From positions 5,084,001-5,148,000 of the forward strand of contig NZ_CP016594.1 in NCBI RefSeq assembly GCF_001698225.1: a stretch of DNA of 64,000 nt, written 5' to 3'. Position numbers and translations under genes: made by a program. The DNA is from Gordonia terrae (lineage in GTDB: Bacteria > Actinomycetota > Actinomycetes > Mycobacteriales > Mycobacteriaceae). The notes under the pieces were generated by a model, which was not told the DNA's origin, did no database searches, and was given only the letters and a program-made list of their open reading frames with translations. Below are positions 1 through 64,000 of the stretch, piece by piece; position 1 is the stretch's first letter, and every line of letters starts with the position of its first letter.

Positions 1-977
1 GTTCGCTCGCCGTCTGCCCTGATCCCTGTCGGTCGCTCGGTTACGAGCCGCATCGCCGGGAACAGCGGGGCCGTCGGGTCGTCGGCGCGCGGGTGCTCGG
101 CAAAGTAGCTCCGCAGTAGGTCGACCGTCGCCGGGGTCAGCGGTACGCGCCTGCGACTGCCTCGGGTCTTCGGGGCGACGTAGCTGGCGACGCCGTCGAC
201 GACCTGCACAGTCCGCTCCACGCGCAACGTTCCCGGCTTCGGGCGGGCGTTCGGGTTCATCGTCCGCGTGGGCAGCTCGACGTCCCCAACCTGCAACCCC
301 GCCAGCTCCGCTGCCCGCAGTCCGGCCCATGCTGCAACGTGGACGTAGACGTTGAACGGCCAGGGCGTCGCTGCGACGAGGGCGGCAACCTGAGTCGCGG
401 TGAGGAACTGGGCCGGGTCGTCTACGACGCCAGCCGTGCCGCCCGTTGCGCTGTGCTCCCCAGGTAGGCGCACGTAATCGGCCGGGTTCGTCGTCAACCG
501 ACCGTCCACCACTGCCTGCGCCAACACCATCCTCACCAGGAAGTAGGCATGCCGGACGGTGCTCGGCTTCTTCCCCGCCCTCACCAGCAGATCGACCCAC
601 TCCGAGATGCGCTCGCGCTTGATTGCGTTGAGCGGGTAGCCGCCGAACACCGCGTCAATCCCCAACGTGCCCATCTCGCCCCGTCGCTCGGTTGCTGGGG
701 CGAGGGCGTACGCGTATCCGCGTCGGGTCGTGGCTTTAAGGTCGTGGCGACTGTCGAGCCATGCCGCCGCCGCTACGCGGAACGTAACGTCACCGGACCT
801 CGGATCGAACGTGGTTCCGCGACGCTGATTGAAGTCGACTGTAGTGGCGTAGGCGTCCGCTTCTTTCCGCGTCCGGAAGCCGCCCTTGGTGCGGTGCTTG
901 CCGTCCGGCGTTCGCCATTTCACTTTGTAGTAGGGCTTGCCGTCCTTCTTGGACGTGAACTTCCTGACCGATGCCAT
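1..977 (-). CDS. int: Tyrosine site-specific integrase, C-terminus cut by the window edge
   Basis: Catalyses integration and excision of the element by tyrosine recombination. I translated 325 residues from the ATG at 977; the frame is open to the edge. Residues 3-46 look like an AP2-type arm-site-binding domain (KFTSKKDGKPYYKVKWR). Residues about 65-170 form the SAM-like core-binding domain. The catalytic domain shows the box I motif AGLRAAEL with Arg221, and the catalytic Lys hairpin APKTRGSRRRVPL with Lys270. The HxxR box and nucleophilic Tyr lie beyond the edge. The start follows the serine recombinase stop (979-981) by one base, so the two are probably co-transcribed. Expected family length is about 380-400 aa. 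Confidence 0.9.
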   Translation of the reverse strand, partial: MASVRKFTSKKDGKPYYKVKWRTPDGKHRTKGGFRTRKEADAYATTVDFNQRRGTTFDPRSGDVTFRVAAAAWLDSRHDLKATTRRGYAYALAPATERRGEMGTLGIDAVFGGYPLNAIKRERISEWVDLLVRAGKKPSTVRHAYFLVRMVLAQAVVDGRLTTNPADYVRLPGEHSATGGTAGVVDDPAQFLTATQVAALVAATPWPFNVYVHVAAWAGLRAAELAGLQVGDVELPTRTMNPNARPKPGTLRVERTVQVVDGVASYVAPKTRGSRRRVPLTPATVDLLRSYFAEHPRADDPTAPLFPAMRLVTERPTGIRADGER

Positions 978-978
978 C

Positions 979-1716
979 TCAGGCCACCCCTTCCCTACTC
1001 AGCACCCGACGAACTGTCGCGTAGTGCCAGCGGTAACCACCACCCGGCGTTGCGATTCCGGCCTCATCGAGCCAGTTAGCGATAGCCTTCGGCCCCAGCC
1101 CTTCCTCGCGGCGCATGCTGACGATCTCCTTCACCACGAGCGGGTCGATACGACTTGGCCGGCCAAGCTTCTTACCCTCGCGCTTCGCTCGGGCCAGCCC
1201 CTCCCTGGTGCGGACGCTGATGCGTCGGCGTTCCTCCGCAGCCACCGCGAGGCGGATGTCGGCGGTGAGTCGCTGGCTGGGTTCGCCGCTGTCCGCGCCC
1301 TCGCAGTCCAGCAGTCGCCAACCATGCAACTCGGCGCGCTTGTAGAGTTCGGCAGCGTCGAGTTGGTCGCGGGTCGCACGGTCTAGTGCCCGCACCAGTA
1401 GCGCATCGGCCATTCCCGCTTCGAGGGCGTTGATCGCGACGGCTCGGCCGTGCATCTCCGCAGCTTTGCCGCCACTCACCACATCGCTTGTAACAGTGAG
1501 CAACTGGTGACCTCGGTCCAGGCAGTACTTGGTCAGGTAATCCTGTTGGGATCGCAGGCCGTAGCCCTTGGTGTCCTGCACGGTTGTTGAAACCCTCACG
1601 TAGCCACTACATTTCAGCGGCTGATACTCGGCCACCTCCGGCTCGGCGGGCTGCGACTTGTCGGCCAAGGCGCGGCGTAACGCCTCCGCTCTGGACGTGG
1701 ACTTGCTCTTGGTCAT
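979..1716 (-). CDS. Small serine recombinase (resolvase/invertase type)
   Basis: A 245-aa serine recombinase. The N-terminal resolvase domain carries YVRVSTTVQ with the nucleophilic Ser43 and the RALDRATRD motif (arginines of the active site). A long helix containing LARAKREGKKLGRP follows, then a C-terminal helix-turn-helix (about residues 195-240, ending in YATVRRVLSR). I chose the ATG at 1716 because AGGAGAG lies 8 bases upstream. The open frame extends to 1854, but that segment is basic, unlike the family, and overlaps a large dyad. It lies directly upstream of the tyrosine integrase. A second recombinase in the same operon is unusual; it could resolve dimers, invert DNA, or be the remnant of another element. 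Confidence 0.85.
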   Translation of the reverse strand: MTKSKSTSRAEALRRALADKSQPAEPEVAEYQPLKCSGYVRVSTTVQDTKGYGLRSQQDYLTKYCLDRGHQLLTVTSDVVSGGKAAEMHGRAVAINALEAGMADALLVRALDRATRDQLDAAELYKRAELHGWRLLDCEGADSGEPSQRLTADIRLAVAAEERRRISVRTREGLARAKREGKKLGRPSRIDPLVVKEIVSMRREEGLGPKAIANWLDEAGIATPGGGYRWHYATVRRVLSREGVA

Positions 1717-1758
1717 CGTGCTCTCTCCTGCGTCTCGGCATAGTGCGTGGTGGACGGG

Positions 1759-1797
1759 CGTCGGAAACGTGAAACGGTCGTTACCACGGTTCCGACG
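1759..1797. promoter_or_regulatory. 39-bp imperfect dyad upstream of the serine recombinase
   Basis: Arms CGTCGGAA-a-CGTG (1759-1771) and CACG-g-TTCCGACG (1785-1797) pair with one mismatch. The interval holds a second small dyad, AACG-GT-CGTT (1773-1782). The site lies 43-81 bases before the recombinase ATG. It could be an operator, a recombination (res-like) subsite, or an RNA hairpin. The structure is seen directly; the function is inference. Confidence 0.5.
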
Positions 1798-2167
1798 ACG
1801 CAGACGGTACGCCACCTCAACACTGCCGATACGTCCACAGTTGTTCGGTGGCAACTTATTTCGTGCCCCTTAGGTCCCGCCCGGACCCTCCGAGTCTCGC
1901 TACGATCGCGGTTCTACCCAGGTAGCTCCAACGCTCCCCACGTTGAACGGTCGGTCGGCCTACCGGGAAGGGTCCGGCGTCTCAGCGGCTTAGCGTGGCG
2001 ATGGACGTGGCCGGCGTGGGGCGGATAGCCGAGGCGGGTCGGTGCGGGAGGTTATCGACGGCCAGACGGAAACAGGCATTCAAGTCGGTGACTAGATCGG
2101 TCGCCAGCAGCTCGCCCAGCGCGAAGTCGCTTAGATTCCCTCTCGCGCGAAGCCCCCTCCTCTTCTT
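1798..2167. other. Intergenic region, no gene recognised
   Basis: About 370 bases lie between the recombinase leader and the CTAG array. I find no reading frame with a ribosome site and no recognisable RNA. It probably contains the promoter of the recombinase-integrase pair on the minus strand, but I cannot point to convincing -35/-10 boxes. Confidence 0.4.
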
Positions 2168-2272
2168 CTAGTTCTTCTAGGGGTATCTAGTTCCTCTAGG
2201 TGCCCCTGGGTACTTCTGGACGTCTCATCGGTACGTTTTCTTGGTCCGACCTAGGGGACCTAGCGGCACTAG
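2168..2272. repeat. CTAG array with about 9-bp phasing (iteron-like)
   Basis: CTAG occurs at 2168, 2177, 2187, 2196 and again at 2251, 2260, 2269, with spacings of 9, 10, 9 and then 9, 9. Degenerate CTGG units continue the phase at 2206 and 2216. CTAG is normally rare in such GC-rich genomes. The array lies downstream of the prim-pol/ATPase gene and upstream of the recombinase operon, where an origin (iterons) or a repressor cluster would be plausible. Pattern seen directly; role inferred. Confidence 0.6.
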
Positions 2273-2283
2273 GGGAAGGGGTA

Positions 2284-2319
2284 CGAGAAGGGGGAAACCC
2301 TTTCCCCTACGCCTTCTCG
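2284..2319 (-). terminator. Hairpin after the prim-pol/ATPase gene
   Basis: Inverted repeat CGAGAAG GGGGAAA-CCC-TTTCCCC-TACGC-CTTCTCG gives 14 base pairs with one 5-base bulge. It begins about 10 bases after the stop codon of the minus-strand gene ending at 2329. There is no T-tract, so it may be a non-canonical actinobacterial terminator or a structure linked to the neighbouring CTAG array. Confidence 0.5.
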
Positions 2320-2328
2320 GGTGCGCTT

Positions 2329-4581
2329 TCAGCCGCTCCCCGTCCGGTTCGAGTCGTCTCCCGGTTTCATGCGGCCAGGCAGGGACCACGTCCAGTGGTC
2401 AATCTGCATGCTCTCACCCCTCCGCACCGGCGTCTTGTTGACCAACAAGCGTTTCGCCGCATTGGTCACTGTCCGCTCGGAACATCCCGCCTCGGCCGCC
2501 ACAGCCCTACGAACCTCCTTCGCATCGCGGGGCCCATCAGCCAACATCTCTCGAATCAGACGCTCAGCTTCATCGCGGGCGGGAGCACTGGTCCGAGCAT
2601 CAGTCTTGGCTCCGTCCGCCCCGACGAGTTGGTCTGCGCTTTCCTCTAGAACACCGGCCCAGCGGACGACCGGCGAGTCTGGATCGCTAGGGCTGGAGCG
2701 TAGTTCGTACCCCATCGTCTTCGGTGCTCGGGCAAGGTTCCCTTTGGTGGACGCGAGGGCGTGTGTTGCGTTGGTGTTCTCGCGATCCTCGCTCGGGTCC
2801 AGCTTCGCCGCCAACAGGACCGACCTCGCGAGCGCTGTAAAGGCGATAGATCCTCCCCCACGATGCTTCGCGCTCATACCCGTGCCCTTGTTGAGGTGGC
2901 GCACGAGGACGATCGCAGCTCCAGTTTGCTCAGCGACATCCGCGAGGGTCATGAGCGCCTTGCGGTTTGCGGTATCGCTACCTGGCTTTACCGCGTCCGA
3001 CATGAAGGCGCTGATCGGGTCGATCACGACCAGCTTCGCGTCTACCTCTTCGATTGCGCGGCGCAGCTTGTCCACGTCGTCGGGAACGAGGAACGGAATC
3101 GGCTGTCCGTTTGCGTCTCGCGGTCTTGCCATTGCCGAAACATGGTCCAGGTCGGCCTTCGCTGCGCGCAGTCGCGGGACCACCGTGTCGGCTAGGTCAT
3201 CCTCCACGCCCACGAGGACAACAGAGGCCGGGGCGGTCAGCCCTTTCTCGTTGCGGCTAGTGTCGCCGCTGATGTCGACGCGTGGCCACGGGCCACCGTT
3301 GCTCACCATCGCCGCGAGCTTCAGCGTCATGGTCGACTTGCCGACATCTGGTTCGCCCTCGAAGATCGTGAGCTTGCCCAGCGGAATCCAGGGGTGCCAT
3401 AACCATTGCACCTTAGTCGGTGTCACCTGAGCCAGCGACTGCGTGAACTGGCGTCCATCGTCCTGCGGCGGCGGATCGGCGCGTTGACCCCGCCGATGAA
3501 GGCGGTAGACGTTGCCCTTCGGGTTGTCCGGGTGCCACATGCCGCCGGGTGCAAACGCTTCGCGCGCCAACGCCACGTCGTCTTCGCTCCCGATCAAACG
3601 CGCCTTGCGCTCGCGCAGCTCGCTTGGGTCGGTGGATACCACTTGCGCTGCCGCCCACGCTGCGGTCGCTTGAAACTCGCGGTCGTCGGGACGTCTACGC
3701 CTCCCCTTCAATTCGTTCTCGTCGCCGTCGTCCGGGCGGAACGCGTCCTCGAACGCGGCACGGAGCCTTTCGGTCGCTTCCCGCGCGGGGTACAAACCCG
3801 CCATCGCATCGCGATAGGCCATCGGAATCACTTTTACCAGCGCGTCATGTCTCGACATCCCCTCGGCGACCATCGCGGAGAACTTGTCTAGGGGCACCTC
3901 AAGCAACTCGGGACGCGCGGAGTCCACATAGCTGTCGAGGAAGTCGGTCAACTCCTGCCGTGCCAGCGGTGCAGCCTGTACCCCCGATGCCTCCCGTAGA
4001 CACTCGCGCAACCGCTTGGGGAGGCGAGGGACCGGCCCCGTCTTCACCCAGCGGTACTCACCGTCGTTGTCGACGTGCTCGGTGGGAGCGACGATGATGA
4101 CGCCGTTCTTTCCGCGAACCTCACCGAACTGCGCGAAGGCTCCGGCGCTGTTGCCAAAGTTGCCGTCGTTGACGAACAGGTAGTGCCCGCGATCAGGGTT
4201 AGACGAGTCCGCGCGGCGGGACCGCTGCGATACGCCTTGGCGTAGTGCCGCAACAAGTTCGTCGGGCAGGTCAGCCAGAGGTTTATCGAGATCGAATACA
4301 ACCAGACCGCTCCGGCCAACGTGCAGAGCTATTCCGTAGTCGGGATTCCTACCCCACCAGCGCCGCACTACAACTGGGTCGCGGCTGGACTTCTCGTGCC
4401 ACCCCTTGCCGACGACACTGCCGGGATTCTTGGTGCCCGGCTTCACAGGCAGGACGTAGAACCCAGCCGCGGCGTACGCCTGGGCAGCATCACCGTTGAC
4501 GACAATTCCCGACACATCGGGGACGGTAGGTGGTCGGGACTCGTCGTCAGCTGCATCGAACGACGGGTTAGGTAGGATCAT
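2329..4581 (-). CDS. Bifunctional primase-polymerase / AAA+ ATPase replication protein
   Basis: 750 aa; probably initiates replication of the excised element. Residues about 25-205 form an archaeo-eukaryotic prim-pol domain: YVLPVKPGTKNP, the catalytic acid pair in VVFDLDKP, and GHYLF. A middle region of about 150 residues follows. The C-terminal half is a RecA/RepA-like ATPase with Walker A GEPDVGKST (about residues 408-416) and Walker B KLVVIDPISAFM (about 520). It ends in a winged-helix-like segment (about 680-735, CSERTVTNAAKRLLV). Fusions of this kind are common in phage satellites and plasmids. It lies downstream of the excisionase and Cys-pair genes. A weak AGAAAG precedes the ATG. Confidence 0.88.
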   Translation of the reverse strand: MILPNPSFDAADDESRPPTVPDVSGIVVNGDAAQAYAAAGFYVLPVKPGTKNPGSVVGKGWHEKSSRDPVVVRRWWGRNPDYGIALHVGRSGLVVFDLDKPLADLPDELVAALRQGVSQRSRRADSSNPDRGHYLFVNDGNFGNSAGAFAQFGEVRGKNGVIIVAPTEHVDNDGEYRWVKTGPVPRLPKRLRECLREASGVQAAPLARQELTDFLDSYVDSARPELLEVPLDKFSAMVAEGMSRHDALVKVIPMAYRDAMAGLYPAREATERLRAAFEDAFRPDDGDENELKGRRRRPDDREFQATAAWAAAQVVSTDPSELRERKARLIGSEDDVALAREAFAPGGMWHPDNPKGNVYRLHRRGQRADPPPQDDGRQFTQSLAQVTPTKVQWLWHPWIPLGKLTIFEGEPDVGKSTMTLKLAAMVSNGGPWPRVDISGDTSRNEKGLTAPASVVLVGVEDDLADTVVPRLRAAKADLDHVSAMARPRDANGQPIPFLVPDDVDKLRRAIEEVDAKLVVIDPISAFMSDAVKPGSDTANRKALMTLADVAEQTGAAIVLVRHLNKGTGMSAKHRGGGSIAFTALARSVLLAAKLDPSEDRENTNATHALASTKGNLARAPKTMGYELRSSPSDPDSPVVRWAGVLEESADQLVGADGAKTDARTSAPARDEAERLIREMLADGPRDAKEVRRAVAAEAGCSERTVTNAAKRLLVNKTPVRRGESMQIDHWTWSLPGRMKPGDDSNRTGSG

Positions 4582-4647
4582 GTTGCGAGTCTTTCTGTTG
4601 CGCAGATGGATTCGAAACCAGGTTGCCCGCTCCCTGGATCAAAGTCG

Positions 4648-4689
4648 CTGGCGTCCACAGAGCTTCATCCCGGCCTCTGTGGACGCCAG
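4648..4689 (-). terminator. 15-bp perfect hairpin between the 327-aa gene and the prim-pol gene
   Basis: CTGGCGTCCACAGAG (4648-4662) is the exact reverse complement of 4675-4689, with a 12-base loop. It sits 25 bases past the stop of the gene ending at 4714 and about 70 bases before the prim-pol start. It probably separates the two transcripts, partly or fully. No T-run follows on the minus strand. Confidence 0.65.
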
Positions 4690-4713
4690 TCGGCTTCTAC
4701 GGGCTGGCGAAGG

Positions 4714-5697
4714 CTAGAGCCATCGGTCCTCAAACCACCCGTGATCGTCGTGGAAACCATCGTTGCGAACGACATCCAGAGAGTTGTCTAGTAGCTTCAG
4801 CTCGTAGACGTCGGTCGCGTCGCATAGGCACGTGGAGCAGATCGGCAGAACATGAATCCGTTGCCCTCGGCGTACGACCACCCCGCCCCAGTCCGGCGCT
4901 CGGTCCCCTCCTGCGCGCTCACAGAAGATGCATGTTGAAGCGAAGCGGTGCATCAGCCAAGAGACGAGCCTCCGGACCGACCATGCCTCCTGCGGCTCTG
5001 CGTCTTTGCTCGATGCGGGACGCGCCCACGGTTCGGTGTCCTCCGAAAGATCATCGTCGAAGTCTTCGAAGTCGAAATCGAAGTCATCCAAGTCCTCGTC
5101 GCCATCCTCTTCGTCCCTGGGGCGAAGGGGGAGGACAGGGCAGGCCGGACCATCTTCGTCGCGTGGCGAGTTGTCTCGCGGAGGAAGGCAGCTGACGTTG
5201 TCGTACGGCAGCACCGACGCAAACGGGTTCGCAATGGTCGGGAATGCAACCAGCGCACCCCCGACGCACGGCGCAGCAGGATCGTGGAGGATGACCTCCA
5301 GTTGCCCAGCAACACCCAGGACGGCCAGATCAAGCATGCCCTCGTATGTCTCTACCCGATCGGCCCGCAGCAGGGCCGGGTCCGTCGCGTCCCGCAGCTC
5401 GTCCGTCGTGTAGCCGCCGAGACGGAAGTCGAGCATGCACCGTCTGGCCAAGTTCGAGAACATGTACTCCAGCAGCTCTGCCAGGTCCGATGAATCAGGG
5501 TAGGTCACCGGCGTATCCACCACCTCGGCGAGTACCGGACCCACAATTGGATTCGACCTCGCCCCAGGGGAGTACCGCTTGACGTCGCGGAGACTCGCCT
5601 CATCCGCATCCACTTCAGGGTTTGTAGTCCTATGCCGCAAAGCCATGTTCGCCATGGAGGACTTCGCCATAGCCCTCGCACGGCGTTCCGGCGTCAT
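4714..5697 (-). CDS. Unknown 327-aa protein with acidic tract and Cys pairs
   Basis: I do not recognise the family. The ATG at 5697 overlaps the stop of the HTH gene as ATGA, so translation is probably coupled; the frame also opens at 5739 but that would overlap by 46 bases. Residues about 190-240 are extremely acidic (EEDGDEDLDDFDFDFEDFDD). Near the C-terminus CIFC and CSTC pairs, about 36 residues apart, could form a zinc ribbon. Position between an excisionase-like gene and a replication protein suggests a role in element replication or host takeover. An acidic tract could imply DNA mimicry, but that is speculation. Confidence 0.7.
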   Translation of the reverse strand: MTPERRARAMAKSSMANMALRHRTTNPEVDADEASLRDVKRYSPGARSNPIVGPVLAEVVDTPVTYPDSSDLAELLEYMFSNLARRCMLDFRLGGYTTDELRDATDPALLRADRVETYEGMLDLAVLGVAGQLEVILHDPAAPCVGGALVAFPTIANPFASVLPYDNVSCLPPRDNSPRDEDGPACPVLPLRPRDEEDGDEDLDDFDFDFEDFDDDLSEDTEPWARPASSKDAEPQEAWSVRRLVSWLMHRFASTCIFCERAGGDRAPDWGGVVVRRGQRIHVLPICSTCLCDATDVYELKLLDNSLDVVRNDGFHDDHGWFEDRWL

Positions 5698-5942
5698 GCT
5701 GCACCGCCCGTGCCCTCGCGTCGCATACTTTCGAGCCATGCCCTGACATCGTTCTCGCTGTACAGGTTTCGGTTCGCGACACGGTACGTGGGCAGATGTC
5801 CGTCTATCGTTTGCCAGCGCACGAATCGTTCCGTGATAGCTGGTACCCCAAGCGCTCTGCAGAACTCCACGACGCCCTGGCGGTTCATCGTAGGCAGCGT
5901 GGGATCAGATTCGGTAGATAGAGGTGGTCGGATTTCAGTCAT
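5694..5942 (-). CDS. Excisionase-like / AlpA-type HTH DNA-binding protein
   Basis: 82 aa. The core GVVEFCRALGVPAITERFVRWQTIDGHLPTYRVANRNLYSENDVRAWLES fits a MerR/AlpA-like winged helix used by recombination directionality factors: a helix-turn-helix followed by a short wing and a final helix. It is the first gene of a coupled pair with the 327-aa gene (ATGA overlap). Its ribosome site GAGGGG lies in a 13-bp palindrome just upstream. It probably directs excision with the integrase, or regulates the replication genes. The role is inferred from size, fold pattern and position. Confidence 0.7.
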   Translation of the reverse strand: MTEIRPPLSTESDPTLPTMNRQGVVEFCRALGVPAITERFVRWQTIDGHLPTYRVANRNLYSENDVRAWLESMRREGTGGAA

Positions 5943-5946
5943 GATC

Positions 5947-5959
5947 GAGGGGTCCCCTC
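5947..5959 (-). promoter_or_regulatory. Palindrome covering the ribosome site of the HTH gene
   Basis: GAGGGG-T-CCCCTC is a perfect 13-base palindrome 4 bases upstream of the start codon at 5942. The only purine-rich ribosome site (GAGGGG) is inside it. It may act as an operator or as an RNA hairpin that limits translation. Confidence 0.4.
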
Positions 5960-6328
5960 AGGCCAGCGCCGCCCGCAAACAGCGGCAAGTCAACAAGGAT
6001 TGATGACCCTGGGCGTGACGCGACCAACCCGGCTCGCCCTATCCTCGCTGCGCTGGATTCCGTCACCCTTTCGGGGCGTCTCCAGGGCCTGCGACGCGCG
6101 TTCGTTCGCTAATGGAGGGCCTTTGCCTACCTCGGGTACTTTCCGAAGCCGCCTCTAACTATACCGCCATCGATTCGGAGTCGTAGCTCTTCCGTTCGCT
6201 GGGATCACACTGCAGCACAGCACTTATCCCAGATACTCACTTCTGAGGCTTTCGCGCCGGTAGCCACGTACCGACCCAAAATCTCGACTCGCCAGAGGGC
6301 GACTCCTGATATGACGCAGATCACACGG
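5960..6328. other. Intergenic region, no gene recognised
   Basis: About 370 bases between the HTH gene and the 89-aa gene. Short frames exist on both strands, but none has a ribosome site or family resemblance. A TTGACT on the minus strand near 5988-5993 could be a -35 box for the excisionase operon. Nothing else stands out. Confidence 0.35.
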
Positions 6329-6598
6329 CTACAGCACCCGTCGGACCCGCTTCGTCGGTAGCGGAGCTGTGGGAGGAGGAAGCAACCGAGCTTGCGACTC
6401 GACCGCCTCAGCTGTGGTGTCGCTTGCGACTGTGCCGCGATAGGTGTGTCCACCCTCCACGCTCAGCGGGGTGACGATCGGACCTGGGTTGCCCGGCATG
6501 GCGCCCCGCGCCGGACGATAGGGATCAGTCGTGTTGCGGCGACCGTTCGACCGCCCCGTCGAGAACTCCGATTCGCCGGGGTCTTGTGAGCGACGCAT
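6329..6598 (-). CDS. Unknown 89-aa protein downstream of the capsid gene
   Basis: Small basic protein without a recognised domain. It is Pro/Gly-rich in the middle (PYRPARGAMPGNPGPIV) and ends in PPPTAPLPTKRVRRVL. It is supported by a near-perfect ribosome site, AAGGAGA, 4 bases before the ATG at 6598. It follows the capsid gene by 85 bases with a hairpin in between. It could be a decoration or capsid-accessory protein by position, but there is no sequence evidence for this. Confidence 0.6.
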   Translation of the reverse strand: MRRSQDPGESEFSTGRSNGRRNTTDPYRPARGAMPGNPGPIVTPLSVEGGHTYRGTVASDTTAEAVESQARLLPPPTAPLPTKRVRRVL

Positions 6599-6617
6599 TG
6601 TGTCTCCTTAGATGGGT

Positions 6618-6668
6618 CTGCCCCGCCTCGGTTGAGCTCGGGGAGGTGAGCTAGCCGGGGCGGGGCAG
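6618..6668 (-). terminator. Hairpin between the capsid gene and the 89-aa gene
   Basis: CTGCCCCGCCTCGG (6618-6631) pairs with CCGGGGCGGGGCAG (6655-6668), 13 of 14 bases, loop 23. It lies 16 bases after the capsid stop. It may terminate or attenuate, lowering expression of the downstream 89-aa gene relative to capsid. Confidence 0.55.
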
Positions 6669-6683
6669 GTTTCGAATGCCGGG

Positions 6684-7850
6684 TCAGACTGCGAACGTGG
6701 GCGGTTCGTAGTCGCCCGTCGCCTTCACCTGGATTACAGCGGCCGCACCGCGACGACGGGTGCCAACACCGAACGACCTCTGGAGGTAGGAGTTCTGGAG
6801 AGGGTACTTCTCCGCCCCTGGGATGACCCGCAAGCCGTGATAGGCGGTGTTGTTGTGCTGCCGAATCGCGACCGGGTTGACTTCCGAGTTGGGTCCGCCC
6901 GTCGCCGCGACTGCCACATACCCGGCGGGAATCAGGTTCGATGTGATTACGAGCGCGTGCCCGTAGCTTCCGAAGACTGGCAGACCCTTGTAGGTTCCGG
7001 GTGCCTGCTGACCGACGATCGTCTCCTCAGTGAGATATGCCGGAGCTGACTCCGAAAGCACAAAGTCGTACTTGGCAATTGGGCCACCGTCACGGGACTC
7101 TTCACCGCGTCGGAATGTCGCGATCACGTCCGCATCGAATTCGTTGCACAAGATAATGAGCTGGGACCCGGCCACAGGGCCATAACCCTTGGACGTAATG
7201 GTCTTGATGGCCTCTTCGAGGTCCCCGGAGTCGATTGTGTTGGCACCGCTGACGAGGTAGTGCGACGTGGTTTCGGGAAATTCAACTCCCATGTATGGCG
7301 GCGGGGCGATCCCGTCGTTGCCGTTGTAGAGGCCATATACAGTCGTTGCATCCTCATTGGCGCCGGGAGTTGGGTCAAACAACCGATTCAGCACAGTCCC
7401 GGTCAGCAAGCGGTTGTCGGCCTCGATTGCCTGAGTGAGGTTGGCGTCGAGCTGCCTCGAATCGGCGTCGCGCAGGAACTTCCATGTCGTGCCCAGGCGC
7501 AGATCGTAGTCGTGAAAGGTGTAGCCGAGGCGCAGGACTTCCGCCTCAGCACGCCCCGATACCGGAACACCAAACTCGGACGCTTCCTCAAACTTCATCT
7601 GCGCCAACGTCTGCGGCACGGCCTCGCCTCGCAGCGTCGTATAGAAGCTCAGCAGCGACGCAATCGAGGTGCGCTCCTCGTTCCAGACGTCGAGCACCGC
7701 CGCCCACTCGTCCCAGATGACGTTGAGGTCGATGCCGTCGGCGGTGGAGTTGACGAGGACGTCAGCCTGGTTGCTGATACCTCGGCCTCGCCGGACTTCC
7801 GCACCGAAGATGGGCGCGAGTGCGAGCTGGCGGATGGATTGCACGGACAT
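6684..7850 (-). CDS. Phage major capsid protein-like (HK97-type)
   Basis: 388 aa with the composition and length of a tailed-phage major capsid protein. Its C-terminal half shows features typical of the HK97 fold, such as TYKGLPVFGSYGHALVITSNLIPAGYVAVAATGG and HGLRVIPGAEKYPLQNSYLQRSFG. A strong AGGGGAGA site precedes the ATG. No prohead protease, portal or terminase lies nearby. A lone capsid gene in a small integrative element suggests redirection of a helper phage's head size, or a defective remnant. The capsid call is from sequence resemblance; the role is inference. Confidence 0.72.
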   Translation of the reverse strand: MSVQSIRQLALAPIFGAEVRRGRGISNQADVLVNSTADGIDLNVIWDEWAAVLDVWNEERTSIASLLSFYTTLRGEAVPQTLAQMKFEEASEFGVPVSGRAEAEVLRLGYTFHDYDLRLGTTWKFLRDADSRQLDANLTQAIEADNRLLTGTVLNRLFDPTPGANEDATTVYGLYNGNDGIAPPPYMGVEFPETTSHYLVSGANTIDSGDLEEAIKTITSKGYGPVAGSQLIILCNEFDADVIATFRRGEESRDGGPIAKYDFVLSESAPAYLTEETIVGQQAPGTYKGLPVFGSYGHALVITSNLIPAGYVAVAATGGPNSEVNPVAIRQHNNTAYHGLRVIPGAEKYPLQNSYLQRSFGVGTRRRGAAAVIQVKATGDYEPPTFAV

Positions 7851-8059
7851 GGTTGTCTCCCCTGCTGTTTGGGTGGCGGGATCTGAGGGTTGCTCTAGCT
7901 CCAGGCCACCAGCCGAGGGAGTTGCTACGCACCGCGCAGCGGGATGAGCGGAGTATGAGGTGAGCCTGTCGCCTCCGACGACGGCTCGGCCCTAACTCTA
8001 CACGCGTCGATGACGAACTAGATTGTCATGCGGTAGTTTTGGCGTTGGCCACGACTCTC
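7851..8059. other. Intergenic region between the HNH and capsid genes
   Basis: About 210 bases. It should contain the capsid promoter on the minus strand and the end of the HNH transcript. I see no gene. There is a short imperfect inverted repeat around 7963-7990 but no clear terminator. Confidence 0.35.
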
Positions 8060-9094
8060 TCATTGGATACGAACTTCGAACGAGTACACACTAAGTCGGA
8101 TCTCGCCTGACGTGACCACCAACTCGTGCACTCCGGGAGCCTCAAACTTAATGGACGCGCGAACGGAACGACATACCCTGTTGAGCGGTCCCGTAGGTTC
8201 GGGCACCTCCACATCGATCCTACTGAGGTGTCGTCTGTTTTCTCCGGGGTCCAGCACGGAGACATCGAAGCTCAGCATCGAGTTAGGCTGTGTCGTGCCG
8301 AACTCGACAACCAGCGCAGCGTCTATGATCGTTGCGAACGGCAGTTCGGGAACTCTGTAGTACTCCCAACCTCCACCGAGCAGATGCACGAGCCCATCCG
8401 CGACGGCAACACTGTTCGCTGGGAAGAACACCGGGATCTTCAGCCCAGCAGCGATGTCGTCAGTTTCTACGGTTCTTCCCTCGAACTTGAGAACCCCGCC
8501 GCCACCTCCGCCGCCTCCGGGATAACTCCCCGGCCCGCCTGCAAGGTCAATCGTCATCTCGGCCGCTATATCGTCCGGGAGGCTGCCGATCCCAACAATC
8601 GTCAGGACACCACCCTCACCCCCGCCCCCTAGTGGGTAACCCCCGTCACCCCCCACTTTGAATACGGCGTTACGGAAGTCCATGTGGGTTGCCCCGGCCT
8701 CGTAAACAGCGACTGTCCACTGCAGCGCAGTGATTACCTGCGAGGGTGCGTCTATCGCACCGGCGGCCGCGCCAGCCTCCTCATGCCTACGTTTGATCTC
8801 AACCAGCGCCTCCACAGTGTAGATTTCCAGATTTTCGAGCGCGTCGATCAGCTTGTGGCAGTTGCGGCACAGGAGAACTAGATTGCCAAATCCGTGGCGC
8901 TCCTCGTCCGTTTGACTGTCTAGGTACCGAGGACCACCAGGGTTATGAGCGCGTATGTGGCAGACCTCGCCAAGAATCGTCCCGGTCTCGGATGACACCA
9001 GTTGTGTCGTGCAGTCTGGCATTGCGCACTGGTTCATCGACACTGCGAAGAGCCGCCGAACAACCGCCTCACGCGGACGGGTAAGAGTCGCCAC
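8060..9094 (-). CDS. HNH endonuclease fused to glycine-rich repeats and a C-terminal beta domain; candidate cargo/defence gene
   Basis: 344 aa, GTG start at 9094. Residues about 10-85 form an HNH domain with zinc-type Cys pairs: QCAMPDC, then GEVCHIRAHNPGGPRY and GNLVLLCRNCHKLID, containing the catalytic His. A central region (about 145-215) has two related glycine-rich units, YPLGGGGEGGVL and YPGGGGGGGGVL, each followed by a DDIAA motif. The last 130 residues look like an all-beta sandwich that recalls DUF6941, but I cannot confirm it. It lies at the attachment-site end of the element, where cargo and anti-phage genes often sit. Nuclease activity is likely from the motif; the defence role is inference. 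Confidence 0.75.
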   Translation of the reverse strand: MATLTRPREAVVRRLFAVSMNQCAMPDCTTQLVSSETGTILGEVCHIRAHNPGGPRYLDSQTDEERHGFGNLVLLCRNCHKLIDALENLEIYTVEALVEIKRRHEEAGAAAGAIDAPSQVITALQWTVAVYEAGATHMDFRNAVFKVGGDGGYPLGGGGEGGVLTIVGIGSLPDDIAAEMTIDLAGGPGSYPGGGGGGGGVLKFEGRTVETDDIAAGLKIPVFFPANSVAVADGLVHLLGGGWEYYRVPELPFATIIDAALVVEFGTTQPNSMLSFDVSVLDPGENRRHLSRIDVEVPEPTGPLNRVCRSVRASIKFEAPGVHELVVTSGEIRLSVYSFEVRIQ

Positions 9095-9311
9095 CAGTTC
9101 GATTCTAGGGACTCGATCCAGAACGCCGACGCGTATCGGGGCCGCGCAGGGGCCGCGTCCGGGAGCGAATCCCAGCCGTCCGGGACCGAATCCGGGGCGT
9201 CCCGAAGCGAGCCGGAAGCGACCTCATTACCTGGTCTGACCAGCGCTTACGCGCGTCCCGCCGAGGCGTCTACCTGCACTGACTCGAACCCACGTGCGGA
9301 CCCTGAAAATT

Positions 9312-9356
9312 CTTCCCAAGCTGAATACGCGGGTTCGATTCCCGTCATCGGCTCCA
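9312..9356 (+). other. Attachment site: 3' part of tRNA-Gly(CCC)
   Basis: The 45 bases form exactly the 3' part of a tRNA. They hold the anticodon loop TTCCCAA (9313-9319, anticodon CCC), the 3' anticodon strand GCTGA, variable loop ATAC, T-arm GCGGG-TTCGATT-CCCGT (9329-9345), acceptor strand CATCGGC (9346-9352), discriminator T and encoded CCA (9354-9356). The matching 5' half is absent upstream, so it is not a functional tRNA. Tyrosine integrases commonly recombine at this part of tRNA genes and leave such a duplicate at the distal end of the element. Confidence 0.9.
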
Positions 9357-9398
9357 CCATCACGGGGTCCGCAAGGCACTCCCCTGGTCCACTGTCGA

Positions 9399-10460
9399 CT
9401 AGCCGAAGAGAGCCACAGCGGTGCCGGAGATCAGCGGCACGCTGAGTAGGACCAGGACGACTGAGTTGATCCATCCGTGGTCACGCAGAACCGCCAAGAA
9501 CTTACGGACCTGGGCGTTGGGGACGAAGTATCGCGCGGTGTGGGCGCCGGTCGAGAATCCGTCGATCCCAGCAGACCGCATGAGCATCGCTCCGCGGAAG
9601 GCGTGATAGCCGCTCGTCACCACCGCGACCGGTTCGGTCACTCCACGCTCGTCGAGCACACGCCTCGAGTACCGGAGGTTCTCCGCGGTGTCGGTGGATC
9701 GATCCTCGAGCGCAATGGCATCACGATCGACGCCCTTCGAGACGAGGTACTCGGCCATCGCCGCGGCCTCCGACAGCCGCTCGTCGCCACCTCTGCCTCC
9801 GGAGCAGATGATCAGCGGGTCCAGGCCGGAAGCCCGGGCCAGATCATAGATCTCGCGACCGCGGTCGAGTCGTGACGCCAGCAATGGACCAACGCGCGAC
9901 CCGTCGAGGAGACCGGCACCCAGGACGATGATCGCGCCGACCTTCGCCCGTCGCGCCCGCCACTTGCTCCACCGACCGTACAGCCACGACCAGAGGAGCA
10001 GGGAGGCGAATACGAATCCCAGGTAACCGGCCGGAATGCCCACCGCCAGGAGGAAGTTGAGCAGAGCGTTGCTCGTCGACACGTCGAACCATCCGACGAT
10101 GATCCCGAGCAGGACAGCGAGCGCGTAACCGGACAGGAGTGAACCCAGGAGCGCCGACAGCAGGTTCGCGGGGCGGCGCCCCTCTCGGCGCAGCAGCGTC
10201 ACGCCGTTGGCGATCAACGACGCCCCGAGAATGAGAGTGGCAAGCAGCGCAACGAGTCCGAGGGCCACGATGACCACCGCCGGCGCGAGAACCGAGCCGT
10301 CGTCGTCGATGCCCCTGTCCACGGCCACGATCACCGCGGCGAGCATCACGCCCGACAGGCCCGCGGTCAGCAGGATGCCGGGGCTCAGACGACGTGGGTC
10401 CTGCCATGCGAGCACCGCGCTCGCGATGAGCAGCACTGCAGCCACGATGAGTACGCCCAT
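9399..10460 (-). CDS. YdcF/DUF218-family membrane protein
   Basis: 353 aa from the ATG at 10460. Five or so hydrophobic segments come first (residues about 1-165). A cytoplasmic/periplasmic YdcF domain follows: IIVLGAGLLDG, ICSGGRGGDERLSEAAAMAEYL, LEDRSTDTAENLRYS and VTSGYHAFRGAMLMRSAG. A final membrane segment lies near the C-terminus. YdcF proteins are poorly understood and are linked to envelope or peptidoglycan-related functions. A longer frame opens at 10529, but the chosen start places the first membrane helix at the N-terminus and leaves a 126-base divergent promoter region. It is the first chromosomal gene beyond the attachment site. Confidence 0.85.
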   Translation of the reverse strand: MGVLIVAAVLLIASAVLAWQDPRRLSPGILLTAGLSGVMLAAVIVAVDRGIDDDGSVLAPAVVIVALGLVALLATLILGASLIANGVTLLRREGRRPANLLSALLGSLLSGYALAVLLGIIVGWFDVSTSNALLNFLLAVGIPAGYLGFVFASLLLWSWLYGRWSKWRARRAKVGAIIVLGAGLLDGSRVGPLLASRLDRGREIYDLARASGLDPLIICSGGRGGDERLSEAAAMAEYLVSKGVDRDAIALEDRSTDTAENLRYSRRVLDERGVTEPVAVVTSGYHAFRGAMLMRSAGIDGFSTGAHTARYFVPNAQVRKFLAVLRDHGWINSVVLVLLSVPLISGTAVALFG

Positions 10461-10586
10461 CACGAACTTGATGGTGTCACAGCTGTCGCGCAGGTCGGGA
10501 CATGAGGTACGAGCGCGGTCGGCGTGCAATCATCAGACGAACCGGGCCGTCGCCATCGTCGGTCCTCGTCATCCCAGGACGCACAC

Positions 10587-11687
10587 ATGCATCTGCCCGC
10601 GGTGAGAATTCCGATTCTGGCGCTGAGCATCGGCCTGCTCGTGAGCTGGATGATGCCTCCGCCCGCACAGGCGGCGCCCAACCGGGTGGATGCGACGCCG
10701 ACGGGATTGACGCTCGACGGACGCCAGTGGTGGCCATCCGGATTCGACGCGTACCAGCTGGCCACCGACTGGTCGGTGAACGCCGGGTGTGGAGCGATGG
10801 TGGATCTCGACGACTATTTCGCTGCCCTACCCCCGCATTCGCTCACCCGCTTTAATCTGTTCGCTCGACTGGCGGTGAACAAGTACACCCAGCAGTTGGA
10901 TTTCGGGCCGATGGACGCCGTCTTCGACGCCGCGGCGCGGCACGACCAGATGGTGCTGCCGGTCCTGGCCGCGGCCGACGGCGCCTGCGAGAGCGGAGTT
11001 TTCAAGGAACGCGACTGGTACCGATCGGGCTGGCGAACGGCCGCCGGAGCGGGCGGACTCACGTTCGAGGAATGGGTGCGGACGGCAGTGAGACGCTGGA
11101 AGGCCAGCCCGGCGCTGGCGGGATGGGAATTGGTGGGTGAACCCGAGCCGTCCGTCTGTGGCGATCAGACGTGTGCCTGGCAACAGCGGTCGTGCCCGGT
11201 CGACGCCGCGCGCGTACTGCGGTCCTTTTTCGGCGCGGCAGGTGCCATGGTCACCCGACTGCACGGCGGGGCGGTGATCTGGTCCGGCTTCACCGGCGGT
11301 GGCCAGTGCGGCACCGCCGGACCCGACTATCAGTACGTCGCGGGCTCCCCGTATGTGGATGTCCTGGACTATCACGACTACGGTGCGGACGGAGTCGCGC
11401 TCCCCGGGGATCAGTGGAACGGGCTGGCCGAACGTCTACGACAGGCGCGCGCAGTCGGAAAACCTCTCGCCGTGAACGAGATCGGCCAGTTCGCCGGTTC
11501 GTGCGGTTCGAGGTCCGGGCGCGTCGACGACTTCCGGACCAAGGTCGCCGGTCAGCGGGCGGCCGGGACGGCAACCGCACTGTTCTGGGCGTTCGTCCCG
11601 GACCCGCGGGACGACCAGTGCACTTACGACATCGGTCCCGGCGACCCGGTGCACGACCTGGTCGCCGAACTGACCCTTCTCGATTGA
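10587..11687 (+). CDS. Secreted glycoside hydrolase family 5-like protein
   Basis: 366 aa. Residues 1-30 are a signal peptide (LALSIGLLVSWMM, cleavage near PAQAA). The mature part starts with TLDGRQWWPSGFDAYQLATDW, typical of GH5/mannanase-like TIM barrels. Candidate acid/base Glu lies in GWELVGEPEPS (about residue 182) and the nucleophile in LAVNEIGQFAG (about 297). Six or more Cys residues suggest extracellular disulfides. Start chosen at ATG 10587 with AGGA upstream. The polysaccharide substrate cannot be read from sequence. Divergent from the YdcF gene. Confidence 0.75.
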   Translation: MHLPAVRIPILALSIGLLVSWMMPPPAQAAPNRVDATPTGLTLDGRQWWPSGFDAYQLATDWSVNAGCGAMVDLDDYFAALPPHSLTRFNLFARLAVNKYTQQLDFGPMDAVFDAAARHDQMVLPVLAAADGACESGVFKERDWYRSGWRTAAGAGGLTFEEWVRTAVRRWKASPALAGWELVGEPEPSVCGDQTCAWQQRSCPVDAARVLRSFFGAAGAMVTRLHGGAVIWSGFTGGGQCGTAGPDYQYVAGSPYVDVLDYHDYGADGVALPGDQWNGLAERLRQARAVGKPLAVNEIGQFAGSCGSRSGRVDDFRTKVAGQRAAGTATALFWAFVPDPRDDQCTYDIGPGDPVHDLVAELTLLD

Positions 11688-11752
11688 GGCCCGGCACCCA
11701 GGCAACTGCGCAACGCCCGGCCGACGGGCCGACCGGCCGTTAGACTCTGCCG

Positions 11753-13261
11753 GTGTCCAGTCCTCTGGGGATCACCCCCGACGAGTCTCTGCGCAAGGGA
11801 CTTCAGAGTCGCCACATCAGCATGCTCGCGCTCGGCGGCGCCATCGGCACCGGCTTGTTCGTCGCGTCGGGCGCCACCATCTCCGACGCGGGTCCGGGTG
11901 GCGCCATCCTGGCGTATCTGCTGATGGGTTGCATGGTCTTCTTCCTCATGCAAAGCCTCGGCGAGATGTCGGCATACATCCCGTGCAGCAACCCATTCGA
12001 GGAGTACGGCAAACGCTTCGTGAGCAAGTCCTTCGGTTTCGCCGCCGGGTGGAACTACTGGCTCAACTGGTCGGTCACCCTGGCCGCCGAGTTGGTGGCC
12101 GCCGGGCTGATCATGAAGTACTGGGCCCCCGACGTGCCGTCGTGGATCTGGTCGATCGTGTTCCTGGCGGGTCTGCTGGCCCTGAACCTGTTCGCGGTCA
12201 AGGCGTTCGGCGAGGCCGAGTTCTGGTTCGCGGCGATCAAGGTCATCGCGGTGGTCGTCTTCCTCATCGTCGGCGTGCTGCTGATCCTCGGGGTCGTCGG
12301 CGACCGCCCGTCGCCGGGGTTCAGCAATTGGACGATCGACGACGCTCCGTTCGTGGACTTCCCGCTCGGCATGTTGTCGGTCTTCCTCATCGCCGGCTTC
12401 GCATTCCAGGGCACCGAGATGATCGCGGTCGCCGCCGGCGAGGCAGTCGAACCGAAGACCGCGATTCCGCGTGCGGTGCGCACCGTTTTCGTGCGCATCC
12501 TGCTGTTCTACATCGGCACCCTCACCATCATCGCGTTCCTGATCCCCTACACCGACCCCAATCTGCTGAATGCATCCGAGGAGAACATCGCGGTCGCCCC
12601 CTTCACCCTCGTGTTCTCCGAAGCGGGGATCGCGGTGGCGGCATCGATCATGAACGCCGTGATCCTGATCGCGATCCTGTCGGCGGGCAATGCGAGCCTG
12701 TTCGCGGCAACCCGCGCGTTGTACGGCCTGTCGGTTCAGGGCAACGCGCCGCGTGTGTTCTCGTGGGTCACGCGATCAGGTGTGCCACTCCTCGCCGTGG
12801 CCGCGACGACGGCCATCGGTGCCCTCTGCTTCCTGGCGAGTCGGGTGGGCGACGGTCGCGCCTACGTCTGGCTCGTCACCGCCTCGTCGGTGGCCGGTTT
12901 CATCACGTGGATGGGTATCGCCTGGGCCCACTATCGGTTCCGGCGGGCGTGGCACGCGCAAGGTCTGGACCTCGGCAGACTCCCCTACAAGGCCTGGCTC
13001 TATCCGGCCGGACCGATCATCGCGTTGCTCATGAGCGTTGCAGTCATCGCCGGCCAGAATCTCCCGGCGATCCGCGACGGCTCCGCGGGAAATCTCGAAC
13101 TGTGGCTCACCGCCTACGGTGCGCTGTTCGTGTTCCTCGCGCTGTGGTGGGGCCACAAGGTGATCACGCGCAGCCCGAGCGTGGACCTGCTCACCGCCGA
13201 TCTGTCACCCACGTCGGCTGCGTCGGCGCACCGCGACCCGGATCCGGACCTCGTCGGCTGA
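11753..13261 (+). CDS. Amino-acid permease, APC superfamily
   Basis: 502 aa, about 12 membrane helices; proton-coupled uptake of amino acids. The N-terminus LRKGLQSRHISMLALGGAIGTGLFVASGATI is the signature of the AAT/lysine-permease group. The motif FAFQGTEMIAVAAGEAVEPKTAIPRAVR is the conserved helix 6 region. The GTG start is preceded by TAGACT and six bases, indicating a leaderless transcript. Substrate (lysine or another amino acid) is not certain. It stands alone between the hydrolase and the GyrI-like gene. Confidence 0.88.
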   Translation: MSSPLGITPDESLRKGLQSRHISMLALGGAIGTGLFVASGATISDAGPGGAILAYLLMGCMVFFLMQSLGEMSAYIPCSNPFEEYGKRFVSKSFGFAAGWNYWLNWSVTLAAELVAAGLIMKYWAPDVPSWIWSIVFLAGLLALNLFAVKAFGEAEFWFAAIKVIAVVVFLIVGVLLILGVVGDRPSPGFSNWTIDDAPFVDFPLGMLSVFLIAGFAFQGTEMIAVAAGEAVEPKTAIPRAVRTVFVRILLFYIGTLTIIAFLIPYTDPNLLNASEENIAVAPFTLVFSEAGIAVAASIMNAVILIAILSAGNASLFAATRALYGLSVQGNAPRVFSWVTRSGVPLLAVAATTAIGALCFLASRVGDGRAYVWLVTASSVAGFITWMGIAWAHYRFRRAWHAQGLDLGRLPYKAWLYPAGPIIALLMSVAVIAGQNLPAIRDGSAGNLELWLTAYGALFVFLALWWGHKVITRSPSVDLLTADLSPTSAASAHRDPDPDLVG

Positions 13262-13346
13262 CCCGCTCGTCGGGCACTAGCCAAGTGGGGCACCGGGTCT
13301 CGCCCAGTCAGCTCGCGCCGCCGCGAATGGGCAGTAGGCTCGGTCC

Positions 13347-13835
13347 ATGCAGATCGTTCCCGAGATCGTCGACGTCGACCCGGTCGAACTCGCGGTGGTA
13401 CGAAAGACCGTGGCCATGGACGAGATAGAGGCCTTCTACGACTCGGCGTTCCCGCTTCTGGTGTCGAGCATCGAGCAGTCGGGGCGCACGATCGCCGGAC
13501 CGGCGTACGGCTTGACCTTCTCCATGCCGTCGGAGACTCCCGACGGCATGGTCATGGACATGGGGGCCGCGTTCCCCGTCGATGCGCCGTTCCCCGACAC
13601 AGATCAGGTGTTCGGGATGCGGACTCGGGGCGGGCAGATCGCCCGCCATCTACACCAGGGCAGCTACGACCTGCTGCCCGAGTTGTATGCGGCGGTCTTC
13701 TCGTGGATAGACGAACAGGGCCTCACGCCTGGCGAGTTCGCGTGGGAGGTTTACGTGACCCAGCCGACTCCCGACGCCGACCCGGACAGCCTGCTCACCG
13801 AGATCGTCGTGCCATTGTCCGTCGCGGACATGTAG
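13347..13835 (+). CDS. GyrI-like small-molecule-binding domain protein
   Basis: 162 aa. The sequence ELAVVRKTVAMDEIEAFYDSAFPLL, followed by a middle strand region (GMVMDMGAAFPVD) and YDLLPELYAAVFSWIDEQGLTPGEFAWEVYVT, matches the AraC effector-binding / GyrI-like fold, here without a DNA-binding domain. Such proteins bind small hydrophobic or cationic ligands. TAGGCT then six bases then ATG indicates a leaderless start. Confidence 0.78.
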   Translation: MQIVPEIVDVDPVELAVVRKTVAMDEIEAFYDSAFPLLVSSIEQSGRTIAGPAYGLTFSMPSETPDGMVMDMGAAFPVDAPFPDTDQVFGMRTRGGQIARHLHQGSYDLLPELYAAVFSWIDEQGLTPGEFAWEVYVTQPTPDADPDSLLTEIVVPLSVADM

Positions 13836-13856
13836 GCCGCCTCGAGGCCGGGCCGA

Positions 13857-14327
13857 TCAGCCGACGAGCTCGGCGATGTGGTTCAACGAGTTACGCAGAT
13901 GGTCGTCGGCGAACGGCGGGAACTCGATGTACTCGCGGATGTAGGTGGGTACGGCCGACCAGTCGTAGGTCAAGGTGAGCTCGGTGCACGACTCCCCAAC
14001 CGGCGCCAGGTCGTACCGCCAGGTCCAGCCGCCGAACTCGAGCTCCCCCGAGTCGTTGCGCTGTCCTGGTTGCCACGCTATCGCCGACACCGGTTCGATC
14101 ACCTCGACCCGGTTCTCCATCAGGTAGTCACCGTCCGGATGGTTCGAGTGGTACATGTTCATCCGGAAGAGCTGACCCACCTCCCGCAGCGGTGTCGTGT
14201 CGACTGCGCCCCGAACCCAGCCGGTGCCGTCGATGGCCTGGTGGGTGCGCGGGTCGGCGAGGGTCGCGAACACCTCGTCGGGTGTGGCGGAGATCGTGAG
14301 GCTGACGGCAACGCTGTCGTGAGTCAT
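13857..14327 (-). CDS. SRPBCC / polyketide-cyclase-like protein
   Basis: 156 aa from the ATG at 14327. The pattern VSLTISATPDEVFATLADPRTHQAIDGTG at the N-terminus and GGWTWRYDLAPVGESCTELTLTYDW further on are typical of SRPBCC (START-like) proteins, which enclose a hydrophobic ligand pocket. Ligand and reaction are unknown. The frame extends upstream to 14402, but the domain begins at the chosen start. Convergent with the GyrI-like gene. Confidence 0.8.
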   Translation of the reverse strand: MTHDSVAVSLTISATPDEVFATLADPRTHQAIDGTGWVRGAVDTTPLREVGQLFRMNMYHSNHPDGDYLMENRVEVIEPVSAIAWQPGQRNDSGELEFGGWTWRYDLAPVGESCTELTLTYDWSAVPTYIREYIEFPPFADDHLRNSLNHIAELVG

Positions 14328-14491
14328 GCTGCTGACCCTTTCTGGTCGGGTTCCCCGGATCGGGGCGTGGACACAGGGGTTGACCCGAACCGGCATCGAC
14401 ACTCATCGGTGACTCGAGCCTCATCTCTCCGCGACGTTCCGGACGTCTCCGTAGCCCGGCTCGACACCCGAACGCATGTCATCCTCGTGAG

Positions 14492-14908
14492 ATGGACCTG
14501 CGCCTGACTCGCGAACGTTTCGCCGCCGCGCGATCGGTCACGCTCGCCACGGTGTCGCCCTCCGACACACCGCACCTGGTCCCCGTCGTATGCGCAATCG
14601 ATGACGACGTCATCTACACGTGCGTGGATCACAAGCCGAAACGCACCACCGCACTCCGTCGTCTCGCCAACATCGCGAACAATCCCGCGGTGTCGCTCTT
14701 GGCTGACCAGTACTCCGACAACTGGGATGAACTCTGGTGGGTGCGGGTCGACGGCCGGGCACACGTCGTCGACGCCGGTGAACCCGTCGGCAGTCACGGC
14801 ATCGACACGCTGGCCGCGAAGTACCCGCAGTATCGACAACGACGGCCCGAGGGACCGGTGATCGTCGTGGAGTCCCTGACGTGGCACAGCTGGTCGGCGA
14901 CCGCATAG
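14492..14908 (+). CDS. PPOX-class F420-dependent oxidoreductase-like protein
   Basis: 138 aa, split-barrel flavin/F420-binding family. SVTLATVSPSDTPHLVPVVCAIDDDVIYTCVDHKPKRTTALRRLANIANNPAVSLLADQY is the core strand-and-loop pattern; the WWVRVDGRAHVVD strand and a final WHSWSA complete it. It probably resembles the TIGR03668 group of F420-linked proteins. The substrate is unknown. Next to another F420-type protein (15027-15686), which supports a cofactor link. Confidence 0.8.
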   Translation: MDLRLTRERFAAARSVTLATVSPSDTPHLVPVVCAIDDDVIYTCVDHKPKRTTALRRLANIANNPAVSLLADQYSDNWDELWWVRVDGRAHVVDAGEPVGSHGIDTLAAKYPQYRQRRPEGPVIVVESLTWHSWSATA

Positions 14909-15026
14909 TCACGGCGGGACCGAGGAGGCGCTCGTCACCCTTCATCGGGCACGGGAATGACCCGCCACACGCCCTCGTTGCGCGAATGGTCATCAAGATC
15001 GTCCACCAAGAGGCAGAGGTGCAGTT

Positions 15027-15686
15027 GTGAAGATCGGGATCATCGGTGCAGGATTCATCGGCGGGACGCTCACGCGTCGTCTGACATCGCTGGGACACGA
15101 GGTGCGGGTGGCGAACTCGCGCGACCCGGAGACGCTGGCCGAACTGGCCTCCGAGACCGGTGCCACGGCGGTGTGGGCGGCCGACACCGCGCAGGACGCC
15201 GACCTGGTGATCGTCAGCATCCCGCAGAAGAACACCCCCGACCTCGCGCCGGGCATCCTCGACGCCCGCAAGGCCGACGCGCCGGTCATCGAGACCAACA
15301 ACTACTACCCGCAGCAGCGCGACGGGAAGATCGAGGCGATCGAGAACGGCACACCCGAGAGCGTCTGGGTGTCGGAACTGCTCGGCGTGCCGGTGTACAA
15401 GGTGTTCAACGGCATCTACTGGAAGCACCTGCTGAACAAGGGCGTACCGGCGGGCACAGCGGGCCGGATCGCGCTGCCGATCGCCGGCGACGACCCCGCC
15501 GGCAAGGAGATCGTGTTTCGGGTCGTCGACGAACTCGGGTTCGACCCGGTCGACGCCGGCCTGCTCGCCGAGTCGTGGCGCCAGCAGCCGGGTACTCCGG
15601 TGTACGGCAAGGACTTCGGCGTCGACGACACGGTCAAGGCGCTCGCCGAGGCGTCACCCGAGCGCACCGCGGAATGGCGCGCCTGA
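15027..15686 (+). CDS. F420-dependent NADP oxidoreductase-like dinucleotide-binding protein
   Basis: 219 aa. The N-terminal Rossmann motif MKIGIIGAGFIGGTLTRRLTSLGHEVRVANSRDPE is clear. LVIVSIPQKNTPDL and VIETNNYYPQ follow as in NADPH:F420 reductase-like proteins. The GTG start has GAGG upstream. It may reduce F420 with NADPH or act on another substrate; the exact activity cannot be assigned. Confidence 0.8.
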   Translation: MKIGIIGAGFIGGTLTRRLTSLGHEVRVANSRDPETLAELASETGATAVWAADTAQDADLVIVSIPQKNTPDLAPGILDARKADAPVIETNNYYPQQRDGKIEAIENGTPESVWVSELLGVPVYKVFNGIYWKHLLNKGVPAGTAGRIALPIAGDDPAGKEIVFRVVDELGFDPVDAGLLAESWRQQPGTPVYGKDFGVDDTVKALAEASPERTAEWRA

Positions 15687-15723
15687 CGCACCCTCTCCCG
15701 GGGGCGGCACGCCACGGCTGAGG

Positions 15724-16485
15724 TCACCGACGTTTCGGACGTCCCGACCCGCGCCGCGCACTCTTGCCGGGGATCTTCCCGGCCGCCTCGCGTGCCGCCC
15801 TCTTCGCCGCCGCTTTCTCCTTGGCCGATCGCTTCGGCGCCTCGCCGGTGCGTCCGCGCGACGACGTCGGCTTACGGCCACGCACGATGCCGATGAACTC
15901 GTCCGCCGATTCTGTTGTGGGAGCAGGCCACAGGAGCCCCACGGCACTCGTCGGCGCGTCGATCACCGGACGGTAGACCAGGTCCTTGCGGTGGTGCAGA
16001 CGCGCCAGCGACTGCGGCACGAGCAGCACACCGACGCCGGCTGCGACGAGTTCGACTGCGTCACCGGCGGTCTCGGGCCGGTGCTCCACCGCCGTGCCCG
16101 GGCGGTCCGGCACCGTCAACGGCTCGTCCAGCGGCCAGAGGAACTGTTCGTCGGCGAGATCGGCCAGCGTCATCTCCTCACCCGCCGTCAGGACATGGTC
16201 TTTCGGCACGACGACGACGGTGATCTCCTCGTACAGTTCGATGGTGTGGTGCTGCCGCGCATCGCCGTACCGGAGCGCCTCCGGCAACCGCGTGATCGCC
16301 ATGTCCACACGCCCCTCCGCGACCGCCTCTCCGCAGTCCGCGACATCGAGCGCGACGAGTTCCAGCGGCACATCGGGACGACGCTCCGCCCAGATCCCGA
16401 CCCATTTGCTCGGTGTGACGCCCGGGACGTACGCCAGCCGGAACGCGGGGGCCTCGCCGGCAGCGTGATCGTCGGGTGTTATCAC
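15724..16485 (-). CDS. LysR-type substrate-binding domain protein without an HTH, with basic tail
   Basis: 253 aa. Residues about 12-195 are a type 2 periplasmic-binding fold as in the LysR effector domain: FRLAYVPGVTPSKWVGIWAERRPDVPLELVALD, GRVDMAITRLP, ITVVVVPKDHVL, and VELVAAGVGVLLVPQSLARLH. No helix-turn-helix precedes it. The C-terminal 55 residues are highly basic (KRSAKEKAAAKRAAREAAGK and GRPKRR), so the protein could still bind nucleic acid. I chose the GTG at 16485 because TAGCCT stands six bases upstream; a GTG at 16491 is possible. Divergent from the DUF5997 gene with 32 bases between. Confidence 0.78.
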   Translation of the reverse strand: MITPDDHAAGEAPAFRLAYVPGVTPSKWVGIWAERRPDVPLELVALDVADCGEAVAEGRVDMAITRLPEALRYGDARQHHTIELYEEITVVVVPKDHVLTAGEEMTLADLADEQFLWPLDEPLTVPDRPGTAVEHRPETAGDAVELVAAGVGVLLVPQSLARLHHRKDLVYRPVIDAPTSAVGLLWPAPTTESADEFIGIVRGRKPTSSRGRTGEAPKRSAKEKAAAKRAAREAAGKIPGKSARRGSGRPKRR

Positions 16486-16517
16486 GTCCACAGGCTACCG
16501 CCCGATACCCTCGACGA

Positions 16518-16922
16518 ATGAGCTCGCAGTCGATGAAGCCGGCCACCGCCGCCAAGAAACTGGACGTGTACCTGCCGGCCACTCCTGCGGAGTTCCAGCA
16601 GGGCCCGATCACCCGGGCCGAACTCGCCGCCCTCCAGGCCGACCCGCCGGAGTGGCTCCGCACGCTTCGTGCCGACGGACCCCATCCGAAGAACCTCGTC
16701 GCCGCCAGGCTGGGGATCTCCAATTCGGGCCTCGTCCGCGGCGGCATCACCGAGGCCCTCACGACGGCCCAGATCGACGACCTCCTCGCCGAGATGCCGG
16801 ATTGGCTGGCCGCCGAACGCGCCACCCAGATCGAGGTCCGGCGCGAGGAGCGGCGGGTCAAGTCCCTCCACGCCGACAAGCAGCGTGATCGCGACCAGGC
16901 CGACGCCGACCCCGAGGGCTGA
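16518..16922 (+). CDS. DUF5997-family protein
   Basis: 134 aa, soluble, no enzymatic motif. The sequence KPATAAKKLDVYLPATPAEFQQGPITRAELAALQADPPEWLRTLRADGPHPKNLVAARLGISNSGLVRGGITEALTTAQI fits the actinobacterial DUF5997 family; part of it (ARLGISNSGLVRGG) may be a helix-turn-helix. It starts at ATG 16518 with TACCCT six bases upstream. The immediate divergence from the LysR-like sensor suggests the two work together, perhaps sharing sensing and DNA-binding roles. Confidence 0.75.
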   Translation: MSSQSMKPATAAKKLDVYLPATPAEFQQGPITRAELAALQADPPEWLRTLRADGPHPKNLVAARLGISNSGLVRGGITEALTTAQIDDLLAEMPDWLAAERATQIEVRREERRVKSLHADKQRDRDQADADPEG

Positions 16923-16939
16923 CCGGCCCTGCGCAACCG

Positions 16940-17567
16940 CTCCTGATACCGGCGAGATCTGGGTACACTACGTCCGATTCGCTCCCGACCCCCGAACCCC
17001 GGTCTGCGACGGCAACTACCTGTTCCGCTTCGCGCCGAACGGCACACTGGTCGGCGGGCGACCCCTCACGGGCGGCGGGCTCAGCGGAGCGGGCTACGGC
17101 ATCACCCGCAACCACGACGGCGACATCTGGGTCAGCAACTTCGGTTTCGCGGCACCGGCCCCGGGCTGCCCCACCGACCGTCAGCCGCCGCACAATTCGA
17201 TGTCGGAGTTCAGCGCCGACGGCCGGGCGCTCTCGCCCGCGACCGGCTACCCCGAGGGCGCGATCAGCTGGCCGCAGGGCATGGCCACCGACCGCAACGG
17301 ACGCGCACTACGCGCTCCGATCACCGGCCCGCAGGTCGACAATCCCCTCGGCCTGGCAACCGACGCCAGGGGCACTGTGTGGGTGACCAATTCGGGCGTG
17401 ATCACACTGCCGTGCCCGGACCGCCCCACCCAGACGTCGTCATCGTCGACCCGTCGGGCAATCTCTGGGCGACGAACAACTGGAAAGAGGTTCCGCTGCA
17501 GACGAACCCCGGCGGATTACATGTCATCGCCTTCGTCGGCGCCGCGGCACCCGTGCCGCTGAGCTGA
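16940..17567 (+). pseudogene. Degraded NHL/streptogramin-lyase-like beta-propeller gene
   Basis: No start codon. In one frame (to about 17430) repeats such as GDIWVSNFGFAAP, MATDRNGRALRAPITGPQVDNPLGLATDARGTVWVTNSGVI are propeller blades. The reading then shifts, and the second frame gives PDVVIVDPSGNLWATNNWKEVPLQTNPGGLHVIAFVG. So the gene has lost its 5' end and carries at least one frameshift or deletion. Probably once secreted. Confidence 0.7.
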
Positions 17568-17577
17568 CGAGCCGCGC

Positions 17578-18171
17578 TCAGGACTCGGCGCGCAACCCCG
17601 CCAGATGGTCCCGTAGCACGCGCTGCGCGCGAGCCGGCGAATCCGTGTCGGCGAGGAGCAGGTGCATCGCCAGGCCGTCGACGAGAGCGTGCAACGCCAT
17701 CGCCTGCGAGTCGAGATCGAAATTCGCGCTGATCATCTCGTGCTCGTCGAGGACCGTCAGCACCGTCCGGCAGAGCGAGCGCAGGCCGTCGTGGGCCTCA
17801 CGCGCCGCAGCCGCGAGCCCCGGATGGGCCACCGACTCGGTCACCATCGCGATGTTCACGTGCATCTCGACGCGCCGGTCGTTGTCGAGCGGCAGGACCT
17901 CCGACAACACGGCCTCGGCCCAGCGCAGCGGATTGCGGATCCGGTCGTGGCGTCGGAGTCGAACGGCGACGCGCTCGTAGATCAGCCGCATCGAGAACTC
18001 GAGCAACTCCTCTTTGTCGGCGAAGACGTGCCGGAGCGAACCCACCGAGATCCCCGCCTCGGCCGCCACCTCGCGGACCGACACTCCGGACGCACCGTCC
18101 CGCAACACGATCCGCCACAGGGCCTCGGCTATCTCGGCACGTCGCCCGTCCCGGTCGATCAACTTGGGCAT
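17578..18171 (-). CDS. TetR-family transcriptional regulator
   Basis: 197 aa from the ATG at 18171. HTH at residues about 10-55: RRAEIAEALWRIVLRDGASGVSVREVAAEAGISVGSLRHVFADKEELLEFS. The C-terminal ligand domain is helical. Divergent from the DUF418 gene, with 79 bases between that hold a perfect inverted repeat (18190-18224). It probably represses the DUF418 gene and itself. The longer open frame to 18360 lacks domain support. Confidence 0.9.
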   Translation of the reverse strand: MPKLIDRDGRRAEIAEALWRIVLRDGASGVSVREVAAEAGISVGSLRHVFADKEELLEFSMRLIYERVAVRLRRHDRIRNPLRWAEAVLSEVLPLDNDRRVEMHVNIAMVTESVAHPGLAAAAREAHDGLRSLCRTVLTVLDEHEMISANFDLDSQAMALHALVDGLAMHLLLADTDSPARAQRVLRDHLAGLRAES

Positions 18172-18189
18172 TGACTCATGGTAGTACAC

Positions 18190-18224
18190 CCGTGCTACGT
18201 TGACCCCGAGTTTTAGTAGCACGG
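18190..18224. promoter_or_regulatory. Likely TetR operator between the TetR and DUF418 genes
   Basis: CCGTGCTAC (18190-18198) and GTAGCACGG (18216-18224) are perfect inverted copies, 17 bases apart. The flanking bases partly continue the symmetry (ACAC / TGTGT). Lies in the shared promoter region. Confidence 0.6.
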
Positions 18225-18250
18225 ATGTGTCAACAAAGAACGGAGACACG

Positions 18251-19426
18251 ATGGCGACCCGACACGCGGCACTCGACGTCCTGCGCGGCATCGCGATCCT
18301 GGGCACCCTCGCCACCAACATCTGGATCTTCACCAACCCAAAGGGGTTGGTGGGATACATCCAGGGCGCGAATCACGCGACCGGCTCCTGGTCGATGGTC
18401 GAGGACCTCCTGCAGCAACTCGCCCAGGGAAAGTTCTTGGGCCTGCTGACGATCATGTTCGGAATCGGACTGGCCATCCAGCAGCGGTCGGCCGTTCGAC
18501 GAGGCCGACCCTGGCCCGGTAGCTACTACTGGCGAGCCGCCTTGCTGTTCGTCGACGGCGTGATCAACTACTTCCTCTTCACCGAGTTCGACGTCCTCAT
18601 GGGATACGCGGTCACCGGACTCATCGTCGCCTACCTGTTGTCGATGCGGCTTCGGCGCCAGTATGTCGCCATCGCGGTCGCGGCCTCGACACATGTTGCG
18701 CTGCTGGGCCTGGTGACGTGGGCCCTCCTCGCCGCCCCGGCCGGGTCGGGCGTCGGCACCGAACTGTCCCCGAATCCCTATGCGAACGGTAGTTTCGTCG
18801 ACCTCATCGCATTCCGCGCCGAGAACCTGCTGATGTTCCGTGCCGAAGTCGTCTTCATCCTGCCGATGTCGATCGCCCTGTTCCTCGTCGGCGCCGCCCT
18901 GCTACGCGCCGGCGTTCTGGAACCGCACGGCGCCCGGCTCCGCCGACGCCTGATGGTCGCCGGGCTGGGGGTCGCGCTTCCTCTCGACCTCGCCGTCGGG
19001 CTTGCCGGTGGCGACGCCGGACTCGTCGTCGGACGGTACGGGCTGGCGCCGGTCGTCGCACTGGGGCTGCTCGCCTGGGTGGCCGGGTACTACGCCGACG
19101 GTCACGCGCCCGGGCGGTTCGGCCGGGCGTTGACACCTGTCGGACGAATGGCGTTGTCCTGCTACGTCCTCCAGAACGCGATCGCGGGTGCCGTCTGTTA
19201 TGGCTGGAGAGTCGGCCTCGCGCAGCACCTCGACGGCACGACGCTGGTCCCGGCCACCGTCGCCCTCTACCTCGCGATCGCCGCGATGCTCATGCTGTTC
19301 TCCCGCGTCTGGCTCAGCCGATTCGAGCGAGGTCCCCTCGAATGGTTGTGGCACCGCGGCTATGACCGCATCACCGGTTCCACCGAACGGCGGGTCGCAC
19401 AGCCGAGCGTCGACGCACCGCGGTGA
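18251..19426 (+). CDS. DUF418-family membrane protein
   Basis: 391 aa, about 10 hydrophobic segments. The start MATRHAALDVLRGIAILGTLATNIWIF and the motif LGLLTIMFGIGLAIQQRS are typical of DUF418 (YeiB-like) membrane proteins. A late part, GRMALSCYVLQNAIAGAVCYGWRVGL, is also characteristic. These relate to acyltransferase-like membrane proteins, but their function is not established. The GGAG site lies before ATG 18251. Regulated probably by the divergent TetR. Confidence 0.85.
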   Translation: MATRHAALDVLRGIAILGTLATNIWIFTNPKGLVGYIQGANHATGSWSMVEDLLQQLAQGKFLGLLTIMFGIGLAIQQRSAVRRGRPWPGSYYWRAALLFVDGVINYFLFTEFDVLMGYAVTGLIVAYLLSMRLRRQYVAIAVAASTHVALLGLVTWALLAAPAGSGVGTELSPNPYANGSFVDLIAFRAENLLMFRAEVVFILPMSIALFLVGAALLRAGVLEPHGARLRRRLMVAGLGVALPLDLAVGLAGGDAGLVVGRYGLAPVVALGLLAWVAGYYADGHAPGRFGRALTPVGRMALSCYVLQNAIAGAVCYGWRVGLAQHLDGTTLVPATVALYLAIAAMLMLFSRVWLSRFERGPLEWLWHRGYDRITGSTERRVAQPSVDAPR

Positions 19427-19525
19427 CGGGCTCTCTCCCGCAGGTCGGAGCACCATCCGAGGTGGGTTAGGCATCCGCACCGCGGGGTACCCGACGCGCA
19501 CCATCATCCGATCGAGGAGTGAGTC

Positions 19526-20062
19526 GTGGACACCGCCATCTGGATCATCATCGCCGTCGTCGTCGTGATCATCATCCTTGCGCTCGTGCTGTTGCTGATG
19601 CGTCAGCAGAAGGCGCGCCGCCGGGTACAGGCCGAGGAGATCAGGCAGAACGCCGCCCAGCAGGTCTCGTCGGTCCGCCATCGTGAGGCCGTTGCCGAGG
19701 AGGCCGACGCCCGGGCCCGCCAGGCCAAGGCCGAGGCGGATGCGAAAGCAGCCGAAGCCAAGCGCCTGCAAGAGCAGGCACGCCACCACCAGGGGCATGC
19801 CGCGGAGTCGCGGCAGGAGGTCGAGAGCGAGTTCGCTCGCGCGGACCGACTCGACCCAGACGTTCGACGAAACGCCGACGGGCGGAACACTGAAGGACCG
19901 AACACCGAAGGACCGAACACCTACGGACGGAATTCCGACGCACGGGACGACTCGACCAGCGCAGGTCGTCACTCCGGCCAGCCGTCGAACAACCCGATCG
20001 ATCCGCGAAACCGGCCCGGCGCAGACCCTCGCGGAGACCAGACCCCGCGGAACGCTCGCTGA
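19526..20062 (+). CDS. Membrane-anchored coiled-coil protein with Asn/Gly-rich repeats
   Basis: 178 aa. Residues 3-27 are a membrane anchor (IWIIIAVVVVIIILALVLLLM). Residues about 30-100 form a strongly charged alpha-helical coiled coil (RRRVQAEEIRQNAAQQV, EADARARQAKAEADAKAAEAKRLQEQ). The C-terminal tail is disordered. It contains four 15-base repeats (19880-19939) coding GRNTE GPNTE GPNTY GRNSD. GTG start with GAGGAG upstream. No function known. Confidence 0.75.
   Translation: MDTAIWIIIAVVVVIIILALVLLLMRQQKARRRVQAEEIRQNAAQQVSSVRHREAVAEEADARARQAKAEADAKAAEAKRLQEQARHHQGHAAESRQEVESEFARADRLDPDVRRNADGRNTEGPNTEGPNTYGRNSDARDDSTSAGRHSGQPSNNPIDPRNRPGADPRGDQTPRNAR
19880..19939 (+). repeat. Four 15-bp tandem repeats in the coiled-coil gene
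   Basis: Units based on GGACCGAACACCGAA follow each other at 19880, 19895, 19910 and 19925; the inner two are nearly identical and the outer two diverged. In-frame, so copy number can change without frameshift. Confidence 0.75.
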
Positions 20063-20142
20063 CGAGTCCCTTTGACATGCGCGTGACGTGAGCGACCTGG
20101 CTCACGTCGACATGGAAGTGTGACCGAGCTCTTCATAAAAGT

Positions 20143-20159
20143 GGTACTCAGTACCGAGT
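20143..20159. promoter_or_regulatory. Likely TetR operator upstream of the MMPL gene
   Basis: GGTACT-C-AGTACC (20143-20155) is a perfect 13-base palindrome that overlaps the imperfect dyad ACTC-AGTACC-GAGT (20146-20159). Such sites are typical of TetR regulators. The regulator is probably encoded downstream at 22481. Confidence 0.6.
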
Positions 20160-20238
20160 GTGAGTGGCTACCATTTTGGTGATCACTCGCCGCGCCCGTC
20201 GGGGGCCGGTTCCACGAAGACCGGAAGGTTCCCACGCC

Positions 20239-22443
20239 ATGGCGTCGTTTCTGTTCAAGCTCGGGAGCTTCTGCTTCCGCCACAAATGGTCGGTGATCGC
20301 AGCCTGGCTGGCCGCGCTCATCGCGGTCGCCGGCCTGGTCGGCGCACTCCAGCCCAAGTTCGCGCAGGACTTCAGCCTCCCCGGCACCGACTCGGGAATT
20401 GCCACCGAACAGGTGGAGCAATACTTCCCGCAGGTCATGGCCCAGCAGGAACAGGCGTCCACGAGCATCCTCGTCGCCGCCGAGGACGGGCTGCAGAACC
20501 ACACCGCGCAGCTGAACGAACTCGCCGCGGCCCTCCGCGGACTCCCCGATGTGATCGAGCCGCAGACCGTCGTCAACCCGCTGACTGTTGCGGCCGCTGA
20601 TCCAGCACTGGCTGCACAGGTCGTCGGCGACAACGGCCGCGTCGGCCTCATCCAGGTCCGTCAGGACATCCCGATCCTCGACCTGACCGTCGAGAACAAG
20701 GACGAACTGGTCTCGATCGTGGACGAGTTCTCCGCCGACGGCCTGCAGGTGGCGGCAACCGGGTCGCTGATGCAGGTGATGGAAGCCGGCGGCACGGCCG
20801 AACTGCTCGGTTTCGCCGTCGCCTTCGTCGTGATGATCGTGGCGTTCGGAGCTCTCATCGCCGCCTTCATACCTCTCGTGACCGCGATCGTCAGTGTCGG
20901 TATCACCATCCTGCTGCTCACGCTGTCGGCCGAGGCGCTGTCGATCAACGAGTCCGCCACCGCCATCGTCACGATGCTCGGCATCGCCGTCTCCATCGAC
21001 TACGCGCTGTTCATCGTGTCGCGGTACCGCGCGGAACTCCTCCGCGGGGGCGCGCCGTCAGATGCCATCGGCCGAGCCGTCGGCACCGCCGGGTCGGCGG
21101 TGGTGTTCGCCGGCCTGACCGTGATCGTCGCGGTGGTGGCCCTCATGGTGATCGGCATCCCGATCATCACCCAGATGGGCGCGGGCGCCGGCGTCGCCGT
21201 GTTCATCGCGGTTCTGGCTGCTCTCACCCTCATCCCGGCCATTCTCGGTGCGTTCGGGCGGTTCGCCTTCCTACCTCGAATCCCCTGGATCAAGCACGCC
21301 GTGGAATCTGAGGACGACACCCTGGGTGTCAAGGTCGGGCGCACTGTCGTCAAGTGGCCCATCCCGTTCATCGTGATCGGCCTGCTGGCGCTCGCGGGCG
21401 CGGCCATCCCGGCCACCAAGCTGGAACTCGGTCTGTCGCTGTCCAGCGAAGCCGAGGCACCCGCGCAGGAACTGCTGAGCCGAGGGTTCGGTGAGGGCAT
21501 CAACGGCCCCTTGCTCGTCGTCGTGCACGACGAGGACGGCGCGATCAACGCCGCGGCCGAGGAAACCGTCCGGCACATCGCGACACTGGGCGATGTCGCC
21601 AACCCCGAGGGGCTCACCTGGACGGGCAATCGGGCCGGCGACACCGCGCTCATCATGGTCACCCCGGAGAGCGCGCCGTCGTCAGCCGCCACACACGACC
21701 TGATGGAGCAGATCCGCGCCTTCGCACCGACGGTCGAGAATCGTGGCGCCGAACTGCATGTCGGCGGTCAGACAGCCATCATGTCCGATCTCTCCCAGAA
21801 GCTCGACGATGCACTCATCCCGTACCTGGTCGTGGTCGTCGGTCTCGCCTTCCTGATCATGATCGGCGTCTTCCGGTCACTCTGGGTCCCGCTCATCGGC
21901 ACCCTCGGATTCGTCTTCTCGGTCCTGGCGACCTTCGGCGTCACCGTGGCGATCTTCCAGGAGGGCTGGCTGGGATTGATCACCCACACGCAGCCGATCA
22001 TCTCCTTCCTTCCGATCTTCCTCATCGGTGTGGTGTTCGGGCTCGCGATGGACTATCAGGTGTTCCTGGTGACACGAATGCGTGAGGAGTTCATGCACGG
22101 CTTGTCGGCCAAGGAGGCGATCGTGGCCGGTTACCGGCACGGCGCACGAGTGGTGACCTCGGCGGCGATCATCATGATCAGCGTCTTCGCCGCATTCATG
22201 CTCTCCCCGGAGACGACCGCCAAGATGATGGGCTTCGCCTTGGCCGCAGCAGTGTTCTTCGACGCCTTCGTGATCCGCATGCTGGTCGTACCCGCGGTCA
22301 TCGCACTTCTCGGTGACCGCGCATGGGGACTGCCGCGCTGGCTCGACCGTTTCGTCATCAACTTCGACATCGAAGGCGAGGCCGTCCGCCACCGCGGGCT
22401 CGAGGAACCGGACGACACCAAGACCCCGGTCCCCGCGAACTGA
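20239..22443 (+). CDS. MMPL/RND-family transporter
   Basis: 734 aa from ATG 20239; GGAAGG lies 12 bases upstream. Topology is MMPL-like: one N-terminal helix (KWSVIAAWLAALIAVAGLVGAL), an extracytoplasmic domain, a block of five helices, then the duplicated half with a second loop and helix block. Conserved MMPL residues are present, for example GIAVSIDYALFIVSRYRAEL and GVVFGLAMDYQVFLVTRMREEF. Exports lipids or small molecules using the proton gradient. Substrate unknown. Followed by its TetR gene 37 bases later. Confidence 0.88.
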   Translation: MASFLFKLGSFCFRHKWSVIAAWLAALIAVAGLVGALQPKFAQDFSLPGTDSGIATEQVEQYFPQVMAQQEQASTSILVAAEDGLQNHTAQLNELAAALRGLPDVIEPQTVVNPLTVAAADPALAAQVVGDNGRVGLIQVRQDIPILDLTVENKDELVSIVDEFSADGLQVAATGSLMQVMEAGGTAELLGFAVAFVVMIVAFGALIAAFIPLVTAIVSVGITILLLTLSAEALSINESATAIVTMLGIAVSIDYALFIVSRYRAELLRGGAPSDAIGRAVGTAGSAVVFAGLTVIVAVVALMVIGIPIITQMGAGAGVAVFIAVLAALTLIPAILGAFGRFAFLPRIPWIKHAVESEDDTLGVKVGRTVVKWPIPFIVIGLLALAGAAIPATKLELGLSLSSEAEAPAQELLSRGFGEGINGPLLVVVHDEDGAINAAAEETVRHIATLGDVANPEGLTWTGNRAGDTALIMVTPESAPSSAATHDLMEQIRAFAPTVENRGAELHVGGQTAIMSDLSQKLDDALIPYLVVVVGLAFLIMIGVFRSLWVPLIGTLGFVFSVLATFGVTVAIFQEGWLGLITHTQPIISFLPIFLIGVVFGLAMDYQVFLVTRMREEFMHGLSAKEAIVAGYRHGARVVTSAAIIMISVFAAFMLSPETTAKMMGFALAAAVFFDAFVIRMLVVPAVIALLGDRAWGLPRWLDRFVINFDIEGEAVRHRGLEEPDDTKTPVPAN

Positions 22444-22480
22444 GCGGCTGCACAACCCTTTTGATGAAGAGTGAGCACAC

Positions 22481-23167
22481 ATGGGCGACCGCCTGACGGT
22501 GCACGCCACCTCCGACGCCCCGGGACCGATCCCGGGGCGTCGGATCGGCCTGCGCGAGAAGAACAAAATGCGCACCCGCAACGCGATCCGGCAGGCCGCG
22601 CTCACGCTGATCGCCGAACAGGGATATGCGAAGACGACCGTCGAGCAGATCGCCGAGGCGGCCGGGGTGTCGCACACGACGTTCTTCCGCTATTTCCCGT
22701 CGAAGGAACAGGTGGTCATCGGTGACGAGCACCTGCACGCCGAGGCGCACGCGATCGTCGAAGCGATGCCGCCCGGGCTCAGCCACTTCGACCTCATCCG
22801 GCGACTGATGACCGAGCTGCACCGCCTCACCGTCGACGACCCGTGGGTGGGCAATCCCCTACGCATGCAGCTCATCCGCACCGAACCGTTGCTGCAGAAG
22901 ACCTTTCAGGTCGAGTCCGAACGGATGATCTCCGACATGACGCAGCTGATCGCCGACTACCTCGGGGTCGCACCCGACGACTTCCGGTTGAAGGTCTTCC
23001 TCGACGCCGTGGCCGGGGTGACCTTTCATCTCGCCACCGAACTCGACGACAACCGCGAGGTGCCACAGCTCGAGACCACCCTGCGCGCCATCGACCTGCT
23101 CGAGCAGGGGTTACCGGTCGGGTCGACGGACCCGTCTGACCGTTCGCCCGGCGAACATTCCGACTAG
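22481..23167 (+). CDS. TetR-family regulator of the MMPL operon
   Basis: 228 aa with a long N-terminal extension (about 25 residues). HTH at residues about 30-75: RTRNAIRQAALTLIAEQGYAKTTVEQIAEAAGVSHTTFFRYFPSKEQVV. Lies directly after the MMPL gene on the same strand, so it probably represses its own operon through the palindrome at 20143-20159. Confidence 0.88.
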   Translation: MGDRLTVHATSDAPGPIPGRRIGLREKNKMRTRNAIRQAALTLIAEQGYAKTTVEQIAEAAGVSHTTFFRYFPSKEQVVIGDEHLHAEAHAIVEAMPPGLSHFDLIRRLMTELHRLTVDDPWVGNPLRMQLIRTEPLLQKTFQVESERMISDMTQLIADYLGVAPDDFRLKVFLDAVAGVTFHLATELDDNREVPQLETTLRAIDLLEQGLPVGSTDPSDRSPGEHSD

Positions 23168-23177
23168 GATCTGGACC

Positions 23178-24458
23178 GTGATCTCGGACAGCGCCGCCCG
23201 ACCTGGAACGACCGGCCTTCGACTCGGCTCCGCAGCAGGGGGGAGGTCCCGCCGGTCACGGTTGGCCACGTCTCTGGTCGGTACCGCAGCGGCACTCGCG
23301 GCCACCGTCTCGCTCGCGGCGCCGGCCCAGGCCGCGCCCGCCCGACCGACGCCGACGCCGTTCCCGGTCACCGACATCGCGCGGCTGTATGCGTCGGACA
23401 TCTCGTCGTATCCGGGCGGCGTCTACCTCCAGCCCGTCGAGACCTTCACCGCGTTGCGGCGGGACCACCCCGAGGTGATGACCCGCAATCTCGAGACCGC
23501 GGTCGCGATCAACCAGTCCGCGGCCGACAACCCGGGCCTGCAGCGTCGCGCGCTCGCCGATGCCCATGACGATCCGCTCCAGACGATGTCCGACGCCTTC
23601 GGCGCCCGCCTCGGACGCCACTTCCGCGACGCCCTCGCCGCCGGCCGGCTACCGAAGACCACAGCTCTGTTCGGCGACTACCTCGCCCGCGCGGGCGGAG
23701 TCGCGAACGCGACCCTCGTCGAGAAGTACGTGTTCGGCTACGAGCGGCCGTTCATCGTGGCGCCGGAGCGGATCCGCAAGTACATGCGCGCCGGCGCGAG
23801 CGAGTACGACGCGCTGGGCAGCAATCCGTCGTTCCCCTCCGGTCACACCAGCCTGTTCTTCTGGCGGGGCACATTGTTCGCTTCGATGCTGCCCGAGCTC
23901 GCGCCGCAGTTCCTCGCCCGCGCCTCCGAGGGCGGATTCCACCGCATCGTGCTGGGTGTGCACTACCCGCTCGACGTGATCGGTGGTGCGATGGTCGGCC
24001 AGGCCGCCGCCGCCGACCGCTGGAACGACCCCGACTTCCGCCGGCTCCTGATCGCGTCCGCCACCGAGATCCGCAAGGAACTCGAATGGCGTTGCGGCGC
24101 AGCCCTCTCGGTGTGCATCGCGCGTGATACGCCCTATGCCACCGACGCCGAAGCCCAAGCGATCTACGCGCAACGCATGACCTACGGGTTCGGTCGCGTC
24201 GCATCGTCGACCCACCCGATGACGGTGCCGCGGCAAGCCGTCGACCTGATCGCCTCGGCGTTTCCGCGGCTCACCGACGAGCAGCGACGCCAGGTCCTGG
24301 CCCAGACCTCGGCCCCCGCCGGATATCCGCTCGACGATCAGCGCCCCGGGCGCTCCTCCTGGCAGCGCCTCGACCTCGTGCGGGCTTACACCGCCGACGT
24401 CGGCGTCGGCCCCGACGGCCGCGTGACCGTTCGCCAGGACCCGCCGACCCGGCGGTAA
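23178..24458 (+). CDS. Secreted acid phosphatase, PAP2 family
   Basis: 426 aa, GTG start with AGGAT upstream. The N-terminus is basic, then a hydrophobic stretch (TSLVGTAAALAATVSLAAPAQAA) as a signal peptide, possibly of Tat type because of the preceding SRRSRL. PAP2 active-site motifs are present: KYVFGYERP, NPSFPSGHTSLFF and RIVLGVHYPLDVIGG. It hydrolyses phosphate monoesters or lipid phosphates outside the membrane. Natural substrate unknown. A strong hairpin follows. Confidence 0.85.
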   Translation: MISDSAARPGTTGLRLGSAAGGRSRRSRLATSLVGTAAALAATVSLAAPAQAAPARPTPTPFPVTDIARLYASDISSYPGGVYLQPVETFTALRRDHPEVMTRNLETAVAINQSAADNPGLQRRALADAHDDPLQTMSDAFGARLGRHFRDALAAGRLPKTTALFGDYLARAGGVANATLVEKYVFGYERPFIVAPERIRKYMRAGASEYDALGSNPSFPSGHTSLFFWRGTLFASMLPELAPQFLARASEGGFHRIVLGVHYPLDVIGGAMVGQAAAADRWNDPDFRRLLIASATEIRKELEWRCGAALSVCIARDTPYATDAEAQAIYAQRMTYGFGRVASSTHPMTVPRQAVDLIASAFPRLTDEQRRQVLAQTSAPAGYPLDDQRPGRSSWQRLDLVRAYTADVGVGPDGRVTVRQDPPTRR

Positions 24459-24473
24459 CCTAATCGTTTGTCC

Positions 24474-24508
24474 CACTGCCCGTTGCGAACTCATCGCGAC
24501 GGGCAGTG
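24474..24508 (+). terminator. Terminator after the PAP2 gene
   Basis: CACTGCCCGT-T-GCGA (24474-24488) pairs with TCGC-G-ACGGGCAGTG (24494-24508), 15 pairs with one T-G wobble and a five-base loop. It is 15 bases after the PAP2 stop and 45 bases before the next promoter. Confidence 0.75.
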
Positions 24509-24543
24509 TCGTCACCATCTGATCCAGAGTGTGTCCAGTTTGC

Positions 24544-24582
24544 GTCAACAGCTTGACACCGAAGTAAGGATGTGGCTACTTT
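24544..24582 (+). promoter_or_regulatory. Promoter of the branched-chain-type ABC operon with overlapping palindrome
   Basis: TTGACA (24553-24558) and TACTTT (24577-24582) are separated by 18 bases. GTCAA-CAGC-TTGAC (24544-24557) is a small dyad over the -35 box and a possible repressor site, perhaps for the operon's own TetR. A leader of about 190 bases follows to the start at 24776; it contains GC-rich short hairpins near 24695-24740 and no gene. Confidence 0.6.
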
Positions 24583-24775
24583 TCGAGTGGCCCACATCAC
24601 ATCCGACGTGGACTCACCGCCGTGAACTGCGCGGACGGTGCCGGAATCGCGGACCCAGATACAGCGCTGGGTCGATGAACTCATTCCTTCTAAGCCCCGC
24701 CGGGGCGATGTCGCCATGCCCCTTTCCGGGGCGGTTCCGTCGTGCCCGGAGATCATCGGGAAAGGCAGTCGAAAC

Positions 24776-26050
24776 ATGCGTTGGTCGAATTCACGCAGGA
24801 GAGCCGGACGGTTGGCGGCAGTGGCCGTCGCCGCGGCGTGCATCTTCTCGGTCGTGTCGTGCAGCAGCGACGACGGCGGATCGTCGGACGGCTCAGCCGC
24901 GGATGCCAGTGGCACCAAGGCGTCGGGCGAGACGATCAAGGTGGGGTTGTTCAACCCCACCAAGGGACCCGCCACCCAGGGTGGCGTGACCACCGGCAAG
25001 GACGCCGCCCTGGACTACATCAACAACCAGATCGGCGGCATCGGCGGCCGGCCCGTCGAGATCGTCGACTGCGGGATCGACCAGACCGCACCGGAATCGA
25101 CGGTGTCGTGCGCCAACCAGTTCGTCGAGGCAGGCGTGGTCGCCGCCATCGACGGTTACAACGCCGAATCCGCCTCCGCTGTACCCATTCTCACCTCGGC
25201 CGGCATCCCACTGGTCGGTCAGATCCCGTTCAACACCTCCACCGGCGCCTCGGCGGAGAACCGCGTGTACTTCGGTCCGCCACCCGCCGCCTTCCTCGTC
25301 GGCTTCATGCAGCAGCTCAAGGCCGCGAACAAGAACTCGCTGACGCTGGCGAATGCCGACCTCCCACAGGCACATCAGGTGTTCGACGGTTTGATGAAGC
25401 CGCTCGGCGCCCAGCTCGGCATCGACGTCAAGTCGGTCTACTACCCGCCGACCGGCCCGAACTTCACCTCGTTGGCCACCACCCTGGCCGAGGGCAATCC
25501 CGCCGCGGCCGGTCTGATGACCTCCCAGAACGACAACGTGTGCACCAAGCTCGCCCAGTCGTTGCGCTCGGTGAACTACGAGGGCACCATGTTCATGGCG
25601 GCCTGCACCGACTTCATCGACACCATGGGTGCACAAGCCGTTGGCGCACAGACGTACTCACCGATCTGGCAGCCGCCGGCCATCGACTCCGCACCGGAGC
25701 CGGCCAAGGCCAACCTCGAGATCGCCCAGAAGTTCATCGACGAGCAGGGCGGCACCGGGGGCTTCTACGCCTACGGCACGTTCGCGACCCTCGCCGACTT
25801 CGCGATCACGCTCAACAACGCCAAGGTGACCGACTACACCGGACCCAACGTGCTCGGTGCGTTGAAGGCAGTCACGGATTACCAGTCCTTCATCGGCCCG
25901 AAGCTCAACTGCGGTAAGCCGACCACGCCGAACTGCACCACCGAGATGCTGCTGTTCGACGTCGTCGCCGAGAAGAAGACCGAACCCGCCACCGGCGGTT
26001 TCATCACCCCGCTCCCGGCTGCGCTGCAACGCATCCCGGGCGCCTACTGA
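24776..26050 (+). CDS. Branched-chain-amino-acid-type ABC transporter substrate-binding lipoprotein
   Basis: 424 aa. A lipoprotein signal (RLAAVAVAAACIFSVVSCSS) has its lipobox at VVSC. The mature part is a type 1 periplasmic-binding fold: IKVGLFNPTKGPATQGGVTTGKDAALDYINNQIGGIGGRPVEIVDC, with VVAAIDGYN later. Captures a ligand outside the membrane for the permease encoded next. Family members bind amino acids, amides or aromatic acids, so the ligand is open. ATG 24776 chosen with AAAGG upstream. Confidence 0.85.
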   Translation: MRWSNSRRRAGRLAAVAVAAACIFSVVSCSSDDGGSSDGSAADASGTKASGETIKVGLFNPTKGPATQGGVTTGKDAALDYINNQIGGIGGRPVEIVDCGIDQTAPESTVSCANQFVEAGVVAAIDGYNAESASAVPILTSAGIPLVGQIPFNTSTGASAENRVYFGPPPAAFLVGFMQQLKAANKNSLTLANADLPQAHQVFDGLMKPLGAQLGIDVKSVYYPPTGPNFTSLATTLAEGNPAAAGLMTSQNDNVCTKLAQSLRSVNYEGTMFMAACTDFIDTMGAQAVGAQTYSPIWQPPAIDSAPEPAKANLEIAQKFIDEQGGTGGFYAYGTFATLADFAITLNNAKVTDYTGPNVLGALKAVTDYQSFIGPKLNCGKPTTPNCTTEMLLFDVVAEKKTEPATGGFITPLPAALQRIPGAY

Positions 26051-26190
26051 GACAGGTCGTGACGTGGCGGGGTGGACACCCACCCCGCCACACCCGGCTC
26101 TGCACCCCACCATCCTGAAGCCTCGACCCCCGAATCCCGCACCCCTCACGCGCGTGAGATCCGTCCGCGCCGAACGAATGAGTACGCCAC

Positions 26191-28194
26191 ATGGGCCAGT
26201 TCCTCCAGTTCGTCTTCCTCGGACTATCCGCCGGTGCCATCTACTCGGTGCTCGCGTCGTCCCTCGTGGGCATCTATGCCGCCACCGGCATCATCAACTT
26301 CGCGCAGGGCGCCATCGGCCTGTACTCGGTCTACCTCGTCGCGGCGCTACGCACCGACGGCAGTCTCGTCCTGCCGATCGGCACCCTGCAACTCGGCAGT
26401 GAATCCGAGCCCACGTCAATGGAACTCGCGGTGGTGCTCGGTGTACTCAGCGCGGTGGTCTGGGCGCTGCTCGCGCATGTGCTCATCTTCCGGCCGCTAC
26501 GCTCGGCTCCGGTGCTCGCACAGGTGGTCGCCTCCGTGGGCCTCATGCTCTTCATCCAGGCCCTGGTGCATCTACGTTTCGAGACCGAGAACCTCTTCGC
26601 GGAGGCGATCCTGCCGGAGAACACCATCGACATCGCCGGTGCGGTCGTGAACGTCTCGGATCTGATCCTGGCCGGTGTCGCCATCGTCATCTCCCTCGTC
26701 CTCTGGGCCTACTTCCGACTCACCACCCTGGGTGTCGCGACTCGCGCCGGGTCCGAAGACGAACTGGCGGCGCGACTCTCGGGCTACTCCCCCGACCGCC
26801 TCGCGGGCATCGTGTGGGCATTGACGGGAGCGGCCACCGGACTCATCGTCGTGCTCGCGTCGTACACGATCGGACTCACCGAGACCAGCTACACCTTCTT
26901 CGTCATCCCGGCGCTGGCAGTCGCACTCGTCGGCCGGCTCACCTCCTTCGGAATCGCGTGCGCCGCAGGCCTCGTCCTGGGCGCCTTCCAGTCGGTGATC
27001 ACCTGGCTCACCACCAAGGACTGGTGGCCCGAATGGGCGCAGGCCGGCCTCGGCGACGCCGTCCCGTTCATCATCGTCGTCGTCGCCCTCTTCCTCCTCG
27101 GCGGGCGCATCCCGTCCCGCGGTTCGCTCGGCGAGGTGCGGATGCCCGCGGTCCGCATCCCACGCATCCGGGTGATCCCGACGGTCGTCTGCATCGCCGT
27201 CGTCGTCGTGGCCATCCTGGTCACCTCCGGCAGCTGGCGTTTCGGCGTCGTCACCTCGGTGATCCTCAGCCTCATCGCCCTGTCCCTGGTGCTGCTCACC
27301 GGTTATCTCGGCCAGATCTCGCTGGCCAGCATGGCCTTTGCCGGTGCGGCCGGTTTCGCGCTCTCGAAGCTGACCACCAACTGGGACGTGCCCTTCCCGT
27401 TCAGCATGATCTTCGCGGCGCTGATCGCGACCGGTCTCGGCGTACTGGTGGGCGTACCCGCACTGCGGATCCGAGGCGCCCAGCTCGCCGTCGTGACATT
27501 GGCGGCGGCACTGGCGATCCAGAGCTTCGTCTTCAACAACCCGGCCATCACCTCCTTCGAGGGCAACCTCATCGCGGACCCGACGATCTTCGGCATCGAC
27601 CTCGGTGTGCGCGACGGCACCAACCTCGTCACGATCCGGTTCTCGCTGATGGTCCTCATCGTCGTCGCGATCGCGACCCTGGTGGTGCTGCGCTTCATGG
27701 GTGGCTCCATCGGCCGTGCCTTCCTGGCCGTGCGGTCCAACGAGCGCGCGGCGTCGTCGGTCGGGATCAACGTGGCCGCGACCAAGTTGCTCGGTTTCGC
27801 GCTGTCGGCGTTCCTCGCCGGCATCGGTGGCTGTCTCATCGGCTACAGCCGGGGCCAGCTGTCGGCCGGCTCGTTCACGGTCATGATCGGGCTCACCCTG
27901 CTCGCGATGACCTACGTCGGTGGCATCACCTCGTTCGCCGGCGCGGTCCTCGCCGGCATCATCGGACCGCTGGGCGTGGGCTACGTGTTCCTCAACCAAA
28001 CCCTCAGCCTCGGTGAGTACTACGAGCTCTTCGCGGCCGGCAGCCTGCTGCTGATGGCCGTGCTGAACCCGGTCGGCGTCGCCGGTGCGATGTCGGAGTT
28101 CGGCGAGCGGATACGCGCACACCGCCACCGACCGCCGCCCCATCCGGAAGCGCCGGGGGCGGCCCAGAACGCACCGGAGGGCGCACATGTCTGA
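26191..28194 (+). CDS. Fused LivH-LivM-type ABC permease
   Basis: 667 aa. The N-terminal half (about 1-300) is LivH-like: FVFLGLSAGAIYSVLASSLVGIYAATGIINFAQGAIG. The C-terminal half (about 325-640) is LivM-like: ILSLIALSLVLLTGYLGQISLASMAFAGAAGFALSKL, then the cytoplasmic coupling loop AVRSNERAASSVGI. In most operons the two permeases are separate genes. Fusion fixes a 1:1 ratio. It follows the substrate-binding gene and overlaps the first ATPase gene by eight bases. Confidence 0.88.
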   Translation: MGQFLQFVFLGLSAGAIYSVLASSLVGIYAATGIINFAQGAIGLYSVYLVAALRTDGSLVLPIGTLQLGSESEPTSMELAVVLGVLSAVVWALLAHVLIFRPLRSAPVLAQVVASVGLMLFIQALVHLRFETENLFAEAILPENTIDIAGAVVNVSDLILAGVAIVISLVLWAYFRLTTLGVATRAGSEDELAARLSGYSPDRLAGIVWALTGAATGLIVVLASYTIGLTETSYTFFVIPALAVALVGRLTSFGIACAAGLVLGAFQSVITWLTTKDWWPEWAQAGLGDAVPFIIVVVALFLLGGRIPSRGSLGEVRMPAVRIPRIRVIPTVVCIAVVVVAILVTSGSWRFGVVTSVILSLIALSLVLLTGYLGQISLASMAFAGAAGFALSKLTTNWDVPFPFSMIFAALIATGLGVLVGVPALRIRGAQLAVVTLAAALAIQSFVFNNPAITSFEGNLIADPTIFGIDLGVRDGTNLVTIRFSLMVLIVVAIATLVVLRFMGGSIGRAFLAVRSNERAASSVGINVAATKLLGFALSAFLAGIGGCLIGYSRGQLSAGSFTVMIGLTLLAMTYVGGITSFAGAVLAGIIGPLGVGYVFLNQTLSLGEYYELFAAGSLLLMAVLNPVGVAGAMSEFGERIRAHRHRPPPHPEAPGAAQNAPEGAHV

Positions 28195-29083
28195 GTCGAC
28201 ACTCGACAAGCCGGCCACGGCGACGACACTTCTCGAGACCGGTGGACTGTCGGTCCGGTACGGCGGCGTCAGCGCCAATTCCGACATCGACATCTCGGTC
28301 GCAGCAGGCGAGATCGTCGGGCTGATCGGCCCCAACGGCGCAGGCAAGACCACGTTCGTCGACGCGGTCACCGGGTTCACGAAGGCCACCGGCACGGTGT
28401 CACTGCGCGGGGAGCGACTCGACAAGGCGAGCCCGCATCGCCGACGCCGGGCGGGTATGGCCCGGACATGGCAGGCGGGCGAACTGTTCACCGATCTGAC
28501 CGTCGCCCAGAACCTTGCCGTGGCAGTACAACCCGTCGGCCTGCGGGCCATGCTCGCCGACGTCGTCAACGGGTCCCGACCCCCGGCCGACGTCATCTCC
28601 TCGGCGCTCGAACTCGTCGGCCTGGCCGATGCCGCCGATCAACTCCCCGGCGAGCTGACCCTCGGGCAGCAGAAACTCGTGGGCGTGGCCCGCGCGCTGG
28701 TCGGCGGGACCCAGCTCGTCCTGCTCGACGAACCGGCCGCCGGGCTCGACACCCACGAGAGCCGCGACTTCGGCATCGAACTCCGTCGGATCGCCGCGAC
28801 CGGCATCGGCATCCTGCTCATCGACCACGACATGTCCCTGGTGCTCGACGTCTGCGACCGTCTGTACGTGCTCGACTTCGGTCGTGTCATCGCCAGCGGA
28901 CCACCGGCCGCCATCCAGGACGATCCCGCGGTCATCTCGGCCTACCTCGGCAGCCCCGAGGTGGACCCGGATGCGGTCGTCGATCCACCTGTTCCGCCGG
29001 CCGGCCCGTCCGGTGGGGGCATCGACACCGAACGACCGTCAGACATCGGCCCGACCGGGCACGCCCCGAAGGAGACGCCATGA
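28187..29083 (+). CDS. LivG-type ABC transporter ATPase
   Basis: 298 aa. Walker A GPNGAGKTTF, signature LTLGQQKLVGVARAL (degenerate LSGGQ), Walker B LVLLDEPAAGLD, and the switch His in LLIDHDMSLVLDVC. The start at 28187 has GGAGG six bases upstream and overlaps the permease gene by eight bases. A Pro-rich tail follows the domain. Energises the importer with the LivF-type partner. Confidence 0.9.
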   Translation: MSESTLDKPATATTLLETGGLSVRYGGVSANSDIDISVAAGEIVGLIGPNGAGKTTFVDAVTGFTKATGTVSLRGERLDKASPHRRRRAGMARTWQAGELFTDLTVAQNLAVAVQPVGLRAMLADVVNGSRPPADVISSALELVGLADAADQLPGELTLGQQKLVGVARALVGGTQLVLLDEPAAGLDTHESRDFGIELRRIAATGIGILLIDHDMSLVLDVCDRLYVLDFGRVIASGPPAAIQDDPAVISAYLGSPEVDPDAVVDPPVPPAGPSGGGIDTERPSDIGPTGHAPKETP

Positions 29084-29862
29084 GCACGCACGCCGAGTCG
29101 TCGTCCACGCCGAACGGGCCGGGATCGACGACACCCGACCCGGCCGCACCGGTGCTGGAGATCGACCAGATCACCGTCGGCTACGGCGGGGTCCCTGCCG
29201 TCCGCGGTCTCAGCGCGTCCGTCCGGCCGGGCGAGATCCTGGCCCTGCTCGGCCCGAACGGGGCCGGCAAGACGACGAGCCTCCTCGCTGCGGTCGGTGC
29301 GCTCGGCCTGATGTCGGGCACGGTCACCGCCCTGGGCGATCCGATCGACCGCCGGATCGAACGCAATGCGCGTCGCGGGGTGACTCTGGTACCCGACACG
29401 CGCGGGGTGTTCCACCGGCTGTCGGTGTCGGACAACCTCCGTCTCGCCAGACGTCGCAACGGACCCGATCTCGACACCGCCTACCAGTACTTTCCCAAAC
29501 TCAAGACGATGCGGGGGCGGCGCTGCGGCAATCTGTCCGGTGGCGAACAGCAGATGCTGGCGCTCGCCAAGGCGCTGCTCGCGAATCCGAAGGTGCTGCT
29601 CATCGACGAACTGAGCCTTGGTCTGTCCCCGGTCGCGGTCCAGGACCTGCTGCCCCGCTTGCGGTCGATCGCCGACGAACACCAGATGGCGGTCGTCCTC
29701 GTCGAGCAGCACATCGACCTGGCCCTCGGCATCGCCGACGCCGCGATCGTGCTCCACCACGGTCGTGTCGCACTCTCGGCGCCCGCAGGCGAACTCCGCA
29801 GTCGCCGAGACATGGTCGAGGCGGCCTACTTCGGCCGCACCGTCGACGATCTCGCCTCCTAG
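29080..29862 (+). CDS. LivF-type ABC transporter ATPase
   Basis: 260 aa. Walker A GPNGAGKTTS, signature NLSGGEQQMLALAKAL, Walker B VLLIDELSLGLS, switch His in LVEQHIDLALGIAD. Starts with ATG overlapping the LivG-type stop as ATGA; AAGGAGA upstream. Second ATPase of the importer. Confidence 0.92.
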   Translation: MSTHAESSSTPNGPGSTTPDPAAPVLEIDQITVGYGGVPAVRGLSASVRPGEILALLGPNGAGKTTSLLAAVGALGLMSGTVTALGDPIDRRIERNARRGVTLVPDTRGVFHRLSVSDNLRLARRRNGPDLDTAYQYFPKLKTMRGRRCGNLSGGEQQMLALAKALLANPKVLLIDELSLGLSPVAVQDLLPRLRSIADEHQMAVVLVEQHIDLALGIADAAIVLHHGRVALSAPAGELRSRRDMVEAAYFGRTVDDLAS

Positions 29863-29911
29863 GCCGCACGAGAGCAGAGGCGCAGGACGAGACGAACGGG
29901 GACCGGACGAC

Positions 29912-30589
29912 GTGGCCGTCGAAGACGAGAACGATCCGGTGCGGACGGATGCCGACACCGCACGACCCCCACGCAACACACGCAACCGGCCCACCGACGA
30001 CGAATTGCTCGACGCCGCGTGCGCGGTCATCGCCGAGGTCGGTGCCGAACGCGCCACGATGACCGCCATCGCCGAACGCGGCGGCACCACCCGGGTGACC
30101 CTGTACGCGCACTTCGACTCCCGCGACGAGCTGGTCAATCGCGTGATGACCCGCGAACTCGACACCTTCACCTCGTTCATGTTCGAGGTGTACGACGCGA
30201 GTGAGAACATGCCCTACGGGGCCCGTGCCCGCCATTCGGTGCTCGCCTTGTTCGACTACGCCCGACGCCACCCGGAAGGCCTGCGCGTCCTCATCGGTCA
30301 TCGGGAGGGCGGCAGCGACCGCCGGCTCTATGCCGCGCTCGAACCCCGGATCGCCGCACGCCTGCGTGACAACTACGCCGAACGCGGGGCGCGGATCGCC
30401 GCCAGTGCGGACACCCTCGCCTCGCTCCTGCTGGGCATGAGCCTCGACGTCGCGCACCGCGCGCTCATCGTCGACGGCGCCGGCGTCGACGAGGCCTGCG
30501 ACCTCGCGATCACCGCGACCCTCGCCGTCCTCCGCGACGTGCGCCCGGAACAGCTGCGGGCGCTCGACGAGTCACTCGGCGGGCGCTGA
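29912..30589 (+). CDS. TetR-family regulator of the ABC operon
   Basis: 225 aa; GTG 29912 chosen since the frame upstream is only the shadow of the LivF gene. HTH: DDELLDAACAVIAEVGAERATMTAIAERGGTTRVTLYAHFDSRDELVNRVM. The C-terminal domain is a typical helical ligand pocket. Lies 49 bases after the last ABC gene on the same strand and probably controls that operon. Confidence 0.85.
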   Translation: MAVEDENDPVRTDADTARPPRNTRNRPTDDELLDAACAVIAEVGAERATMTAIAERGGTTRVTLYAHFDSRDELVNRVMTRELDTFTSFMFEVYDASENMPYGARARHSVLALFDYARRHPEGLRVLIGHREGGSDRRLYAALEPRIAARLRDNYAERGARIAASADTLASLLLGMSLDVAHRALIVDGAGVDEACDLAITATLAVLRDVRPEQLRALDESLGGR

Positions 30590-30601
30590 CGACCGGATCG
30601 A

Positions 30602-32104
30602 TCACCCCAGCCAACGTCCCGCCCGGCGGCTGTGCGCCGCCTTCGTGCCCGACGGCAGCCGATCGTAGGCCCGCGCGAGGAAGCTGGAGCGCGCGTTGGC
30701 CTCGAAGACGTCCCGGTGGTCGCGCACGAACGTCCAGTAGAGCCCGTCCCAGTCCTCGGCCCAGTCCCCGGCCGGGATGTCCGACATCTTCTTCAGGTAG
30801 TTGCTACCCGAGACGTAGGGCTTGGTGGTGATCGCCTCGCCCGCCGCGAACTGACTCATCGCGTACACGTTCGGGACCATCACCCAGTCGTAAGCGTCGA
30901 CGAACATCTCCATGAACCACTCGTAGATCTCCTCGGGGTCGATACGGAGCAGGCACATCGCATTGCCGAGGACCATCAATCTCTCGATGTGGTGGGCATA
31001 CCCGTGTGCGAGGACCCGCCGGATCACGAGACCTACCGGTTCCAGGCCGGTCTCCGCGGTCCACCACCCGTCCGGCAGCCGGCGATCGTGACCGAGGTGG
31101 TTCCGGCTGCGGAGGCCACGTCCGCGGATCTCATACGAGGCCCGCATGTACTCCCGCCAGCCGATCAGCTGCCGCACGAAACCCTCGAGGCCGGCCAGCG
31201 GGACGCGGTTGCGAGCGCCGACCTCCAGCGCCCTGGTCAGCACCGTGCGCGGACTCAACAGCCCGATGTTGAGGCCGGGCGTCAGCAGCGAATGGAAGAC
31301 GAAGGGGTGCTCGGCGCTGATCGCATCCTCGTACGGACCGAACTCCGCGAACCGGTCGGCGAGGAACTGTTCGAGCATCGCCCGCGCCTCGTCGTGAGCC
31401 GTCGGCCACCCGAAGGCGTCCGCGTCGCCCGGGTTGTCGGGGAACGCATCCGACACCCAGGCGATCGCGGCGTCGACCTCCGGATGTCGCGCAGGCGGTG
31501 TCGGTTGCGGAACCTCGTGGCCTTTCGGCAGCTTCTTCCGGTTCTCGGAGTCGTAGCTCCACCGGCCGCCCTCCGGCTTGCCCCCAGTCGACGTACCACT
31601 GTCGTCGACGAGGATGCCGAGCCGCCGGCGCTGCCAGGTGTAGAACTGCTGCATCCGCGGCCGGCTGCCGCCGAAGAACTCCCGGAGCTGGCGACGGGTG
31701 GTCAGGAAGTTCGGGCTCTCGGCGATGTCGTCGACCGCGAGCGGGCACCCGGCATGGTCGAAGGCCGCCAGCAGATCCCCGGACAGCCAGTCGTCGACGA
31801 CGTCATAGAGGTGGATGGACGACGGCTTCCGACGCGACAGGTGGGCGACGAGTTTGTCGTGACTCGACTCCCGGGCATCGGTCTCCAGGATCTCGGCGTC
31901 GAAGCCCCGGTCCCGCAACCGATCGGCGAACCTGCGCATACTCGCCCGGTGCAGGACGAGCTTCTGTACGTGGAACCGGTACTGCCGGAACATGAGATCG
32001 TGTTCGACGAGAACGAAGCGGGTGCCGGGCTCCGCGTCGAGGTGTGATTCGAACAACTGATGCGGGAGCACCACCCGGACCACACCGCCGGACGGAACGG
32101 ACAT
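30602..32104 (-). CDS. Cryptochrome/photolyase-family protein (FeS-BCP-like) without the Fe-S cysteines
   Basis: 500 aa from ATG 32104, with GAGGAGA upstream. The N-terminal domain (VRVVLPHQLFESHL..., EHDLMFRQYRFHVQKLVLHRASMRRF) matches the DUF type found in prokaryotic cryptochromes / (6-4) photolyases. The C-terminal FAD part includes QLIGWREYMRASYE, YAHHIERLMVLGNAMCLL, and YDWVMVPNVYAMSQFAAG. Known members with a 4Fe-4S cluster carry three cysteines in a loop before LYWDF; here that loop is the short KMSDIPAGDWAEDWDGLYW, without Cys. DNA repair or light sensing is likely; loss of the cluster is the oddity. Confidence 0.82.
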   Translation of the reverse strand: MSVPSGGVVRVVLPHQLFESHLDAEPGTRFVLVEHDLMFRQYRFHVQKLVLHRASMRRFADRLRDRGFDAEILETDARESSHDKLVAHLSRRKPSSIHLYDVVDDWLSGDLLAAFDHAGCPLAVDDIAESPNFLTTRRQLREFFGGSRPRMQQFYTWQRRRLGILVDDSGTSTGGKPEGGRWSYDSENRKKLPKGHEVPQPTPPARHPEVDAAIAWVSDAFPDNPGDADAFGWPTAHDEARAMLEQFLADRFAEFGPYEDAISAEHPFVFHSLLTPGLNIGLLSPRTVLTRALEVGARNRVPLAGLEGFVRQLIGWREYMRASYEIRGRGLRSRNHLGHDRRLPDGWWTAETGLEPVGLVIRRVLAHGYAHHIERLMVLGNAMCLLRIDPEEIYEWFMEMFVDAYDWVMVPNVYAMSQFAAGEAITTKPYVSGSNYLKKMSDIPAGDWAEDWDGLYWTFVRDHRDVFEANARSSFLARAYDRLPSGTKAAHSRRAGRWLG

Positions 32105-32120
32105 CGGCTCTCCTCTCTGC

Positions 32121-32163
32121 CTCCGCTGGTCGAGCGCCCCAGCTGGTTGAGCTTGTCGAAACC
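32121..32163. repeat. Actinobacterial intergenic repeat (GGTTGAGCTTGTCGAAACC type)
   Basis: GCTGGTTGAGCTTGTCGAAACC at about 32142-32163 is a short element that I know as frequent between genes in many actinobacterial genomes, preceded here by a related TGGTCGAGCG copy. The surrounding 226 bases (32105-32330) otherwise contain only the promoters of the two divergent genes. Confidence 0.5.
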
Positions 32164-32330
32164 ACTCCGACGCAGCCTCCACTCCCGACTTGGACGCGCC
32201 CCTCAAGGACCGGACAAGTCGACCCCAAGTTCGCACCAAGCGCCTGGCGACATCCTGTTGTCCATCACCCGATCACCACGATGAGCAGCCGAGACCGGGC
32301 ATCCGCCCACTCCAGACGATAGGAACGACG

Positions 32331-32966
32331 ATGTCGCGCAGCATCCCCAGCCATTCGCAAGCCTCCGCCGATCGGATTGCCGGACCCGGCGACGACGTGC
32401 CGCCCGTGGCCAGGCCCTTCTGGCAGTTGGGTCGGCGTGCCGCGGTGATCGCGGCCTGCGTGGGCTTCTCGGCGCTGGCGGCCTGCAGTGTCAGCGTCGG
32501 CACGCAGTCGATCGAGGAGGCCTCCGACATCGACGTGGGCGAGTGCCTGCAGATCGGCTCGGAGGCCGGCGAGGGCAAGGTCGAGGCGACGAAGGCCGAC
32601 TGCGAAGGAACCGAGGGGCTGACCTTCTACGCCGCCGACAAGGTCAACACCTCGGCGGAGTGCGGCACCCCCAACACCTCTGCGCTCACGTTCGGTGAGG
32701 GCGACCAGAAGCTCTGCCTCACACCTAACTTCGCGGTCGACGCGTGCTACCAGATCCCGGTCAACGGCGGCAAGCTCGCCGACTACCGCGAGGTCGAGTG
32801 CAGCGCCTCCCCCGCGGACAGCACCATCCTCGCCAAGACCGTCAGCCGGGGCGGGGATTCCCTCACCTGTACCGAGGACGAGACGAAATGGTCGTTCGCA
32901 CAGCCTGTCTCGGTCGGCTACTGCCTGACCGAGGACGTCACCGCCGCCAGCCGCTTCGAGGGCTGA
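32331..32966 (+). CDS. LppU-like lipoprotein
   Basis: 211 aa. The signal (AAVIAACVGFSALAACS) ends in a lipobox LAAC after an unusual 45-residue N-terminus. The mature domain holds eight Cys residues in paired positions (DVGECLQIG, KADCEGTEG, DACYQIP, VECSAS, LTCTED, GYCLTED), as in mycobacterial LppU-type proteins. Function unknown, envelope-located. ATG 32331 chosen with AGGAACG upstream. Its 3' end overlaps the convergent oxygenase gene by 49 bases. Confidence 0.75.
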   Translation: MSRSIPSHSQASADRIAGPGDDVPPVARPFWQLGRRAAVIAACVGFSALAACSVSVGTQSIEEASDIDVGECLQIGSEAGEGKVEATKADCEGTEGLTFYAADKVNTSAECGTPNTSALTFGEGDQKLCLTPNFAVDACYQIPVNGGKLADYREVECSASPADSTILAKTVSRGGDSLTCTEDETKWSFAQPVSVGYCLTEDVTAASRFEG

Positions 32967-34156
32967 TCGGCGCTCTGGGGTCCGGGCGCGGCGTCGACCA
33001 GGTCGTGGGTGACGCGGTAGTCCGTGCGCATCCGCGCCATCGCGACGTCCCGTGCGCGATAGGCTTTCTCGAGCCGAGTCCGCGCGCGTCGGGCTCCCCC
33101 GACCCGCTGCACCGACCCGGCCGCCGCGAGGACCGGCCCGACCCGGCTCAGGACATGCTTGAGCCGGCCGTCGGGAATCCGGAGCGCATCCGCGTCGGCG
33201 TCGCCGATGAAGACCCGCTGCAGGCCGTGCATCGTCGTCGCCGCAAGCCGATGTCGGAGCGCCGCCGGTCCGGGGAAGACCGCGGCCAGTTCCGGTACCA
33301 GGTAGTCGTCGGTCAGCGCGACGACGAAGTCCCGGTCATCGGGGCCCGGCCCCGGCGAGGTCAACCGGTAGAGGTCTTCGATGCGGACGTGGTCGGCCTC
33401 GCACACCGGGTTGAGCTCGGGACTCATGCCGACGACGTGCCCGACGTATCGCCACAGGTGGTAGATGTCGTCGAGTTCGCGGTCGGTGAACCGCACCCCG
33501 AGCTTGTGCATCGCGTCGATCGCGATGTGCCCGAACTCGGCGATCGTGAACGCCATGTACGGCTGCGGGATCGGCACGCCCCAGGCCTTCTCGTCCCAGT
33601 CCCCGCGTGTGAGCAGCATGTGGCGGACGTGCGCGTGGATCATCCGGACCCGTACCGTGTACGCGAACCCGGGTCCGTCACGACGCATCCCGCCGGGCGT
33701 GAGCACCTGACCCAGCCATTCACCGACCTCGACCGAGCGCACCGCCGGCTGTGACACATACCGTCCGGTGACCGCGAGCGGCTTGCCCGCGATCGTGTTA
33801 CCCGCCCCGCGGACCAGCGAGGCCGCGCCGAGCACGATGCCCAGCGGCGCGGTGTTGACGACCAGCGCATCAGCCGCACGGCTCATCCGGTCGTGATCGA
33901 CCCAGTCGGGCTCGTCGTCGAGGAACCCGAACAATGCGCGCAGCGAGTCGGTGGCGTCGTCGACCGAGTCGATGCCGCTCTCCAGCGCCGCCCGCAGCAC
34001 GGTCGTCGTGGGGCCGCCGGGCTGCCGGTCGGCGGCCACGGCGTCGGCGAGTGGGTCCGCGAGCCACATCTGGTCGAGCCAGTCACGGCCGGCCGTCCCG
34101 AACCGCTGTACGGCGAGGTCGGTGTTCACGAGGTCGGCGGGCGCGGTCCGTTCCAT
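32918..34156 (-). CDS. MpaB/Lcp-type oxygenase family protein (DUF2236)
   Basis: 412 aa. The family includes latex-clearing rubber oxygenase and mycotoxin-degrading MpaB, both heme-dependent. Recognisable parts are RYVSQPAVRSVEVGEWLGQVL, a His-rich helix RVRMIHAHVRHMLLTRGDWDEKAWGVPIPQPYMAFTIAEFG and YHLWRYVGHVVGMSPEL. The arginine/histidine helix probably forms the heme site. Substrate unknown. Start at ATG 34156; an ATG at 34192 is possible. Divergent from a TetR gene. Confidence 0.82.
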   Translation of the reverse strand: MERTAPADLVNTDLAVQRFGTAGRDWLDQMWLADPLADAVAADRQPGGPTTTVLRAALESGIDSVDDATDSLRALFGFLDDEPDWVDHDRMSRAADALVVNTAPLGIVLGAASLVRGAGNTIAGKPLAVTGRYVSQPAVRSVEVGEWLGQVLTPGGMRRDGPGFAYTVRVRMIHAHVRHMLLTRGDWDEKAWGVPIPQPYMAFTIAEFGHIAIDAMHKLGVRFTDRELDDIYHLWRYVGHVVGMSPELNPVCEADHVRIEDLYRLTSPGPGPDDRDFVVALTDDYLVPELAAVFPGPAALRHRLAATTMHGLQRVFIGDADADALRIPDGRLKHVLSRVGPVLAAAGSVQRVGGARRARTRLEKAYRARDVAMARMRTDYRVTHDLVDAAPGPQSADQPSKRLAAVTSSVRQ

Positions 34157-34201
34157 CAATCCATGAGAACACGAGCAATCCTCACTTACCATTCACTTTT
34201 G

Positions 34202-34852
34202 ATGGCATCGTCGACGAACTCGAAAAGTACAGCACTGCAACGACGCAGTGCGCCGAAACAGCAACGCGGCCGGGAGATGCGCCAGCGGCTGCTCACATCT
34301 ACCCTCACTCTTTTGGAGCGTCGCCCCGGCCGCCGGCCGACGACCGCCGAACTCGCCGGCCACGCGCACGTGAGCATCGGGACGGTGTACCGCTACTTCG
34401 CCGACATGGACGCGATCGTCGAGGAGCTGCGCCTCGCCGCCGTCCACGACATCACCGCGACCCTCGCGAGCGGTATCGGCCGGGCGATGGACCAGCAACC
34501 GGACATCGCGATGGTCACGGTGGTCGAGACCCTGGTGTCGTCGTTCGAGTCGCACGCGCCGGTACTGCGTGCCTCACTCGAGATCGGCGAGCACGGCTTC
34601 GGCGACGCCTGGGCGGAGGTCGAGGGACCCCTCCTCCCGCTCGCGCGGATTCTGCCGTCGCGTCTGCGGCCCGACCTCGACGACCGGGCCATCGACGAAC
34701 TGGTGTTCCTCACCATGGGCGCGACCGCCAGCCTGTGCCTGCGCATCGCGTTGCAGCGGCCGCGGGACGCCGACCGGGCGTCGCTCGTCGCGATGGCGGC
34801 GCGAATGCTGCTGGCGGCTTTCGATTCGCCACCGGCCGATGCTGCCGGTTGA
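34202..34852 (+). CDS. TetR-family regulator
   Basis: 216 aa. HTH: RGREMRQRLLTSTLTLLERRPGRRPTTAELAGHAHVSIGTVYRYFADMDAIVEEL. Divergent from the MpaB-type oxygenase gene, 45 bases apart; directly repeated AAGTGA motifs in that spacer may be its site. An upstream in-frame ATG at 34163 is less likely. Its 3' end is 10 bases from the convergent MFS gene. Confidence 0.85.
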   Translation: MASSTNSKSTALQRRSAPKQQRGREMRQRLLTSTLTLLERRPGRRPTTAELAGHAHVSIGTVYRYFADMDAIVEELRLAAVHDITATLASGIGRAMDQQPDIAMVTVVETLVSSFESHAPVLRASLEIGEHGFGDAWAEVEGPLLPLARILPSRLRPDLDDRAIDELVFLTMGATASLCLRIALQRPRDADRASLVAMAARMLLAAFDSPPADAAG

Positions 34853-34862
34853 GGTCCGGGTC

Positions 34863-36443
34863 TCAGAGGCTGCGCTGTTTTGCGTACTCCGCCATAGCCG
34901 TTCGCTCCGCCTCGTGTTTGGGGTAGAAGAAGAACACCACGGCCGCACCGAGCAGGACGATGCCGGCCGCCGCGCCGTAGGCGTTCTTGTCACCCTGGAC
35001 GAACGCGTCGCGGGCCGCACCGATGATCTGATCGGCATACTGCGGGTAACGCTCGGCCATGACCTCGGCACTCGAGAACGACTTCGTGAGCGCGGCTTCG
35101 GTCTGTTCGGTCACCTGGTCGGCCTGCGGTGAATCGGAGATGCTCTGCTGCAACTGTTTTGCGTAACCCGCCGTCAGGATCGCGCCGAGGGTGGACTGCA
35201 GGATCGCGCCGCCGAGGTCGCGTTGCAGATCGGACATGCTCGACGCCATCCCGGCGCGCTGCACCGGCACCGAGCCGGTGAGCGACTGCGACGCCGGGGT
35301 GCCGGCGAGACCGACGCCCACCCCGACGAGGACGTAGACCAGGCCCACATGCCAGAAGTGGGCGTGCTCGTCCCAGGTGAGCATCGCGAGCACCAGGCCG
35401 ACGACGATGAACGCGTAGCCCGACAGCAAGGTGAAGCGCGAACCCATGTTCTGCACCAGCTTTGCCGACCGTGGTGCCACGACGATCATGGCGGCCGCCG
35501 CGGGGAGGATCGTGGCGCCGGCCGCGAGGGTGGAGTATCCGAGCACGTTCTGCATGTACTGCTGCCCGATGAACATCGCTCCCATGAGCGTGCCGAACAC
35601 GATCAGCCCACCGACCGCCGCGACCCAGAAGGTGCGTCGGGCCGCGATCCGGAGGTCGAAGAGCGGCACCCGCACACGCAGCTGCCGCCAGACGAAACCA
35701 GCCCCCGCCAGCAGCGCGATCGCGGCCAGGATGTAGACCTGCAGTCGCTGATCGGAGTTCGGGGCGAAGTTGATCGCGAGCACGAGTGAGCCCACCATCA
35801 CGATGGACACGACGCCGCCCAGGTTGTCGACGACCGCCGCTTCGTCACCGGTGTCGGTGGGCACCAACCGCCACGCCGCGAGCAGGGCGACGACGGCGAG
35901 CGGCAGGGTCACCAGGAACACCGAGTGCCACGAGAAGACCTCGAGCAGGGCTCCGGACAACACCGGTCCCAGCGCCGAGATCGCACCGCCGAACGCCGAC
36001 CACGCGGCGATCGCCCGCACACGTTTCGGTCCGGACCAGAGGGCGGTGATCACCGCGAGGGTGGTCGGGAAGGCCAGGCCCGCGGCGATGCCACCCACCA
36101 GTCGAGCACCGAACAGGACCTCGACGTTGGGCGCGAACCCGGCGACGAGCGACGCCGGGATCGACAGGCACATCCCGATGACGAGCATTCGCTTGCGGCC
36201 GTGCCGGTCTCCCAGCGCGCCGAAGTAGAGCACCGACGCCGCGAGGCCGAGCGAGTAGCCGACCGCGACCAGGTTCAGCTGCGTCGAACTCGCGTCGAGC
36301 GCCTTCCCGATGTCGGGTAGCGCGACGTTCGCCACCGCGAGATTGATGTTGGCCACCCCGGCGACCAGGATCAGCGCGACCAGGATCGCTTTCGCCCGCT
36401 TGGGAGCCGTCCCCGCCTCGGCCTCGGCCGTTGTCGACGTCAT
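34863..36443 (-). CDS. MFS multidrug-type exporter, DHA2 (14-helix) group
   Basis: 526 aa. Motif A between helices 2 and 3: LGDRHGRKRM. Motif C-like region ISALGPVLSGALLEVFSWHSVFLV (helix 5) is characteristic of drug/proton antiporters. A 40-residue loop and a helix-hairpin extension (about 440-480) contain charged repeats. Probably exports small molecules. The frame opens at 36500 but ATG 36443 fits the family start. Convergent with the TetR gene. Confidence 0.88.
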   Translation of the reverse strand: MTSTTAEAEAGTAPKRAKAILVALILVAGVANINLAVANVALPDIGKALDASSTQLNLVAVGYSLGLAASVLYFGALGDRHGRKRMLVIGMCLSIPASLVAGFAPNVEVLFGARLVGGIAAGLAFPTTLAVITALWSGPKRVRAIAAWSAFGGAISALGPVLSGALLEVFSWHSVFLVTLPLAVVALLAAWRLVPTDTGDEAAVVDNLGGVVSIVMVGSLVLAINFAPNSDQRLQVYILAAIALLAGAGFVWRQLRVRVPLFDLRIAARRTFWVAAVGGLIVFGTLMGAMFIGQQYMQNVLGYSTLAAGATILPAAAAMIVVAPRSAKLVQNMGSRFTLLSGYAFIVVGLVLAMLTWDEHAHFWHVGLVYVLVGVGVGLAGTPASQSLTGSVPVQRAGMASSMSDLQRDLGGAILQSTLGAILTAGYAKQLQQSISDSPQADQVTEQTEAALTKSFSSAEVMAERYPQYADQIIGAARDAFVQGDKNAYGAAAGIVLLGAAVVFFFYPKHEAERTAMAEYAKQRSL

Positions 36444-36575
36444 CGGGGAATCGTACGTGCGCGAGGACCATTGGGCCCGGGATCTCAGCGGACCGGGCAC
36501 AAACCGGTCACGCGATCCCGTTGCTGTTCGTCCCGGAGGCCGGGACGAACAGCAATGGGATCTCAGTGAGTCCGA

Positions 36576-36776
36576 TCAGAGACAGACGCTGATGGTGACC
36601 GGCCCGATCGGGATGCCGAAGCAGATCGCGACCGAACCGACAGCCTGGACGGGCTGCACCGGTTGCACTGCCGGCGCGGCCGAGGCCGTCGGCGCGGTGG
36701 CCAGACCGATCGCGCAGGCGGCACCGGCGGCGGCCACCCCGACAGACGTACGACGCATGATCCTGGACATGCTCAT
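36576..36776 (-). CDS. Small secreted protein
   Basis: 66 aa. The signal peptide RIMRRTSVGVAAAGAACAIGLATAPTASAA is followed by only about 35 residues (PAVQPVQPVQAVGSVAICFGIPIGPVTISVCL) with two Cys residues. AGGGGAG stands before the ATG at 36776, which I prefer to the longer frame to 36938. Family not recognised; similar short Pro/Gln-rich exported proteins are common in mycolata. Confidence 0.65.
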   Translation of the reverse strand: MSMSRIMRRTSVGVAAAGAACAIGLATAPTASAAPAVQPVQPVQAVGSVAICFGIPIGPVTISVCL

Positions 36777-36910
36777 GAGCAGCTCCCCTCGAGCTCGAGT
36801 CCCCCCGGACAACCCTGCGGATGGGGTCAACACGCAGGTGATGGTGACTGCAGAGTCTACGCCTCGGCGCCCGCGTCGTACCCGTCCCGGAGATCGAATC
36901 CCAGGAGAGG

Positions 36911-38107
36911 TCACAGGCTGATACGGAGACCGTCCCACTCGTGGTCGTGCATGAAACCCTCGGCGAGTCCGACGCGGTACTTGAGGCAGCTGCGGAGGAT
37001 TCCGGCATACGCGAACGGGAGCATCAGCGCCGGCTTCTGGTCGCCCGGAGACGTGACCACGTCGGACGCGCCGCGAAAATCACGGACGAAGTCGCGCAGG
37101 GTCCGGTCCTTGCGCGACGAGGAGCGCCACCCGTAGAGCAGCATGCCCAGCCCGATCATCTTGTCGACGCCCGAGCCGGGGGTGATCGGCCCGTCGTCGG
37201 GGTCCCAGGTCCCGAGGAACGCGCGGTCGACTCCGTCCTCGGGTGTGAACATCATGATCCCGCTCGTCGCGCGCGGATTGCATTCGATGCAGAACAGATC
37301 GGCGGCGTCCCCCGAACCGTTCCGGTCCTCGATGAAGTCGAATCCGATCTGGCCGGTGAAGTTCACCCGGCGGACGAAGTCACGGACCCAGCCGGCGATC
37401 TGCGGATGGTCCACCGATCGGAAGTTGAGGCACGAGCTGCCGTCGATGGCGTAGTCGACGGGGTAGGTGGCGTGCGCGTAGACGCGGCCCTCGTGGCAGA
37501 CCGAATAGGTGCAGTAGTTGTTCCCCGACGCCCACTCCTGCGCGATCCACGGGTTCTGCTCGTCGTGCTCCAGCCACGTGAGCGGATCGCCGGGGGTCAC
37601 CTTGTGGACCTTCTGCGACCCGCGCGAATAACACCGCTTGAGCGCGAACGGCTGGGAGAAGTCGAGCGCTCCGACGTCTTCGGGACCGGTGACCCGCGCG
37701 AACTTGCGCGTCGGGATGCCCAGTTCGACGAGAAGCTCTTGGAAATCGTATTTGTTGTGCAGCCGGTTCTCGGTGGTGAAATCGGAGAGGAACAGGCGGC
37801 ATTCGGGTGGGAACAGATCGGCGAGCATCGCGATGATGTCGGTCTCCTCGTGCACCGGTATCACCATGTCGACGTCGTTCTCGCTCACGATCCGCGCGAG
37901 CGCGTGGCAGTACGCGAGCGGCTCGAACTTCGGTGGCGGCACCCGGTGAAAGTCGCTCACCGCGTTGGAGAACCGGCCGATCCCGACCGGGATGGAATCG
38001 ACGATGCTGACACGGTGCCCGGCCGCGGCCATGAGCCGCGCGAGTTCCAGGGTCAGGAACGACCTGCCGAATGTGATCAGTACATGGGCTTTTCCGGCGC
38101 TGTTCAC
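36911..38107 (-). CDS. ATP-grasp ligase family protein
   Basis: 398 aa, GTG 38107 chosen because TAGACT lies seven bases upstream (leaderless type). The N-terminal Rossmann-like part is HVLITFGRSFLTLELARLMAAAGHRVSIVDS. The ATP-grasp part has PFALKRCYSRGSQKVHKV (phosphate-binding loop), WIAQEWASGNNYCTYSV, and the metal-binding FCIECNPRATSGIM. It joins a carboxylate to an amine in related enzymes. Substrate unknown. The frame extends to 38236 without domain support. Confidence 0.82.
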   Translation of the reverse strand: MNSAGKAHVLITFGRSFLTLELARLMAAAGHRVSIVDSIPVGIGRFSNAVSDFHRVPPPKFEPLAYCHALARIVSENDVDMVIPVHEETDIIAMLADLFPPECRLFLSDFTTENRLHNKYDFQELLVELGIPTRKFARVTGPEDVGALDFSQPFALKRCYSRGSQKVHKVTPGDPLTWLEHDEQNPWIAQEWASGNNYCTYSVCHEGRVYAHATYPVDYAIDGSSCLNFRSVDHPQIAGWVRDFVRRVNFTGQIGFDFIEDRNGSGDAADLFCIECNPRATSGIMMFTPEDGVDRAFLGTWDPDDGPITPGSGVDKMIGLGMLLYGWRSSSRKDRTLRDFVRDFRGASDVVTSPGDQKPALMLPFAYAGILRSCLKYRVGLAEGFMHDHEWDGLRISL

Positions 38108-38382
38108 CCGAGCGAGTCTAGTGCCGCCGGCGCGCGACCTACGGGCGGGCGATCGTCGAGGGGATCCCGCCCACAATTCTGTGCGCGAGGGAATATTCGA
38201 TACCGTCCTGTCGGTTCGTGCTGTTAGTTTCTCCACGATCGGCCGGCACGTCGCACCTGCGGTATCGCGACCAGCACCAGCGCGGAGCCGGTGTCACCTG
38301 GGCCGATCGCGCGAGTTCGTAGTCGGGGTGGTCGGCGGTCCGGGCTTCACCAGAGGCTCATCCAGGCCGAATTGGAGGAGGC

Positions 38383-39492
38383 ATGCAGCTGTTCGTCATC
38401 GGCGTGATCGCCGCCTGTCTCGCCGCAGTCGCCTACGGGATGTCGACGGTCCTGCGCGCGCTCGGTGCGCGCCGCGTCGCCGAAGCCGCCGCCGACGAGG
38501 GCGAGGGCATCACCAACGAGAACGGCGCACCGACCCTCTCGTCGACCATGTCGACGCTGGTCGATCCCGCATTCATCCTCGGCACCACGCTGGTCGTCCT
38601 CGGGTTCGCCGGTGGTGCGCTCGCCGCCCGGTTCCTGCCCCTGTTCCTCTCCCAGACCATCGTGTCGGCCAACCTCGTCATCACCGCACTGCTCGGCACG
38701 ATCATTCTCAACATCGCGCTGCACACCCGCGAATGGGTCGCGATCTGGCTGGTCGTGATGTCGCTCTGCCTGCTCGGCGTGGCGTCGTCCCACCACACCG
38801 GCGGTGGCGAGGAGGTCGGATTCCACTGGGGCCTGTTCGTCGCGACCCTCGCCCTGTGCGCCCTGGCCCTGGTGGGCGTCTACAACCTCGGCCCGGCCGG
38901 TGCGATCGTCGGCGGGGCGTCGGCCGGCTTGCTGTTCGGAATCATCGCCATCGCGGTCCGCATCCTCGACGGAGTGCAACCGTTCGACCCCGTCGCCCTG
39001 CTGAGCGATCCGGCCGCATGGACCATCGCCGCGGCGGGCGCGGTCGGCTTCTACGTCCAGACGGTCGCACTGCAACTCGGCGCGGTGAACGGGGTGACCG
39101 CTGTCCTCGTGGTCGGCGAGACGGCCGGTCCGAGTCTCGTGGGGGTCGTGTTCCTCGAGGACACGGCCAAACCCGGACTCGGCTGGCTGGCGATCCTCGG
39201 CTTCGTCGGCGCGGTCATCGGCGCTGTGCTGGTCGCGTGGTACGGCTCGGTCGACCCGGACCACCTGGGCGAGGCGCCGCCGATGAAGGGCGGCTGGCGC
39301 CGTGGCCGCGAGGAGCCCGAATCCGACGAGGCGTCCGCCGACACACCTGCGGGGACCGACGGGGCGGCGCTGACCGACGGGTTCCGCGCGCCGGACGACG
39401 ACCCGCCCCCGAGCGACCCGTCACCCGATCCCGGCTTCTGGTCGGTCGACGACGACTCCGTCTACGGCGGCCGGGACTCCCGCCGCAACTGA
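38383..39492 (+). CDS. DMT-superfamily (EamA/NIPA-like) membrane protein
   Basis: 369 aa; nine or ten hydrophobic helices up to residue about 290, for example FVIGVIAACLAAVAYGMSTVLRALG and VGFYVQTVALQLGAVNGVTAVLVVGETAGPSLVGVVFL. A hydrophilic tail of about 80 residues rich in Asp and Pro follows. GGAGGAGG precedes the ATG at 38383. Transport function likely, substrate unknown. Confidence 0.8.
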   Translation: MQLFVIGVIAACLAAVAYGMSTVLRALGARRVAEAAADEGEGITNENGAPTLSSTMSTLVDPAFILGTTLVVLGFAGGALAARFLPLFLSQTIVSANLVITALLGTIILNIALHTREWVAIWLVVMSLCLLGVASSHHTGGGEEVGFHWGLFVATLALCALALVGVYNLGPAGAIVGGASAGLLFGIIAIAVRILDGVQPFDPVALLSDPAAWTIAAAGAVGFYVQTVALQLGAVNGVTAVLVVGETAGPSLVGVVFLEDTAKPGLGWLAILGFVGAVIGAVLVAWYGSVDPDHLGEAPPMKGGWRRGREEPESDEASADTPAGTDGAALTDGFRAPDDDPPPSDPSPDPGFWSVDDDSVYGGRDSRRN

Positions 39493-39551
39493 CCGCTGCG
39501 CCTGCTCCGCAGATGGTTGACACCCGCCCCGCAGATGGAGAGGGTGGGTTG

Positions 39552-40418
39552 ATGACATCGACCAGCACGGGCTCCGCGGCCCGGCTCGCCTACGAGACCC
39601 TCGAGCCCTTCCATATCCTGGCCTACTTCAACCCCGGACTGAAAGGCGCACAGGAAGACACCGGGCTCGATCCGTACGCCTTCTACGTCGGTGCGCGGGG
39701 TGCGCCGTTCGGCCCGTGCACGGCCTCGGTCGTCGCCTCCGCCTTCTACAACTTCAACCCCGAACTGATCGCGAAGAGTTGGACGGCCGCCATCGACGCC
39801 GGGCTCGAGCGGGTCCACGACCGGCGCAACCAGATGCTCGACGATTCGCTGCGCGACATCCTCGGCGACTCCATCGACGATGCAGAGCTCGATGAACTCG
39901 CTTCTGCCTATTACGATCTCGCGGCCGGCCTGCCGCTCGGCGGTCGCCCGCTGGCCGCCGCGTGGTCGACGGCTCCGACGCCCGACACCGCACGACTGCG
40001 GCTGTGGCACGCCATCGCGGTACTCCGAGAATGGCGCGGCGACAACCACATCGCCGCCCTCGCGCTCCATGGACTCAACGGATTCGACGCGGCCGTCTTC
40101 CACGAGGCACAGCTGCCCGACCCCACCGTCCGACGGCGCACACTCGGCAAACGCATCGTGCTGATGACCCGCGGGTGGTCCGAGCAGGACTGGGAGGACA
40201 GCATCGATCGTCTCGCCGACGCCGGGCTGGCCGAACGCATCGACGACGGGCACCGACTCACCGCCTCCGGTGCGGCGACCTACGACGACATCGAGGCCAC
40301 CACCGATGCTGCGGGAGAGTCCATCTGGACCGGAACCGAGGACCTCCTGACGCGAACGAGGCCGGTCGTGAAGGCCGTCATCGATGCCGGAATCCTGCCG
40401 GGGACGAGGACGAAGTGA
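39552..40418 (+). CDS. SCO6745-family protein
   Basis: 288 aa, soluble. The sequence LAYETLEPFHILAYFNPGLKGAQEDTGLDPYAFYVGARGAPFGPCTASVVASAFYNFNPELIAKSW is typical of the actinobacterial SCO6745 family. A C-terminal segment, LTASGAATYDDIEATTDAAGESIWTG, resembles the end of MarR-type DNA-binding folds. No catalytic motif. GGAG about 11 bases before the ATG. The next gene overlaps its stop as GTGA. Confidence 0.75.
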   Translation: MTSTSTGSAARLAYETLEPFHILAYFNPGLKGAQEDTGLDPYAFYVGARGAPFGPCTASVVASAFYNFNPELIAKSWTAAIDAGLERVHDRRNQMLDDSLRDILGDSIDDAELDELASAYYDLAAGLPLGGRPLAAAWSTAPTPDTARLRLWHAIAVLREWRGDNHIAALALHGLNGFDAAVFHEAQLPDPTVRRRTLGKRIVLMTRGWSEQDWEDSIDRLADAGLAERIDDGHRLTASGAATYDDIEATTDAAGESIWTGTEDLLTRTRPVVKAVIDAGILPGTRTK

Positions 40419-40885
40419 GCGCAACCGACGGTCGACTCGAGGATCTGCGGGCGATCGAGAACCTCAAATACCGTTACCTGAGGTCCCTCGACACCAAGGA
40501 CTGGACGACGTTCGCGTCGACTCTTACCGTCGACGTCACCGGCAATTACGGTGAGGGACTGAGCTTCTCCGACCGGGACGAGTTGGTCGGGTACATGCAG
40601 ACGAACGTCGGGCCCGCGGTGATCACCGAACACCGTGTCGCGCACCCGGAGATCGAGATCGACGGCGACACCGCACACGGTCGCTGGTACCTCCAGGACC
40701 GGGTCATCGTCGCCGAGTTCTCGTTCATGCTCATCGGCGCCGCGTTCTACGACGACACCTACCGTCGCACCGCGGACGGTTGGCGCATCAGCAGCACGGG
40801 CTACGACCGCACATACGAGGCGACCATCGGTCTCGCGGACCTGCCGAGCTTCGCACTGAAGGTCGGTCCCGCAGTGCGGGTCTGA
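40415..40885 (+). CDS. SnoaL/NTF2-like protein
   Basis: 156 aa with the classical NTF2-like cone pattern: LEDLRAIENLKYRYLRSLDTKDWTTFASTLTVDVTGNYGEG, HRVAHPEIEIDGDTAHGRWYLQDRV and YRRTADGWRISSTGYDRTYE. Such proteins are dehydratases, isomerases or ligand binders. GTG start overlaps the SCO6745-type gene by four bases, so they are translated together. Reaction unknown. Confidence 0.82.
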   Translation: MSATDGRLEDLRAIENLKYRYLRSLDTKDWTTFASTLTVDVTGNYGEGLSFSDRDELVGYMQTNVGPAVITEHRVAHPEIEIDGDTAHGRWYLQDRVIVAEFSFMLIGAAFYDDTYRRTADGWRISSTGYDRTYEATIGLADLPSFALKVGPAVRV

Positions 40886-40894
40886 GGCCGGACG

Positions 40895-41560
40895 ATGGGC
40901 CCGCGCACCTTCGCCGACCGTCGCGAGGCGGGCCGCCTGCTGGGTGCGCGGGTCGTCACGGTGACGAACATCCTCGCGCCACCCGTTGTCCTCGGCCTCG
41001 CCCGCGGTGGGGTCCCCGTGGCGCGGGAGGTGGCCGACGCGATCGCAGGGACGGCGGGTGCCTGCGACCTGGATGTCCTGGTGGTCCGCAAGATCGGGGC
41101 GCCGGGTCACGAGGAGTTCGCGATGGGCGCGGTCACCGCTCGCCATCTGGTGGTCAACGACGACATGCCCCGTCACCTCGGGGTGTCCCGCGCCGAGTTC
41201 GAGGAGGCCGCCGACCGGCAACGCCGTCTTCTGCACGATCGCGAACGACGCTATCGCGGCGATCTCCCGGAAGCCGAACTCCTCGGCCGGACAGTCGTTC
41301 TCGTCGACGACGGACTCGCCACCGGATCGACCATGGCCGTGGCGGTCGACTCCGTCCGGGCCGTCGGGGCCGCCCGCGTGGTGGTGGCCGTACCGACCGC
41401 ACCGTCGGATTCGGTTCACCGCCTACGGGACCGCGGTGTCGACGAGGTGATCGTTCTCGTGACGCCGGAACCGTTCCGCGCCGTCGGCCTGTCCTACAGA
41501 GATTTCGCCCAGGTGGACGACGACGAGGTGATCACCGCCCTCCGCCGGCCGGGCGACTGA
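40895..41560 (+). CDS. Phosphoribosyltransferase-family protein
   Basis: 221 aa. The PRPP-binding motif is TVVLVDDGLATGSTM. The N-terminal loop LGLARGGVPVAREVADAI and the acidic metal-binding residues fit the type I fold. Proteins of this subgroup with LDVLVVRKIGAPGHEEFAMGAV are not simple nucleotide salvage enzymes; their substrate is unknown. Probably the third gene of the operon started at 39552. Confidence 0.82.
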   Translation: MGPRTFADRREAGRLLGARVVTVTNILAPPVVLGLARGGVPVAREVADAIAGTAGACDLDVLVVRKIGAPGHEEFAMGAVTARHLVVNDDMPRHLGVSRAEFEEAADRQRRLLHDRERRYRGDLPEAELLGRTVVLVDDGLATGSTMAVAVDSVRAVGAARVVVAVPTAPSDSVHRLRDRGVDEVIVLVTPEPFRAVGLSYRDFAQVDDDEVITALRRPGD

Positions 41561-41642
41561 GCCGCCGGCGCACCCCTGAAAACAACCCGTCAGGGCGACA
41601 CCGCCGACATGCCGTCGACTGTCCGTTTCCTACGGGTGGTTG

Positions 41643-44252
41643 TCAGCGCGGCTGCGGCCGAGCGTCTTTGAGCAGGAGCTCGGCCAGTTCGGCGCGGTCG
41701 CCCACATCGAGCTTGGTGTACGCGCGGAACAGGTGCCCCTCGACGGTGCGGACCGACACGGTGAGCCGTTCGGCGATGTCCTTGTTGGACAGGCCCGCTG
41801 CCGCGAGGTTGGCGATCTCGCGCTCGCGGGAGGTCAGCGGCAACGGCTGCGCGGCCGAGATCAGCGCCGGTGTCCGCAGGCCTCCGCACGCCGACGCCAG
41901 CCGGTTCGCCACCGCGGCCGACGCCACGGTCGCCGACCGCTTGTCCGCCGCGTCGTGCAAAACGCTGGCCTGCGCCGACGCATCGGCGGCGGACAGACAC
42001 ACCCCGGCGTCCTCGAACGCCGCCGAACACAGATCGAGTTCGACCGCGTCGCCGTCACGCAGCGCCGCGGCGTGACGCGCGTACAGGTCCGACAGCGGAC
42101 CGTCGACGCGCTCCGCAAGTTCGGCGAGCCGATCGGCGACGCCCCCGTCCCCGAAGCGTGCCGCGGTGTGCAATGCCTCGGCCTCCACCGCGAACTGACC
42201 CGCGGCGCGCGCGGACGCCGCCGCGGAATGGGCGAGTTCGACGGCGGGCGTGACGGTTCCGGCCGCGGCCGCCTGCCAGGCCGCCGCGATGGCGAGCATG
42301 GGCCCGAACACCGCCACGTGCGTGCCGGACTTCTCCCGAGCCTTGGCCAGCGCGGCGGCGGCACGGTCTGCCTGCCCCAGTGCGCTGAGGGCCTGCACCA
42401 GGAAGATGTGGGCGGGGAAGTTCCAGGACTCGGAGAACCGGCCGCTGTCGAGAATCGCGAGTGTCTGCTCCATCCGCCGGGTCACCGACGCACACGATCC
42501 GCGCGCGAGTTCGACTGCCGCGACCAGGATTCCCGACATCGCCCAGCCCAGGTACTGCGCGGTCTGAGCGGCGGACACGAAGCGTCCCGCCGCGACGTCC
42601 GCGTCGCCGAGCCGGCCGGTGAGGGTCAGCGCGAGGGTCTCGCCGAAGCCGGTGGGGAACCGGAGCAACCCGTCGACCTCGACCTCCCGTGAGTGCTCGG
42701 CCAGCGCCCGGACCTCCGCTCCCCGGCCGGCCACCGCGCGGGCGAGGCTGCCGCCGAACACCGCCCATTCGACCGCCCAGGGAAGCACCTTGGACTCGGC
42801 CAGGACGGAGTCGGACAGCGATATCGCCTCGTCGATCCGATTCTCGAAAAGCGCACATGCCGAGGCGATTCCGGTGACGATCGGCGTGAGTGCGGGGTGG
42901 GTGACGCGCTCGGTCAGCAGCTGCAGTATCTCGTCGGCCCGCTCGGCATCACCGAGCGCCCAGAATGTGTTGCCGATGATCGAGTTGCCCCACAGCACCA
43001 GCCGGCCCTCGTCGAGGTCATCCGGCGAGAATCGCGCCAGGATGTCCCGCGCCTCATCCGGATGCCCCTGCCACATGACCGCCCGCGCGAGCAGCTCGGC
43101 CTCCTCGAGTCCCCCGCCCTCGTCGAGTGCCGCGCGCGCAAAGCGTTCGCCGAGTGGTGTCTGCGCGAGATTCAGTGCGTCGCGGGCTGCTGTCCGCACC
43201 AGCGACAGATCGATCTCCACGTCGCTCTCGATCGCGAGGTCGGCGAGACGAATGCGTTCGGCCGGAGTGTTCGTGGGACGCGACCGCAGCGCCTCGACGA
43301 GTCGGCCGCGCAGCCGTCGCGACGAGACCAGACCCAGCCGGCGTCGGATGACCTCGCCGAACAGCGGGTGGTGGAACGCGACATCGAGGCGCCGCCCGTC
43401 GCGGGTGATGCGTACCAAGCCGGCGATCTCGGCCTCCTCGATGGCCTCTTCACCGGCGAGTTCGGCGAGGACGTCGATGTCGAGCGGCTCGCACAGGCTC
43501 AAGTACTTCAGCGCGCCCAGGACCGAACCGTCCAGTTGCTCGATCCGGCCCTCGAGCAGCGACGCGAGCTCCGAGGTGATGGCGGCACGCCCGCGGAGTT
43601 GCCACACACCGTTGACCTGCCGCAGGGTGTCGGCCTGCCGGGCGCCGTCGACGAGATGCCGGAGGAACAGTGCGTTCCCACCGGAGGCCTCCCACATGAG
43701 ATTCGCGGAGTGCTCCTCGAGCTGGCCGCCGAGCACGGACTCGATGAGCTCGACACTCTGTTCTTTGGTGAACGGCGACAACGTGATCCGTGTGAGATGG
43801 TTGTCCTTCCACAGCGAGGTCACCGCATCCGGGACGGTCTCGCCGCTGCGCACGGTCGCCACGATGTGCACCGCACGGTCGATCGCGAGTTGATGCAGGA
43901 GCGTCGCCGACAGTTCGTCCAGGAGGTGGGCGTCGTCGACACCGATGACGACATCGCCGTCGGCGAGCAGTGATTCACGCGCTGCCGCAAGGTAGGTGAC
44001 CGGATCGCTCGACGTCGCCGGGCCGACGAGATGAGCGAAGACGCCCAGCGGGATCGACCGCGCGGACTCGGTACCCGCGACCCATCGCACCCCCGTGGGC
44101 AACTCGGCGGTGACATGCCGCGCAAGGGTGGTCTTGCCGACGCCGGAGTCGCCCGTCAGGACCACGCCACAACCGGTCGTCTCACCCCTGAGTGCCGCCT
44201 GGATCGTGCGGAACTCCCGATCGCGCTCGACAAGCGGCCAATTCGTGGACAT
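41643..44252 (-). CDS. Large LuxR-family ATPase regulator (LAL type)
   Basis: 869 aa. Walker A GDSGVGKTTLARH (about residues 34-46) and Walker B DVVIGVDDAHLLDE (about 110). A long helical sensor region lies in between. The C-terminal LuxR HTH has LTSREREIANLAAAGLSNKDIAERLTVSVRTVEGHLFRAYTKL. LAL proteins respond to ligands such as sugars. ATG 44252 follows TAAAAT by eight bases (leaderless type). No adjacent target is obvious; the ABC-2 operon upstream is transcribed in the same direction. Confidence 0.88.
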   Translation of the reverse strand: MSTNWPLVERDREFRTIQAALRGETTGCGVVLTGDSGVGKTTLARHVTAELPTGVRWVAGTESARSIPLGVFAHLVGPATSSDPVTYLAAARESLLADGDVVIGVDDAHLLDELSATLLHQLAIDRAVHIVATVRSGETVPDAVTSLWKDNHLTRITLSPFTKEQSVELIESVLGGQLEEHSANLMWEASGGNALFLRHLVDGARQADTLRQVNGVWQLRGRAAITSELASLLEGRIEQLDGSVLGALKYLSLCEPLDIDVLAELAGEEAIEEAEIAGLVRITRDGRRLDVAFHHPLFGEVIRRRLGLVSSRRLRGRLVEALRSRPTNTPAERIRLADLAIESDVEIDLSLVRTAARDALNLAQTPLGERFARAALDEGGGLEEAELLARAVMWQGHPDEARDILARFSPDDLDEGRLVLWGNSIIGNTFWALGDAERADEILQLLTERVTHPALTPIVTGIASACALFENRIDEAISLSDSVLAESKVLPWAVEWAVFGGSLARAVAGRGAEVRALAEHSREVEVDGLLRFPTGFGETLALTLTGRLGDADVAAGRFVSAAQTAQYLGWAMSGILVAAVELARGSCASVTRRMEQTLAILDSGRFSESWNFPAHIFLVQALSALGQADRAAAALAKAREKSGTHVAVFGPMLAIAAAWQAAAAGTVTPAVELAHSAAASARAAGQFAVEAEALHTAARFGDGGVADRLAELAERVDGPLSDLYARHAAALRDGDAVELDLCSAAFEDAGVCLSAADASAQASVLHDAADKRSATVASAAVANRLASACGGLRTPALISAAQPLPLTSREREIANLAAAGLSNKDIAERLTVSVRTVEGHLFRAYTKLDVGDRAELAELLLKDARPQPR

Positions 44253-44380
44253 AACCGCGAATTTTAGTCTGCCGGTGCCTACAATGGGCCGCGCCGAAGC
44301 ACCAATGTGGTCCAACCGGATGGCAGTGGCCAGCACTCAGCGAATCCCGGATTCGACATCAGCGGATCGAAGTACGCGAA

Positions 44381-45127
44381 CTACGCATCCCGGGCGTTCG
44401 TGACCGCCACCGCCGCCGCCAGGAGCACGAAAGTGAACGCCGCGAAGTACAGCAACGATCCGTAGGCGTTCCAGTGGAAGGTGTCGCTGCCACCCGCGAG
44501 GAAGTTCCAGCCGTTGAGGAACGGCAGGAACGACACGATGTGCTCACCCACACGCGGGAGCACCGACACGATGCGCTCGAGGGCCAGCATCCAGACGAGC
44601 ATGATCGCCACCGCGCCCGCCGAATGCCGCACGAGCGCCCCCACCGCGAGGCCGATCAGCGCGCACAGCATCGCGAAAGCCGGCGTGCCCCAGAGATGTC
44701 GGACGGTCTCGGACCCGGTCAGTGAGACCCCGACACCGGACAGCATCTGCGCGACCACCACCGCGACGACGCACAGGATCGCGACCACTGCGAACGAGAG
44801 TCCGCCGAACACCACCGCCTTCGCGATGAGGACCCGTGGGCGGCGCGGAATCGCGGCGAAGGTCGGGCGGATGGTGCCGAAACGATACTCGGTGGTGACA
44901 CCCAGGATCGCCATGATCGCCAGAACCGCGACCCCGAACTGGTCGACGCCGATCAGGAAGTCGCCGGTGAGGGTGTCGGCCTCGCCGGGACTTCCGTACG
45001 AGGTTCCGGCGACGGCACCGAGCAGCACCGCAATGCCCAGACCCAGCACGACGACGACACCGAGGCACCAGTACGGCGACCGCGTGCTGGCGAGCTTGAT
45101 CCGTTCGGCGTTGATCGCGGCGATCAC
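44381..45127 (-). CDS. ABC-2 type transporter permease
   Basis: 248 aa, six membrane helices: WCLGVVVVLGLGIAVLLGAVAG, FGVAVLAIMAILGVTTEY, SFAVVAILCVVAVVVAQML and others. The start MIAAINAERIKLASTRSPYW and the motif GVTTEYRFGTIRPTFAAIPRRPRVLIAKAV are typical of ABC-2 permeases linked to this ATPase type. GTG start overlaps the ATPase stop (GTGA). Probably drug or lipid export. Confidence 0.86.
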   Translation of the reverse strand: MIAAINAERIKLASTRSPYWCLGVVVVLGLGIAVLLGAVAGTSYGSPGEADTLTGDFLIGVDQFGVAVLAIMAILGVTTEYRFGTIRPTFAAIPRRPRVLIAKAVVFGGLSFAVVAILCVVAVVVAQMLSGVGVSLTGSETVRHLWGTPAFAMLCALIGLAVGALVRHSAGAVAIMLVWMLALERIVSVLPRVGEHIVSFLPFLNGWNFLAGGSDTFHWNAYGSLLYFAAFTFVLLAAAVAVTNARDA

Positions 45128-46062
45128 CGGTTCACTCCCCCCTGATTGTCGGTGGCGGTGTAGTCGACAGCGTGGGCCGTCATCGACATGAACACCTCTT
45201 CCAGCGACGCCGACTCGGCGGAGAGCTCGTGCAACGTGATGCCCGCGGCGGCGGCGAGATCGCCGACGTGATCGGTCGTGGTGTCCGGTATGCGCATCAC
45301 CGGACGCCCGCGATCATCCGGGTCTCCCGGTGCGGGGTTCAGCCCCGCCGCGGCGAGCGCGGCATGCAACTGCTCCAGCTGCGGGCCGCGCACCCGCACC
45401 GACTGCCGAGCCCGTCCGGTGAACTCACCCACCGAGCAGTCGGCGATCAGCCGCCCCCGCCCGATGACGACGAGATGATCTGCGGTGAGCGACATCTCGG
45501 TGAGCAGATGACTCGACACCAGCACCGTTCGACCCTCGGCGGCAAGCTTGCGCATGAATCCGCGGATCCACACGATCCCCTCCGGATCGAGGCCGTTGAC
45601 CGGCTCGTCGAACAACAGCGTGTGCGGGTCGCCGATAAGGGCACCCGCCAGCCCGAGTCGCTGCGACATGCCGAGCGAGAAGCCGCCCGCGCGTTTCTTG
45701 GCCACCGAGGTGAGCCCGACCGTCTCGAGCACCTCGTCCACCCGGGCGACCGGGATCTGGTTGCTCGCCGCCAGCCATCGCAGATGGGAACGCGCACTGC
45801 GGTTCGGGTGCACCCACCGGGCGTCGAGCAGCGCGCCGACCTGACGCAGCGGATGGTCGAGGTCGCGGTAGCGCTGACCGTTGATCGTGGCCGTACCCGA
45901 GGTCGGGCGATCGAGACCGAGCATCATGCGCATCGTGGTCGACTTGCCCGCACCGTTGGGCCCCAGGAAGCCGGTCACCCGTCCTGGCCCGACTTCGAAG
46001 GTGAGGTCGTCGACCGCGCGTTGACCGCCGAAGTCCTTCGTCAGATTCGCTACCCGCAACAC
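45124..46062 (-). CDS. ABC transporter ATPase of the ABC-2 exporter
   Basis: 312 aa. Walker A GPNGAGKSTTMRMMLGLD, signature FSLGMSQRLGLAGAL, Walker B TLLFDEPVNGLDPEG, switch VLVSSHLLTEM. The C-terminal 90 residues are typical of exporters related to daunorubicin or bacitracin resistance. GTG start with TAAGGT six bases before. Operon with the permease. Confidence 0.9.
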   Translation of the reverse strand: MLRVANLTKDFGGQRAVDDLTFEVGPGRVTGFLGPNGAGKSTTMRMMLGLDRPTSGTATINGQRYRDLDHPLRQVGALLDARWVHPNRSARSHLRWLAASNQIPVARVDEVLETVGLTSVAKKRAGGFSLGMSQRLGLAGALIGDPHTLLFDEPVNGLDPEGIVWIRGFMRKLAAEGRTVLVSSHLLTEMSLTADHLVVIGRGRLIADCSVGEFTGRARQSVRVRGPQLEQLHAALAAAGLNPAPGDPDDRGRPVMRIPDTTTDHVGDLAAAAGITLHELSAESASLEEVFMSMTAHAVDYTATDNQGGVNR

Positions 46063-46071
46063 GCCTCGACC

Positions 46072-47118
<1,047 letters not shown>

Positions 47119-47122
<4 letters not shown>

Positions 47123-48183
47123 TCCTCGACTCCTTCCAGGATCGACAGGACCCGCTCCGCGGTACCGGGAGCGAGGACGATCCCATTGCGTCCGTGCCCG
47201 GTCGCCACGACCGTGCGGGCGTCCACGCGGGTGACGAGCGGCAACCCGTCGGCGGTGCACGGCCGCAGGCCGGCCGCCGCTTCGGTCAGCTCATACGTCC
47301 GCAGCCCGGGCATCACCTCGATCGCGTCGGCCAGCAGGTCGGCGACCCCACCGGCCTGCGGCGTCCGGTCGGCCATCCCCGCCGCCTCGTACTGGGTGGC
47401 CCCGACGACGACCCCGTCCTCGCGCGGGACCACGTACACGGCGCGGCCGTGCAGGCGAGCCCGGACGACGTGGTCGGGCGGGGGCACGGACCACCGCGTG
47501 CGACGAAGCCGCAGGATCTCCCCCTTGGCCGGGTGCAGGTCGACGTCCGGCCACAGTGCCGCGGTGCCGAGTCCGGCGGCGAGCAGGACCTGCGCGTCAG
47601 GGCCCAGGTCGTCGACATCGGACAGGGACTCGAGGCGAGCGGAGACGAGTTCCACGCCGGCACTGGTGGCCGCGGCGCGCAGAGCCTCGAGCAGTCGACG
47701 GTTGTCCACCGACCATTCCCCGATCGCGCGGTAGCCACCGACGAGTCGCGAACTCAGTGACGGTTCCAGTGTTCGGATGTCGCGGCCGGTCACCGGCTGC
47801 AGCGCGGCATCAGTGCCGGGCTGACCGGACCAGACGAAGTCGGCGAGGTGCCGCAGATACTCGATGTCGGTGGCCGAGGCCGCGACGAAGAGCGAGTCGG
47901 TGGCGGTGACGACGGCCGGATCGTCGAGTCGTTTCACGAGCGCAGGCCAGCGGCGGACCGACTCGACCGACAGGGCGAGCGATGCCTCCTCGCCGGGGAT
48001 CCCCTCGCCGAGCGAACCGAGCATGCCGCCCGCGACCCACGAGGCGCGCTCCTCGGTGCCGGCGTCGAGTACGCGAACCCGCCACCCGGCGTCGGCCGCG
48101 GCGAGCGCGCACGTCAACCCGATGACGCCGCCGCCCACGACCGTGAGCGGGCGGTGCGCAGGCTTCTGCTGAGGGGAATTCAC
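47119..48183 (-). CDS. thiO: Glycine oxidase ThiO
   Basis: 354 aa FAD enzyme that oxidises glycine to the imine used by ThiG. The N-terminal dinucleotide motif is LTVVGGGVIGLTCALAAADAGWRVRVLDAG. GLRPCTADGLPLV and TGHGRNGIVLAPGTA are typical C-terminal DAO-family motifs. GTG at 48183; the ribosome site GGAAGG lies in the 3' part of the TPP riboswitch. Confidence 0.93.
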
Positions 48184-48189
48184 GCTGGA

Positions 48190-48281
48190 ATCACCTTCCT
48201 TCGCCGGAATGACCCGGATCAGGTTCGACGGTCAGCGGATGGGTCCGCACTCTCAGCCCGGCCGATCCGGGCTCCCGTGTG
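48190..48281 (-). promoter_or_regulatory. TPP riboswitch (THI element) upstream of thiOSG
   Basis: On the minus strand the conserved blocks CGGGCTGAGAG and ACCTGATCCGGGTCATTCCGGCG, ending in GAAGGAAGG, are the hallmarks of the THI box. It lies directly before thiO, with the ribosome site at the end of the aptamer. That position favours control of translation start by thiamine pyrophosphate. Confidence 0.93.
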
Positions 48282-48335
48282 TTCGTGCGGTCCACCCTAC
48301 GCCCGGGCCTCGGGCGTCCGGTTAGCCTGGTCGGC

Positions 48336-49061
48336 GTGACGACCCCGAACCCCACCACGTCAGCGTCCGCGGACTCCGGCCGCGCGGCGGACCGTTGTCG
48401 TCGGCTCTCCGCGGCCCGCCTCTACCTGTGCACCGACGCCCGGCGCGAACGCGGCGACCTCCTCGACTTCGTCGATGCCGCGCTCGCGGGCGGCGTCGAC
48501 ATCGTGCAGCTCCGTGACAAGAACTCACCGGGCGAACGCGAGTTCGGGACCCTCGAGGCGGGGGAGGAACTCGAGATCCTCGCCGGGTTGCGGGCCGTCG
48601 CCGATGCGCACGGCGCATTGCTGGCGGTCAACGACCGCGCCGACATCGCGGCGCTCTCCGGCGCCGATGTCCTGCACGTGGGACAGGGCGACCTCGCGCC
48701 GTCGGCGGCCCGCCGGATCATCGGCCCGGGGGTGATCATCGGCGCCTCGACCCACGACCCCGAGCAAGCCGCCGCCGCGATCGCCGACGAGGACGTCGAC
48801 TACTTCTGCGTCGGCCCGTGCTGGACCACGCCCACCAAACCCGGCCGCGCCGCCGCCGGCCTCGACCTCGTCTCCGCCACTTCGGAAATGCTTTCGAGGA
48901 CACCACAATCGACGAAGCCGTGGTTCGCCATCGGCGGCATCGACGCCGGCCGCGTCGGCGAGGTGACCGCGCTCGGGGCCAGGCGGATCGTCGTCGTCCG
49001 AGCCATCACCGCGGCCGCGGACCCGGCCGCCGCGGCCCGCGACCTCGCCGGGATGCTGTAG
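48336..49061 (+). CDS. thiE: Thiamine-phosphate synthase
   Basis: 241 aa. Joins HMP-PP and thiazole phosphate. [67 protein letters not shown], and [23 protein letters not shown] are conserved ThiE blocks. GTG 48336 is preceded by TAGCCT and seven bases, so it is probably leaderless and escapes the riboswitch, which is on the opposite strand. Confidence 0.93.
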
Positions 49062-49078
49062 CGGCTCACCGCCGGCCT

Positions 49079-49120
49079 CGGGCAAACACGTTTGCCCGGT
49101 CGATACCTCGGGTCTATGGT
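49079..49120 (+). promoter_or_regulatory. Palindrome and promoter of the BCAA leader
   Basis: CGGGCAAAC-AC-GTTTGCCCG (49079-49098) has perfect 9-base arms. TTTGCC (49091-49096) and TATGGT (49115-49120), 18 bases apart, form a promoter in which the palindrome covers the -35 box. It may be a repressor operator, or the terminator of thiE, whose stop is 18 bases upstream. Confidence 0.55.
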
Positions 49121-49129
49121 GGACCGATC

Positions 49130-49177
49130 ATGTTGTGCATCACGAGCGTTCTCGTAACCCGCCGCAGCGGGGTCTGA
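49130..49177 (+). CDS. Branched-chain amino-acid leader peptide
   Basis: 15 aa: MLCITSVLVTRRSGV. Seven of the 15 residues are Leu, Ile or Val (LCITSVLV), followed by an Arg pair. It resembles the ilv leader peptides of corynebacteria. It is set between a promoter and an attenuator-like structure. Translation stalling at BCAA codons when charged tRNA is scarce would affect the following hairpins. A GGTGGA lies just before the ATG. Confidence 0.7.
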   Translation: MLCITSVLVTRRSGV

Positions 49178-49206
49178 ATCTGACCGACCCCCCGCTGCGG
49201 GTCGGT
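49162..49206 (+). terminator. Attenuator with two mutually exclusive hairpins
   Basis: Segment CCGCAGCGGGGTC (49162-49174) can pair with GACC-cc-CCGCTGCGG (49186-49200). Alternatively ACCGACCC (49183-49190) pairs with GGGTCGGT (49199-49206). The segment 49186-49190 is shared, so both cannot form together. The leader stop codon (49175-49177) lies in the first hairpin's loop. There is no T-tract. Confidence 0.62.
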
Positions 49207-49255
49207 TGCGCTCTCCAGTCGGTCATCCGTTCTTCGACCGAAATCGGTTAATGAG

Positions 49256-49768
49256 ATGCACCCACTTCATCTGTCCCATCCATCCTGTTCGTGGCATGAG
49301 TGCGGCGACCGCCGCGGTGACGATCTGTTCACCGAGCGGTACGGACGTCCGCTTCCCCCTGGAATGCACGAGGAGGCGACCGGGATGACCTGGCAGGAAT
49401 TCACCGACGAATACTCCCGCGGCGGCGCGATCCGGCTCGGATCATGGTCGGTCGTGTCGTGTCCGGGCGACCTGGTCGAGTGCCGGGCGACGCTCGCGAT
49501 CGCCGACCGCATCAGGTCGTGCAGCGCGGTCGCCGCCGGTCCGGTCGGCGCGATGACCTCGATCCTCCACGACGTCGGCGCCCCGGTTCAGATCGTCCGC
49601 CTGCATCAGCGGGTGGTCGACGGCGTGGTCACGACGTTCCTGCTGTGCGAGAACGACGGCCGCCAGGCGTGGGCCGCCGGCGAGGGTGCGAGCGGCGACG
49701 AGGCCAACGTCCACGCCCTGATCGCCGGCGCGAACCGTTTGCTGGATGTCGCAACCCCTGCTCCCTGA
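49256..49768 (+). CDS. Stand-alone LeuA regulatory (dimer) domain-like protein
   Basis: 170 aa; no catalytic TIM barrel. Residues about 85-165 (VAAGPVGAMTSILHDVGAPVQIVRLHQRVVDGVVTTFLLCENDGRQAWAAGEGASGDEANVHALIAGANRLL) have the strand-and-helix pattern of the C-terminal allosteric domain of 2-isopropylmalate synthase, which binds leucine. The N-terminal region (LFTERYGRPLPPGMHEEATGMTWQEF) also recalls the linker of LeuA. With the BCAA leader upstream this suggests a leucine-binding modulator. I cannot exclude a truncated LeuA relative. Confidence 0.65.
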   Translation: MHPLHLSHPSCSWHECGDRRGDDLFTERYGRPLPPGMHEEATGMTWQEFTDEYSRGGAIRLGSWSVVSCPGDLVECRATLAIADRIRSCSAVAAGPVGAMTSILHDVGAPVQIVRLHQRVVDGVVTTFLLCENDGRQAWAAGEGASGDEANVHALIAGANRLLDVATPAP

Positions 49769-49828
49769 GGAGCGCCCGGAGCTTGCGGAGGGCGCGTCAC
49801 GAAGGGTGTGACGGGTAGGGAGCGGGAC

Positions 49829-50311
49829 TCAGCTCTGGGGGTCGAGCATCGCGATGCGCTCGCGAAGCGTGGGCCAGGCGAGCCCGAACGCCGGGTGCAG
49901 CGGCAGCTGGTCGACGCGCTTCTCGTCGACCCACCGCAGCTCGGTGGATTCGAAGTTGGCGACCGTGCGGACCGGCGAATCGGTCTCGGCGATCACGGTC
50001 GTGTAGGTCCATCCGCCGGGTGACTCGTGGGTGACGACGGCCGCGACGACGCGCAGGTCGTCGCCGGTGATACCGGCTTCTTCCTCGGCTTCGCGAATCG
50101 CCGTGTCGACGGCGCCTTCGTGCGAGTCGCGCGCGCCGCCGGGCAGCGCCCATGTCCCGCCCTGGTGCGACCAGGCGGCGCGATGCTGGAGGAGCACACC
50201 GGTCGATCCCTCCGGCAACGGCGCCCGCAGCAGCAGACCTGCCGCGCCGTGGATACCCCAATATCGTGAACCGTCGGGATCGATCACCCAGCCGTCGCCG
50301 TCGCCGCGCAC
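49829..50311 (-). CDS. mutT3: NUDIX hydrolase MutT3
   Basis: 160 aa. The Nudix box is GGARDSHEGAVDTAIREAEEEAGI, matching GX5EX7REUXEEXGU. Hydrolyses a nucleoside diphosphate-linked substrate such as oxidised dGTP. Start uncertain: GTG 50311 follows AGGAGG by four bases, GTG 50314 is next to it, and the frame runs open to 50731. Position between the LeuA-like gene and glnX matches the thi-mutT3-glnX order of mycobacteria. Confidence 0.85.
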   Translation of the reverse strand: MRGDGDGWVIDPDGSRYWGIHGAAGLLLRAPLPEGSTGVLLQHRAAWSHQGGTWALPGGARDSHEGAVDTAIREAEEEAGITGDDLRVVAAVVTHESPGGWTYTTVIAETDSPVRTVANFESTELRWVDEKRVDQLPLHPAFGLAWPTLRERIAMLDPQS

Positions 50312-50662
50312 CACGCCTCCTCGCAACCCGATCGCGTCGACCGGGTGCCTCCACCGTAAGTGAGACGCGCGCCACCTGCCAGGGAGTCCGCGCAGCGCTT
50401 GCGGATCCCGGGTGGCGAACCCTGAGGCGACCCGGTTGCACGCACTGCGAGCCGAACGGTCGAGGTCGGCGACGCGGGGCCGGTCGAGCCCGAAGGAACC
50501 CCGCCCGATGGCATAGGGTGAAACACGCACGACCCGGTGAACGATGACCCAGATGACACAACACCTGGCGTTGATCGCCCGGTCACGCGAATCCGGAACG
50601 GGGAACCGGTGACCGTACGACCGCACCGGAGACGATCCAGCGTTCGAGAAGGGATCAGGTAG
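50312..50662. other. Intergenic region before glnX
   Basis: Beyond the mutT3 start no gene is convincing; the open frame on the minus strand has no domain. A TAGGGT at 50514-50519 is a candidate -10 box for the glnX operon, leaving a leader of about 140 bases. I see no clear hairpin or operator. Confidence 0.4.
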
Positions 50663-57367
<6,705 letters not shown>

Positions 57368-57616
57368 GGTCACCCCCCGGAGACGATTGCGCGAATACAT
57401 GTTCGATACTAGCGGCTATGCGTATGGAGCGCAATACTTTTCGTTGTCTAGGCGCTGACCGGATCTCGTCGGTGGTGCGTGGTAAAGGCAGCCGATTCTC
57501 GAGCCGTCCTGCGGCTCGGTCATTCATCCGATCGCCGACAAGCGCTCCGGCCCTTCGGTCTTCCGCGACGCCGGCCCTTCTTGAGAGCCGGTACGTCGAC
57601 CTTCGAGTACTCGCCT

Positions 57617-57784
57617 ATGCCGGTTTACCCCGTGGGGGAGGTCATCGTACGAGCCCTGATCGTTGTCCGGCTGTCCCGCGTCAACGACGCTACAACCTTC
57701 CCTGAGCGACGGCTTCAAGCCTGCCGCGAGCTGTGCGCTCAGCGTGGCTATGAGGTCGTCGGAGTGGCTGAGGACGCTGCGTAG
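57617..57784 (+). pseudogene. N-terminal remnant of a large serine recombinase
   Basis: Only 55 codons: ALIVVRLSRVNDATTFPERRLQACRELCAQRGYEVVGVAEDAA. This matches the start of resolvase-type recombinases (strand with the nucleophilic Ser, then QxxxC, then RGYEVVGVAED), but a stop follows at once. The downstream catalytic residues are missing. Marks decayed mobile DNA. Confidence 0.6.
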
Positions 57785-57836
57785 TTGTGGCGGGTCCGTC
57801 GGGGGCGATCCCTGTTTGCGTCACCCCCGACGCTCC

Positions 57837-58973
57837 TCAGATTTCAGCGGCCACACCCTTGAGGAACTGCCTGGTAGCTCGAATGATCTGGGGTACTTCG
57901 GTAATGAGATCCAGTCGATATGCGCCATACTCGATTACGCCGTCACCGACTACCTGGTCGTGTTTGAAGATCGTCAACGCGTCGGGGTGTGGACCGTGGC
58001 GCTCGTTGCCCAACGCCCGATCCTCGATGTGCTCGTACGCGTTTCGAATCTTCGTTACCGCATCGCACGTTGTAGTGATCTCGTTCGGAACTCGAACTAT
58101 CGTGCCGATCGCCGACTCTGCCTGCCTACACATGTCGATGGCTCGACTCAGTGAGACGACGGCCAACTCGGTAGCGCCAACAAGCTCGAAGATCGCTCGA
58201 CTAGTGGCAGGGGCGCCCTCGTGGTCGGACTGGCGAAGCTCCTCGATCCGCCGAAACAGGTTCTGTGCCTGGTCGAGACGTCGCGCAGCTGCAAGCAGGT
58301 ACCGCCGCTTGTCCTCGGAATTGTGTTCCCCGAGGGACATCCACGCCCATAGAACCGGCGTCAAAGGAACGTAGCCGCTGACATCTCGGCCCTCCCATTC
58401 GTCGATGTAGTCCAACTCGACCGCGGGCAGAATCTCCACTTGATCGCCAGGCCTGACGTGGCACCGGCGACCGTCGTCGGGCTCGCCATGCCGCAGAGGT
58501 CTGGCGACGACCTTGCCGTGTTCTTCCCGGACCGGAACGAGCCTCTGGCTTATCAGAAAGCCAGCTGGCCCCTCCGGTTCGGTGTGGATGCTCATGTGTG
58601 AGACGTGTTCCAGGACTACTACTTCGTCGCCCTCGTAGACCGGAATTGGTTCCGAAGCCGGGTCACACGGATCTGCGCTGCGGAGGTACAGGGTCTTACC
58701 GACGCGGGAATGGAATACTGCTCGTTCGGGATGGTCCCAGTTATCACGTTGCACTGTGCCTATGACGCCGACAAGCGTGCGTCCGCCCTCGATCAGATCA
58801 GCCATCGACTGCGTACTGTCATGCGCTTCCACCGCCACATAGTCACAGGTCACGCGATCCGGTTCAACTGTGTTTCGCCACACTTCGGCAAGCACCTCAG
58901 GGTGCTGGTGCTGGCACCCAGGGGAGGACCCCAATACCCCGTCTCCGACCGGGTGGTTATGCGACCGAGTCAT
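57837..58973 (-). CDS. Unknown protein with a HEPN-like Rx4H motif
   Basis: 378 aa, not recognised. The C-terminal third is helical and contains KIRNAYEHIEDRALG; RNAYEH is an Rx4H motif, the catalytic pattern of HEPN RNases used by toxins and defence systems. The middle (VYEGDEVVVLEHVSHMSIHTEPEG, VRPGDQVEILPAVELDYIDEWEG) looks like beta structure. The start is uncertain: ATG 58973 has no ribosome site and ATG 58805 begins a more convincing sequence. Base use is less GC-rich than neighbouring genes. Located in the decayed prophage island. Confidence 0.6.
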   Translation of the reverse strand: MTRSHNHPVGDGVLGSSPGCQHQHPEVLAEVWRNTVEPDRVTCDYVAVEAHDSTQSMADLIEGGRTLVGVIGTVQRDNWDHPERAVFHSRVGKTLYLRSADPCDPASEPIPVYEGDEVVVLEHVSHMSIHTEPEGPAGFLISQRLVPVREEHGKVVARPLRHGEPDDGRRCHVRPGDQVEILPAVELDYIDEWEGRDVSGYVPLTPVLWAWMSLGEHNSEDKRRYLLAAARRLDQAQNLFRRIEELRQSDHEGAPATSRAIFELVGATELAVVSLSRAIDMCRQAESAIGTIVRVPNEITTTCDAVTKIRNAYEHIEDRALGNERHGPHPDALTIFKHDQVVGDGVIEYGAYRLDLITEVPQIIRATRQFLKGVAAEI

Positions 58974-59011
58974 CCCACGAGGGTTTCAGAATCTCGTTTT
59001 TCACTGGACGC

Positions 59012-59025
59012 CCTGATCAGGGCCT
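59012..59025. promoter_or_regulatory. Perfect 14-bp palindrome in the prophage island
   Basis: GCCCTGATCAGGGC lies between the HEPN-like gene (minus strand) and the terminase remnant (plus strand), a suitable position for an operator. No further evidence. Confidence 0.35.
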
Positions 59026-59059
59026 AGTTCGCACTCCCGATCAAGGAGTTGTTACGCCT

Positions 59060-59307
59060 ATGCGGCCACGAATGCCGAAGGGTTCGGGTCGGCGTGCCGG
59101 AAGCTTTGGCGAACCGTGCTCGACAAATACGAGCTGGACTACGAGCCCCACAAGATCGAGATTCTCGCCTACGCCTGCTCGCAAGGGACACCCACCAAAC
59201 TAGTGTCGCCCTCCCTGAGCCGATTCAGCACCAGGGCGCCGAAGGCCGGCATACCGTTCCCGGGAACCCGCGTTCACGCGCAATTGCAGCAGGACGCCGG
59301 GGCCTAG
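59060..59307 (+). pseudogene. Frameshifted remnant of a P27-type terminase small subunit
   Basis: AAGGAG is followed by ATG 59060, which opens with MRPRMPKGSGRRAG. The sequence then continues in a second frame as KLWRTVLDKYELDYEPHKIEILAYAC, the typical start of small terminase subunits. A single-base-level shift near 59100 separates the two. The rest (to the stop at 59307) has no likeness. Confidence 0.5.
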
Positions 59308-59316
59308 TCCGGGAGA

Positions 59317-60519
59317 TCAGCCCCCAACCACCGCCGCCGATTGCCGTGCGATGGCGAGCTCTTCGTTGGTCGGCACGACGAGCACCTCCACTGCACTGTC
59401 ATCCGCCGAGATCCTGCGAGCAGCCTTGCCGCGCATAGTGTTCCGCCCCTCGTCGACGACGATCCCGAATCCTTCCAAGCCCGCCAGCGCACGAGAGCGA
59501 ACGACTGCCGAGTTCTCCCCCACCCCCGCCGTGAAGGTGATGGCATCGACGCGGCCGAGCGCGAAGGCGTAGGCGCCGACATAACGGCGCAGGCGGTGGA
59601 TGTAGACGTCGAAGGCGCGTCGGGCGGAGTCGTCGCCGGAATCCATCAGCTCCGTGATGGCACGGAAGTCGTTCTCCCCGCACAGGCCTCGAAGTCCCGA
59701 CCGTTTGTTGAGCAGTGTGTCGATCTCGCCGACGGACAGGTTCGCCACCCGGTTCAGGTGCAGCACGAGCCCGGGATCCAGATCGCCGCTGCGGGTTCCC
59801 ATCACCAGCCCCTCGAGCGGAGTCATGCCCATGGAGGTGTCGATGGGCTGCCCACCCGCGATGGCCGACGCCGACGCGCCGTTGCCGAGATGCAGCACGA
59901 TCTGGTTCAGCGACGCCGGGTCGCGGTCCAGGAACTCGGCCACCCGCCCGGACACGTACTCATGGCTGGTGCCGTGAAACCCGTAGCGGCGGATGGCATG
60001 CTCGTCGGCGACCGCACGGTCGATCGCGTACGTCGCCGACGCATCCGGGAGCCCGTGGAAGAAGGCGGTGTCGAAGACCGCGACCGACGGGACGTCCGGC
60101 AGCAACTCCTGCGCGGCAAGGATTCCGACCAGATTCGCGGGATTGTGCAACGGTGCCAGCGGGGAGATGCGCTCGATCTCCGAGATCACCTCGGGGGTCA
60201 CGACGGTCGGCTCGTAGAACGACCTGCCGCCGTGGACCACCCGATGCCCGACCGCGCTCAGTCCCGCGTCCGCCAGATCGGTTCCGTTGTCGGCGAAGAA
60301 CCGCTCCGCACGCCGGACCGCGGCGAGATGATCGTCGAGTTCCAGCGTCTCGGTGACCGTCTCGCCGTTCTGTTCATGCGTCATCGACGAGCCGGTGTCG
60401 CCGATCCGCTCCGCGATGCCCTCCGCGAGCACCGTGCCGTCGGCCGGTTGCACCAGTTGATATTTCAACGACGACGAGCCGGCGTTGAACACCAGCACCG
60501 CACCGGACGCCGCGCTCAT
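59317..60519 (-). CDS. ackA: Acetate kinase
   Basis: 400 aa. Converts acetyl phosphate and ADP to acetate and [18 protein letters not shown] is the N-terminal motif; [23 protein letters not shown] and [10 protein letters not shown] are active-site blocks. ATG 60519 overlaps the pta stop (ATGA). Second gene of pta-ackA. Confidence 0.96.
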
Positions 60520-62702
60520 CGACGATCCTCCTCGTCGGCGGCGCCGGCGTTCTCGGCGATCGGGTCCACACCCTCCTGCTGGGCTTGGATCGCGGTGATC
60601 GCCACGGTGTTCACGATGTCGGAGACGAGGGCTCCGCGACTCAGATCGTTGATCGGTTTGTTCAGGCCCTGCAGCACCGGTCCGATGGCGATGGCTCCGG
60701 CGCTGCGTTGGACCGCCTTGTACGTGTTGTTGCCGGTGTTCAGGTCGGGGAAGATCAGCACGGTCGCGCGACCGGCGACCGGCGAGTCGGGCATCTTGGT
60801 CTTCGCCACCGAGGGTTCCACCGCGGCGTCGTACTGGATCGGCCCCTCGACCAGCAGCTCGGGTTCCCGCTCCCGCACGAGTTCGGTCGCGGTCTTGACC
60901 TTTTCGACGTCGGCGCCCGATCCGGACGTTCCCGTGGAGTAGGACAGCATCGCGACCCGGGGGTCGATACCGAAGGCCGCCGAGGTCTGCGCAGACGAGA
61001 TGGCGATGTCGGCGAGCTGCTCGTCGGACGGGTCGGGGACGATGGCGCAGTCCCCGTACGCGAGGACCTTGTCGGCCAGACACATGAAGAACACACTCGA
61101 GACGGTGGACACCCCGGGTTTGGTCTTGATGATCTCGAAGGCCGGTCGAATGGTGTGCGCGGTGGTGTGCGACGCCCCCGACACCATCCCGTCGGCGCGC
61201 CCGGTGTGCACCATCATCGTGCCGAAGTAGGACACGTCCCGCATCTTCTCCTGCGCCCGTTCGAAATCCATGCCCTTGTGCTTGCGCAGATCGGTGTAGA
61301 TCCGGGCGAACTCGTCGAGGTACTCCGACTCGGCCGGGTCGATGACCATCACGTCGGTCAGGTCGAGTCCGAGTTCGATGGAGCGCTCGCGCACCGCGTC
61401 GGGATCACCGAGCAGGGTGAGGTCGGCGACCCCGCGCCGGGCAAGCCGGTTGGCCGCGCGCAGGATCCGATCGTCATCCCCCTCCGGCAGCACGATGTGC
61501 TTCCGGTCGGCACGCGCGCGCGAGATCAGGCGGTACTCGAACATCTGCGGCGTCACCACGGTCGGCGTCGACACGTTGAGGTTGAGCATGACCTTCTCGG
61601 GGTCGACGTGGGTCTCCATGAGCGACAGCGCAGCCTCGATCTTGCGCGCCGAGCCCACCCCGAGCCGGCCGCGCGTGTGGGCGGCGGTGCGCGCGGTGTC
61701 GTAGGTGCCCTGTGGACAGCTGATGATCGGGAGGGTCGGCTTCAAGCCGCTCACCAGCGCCTCGATCATCGGATGCGGCTTGAGGCCGCCGTTGAGGATG
61801 ATGCCCGCCAGGCGCGGAAACCCCTGTGCGGTGTTGGCGTTCACCAGGGCGAGAAGGACATCCGACCGATCGGCGGGCGTGATGACCACCGTGCCGTCGG
61901 TGAGTCGTTCGAGGATGTGCTCGACGGTCATGCCCCCGACCATCACCCGCAGCGCCTCACGATCGAGCAACTCCTCGTCGCCGCTGTACATGGTCGCGCC
62001 GAGCGCTTCTTTCAGCTCGCCCATCGTGGGAGCGAACAGCACCGGCTCCTCGGGCAGACACAGTGCGGGAACACCGGTGCTGCGCAGCTGGTCCCGGATC
62101 TCGTCGAGACGGTCGGGATCGCACCGGTTCGCAACCAGCGCGATCGGGGTCGCATGTGCGGCCGTCACCTCGGCGATCAGCCCCTCGGCCAGACCATGCA
62201 GTTCTGCCGGCGACCGGTCGATCGCCCTGATCGCCAACACCATCGGAGCAGCGAGGTTGGCGGCGATCCGGGCGTTGTAGCTCAGCTCCGACGGGGTTCC
62301 GACGTCGGTGTAGTCCGAGCCCACGATGACGACGCGGTCGCACCGGGACTGGATCGCGTGAAAGCGGGCGACGATCTCCGCGATCGCGCCCTCGGGATCG
62401 TCGTGGACCTGTTCGTAGGTGACGCCGAGACAGTCCTCATACGGGATGTCGGCCGAGTCGTAGTCCAGGAGAAGGTCGAGGATCGGATCACGGTCATCGG
62501 TGGCCGTCCGCGAGATCGGTCGGAACACGCCGACGCGTCCGCCGGTGGCCGACAGCAACGCCAGCAGTCCCAGCGCGACGATGGACTTGCCGGTCTCGCC
62601 CTCGGCCGAGGCGATGTAGATACTCGTCGTGGTGTCGGTGACGACCTGTTCCGCACTCGCGGGTCCGTCGGCGTTCGCGGTCTGGACTGCATCCGTGGCC
62701 AT
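60516..62702 (-). CDS. pta: Phosphate acetyltransferase
   Basis: 728 aa. Converts acetyl-CoA to acetyl phosphate. The N-terminal part is a BioD/DRTGG-type regulatory domain ([24 protein letters not shown]). The C-terminal catalytic domain includes [44 protein letters not shown] and [33 protein letters not shown] with seven bases before ATG 62702 indicates a leaderless start. Confidence 0.96.
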
Positions 62703-62754
62703 GCGCCCCAGCATAGTGGCGGTCGCGCCGGGCGCCGGGCCGTCGGATGGAGCG

Positions 62755-64000
62755 TCAGATCAGAATCCCGGGATTGCACACCCCGGTCGGGTCGAGCGAC
62801 CCCTTCACCGCCCGCAACGCGTCGAGGGCCAGCGGTCCGATCTCGTCGTGGTAGGCGTCCCGGTGATCCCGCCCGACCGCGTGATGGTGGGTGATACTCG
62901 CGCCGGACGCCCGGATCGCGGTATTGGCCGCGGTTTTCGCCGCCGCCCATTGCGCCAGCGGGTCCTCGCCGAACGGCGCGACGACCGTGAAGTACAGCGA
63001 CGCCCCCGACTCGTAGACGTGGCTGATGTGACACATCACCAGCGGTGGCGTGCCCGACGCCGTGAGCGAGTCCGTGACGGCGGCCGTCACCGCGGCGCGC
63101 ACCTCGTGCAGCCGCGACCAGAAGGCGACGGTCTCGAGCGTCTCGACGAGCACCCCGGCGTCGAGCAACGGATCGCGCAGATACGGCCCCGCGAAACGGC
63201 CTGTACGCCAGGCCTCCCCGGGACCGTCACCCAGAGCGTTGCCCCCGACATCGGTCAGCACCGCCGACGCCGCGTCCCGCCGCCGCGCCACCTCGTCGGC
63301 CGCACCCTCGTACCCGGCGACGACCAGACACCCGGACCCGCCATCCGCTTCACTCTCGGCGCCGGAATCATTCGGCCCGCTCGCTTCGCTCCCGGCGCCG
63401 GCGCCGGAATCATTCGGCCCGCTCGCTTCGCTCCCGGCGCCGGCCGGATCGGCGAGATTCAACGCCGTCTCCACCTCATCCGACAGCCGGAGCACGGTGG
63501 GTAGCGGACCGTCCTGGGCGAGCCGACGGAGCGCGGTGGCGCCGTCGGCGAACGACGCGAACCGCCAGGCGTCGAAGACGCGGGTCGTCGGGACGGGCCG
63601 GATGCGCAGCTGGACGCTGGTGATGACACCGAACACGCCCTCCGAGCCGAGGACCAGCTGACGTAGATCGGGGCCGGCCGCCGAGCGGGGCGCGGTGCCG
63701 AGTTCGATCGTGCCGCGCGGAGTGGCCAGCACCAGCCCTTCCACCATCTCGTCGAACCGCCCGTAGCCCGCCGACGACTGACCGGCCGACCGGGTGGCCG
63801 CATACCCACCGATCCCCGCGCCCTCGTAGGACTGCGGGAAATGTCCGATGGTCCAGCCCTTCTCGCGGAGGAGCGCTTCGGCGGCCGGTCCCCGCAGGCC
63901 TGCCTCCAGCGTCGCCATGCGGGAGATCTCGTCGATCTCGACCACGCGGTCGAGGCGTCGCAGGTCGAGGCTGATCACACCGGCGACCCCGGAGCGGTCC
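62755..64000 (-). CDS. FAD-linked oxidase, N-terminus outside the window
   Basis: At least 415 aa, open to the right edge. FAD-binding PCMH-type motifs: VISLDLRRLDRVVEIDEISRMATLEAGLRGPAAEALL, WTIGHFPQSYEGAGIGGYAATRSAGQSSAGYGRFDEMVEG and VLGSEGVFGVIT, as in alkyldihydroxyacetonephosphate synthase-like oxidases. HHHAVGRDH carries the conserved His cluster. GVCNPGIL ends the protein. A 42-bp tandem duplication sits in a surface loop. Substrate unknown. Confidence 0.87.
   Translation of the reverse strand, partial: DRSGVAGVISLDLRRLDRVVEIDEISRMATLEAGLRGPAAEALLREKGWTIGHFPQSYEGAGIGGYAATRSAGQSSAGYGRFDEMVEGLVLATPRGTIELGTAPRSAAGPDLRQLVLGSEGVFGVITSVQLRIRPVPTTRVFDAWRFASFADGATALRRLAQDGPLPTVLRLSDEVETALNLADPAGAGSEASGPNDSGAGAGSEASGPNDSGAESEADGGSGCLVVAGYEGAADEVARRRDAASAVLTDVGGNALGDGPGEAWRTGRFAGPYLRDPLLDAGVLVETLETVAFWSRLHEVRAAVTAAVTDSLTASGTPPLVMCHISHVYESGASLYFTVVAPFGEDPLAQWAAAKTAANTAIRASGASITHHHAVGRDHRDAYHDEIGPLALDALRAVKGSLDPTGVCNPGILI
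63361..63444 (-). repeat. 42-bp tandem duplication in the FAD-linked oxidase gene
   Basis: Two copies start at 63361 and 63403 and encode GSEASGPNDSGA-type sequences. The unit includes GCTCGCTTCGCTCCC, a motif reminiscent of short actinobacterial intergenic repeats. In-frame expansion of a loop. Confidence 0.78.

Follow-up and report, generated by a model that had tools for sequence, protein, structure and literature searches.

This locus raises the question of why a small element integrated in the chromosome of Gordonia terrae carries a phage major capsid gene when the genes for the rest of the particle are not found with it. The best explanation, to which we assign a probability of roughly 0.7 from sequence comparison, is that the element is an integrated satellite belonging to a widespread Mycobacteriales family, with its own shell protein that would divert apparently virulent helper phages. 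Coordinates refer to the window (the whole 64,000-nucleotide stretch of DNA that was analysed) or, where marked L003, to the locus.

Boundaries and gene content of the element

The element measures 12,581 bp from repeat to repeat, lies in a tRNA-Gly(CCC) gene and is flanked by perfect 44-bp direct repeats. The unoccupied integration site is present in two relatives, and the boundary is thus not a product of chance. The initial annotation had placed the element at 1..9356 and had suggested completing its sequence. The right end stands (attR, 9312-9355), but the left end was merely the window edge, and attL lies at about window position -3269.

G000:C1:5080731-5093355: whole element, both att copies counted, starting 3.27 kb left of the window
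1..9355, no strand: part of the element within the window, based on the 44-bp repeats and the empty sites
L003:2731-2774 (about window -3269): attL, the 3' end of tRNA-Gly(CCC), inside the tRNA gene (L003:2702-2774)
1..977, minus: tyrosine integrase, truncated at the window edge; full length 464 aa (L003:5583-6977); PF00589 3.6e-12, phrog_1 2.1e-59
979..1854, minus: small serine recombinase of resolvase/invertase type, adjoining the integrase; PF00239 2.1e-25, PF07508 3.3e-6
2329..4581, minus: Prim-Pol and AAA_25 replication protein, 750 aa; PF09250 8.6e-24, PF13481 6.4e-32
4714..5739, minus: uncharacterised protein (F5/F12 family), up to 341 aa, containing a Cys-pair motif
5694..5942, minus: helix-turn-helix (HTH) protein, 82 aa; HTH_17 8e-4, below the Pfam cut-off
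6684..7850, minus: lone major capsid protein, 388 aa, HK97 fold, Patience/Adjutor type; phrog_3990 1.5e-105
8060..9094, minus: cargo protein with an N-terminal HNH nuclease and a C-terminal DUF6941-like part; HNH_2 9.5e-4, DUF6941 2.8e-5, both just below cut-off
9312..9355 (L003:15312-15355), plus: attR, a 44-bp copy of the tRNA-Gly(CCC) 3' end, found by repeat search

The genes first called here (integrase, serine recombinase, Prim-Pol/ATPase, HTH protein, capsid and HNH) are all present and have Pfam or PHROG matches, those to HTH_17 and HNH_2 falling below cut-off. The longest open reading frame of the serine recombinase is 291 aa, and a shorter start is likely. The F5/F12 protein had no match in Pfam, PHROG or PADLOC. 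By its size and fold family the HTH protein would be an excisionase/AlpA-like protein. The N-terminus of the HNH protein matches the PADLOC model PDC-M68A (4.2e-26) as well as the "Effector endonuclease" and SAVED_HNH models, making it a possible defence gene, although this and the other cargo are not what makes the element of interest.

Search for other head and tail genes

The initial annotation had stated that a complete complement of head, tail and lysis genes directly to the left of the window would refute a satellite. None was found there; apart from small cargo ORFs, that part of the element holds only the remainder of the integrase. None of 51 bacterial loci has the large terminase subunit, portal, scaffold, minor capsid or tail genes of the Patience/Adjutor phage type, and twelve phage morphogenesis profiles besides the capsid matched none of 49 bacterial loci and neither of two further loci. 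In a leave-one-out control, eleven of the twelve profiles (the metalloprotease omitted) and the capsid profile matched 82 of 83 held-out phage cases. The description of a capsid gene without portal, terminase, protease or tail genes is thereby borne out for helper-type morphogenesis profiles (0/49 loci). Capsid loci in IMG/VR, where a single-protein query found nothing and an alignment query gave 95 relatives of which 80 were kept, do have morphogenesis neighbours (78/80).

The search was extended to whole genomes. Helper-type large terminase and portal were found in none of the 49 capsid-bearing genomes, and the helper-type portal in none of 401 genomes of the family (up to three candidates scored per genome, among the matches listed); each profile matches 7/7 held-out phages. 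The 74 proteins of nine repeat-bounded loci gave matches to 80 PHROG and 31 Pfam families; the 25 most frequent of the former and 25 of the latter include none for portal, terminase or tail. An own portal, large terminase and head connectors, by which cf-PICIs are recognised, were therefore not seen with helper-type profiles, unrelated types being covered by PHROG and Pfam alone.

Distribution and core genes of the family

The GTDB family was represented by 401 genomes; the capsid profile matches 49 of them, from at least 12 genera, and relatives of the capsid also occur in M. abscessus and other Mycobacterium. The 49 loci counted come from 46 genomes, since G051, G184 and G205 contain fragments and were omitted; L023, L024 and L025 coincide with L014, L060 and L057, and each place was counted once. 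The integrase and the serine recombinase were each found in 38 of the 49 loci, the Prim-Pol or an alternative replicase in 33, the 82-aa HTH protein in 25 and the F5/F12 family in 20, and integrase, serine recombinase and replicase occur together in 30. These counts come from profile searches rather than BLAST clusters, which gave more loci per family because single linkage drew in shadow ORFs. The same gene set is found in two families of the order Mycobacteriales. Some relatives are broken: the capsid of L020 is interrupted, L021 and L093-L096 hold capsid fragments, and L086 and L094 have a capsid without any other core gene.

For the 120 best protein clusters that contain this capsid, the longest contig measures 10-14 kb in 22 and 14-18 kb in 2; the 118 small-terminase-like clusters with a value give the same figures (22 and 2). 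Such lengths could reflect free or repeat-bounded DNA units, but this carries little weight since the counts had no control gene and the two lists share some contigs.

Capsid and small-terminase-like proteins

The capsid matches PDB entries 8giu and 8saj by sequence, the structures being named Patience and Adjutor, and its nearest structures are phage heads with 39-40% identity. Encapsulins and gene-transfer-agent capsids are among its distant structural matches. The comparison with phage capsids of the same genus, proposed earlier as a check, gave 45% identity to Gordonia phage LuckyLeo; this is the best phage capsid, and because it is only 45% identical no specific helper is named. In a tree of 46 element and 17 phage capsids, the two groups are separated by one clean split (support 98/98), which requires one change compared with 15.1 in shuffles (0/500 as low). 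The tree omits the five fragment loci (L021, L093-L096), and L020 was entered as the larger of its pieces; the capsids of L063 and L064 are identical. At the 80% level just 7 columns distinguish element from phage capsids, and no mechanism is read from these. The capsid is under strong purifying selection, with a dN/dS of 0.063 against its nearest relative; four further genes compared in that pair gave 0.092-0.494 (the HTH pair yielded no value). Its conservation across genera indicates that its presence is not due to chance.

Many relatives also encode F18, a small-terminase-like protein found in 29 of 49 loci and related to the small terminase of phages of the Patience/Adjutor type. F18 matches phrog_10899, the family of the annotated small terminase of Damien, with values down to 3.4e-12, and a profile-profile comparison with the phage small terminase gave 98.3% (E=2.5e-14). 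In 5/5 members scanned its best PHROG match is phrog_3678, whose function is unassigned. An AlphaFold2 model of F18 (pLDDT 65, pTM 0.28) was too poor for a fold search. F18 was missing from 11 of the 30 full-core loci in the profile search, and the element of the window has no recognisable small terminase.

Proposed mechanism and alternatives

Infection by an apparently virulent siphophage of the Patience/Adjutor/Lambo type would set off excision of the element, carried out by the tyrosine integrase together with the small HTH protein. Replication would fall to the Prim-Pol/ATPase and the resolution of multimers to the small serine recombinase. During head assembly the satellite shell protein would join the scaffold, portal and minor capsid protein of the helper, either in place of the helper's shell protein or mixed with it, and head size would probably change; the particle would be completed by the helper's large terminase and tail. 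In many relatives the small-terminase-like protein would steer the helper's motor onto satellite DNA; the subtype in the window, which lacks it, would have to depend on recognition by the helper itself or on some protein that has escaped recognition.

A packaging signal shared with a helper, which the initial annotation had suggested looking for, was sought by comparing the whole element with 50,697 phage records (blastn). The left 7.0 kb had no phage DNA match. The right 5.5 kb matched 62 records, and the 60 inspected lie in the capsid (33), the Prim-Pol (25) or the acidic F5 part (2), none being non-coding. By volume scaling, 12.6 kb would fit no obvious smaller head of the 56-72 kb phages: taking a T=7 head as housing about 70 kb, a T=3 head would have room for some 19-20 kb and a T=4 head for some 30 kb.

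A capsid without partners, an HNH cargo gene with defence-type matches and the failure to find a packaging signal would all suit an anti-phage island, in which the lone capsid, as a dominant-negative part or a decoy, poisons the assembly of incoming phages, mobility depends on the integrase only and packaging is incidental. This is unlikely, since a small-terminase-like protein in 29/49 loci and a replication protein in 33/49 suggest that the DNA is packaged and spreads. The island and satellite readings overlap in that satellites, too, block their helpers. A full-capsid satellite (cf-PICI) whose other head genes have diverged beyond recognition is very improbable: own capsid, HNH gene and size agree with it, but there is little room for such genes in the largest gaps between the annotated genes (about 0.74 kb at window 5943-6683 and about 0.72 kb at L003:4275-4993), and the PHROG and Pfam families of the nine repeat-bounded loci include no portal, terminase or tail family within the scope given above.

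Chance retention of one capsid gene by a decayed prophage is hardly credible given the recurrence of the gene set in two families, the purifying selection on the capsid, its separation from the phage lineage and the helper-type portal in 0/401 genomes (up to three candidates each, among the matches listed), even though the interrupted, fragmentary and solitary capsids of the broken relatives are what decay would leave. The HK97 fold and the distant matches to encapsulins and gene-transfer-agent capsids are consistent with a shell protein domesticated by the host as an encapsulin-like compartment or gene-transfer particle, which we consider the least probable reading, as the element's integrase lies beside the capsid in 38/49 loci and the nearest structures are phage heads. 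The satellite nature put forward at the outset is well supported by comparison, since the element is att-bounded, the family is conserved, the capsid is under selection and no helper-type phage is resident. The family probably spreads by hijacking phages.

A more specific proposal, for which we would give even odds, is that at least a dozen Mycobacteriales genera harbour a distinct family that exclusively exploits the phages of a single lineage, all virulent and never lysogenic. Shell protein and small terminase, both related to that lineage, would form a two-part key by which the helper's motor, scaffold, portal and tail are made to assemble satellite-shelled particles with satellite DNA inside; the branch in the window would use the shell protein alone. 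If true, such a family would be intermediate between satellites that have no capsid module and cf-PICIs, whose module is complete. The Vibrio PLE is not known to encode a capsid protein. Satellites can be a strong check on phage growth, and known helper pairs in Mycobacteriales are few; if the mechanism works, it could explain some phage resistance in this order. Homology of capsid and small terminase names a likely helper lineage. Its phages have been isolated on laboratory strains of Gordonia and M. smegmatis, those of the Lambo and Terapin types on G. rubripertincta NRRL B-16540 and G. terrae 3612, and two (Patience and Adjutor) have solved heads, making helper choice and the effect of a single foreign shell protein on head assembly directly testable.

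Comparison with known satellites

The element has an integration gene and a major capsid gene within one small region, as do the candidate PICIs of PMC10654092, which describes Mycobacterium candidates with integrase and major capsid protein and includes phiRv1 and phiRv2 among them. The likeness to phiRv-type elements suggested earlier thus holds as one of kind, drawn from that description rather than from sequence. According to PMC10654092, 62% of its candidates were also found by SatelliteFinder and phage induction was not yet demonstrated. The shared features are the integrase, an own capsid gene and att sites in tRNA genes (those of the tyrosine-integrase candidates). The Mycobacterium candidates are described as having highly diverse capsids, some with terminase or scaffold genes, whereas the present family is built on a single capsid lineage; integrase, serine recombinase and replicase recur as its core, a matching small-terminase-like protein is frequent, and it ranges over at least 12 genera. 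Some of its members may be in data set S4 of PMC10654092, since capsid relatives occur in Mycobacterium. The element was first judged potentially new; integrase-plus-capsid candidates are already in print for Mycobacterium (PMC10654092), but no description of the multi-genus family or its pairing of small terminase and capsid was found in the open-licence PMC literature.

A single capsid homologue without other head genes is also found in SaPIs with a Ccm-type capsid. SaPIbov5 Ccm is a lone homologue proven to redirect helper head size, entering helper heads to make them small and isometric (PMC8569155). It is described there as 24% identical to the helper's capsid protein, with a cleaved delta domain, and as unable to form shells by itself. 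Its helper, phi12, emerges from a lysogen upon induction, whereas the helpers proposed here are apparently virulent. An own small terminase subunit marks the SaPIs and PICIs with a redirecting small terminase; F18 is present in 29 of the 49 loci here, and the element of the window has no recognisable counterpart. The cf-PICIs and the Streptomyces satellites MulchRoom and MiniFlayer likewise have their own capsid gene but come with further head genes, among them those for the portal and both terminase subunits (PMC10690885), unlike the present family with its shell protein only, joined in many relatives by the small-terminase-like protein. The helpers of the Streptomyces satellites are called virulent (PMC10690885). 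The Vibrio PLE is an integrated satellite keyed to a lytic phage, ICP1 (PMC10690885), as is proposed for the element described here, and remodels ICP1-derived coat protein through a PLE-encoded protein (PMC10945586).

Boundaries and gene content of the element

The window (G000:C1:5084001-5148000) belongs to a one-contig genome of 5.70 Mb, and its locus, L003, also covers the left flank (L003 coordinate = window coordinate + 6000). The element is bounded by a perfect 44-bp direct repeat with a spacing of 12,581 bp, the left copy being the 3' end of a tRNA-Gly(CCC) gene. The site is empty in two relatives (G015 and G047), where the flanks are contiguous at tRNA-Gly with a 44-base overlap. The element is organized as follows.

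L003:2702-2774, tRNA-Gly(CCC) gene
L003:2731-2774, left repeat copy (attL)
L003:2977-4274, two overlapping ORFs in different frames, matching phrog_5990
L003:4994-5374, 126-aa ORF
Then, minus strand, in this order: integrase, serine recombinase, Prim-Pol/AAA_25 protein, F5 (family without assigned function), 82-aa HTH protein, capsid, HNH protein (window 8060-9094)
L003:15312-15355, right repeat copy (attR)

The initial annotation, which described a lone capsid gene with a replication module, named head, tail and lysis genes just beyond the left window edge as its refutation; nothing resembling such genes lies there.

The two ORFs near attL, which lie outside the window (3.0 to 1.7 kb from its left edge), match the two parts of phrog_5990, a 427-aa family of unknown function (7.5e-34 and 9.2e-38); thus, this cargo gene looks broken in the Gordonia strain of the window. 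The 126-aa ORF weakly resembles Ntox33 (E 0.0093, short of the Pfam cut-off) and has no match in PHROG. Near attR, the HNH and DUF6941-like protein matches the PADLOC model PDC-M68A and HNH-effector models, which we take to be CBASS-type. Its gene is possibly defence cargo.

Distribution and relatives

The capsid profile finds a match in 49 of the 401 genomes drawn from the GTDB family, spread over 12 of 31 genera. In draws that overlap with this one in genomes, it matches 14 of 397 genomes across the order (two of them from another family) and 3 of 396 across the phylum. Three genomes (G233, G341 and G197) each carry two lone-capsid copies at separate places.

Nine of the 49 loci lie between perfect repeats (42-56 bp long, with 4.4 to 12.9 kb from one copy to the other), and in all nine one repeat copy overlaps a tRNA gene. 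Among these bounded loci, L021 has just a capsid fragment and pieces of the integrase and serine recombinase genes, L087 the capsid and an integrase piece, and L086 only the capsid. With profiles derived partly from the loci being counted, integrase and serine recombinase were each found in 38 of the 49 loci, Prim-Pol or an alternative replicase in 33, the small-terminase-like family F18 in 29, HTH in 25, and the families without assigned function F5/F12 and F16 in 20 and 19, respectively. Integrase, serine recombinase, replicase and capsid occur together in 30. F16 is a small protein that adjoins the capsid; two members scanned had no family match at E 0.01.

A tyrosine integrase adjoining a small serine recombinase recurs among the elements, an arrangement that is, to our knowledge, unusual within one element. 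The serine recombinase may serve in multimer resolution. In Lolliginicoccus (L057/L025), nested tRNA-Gly repeats of 55 and 48 bp (10,199 and 13,609 bp) have further integrase pieces between them and possibly represent two tandem elements at one tRNA. In another relative (L077:7661-14366), two identical 1,293-bp direct repeats, probably an insertion sequence, flank the capsid.

A capsid without its phage

The PHROG match of the element capsid is to the major head protein family phrog_3990 (1.5e-105). The capsid also matches 152 of 50,697 phage-collection records, all below 60% identity with at least 80% query coverage, divided among Mycobacterium (63), Gordonia (46), Microbacterium (38) and others (5); the plasmid collection gave no match. 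The related solved structures, 8giu and 8saj, are those of phages Patience and Adjutor, and an AlphaFold2 model of the element capsid has a mean pLDDT of 78.5. In Patience the head has a pseudo T=7 architecture, and its hexamers are surrounded by a minor coat protein (excerpt of PMC7150772). One gene family directly precedes the capsid in all seven phages profiled here (leave-one-out 9e-27 or better), and in five of these phages its annotation reads minor capsid protein; its profile matches none of the bacterial capsid loci.

Thirteen phage gene profiles (capsid and 12 others) were made from these seven phages with homologous capsids. The 12 non-capsid profiles had no match in the 49 bacterial loci (at most 20 kb around each capsid, some ending at contig ends or at the 20-kb limit), nor in loci L113 and L114. 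In a leave-one-out control covering every profile except metalloprotease, 82 of 83 cases matched in the held-out phage, the single miss being one tape measure. Whole-genome searches for the large terminase and portal of helper-type phages (the Patience/Adjutor type) found neither in the 49 capsid-bearing genomes, and the portal was absent from all 401 family genomes among the matches listed, while both profiles were recovered in 7/7 held-out phages. The capsid therefore occurs without resident phages of its own type in the genomes drawn, and from this absence we infer that such phages may be virulent. In IMG/VR, phage head or tail genes adjoin the capsid in 78 of 80 kept loci; of the remaining two, L127 has satellite genes and L128 neither phage nor satellite neighbours.

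In an unrooted maximum-likelihood tree of 63 capsids, a single branch (support 98/98) separates 46 bacterial-locus from 17 phage capsids; label shuffles averaged 15.1 changes, and none of 500 was as low as 1. This clean division fits a single old capture or split rather than repeated decay of prophages. Between the window's element and that of G. alkanivorans, dN/dS by a simple NG86 estimate was 0.063 for capsid, against 0.092 (serine recombinase), 0.131 (integrase), 0.278 (F5) and 0.494 (Prim-Pol, whose start in locus L014 is uncertain); the HTH pair gave no value. Three other capsid pairs gave 0.065, 0.114 and 0.138.

The small-terminase-like protein of relatives

All five F18 members scanned match phrog_10899, "terminase small subunit" (3.4e-12, 3.5e-9, 4e-5, 0.0062 and 0.013), and the best match to phrog_2538, also small terminase, is 9e-6. 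The best PHROG match in all five is phrog_3678, of unknown function. Among phages with capsids homologous to the element's, the annotated small terminase of Damien falls in phrog_10899, and Troll4 gp2 and Send513 gp1 are related. Profile-profile comparison of the satellite F18 family with phage small terminases gave 98.3% probability (E=2.5e-14, 130 columns), with a shared C..C..C..HG pattern invariant in the alignments. A GGSRAESRxARG-like satellite motif is present in Wojtek gp88; Troll4 and Terapin have a looser form of it, Damien shows it weakly, and Send513 lacks it. Counted against small-terminase identity is a tblastn search with one F18 protein, which matched 25 other phage records, mostly of Microbacterium and none over more than 80% of the query, annotated as hypothetical in the 20 listed. 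NCBI names some members "HGGxSTG domain-containing". The F18 profile has no match in the window's element and 10 other full-core loci.

Proposed mechanism and comparison with known satellites

The element would excise, replicate via its own Prim-Pol, and specify a shell, made wholly or in part of satellite protein, that is assembled on the scaffold, portal, motor and tail of a helper; the heads may be smaller. Other satellites with virulent helpers exist (excerpt of PMC10690885). The initial annotation considered the element potentially new. As excerpted, PMC10654092 already covers Mycobacterium "candidate PICIs", defined by integrase and capsid, which include phiRv1 and phiRv2 and some of which bear terminase or scaffold genes; this makes the window's element a variation on something already described. 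The remaining novelty lies in the single-lineage, multi-genus family with a small-terminase-plus-capsid pairing, of which no account was found in open-licence PMC papers. The closest proven precedent is SaPIbov5, whose Ccm, likewise a lone homologue of a capsid protein, is incorporated into helper heads and reduces their size (excerpt of PMC8569155). By analogy, we infer that the element capsid would have the same class of action.
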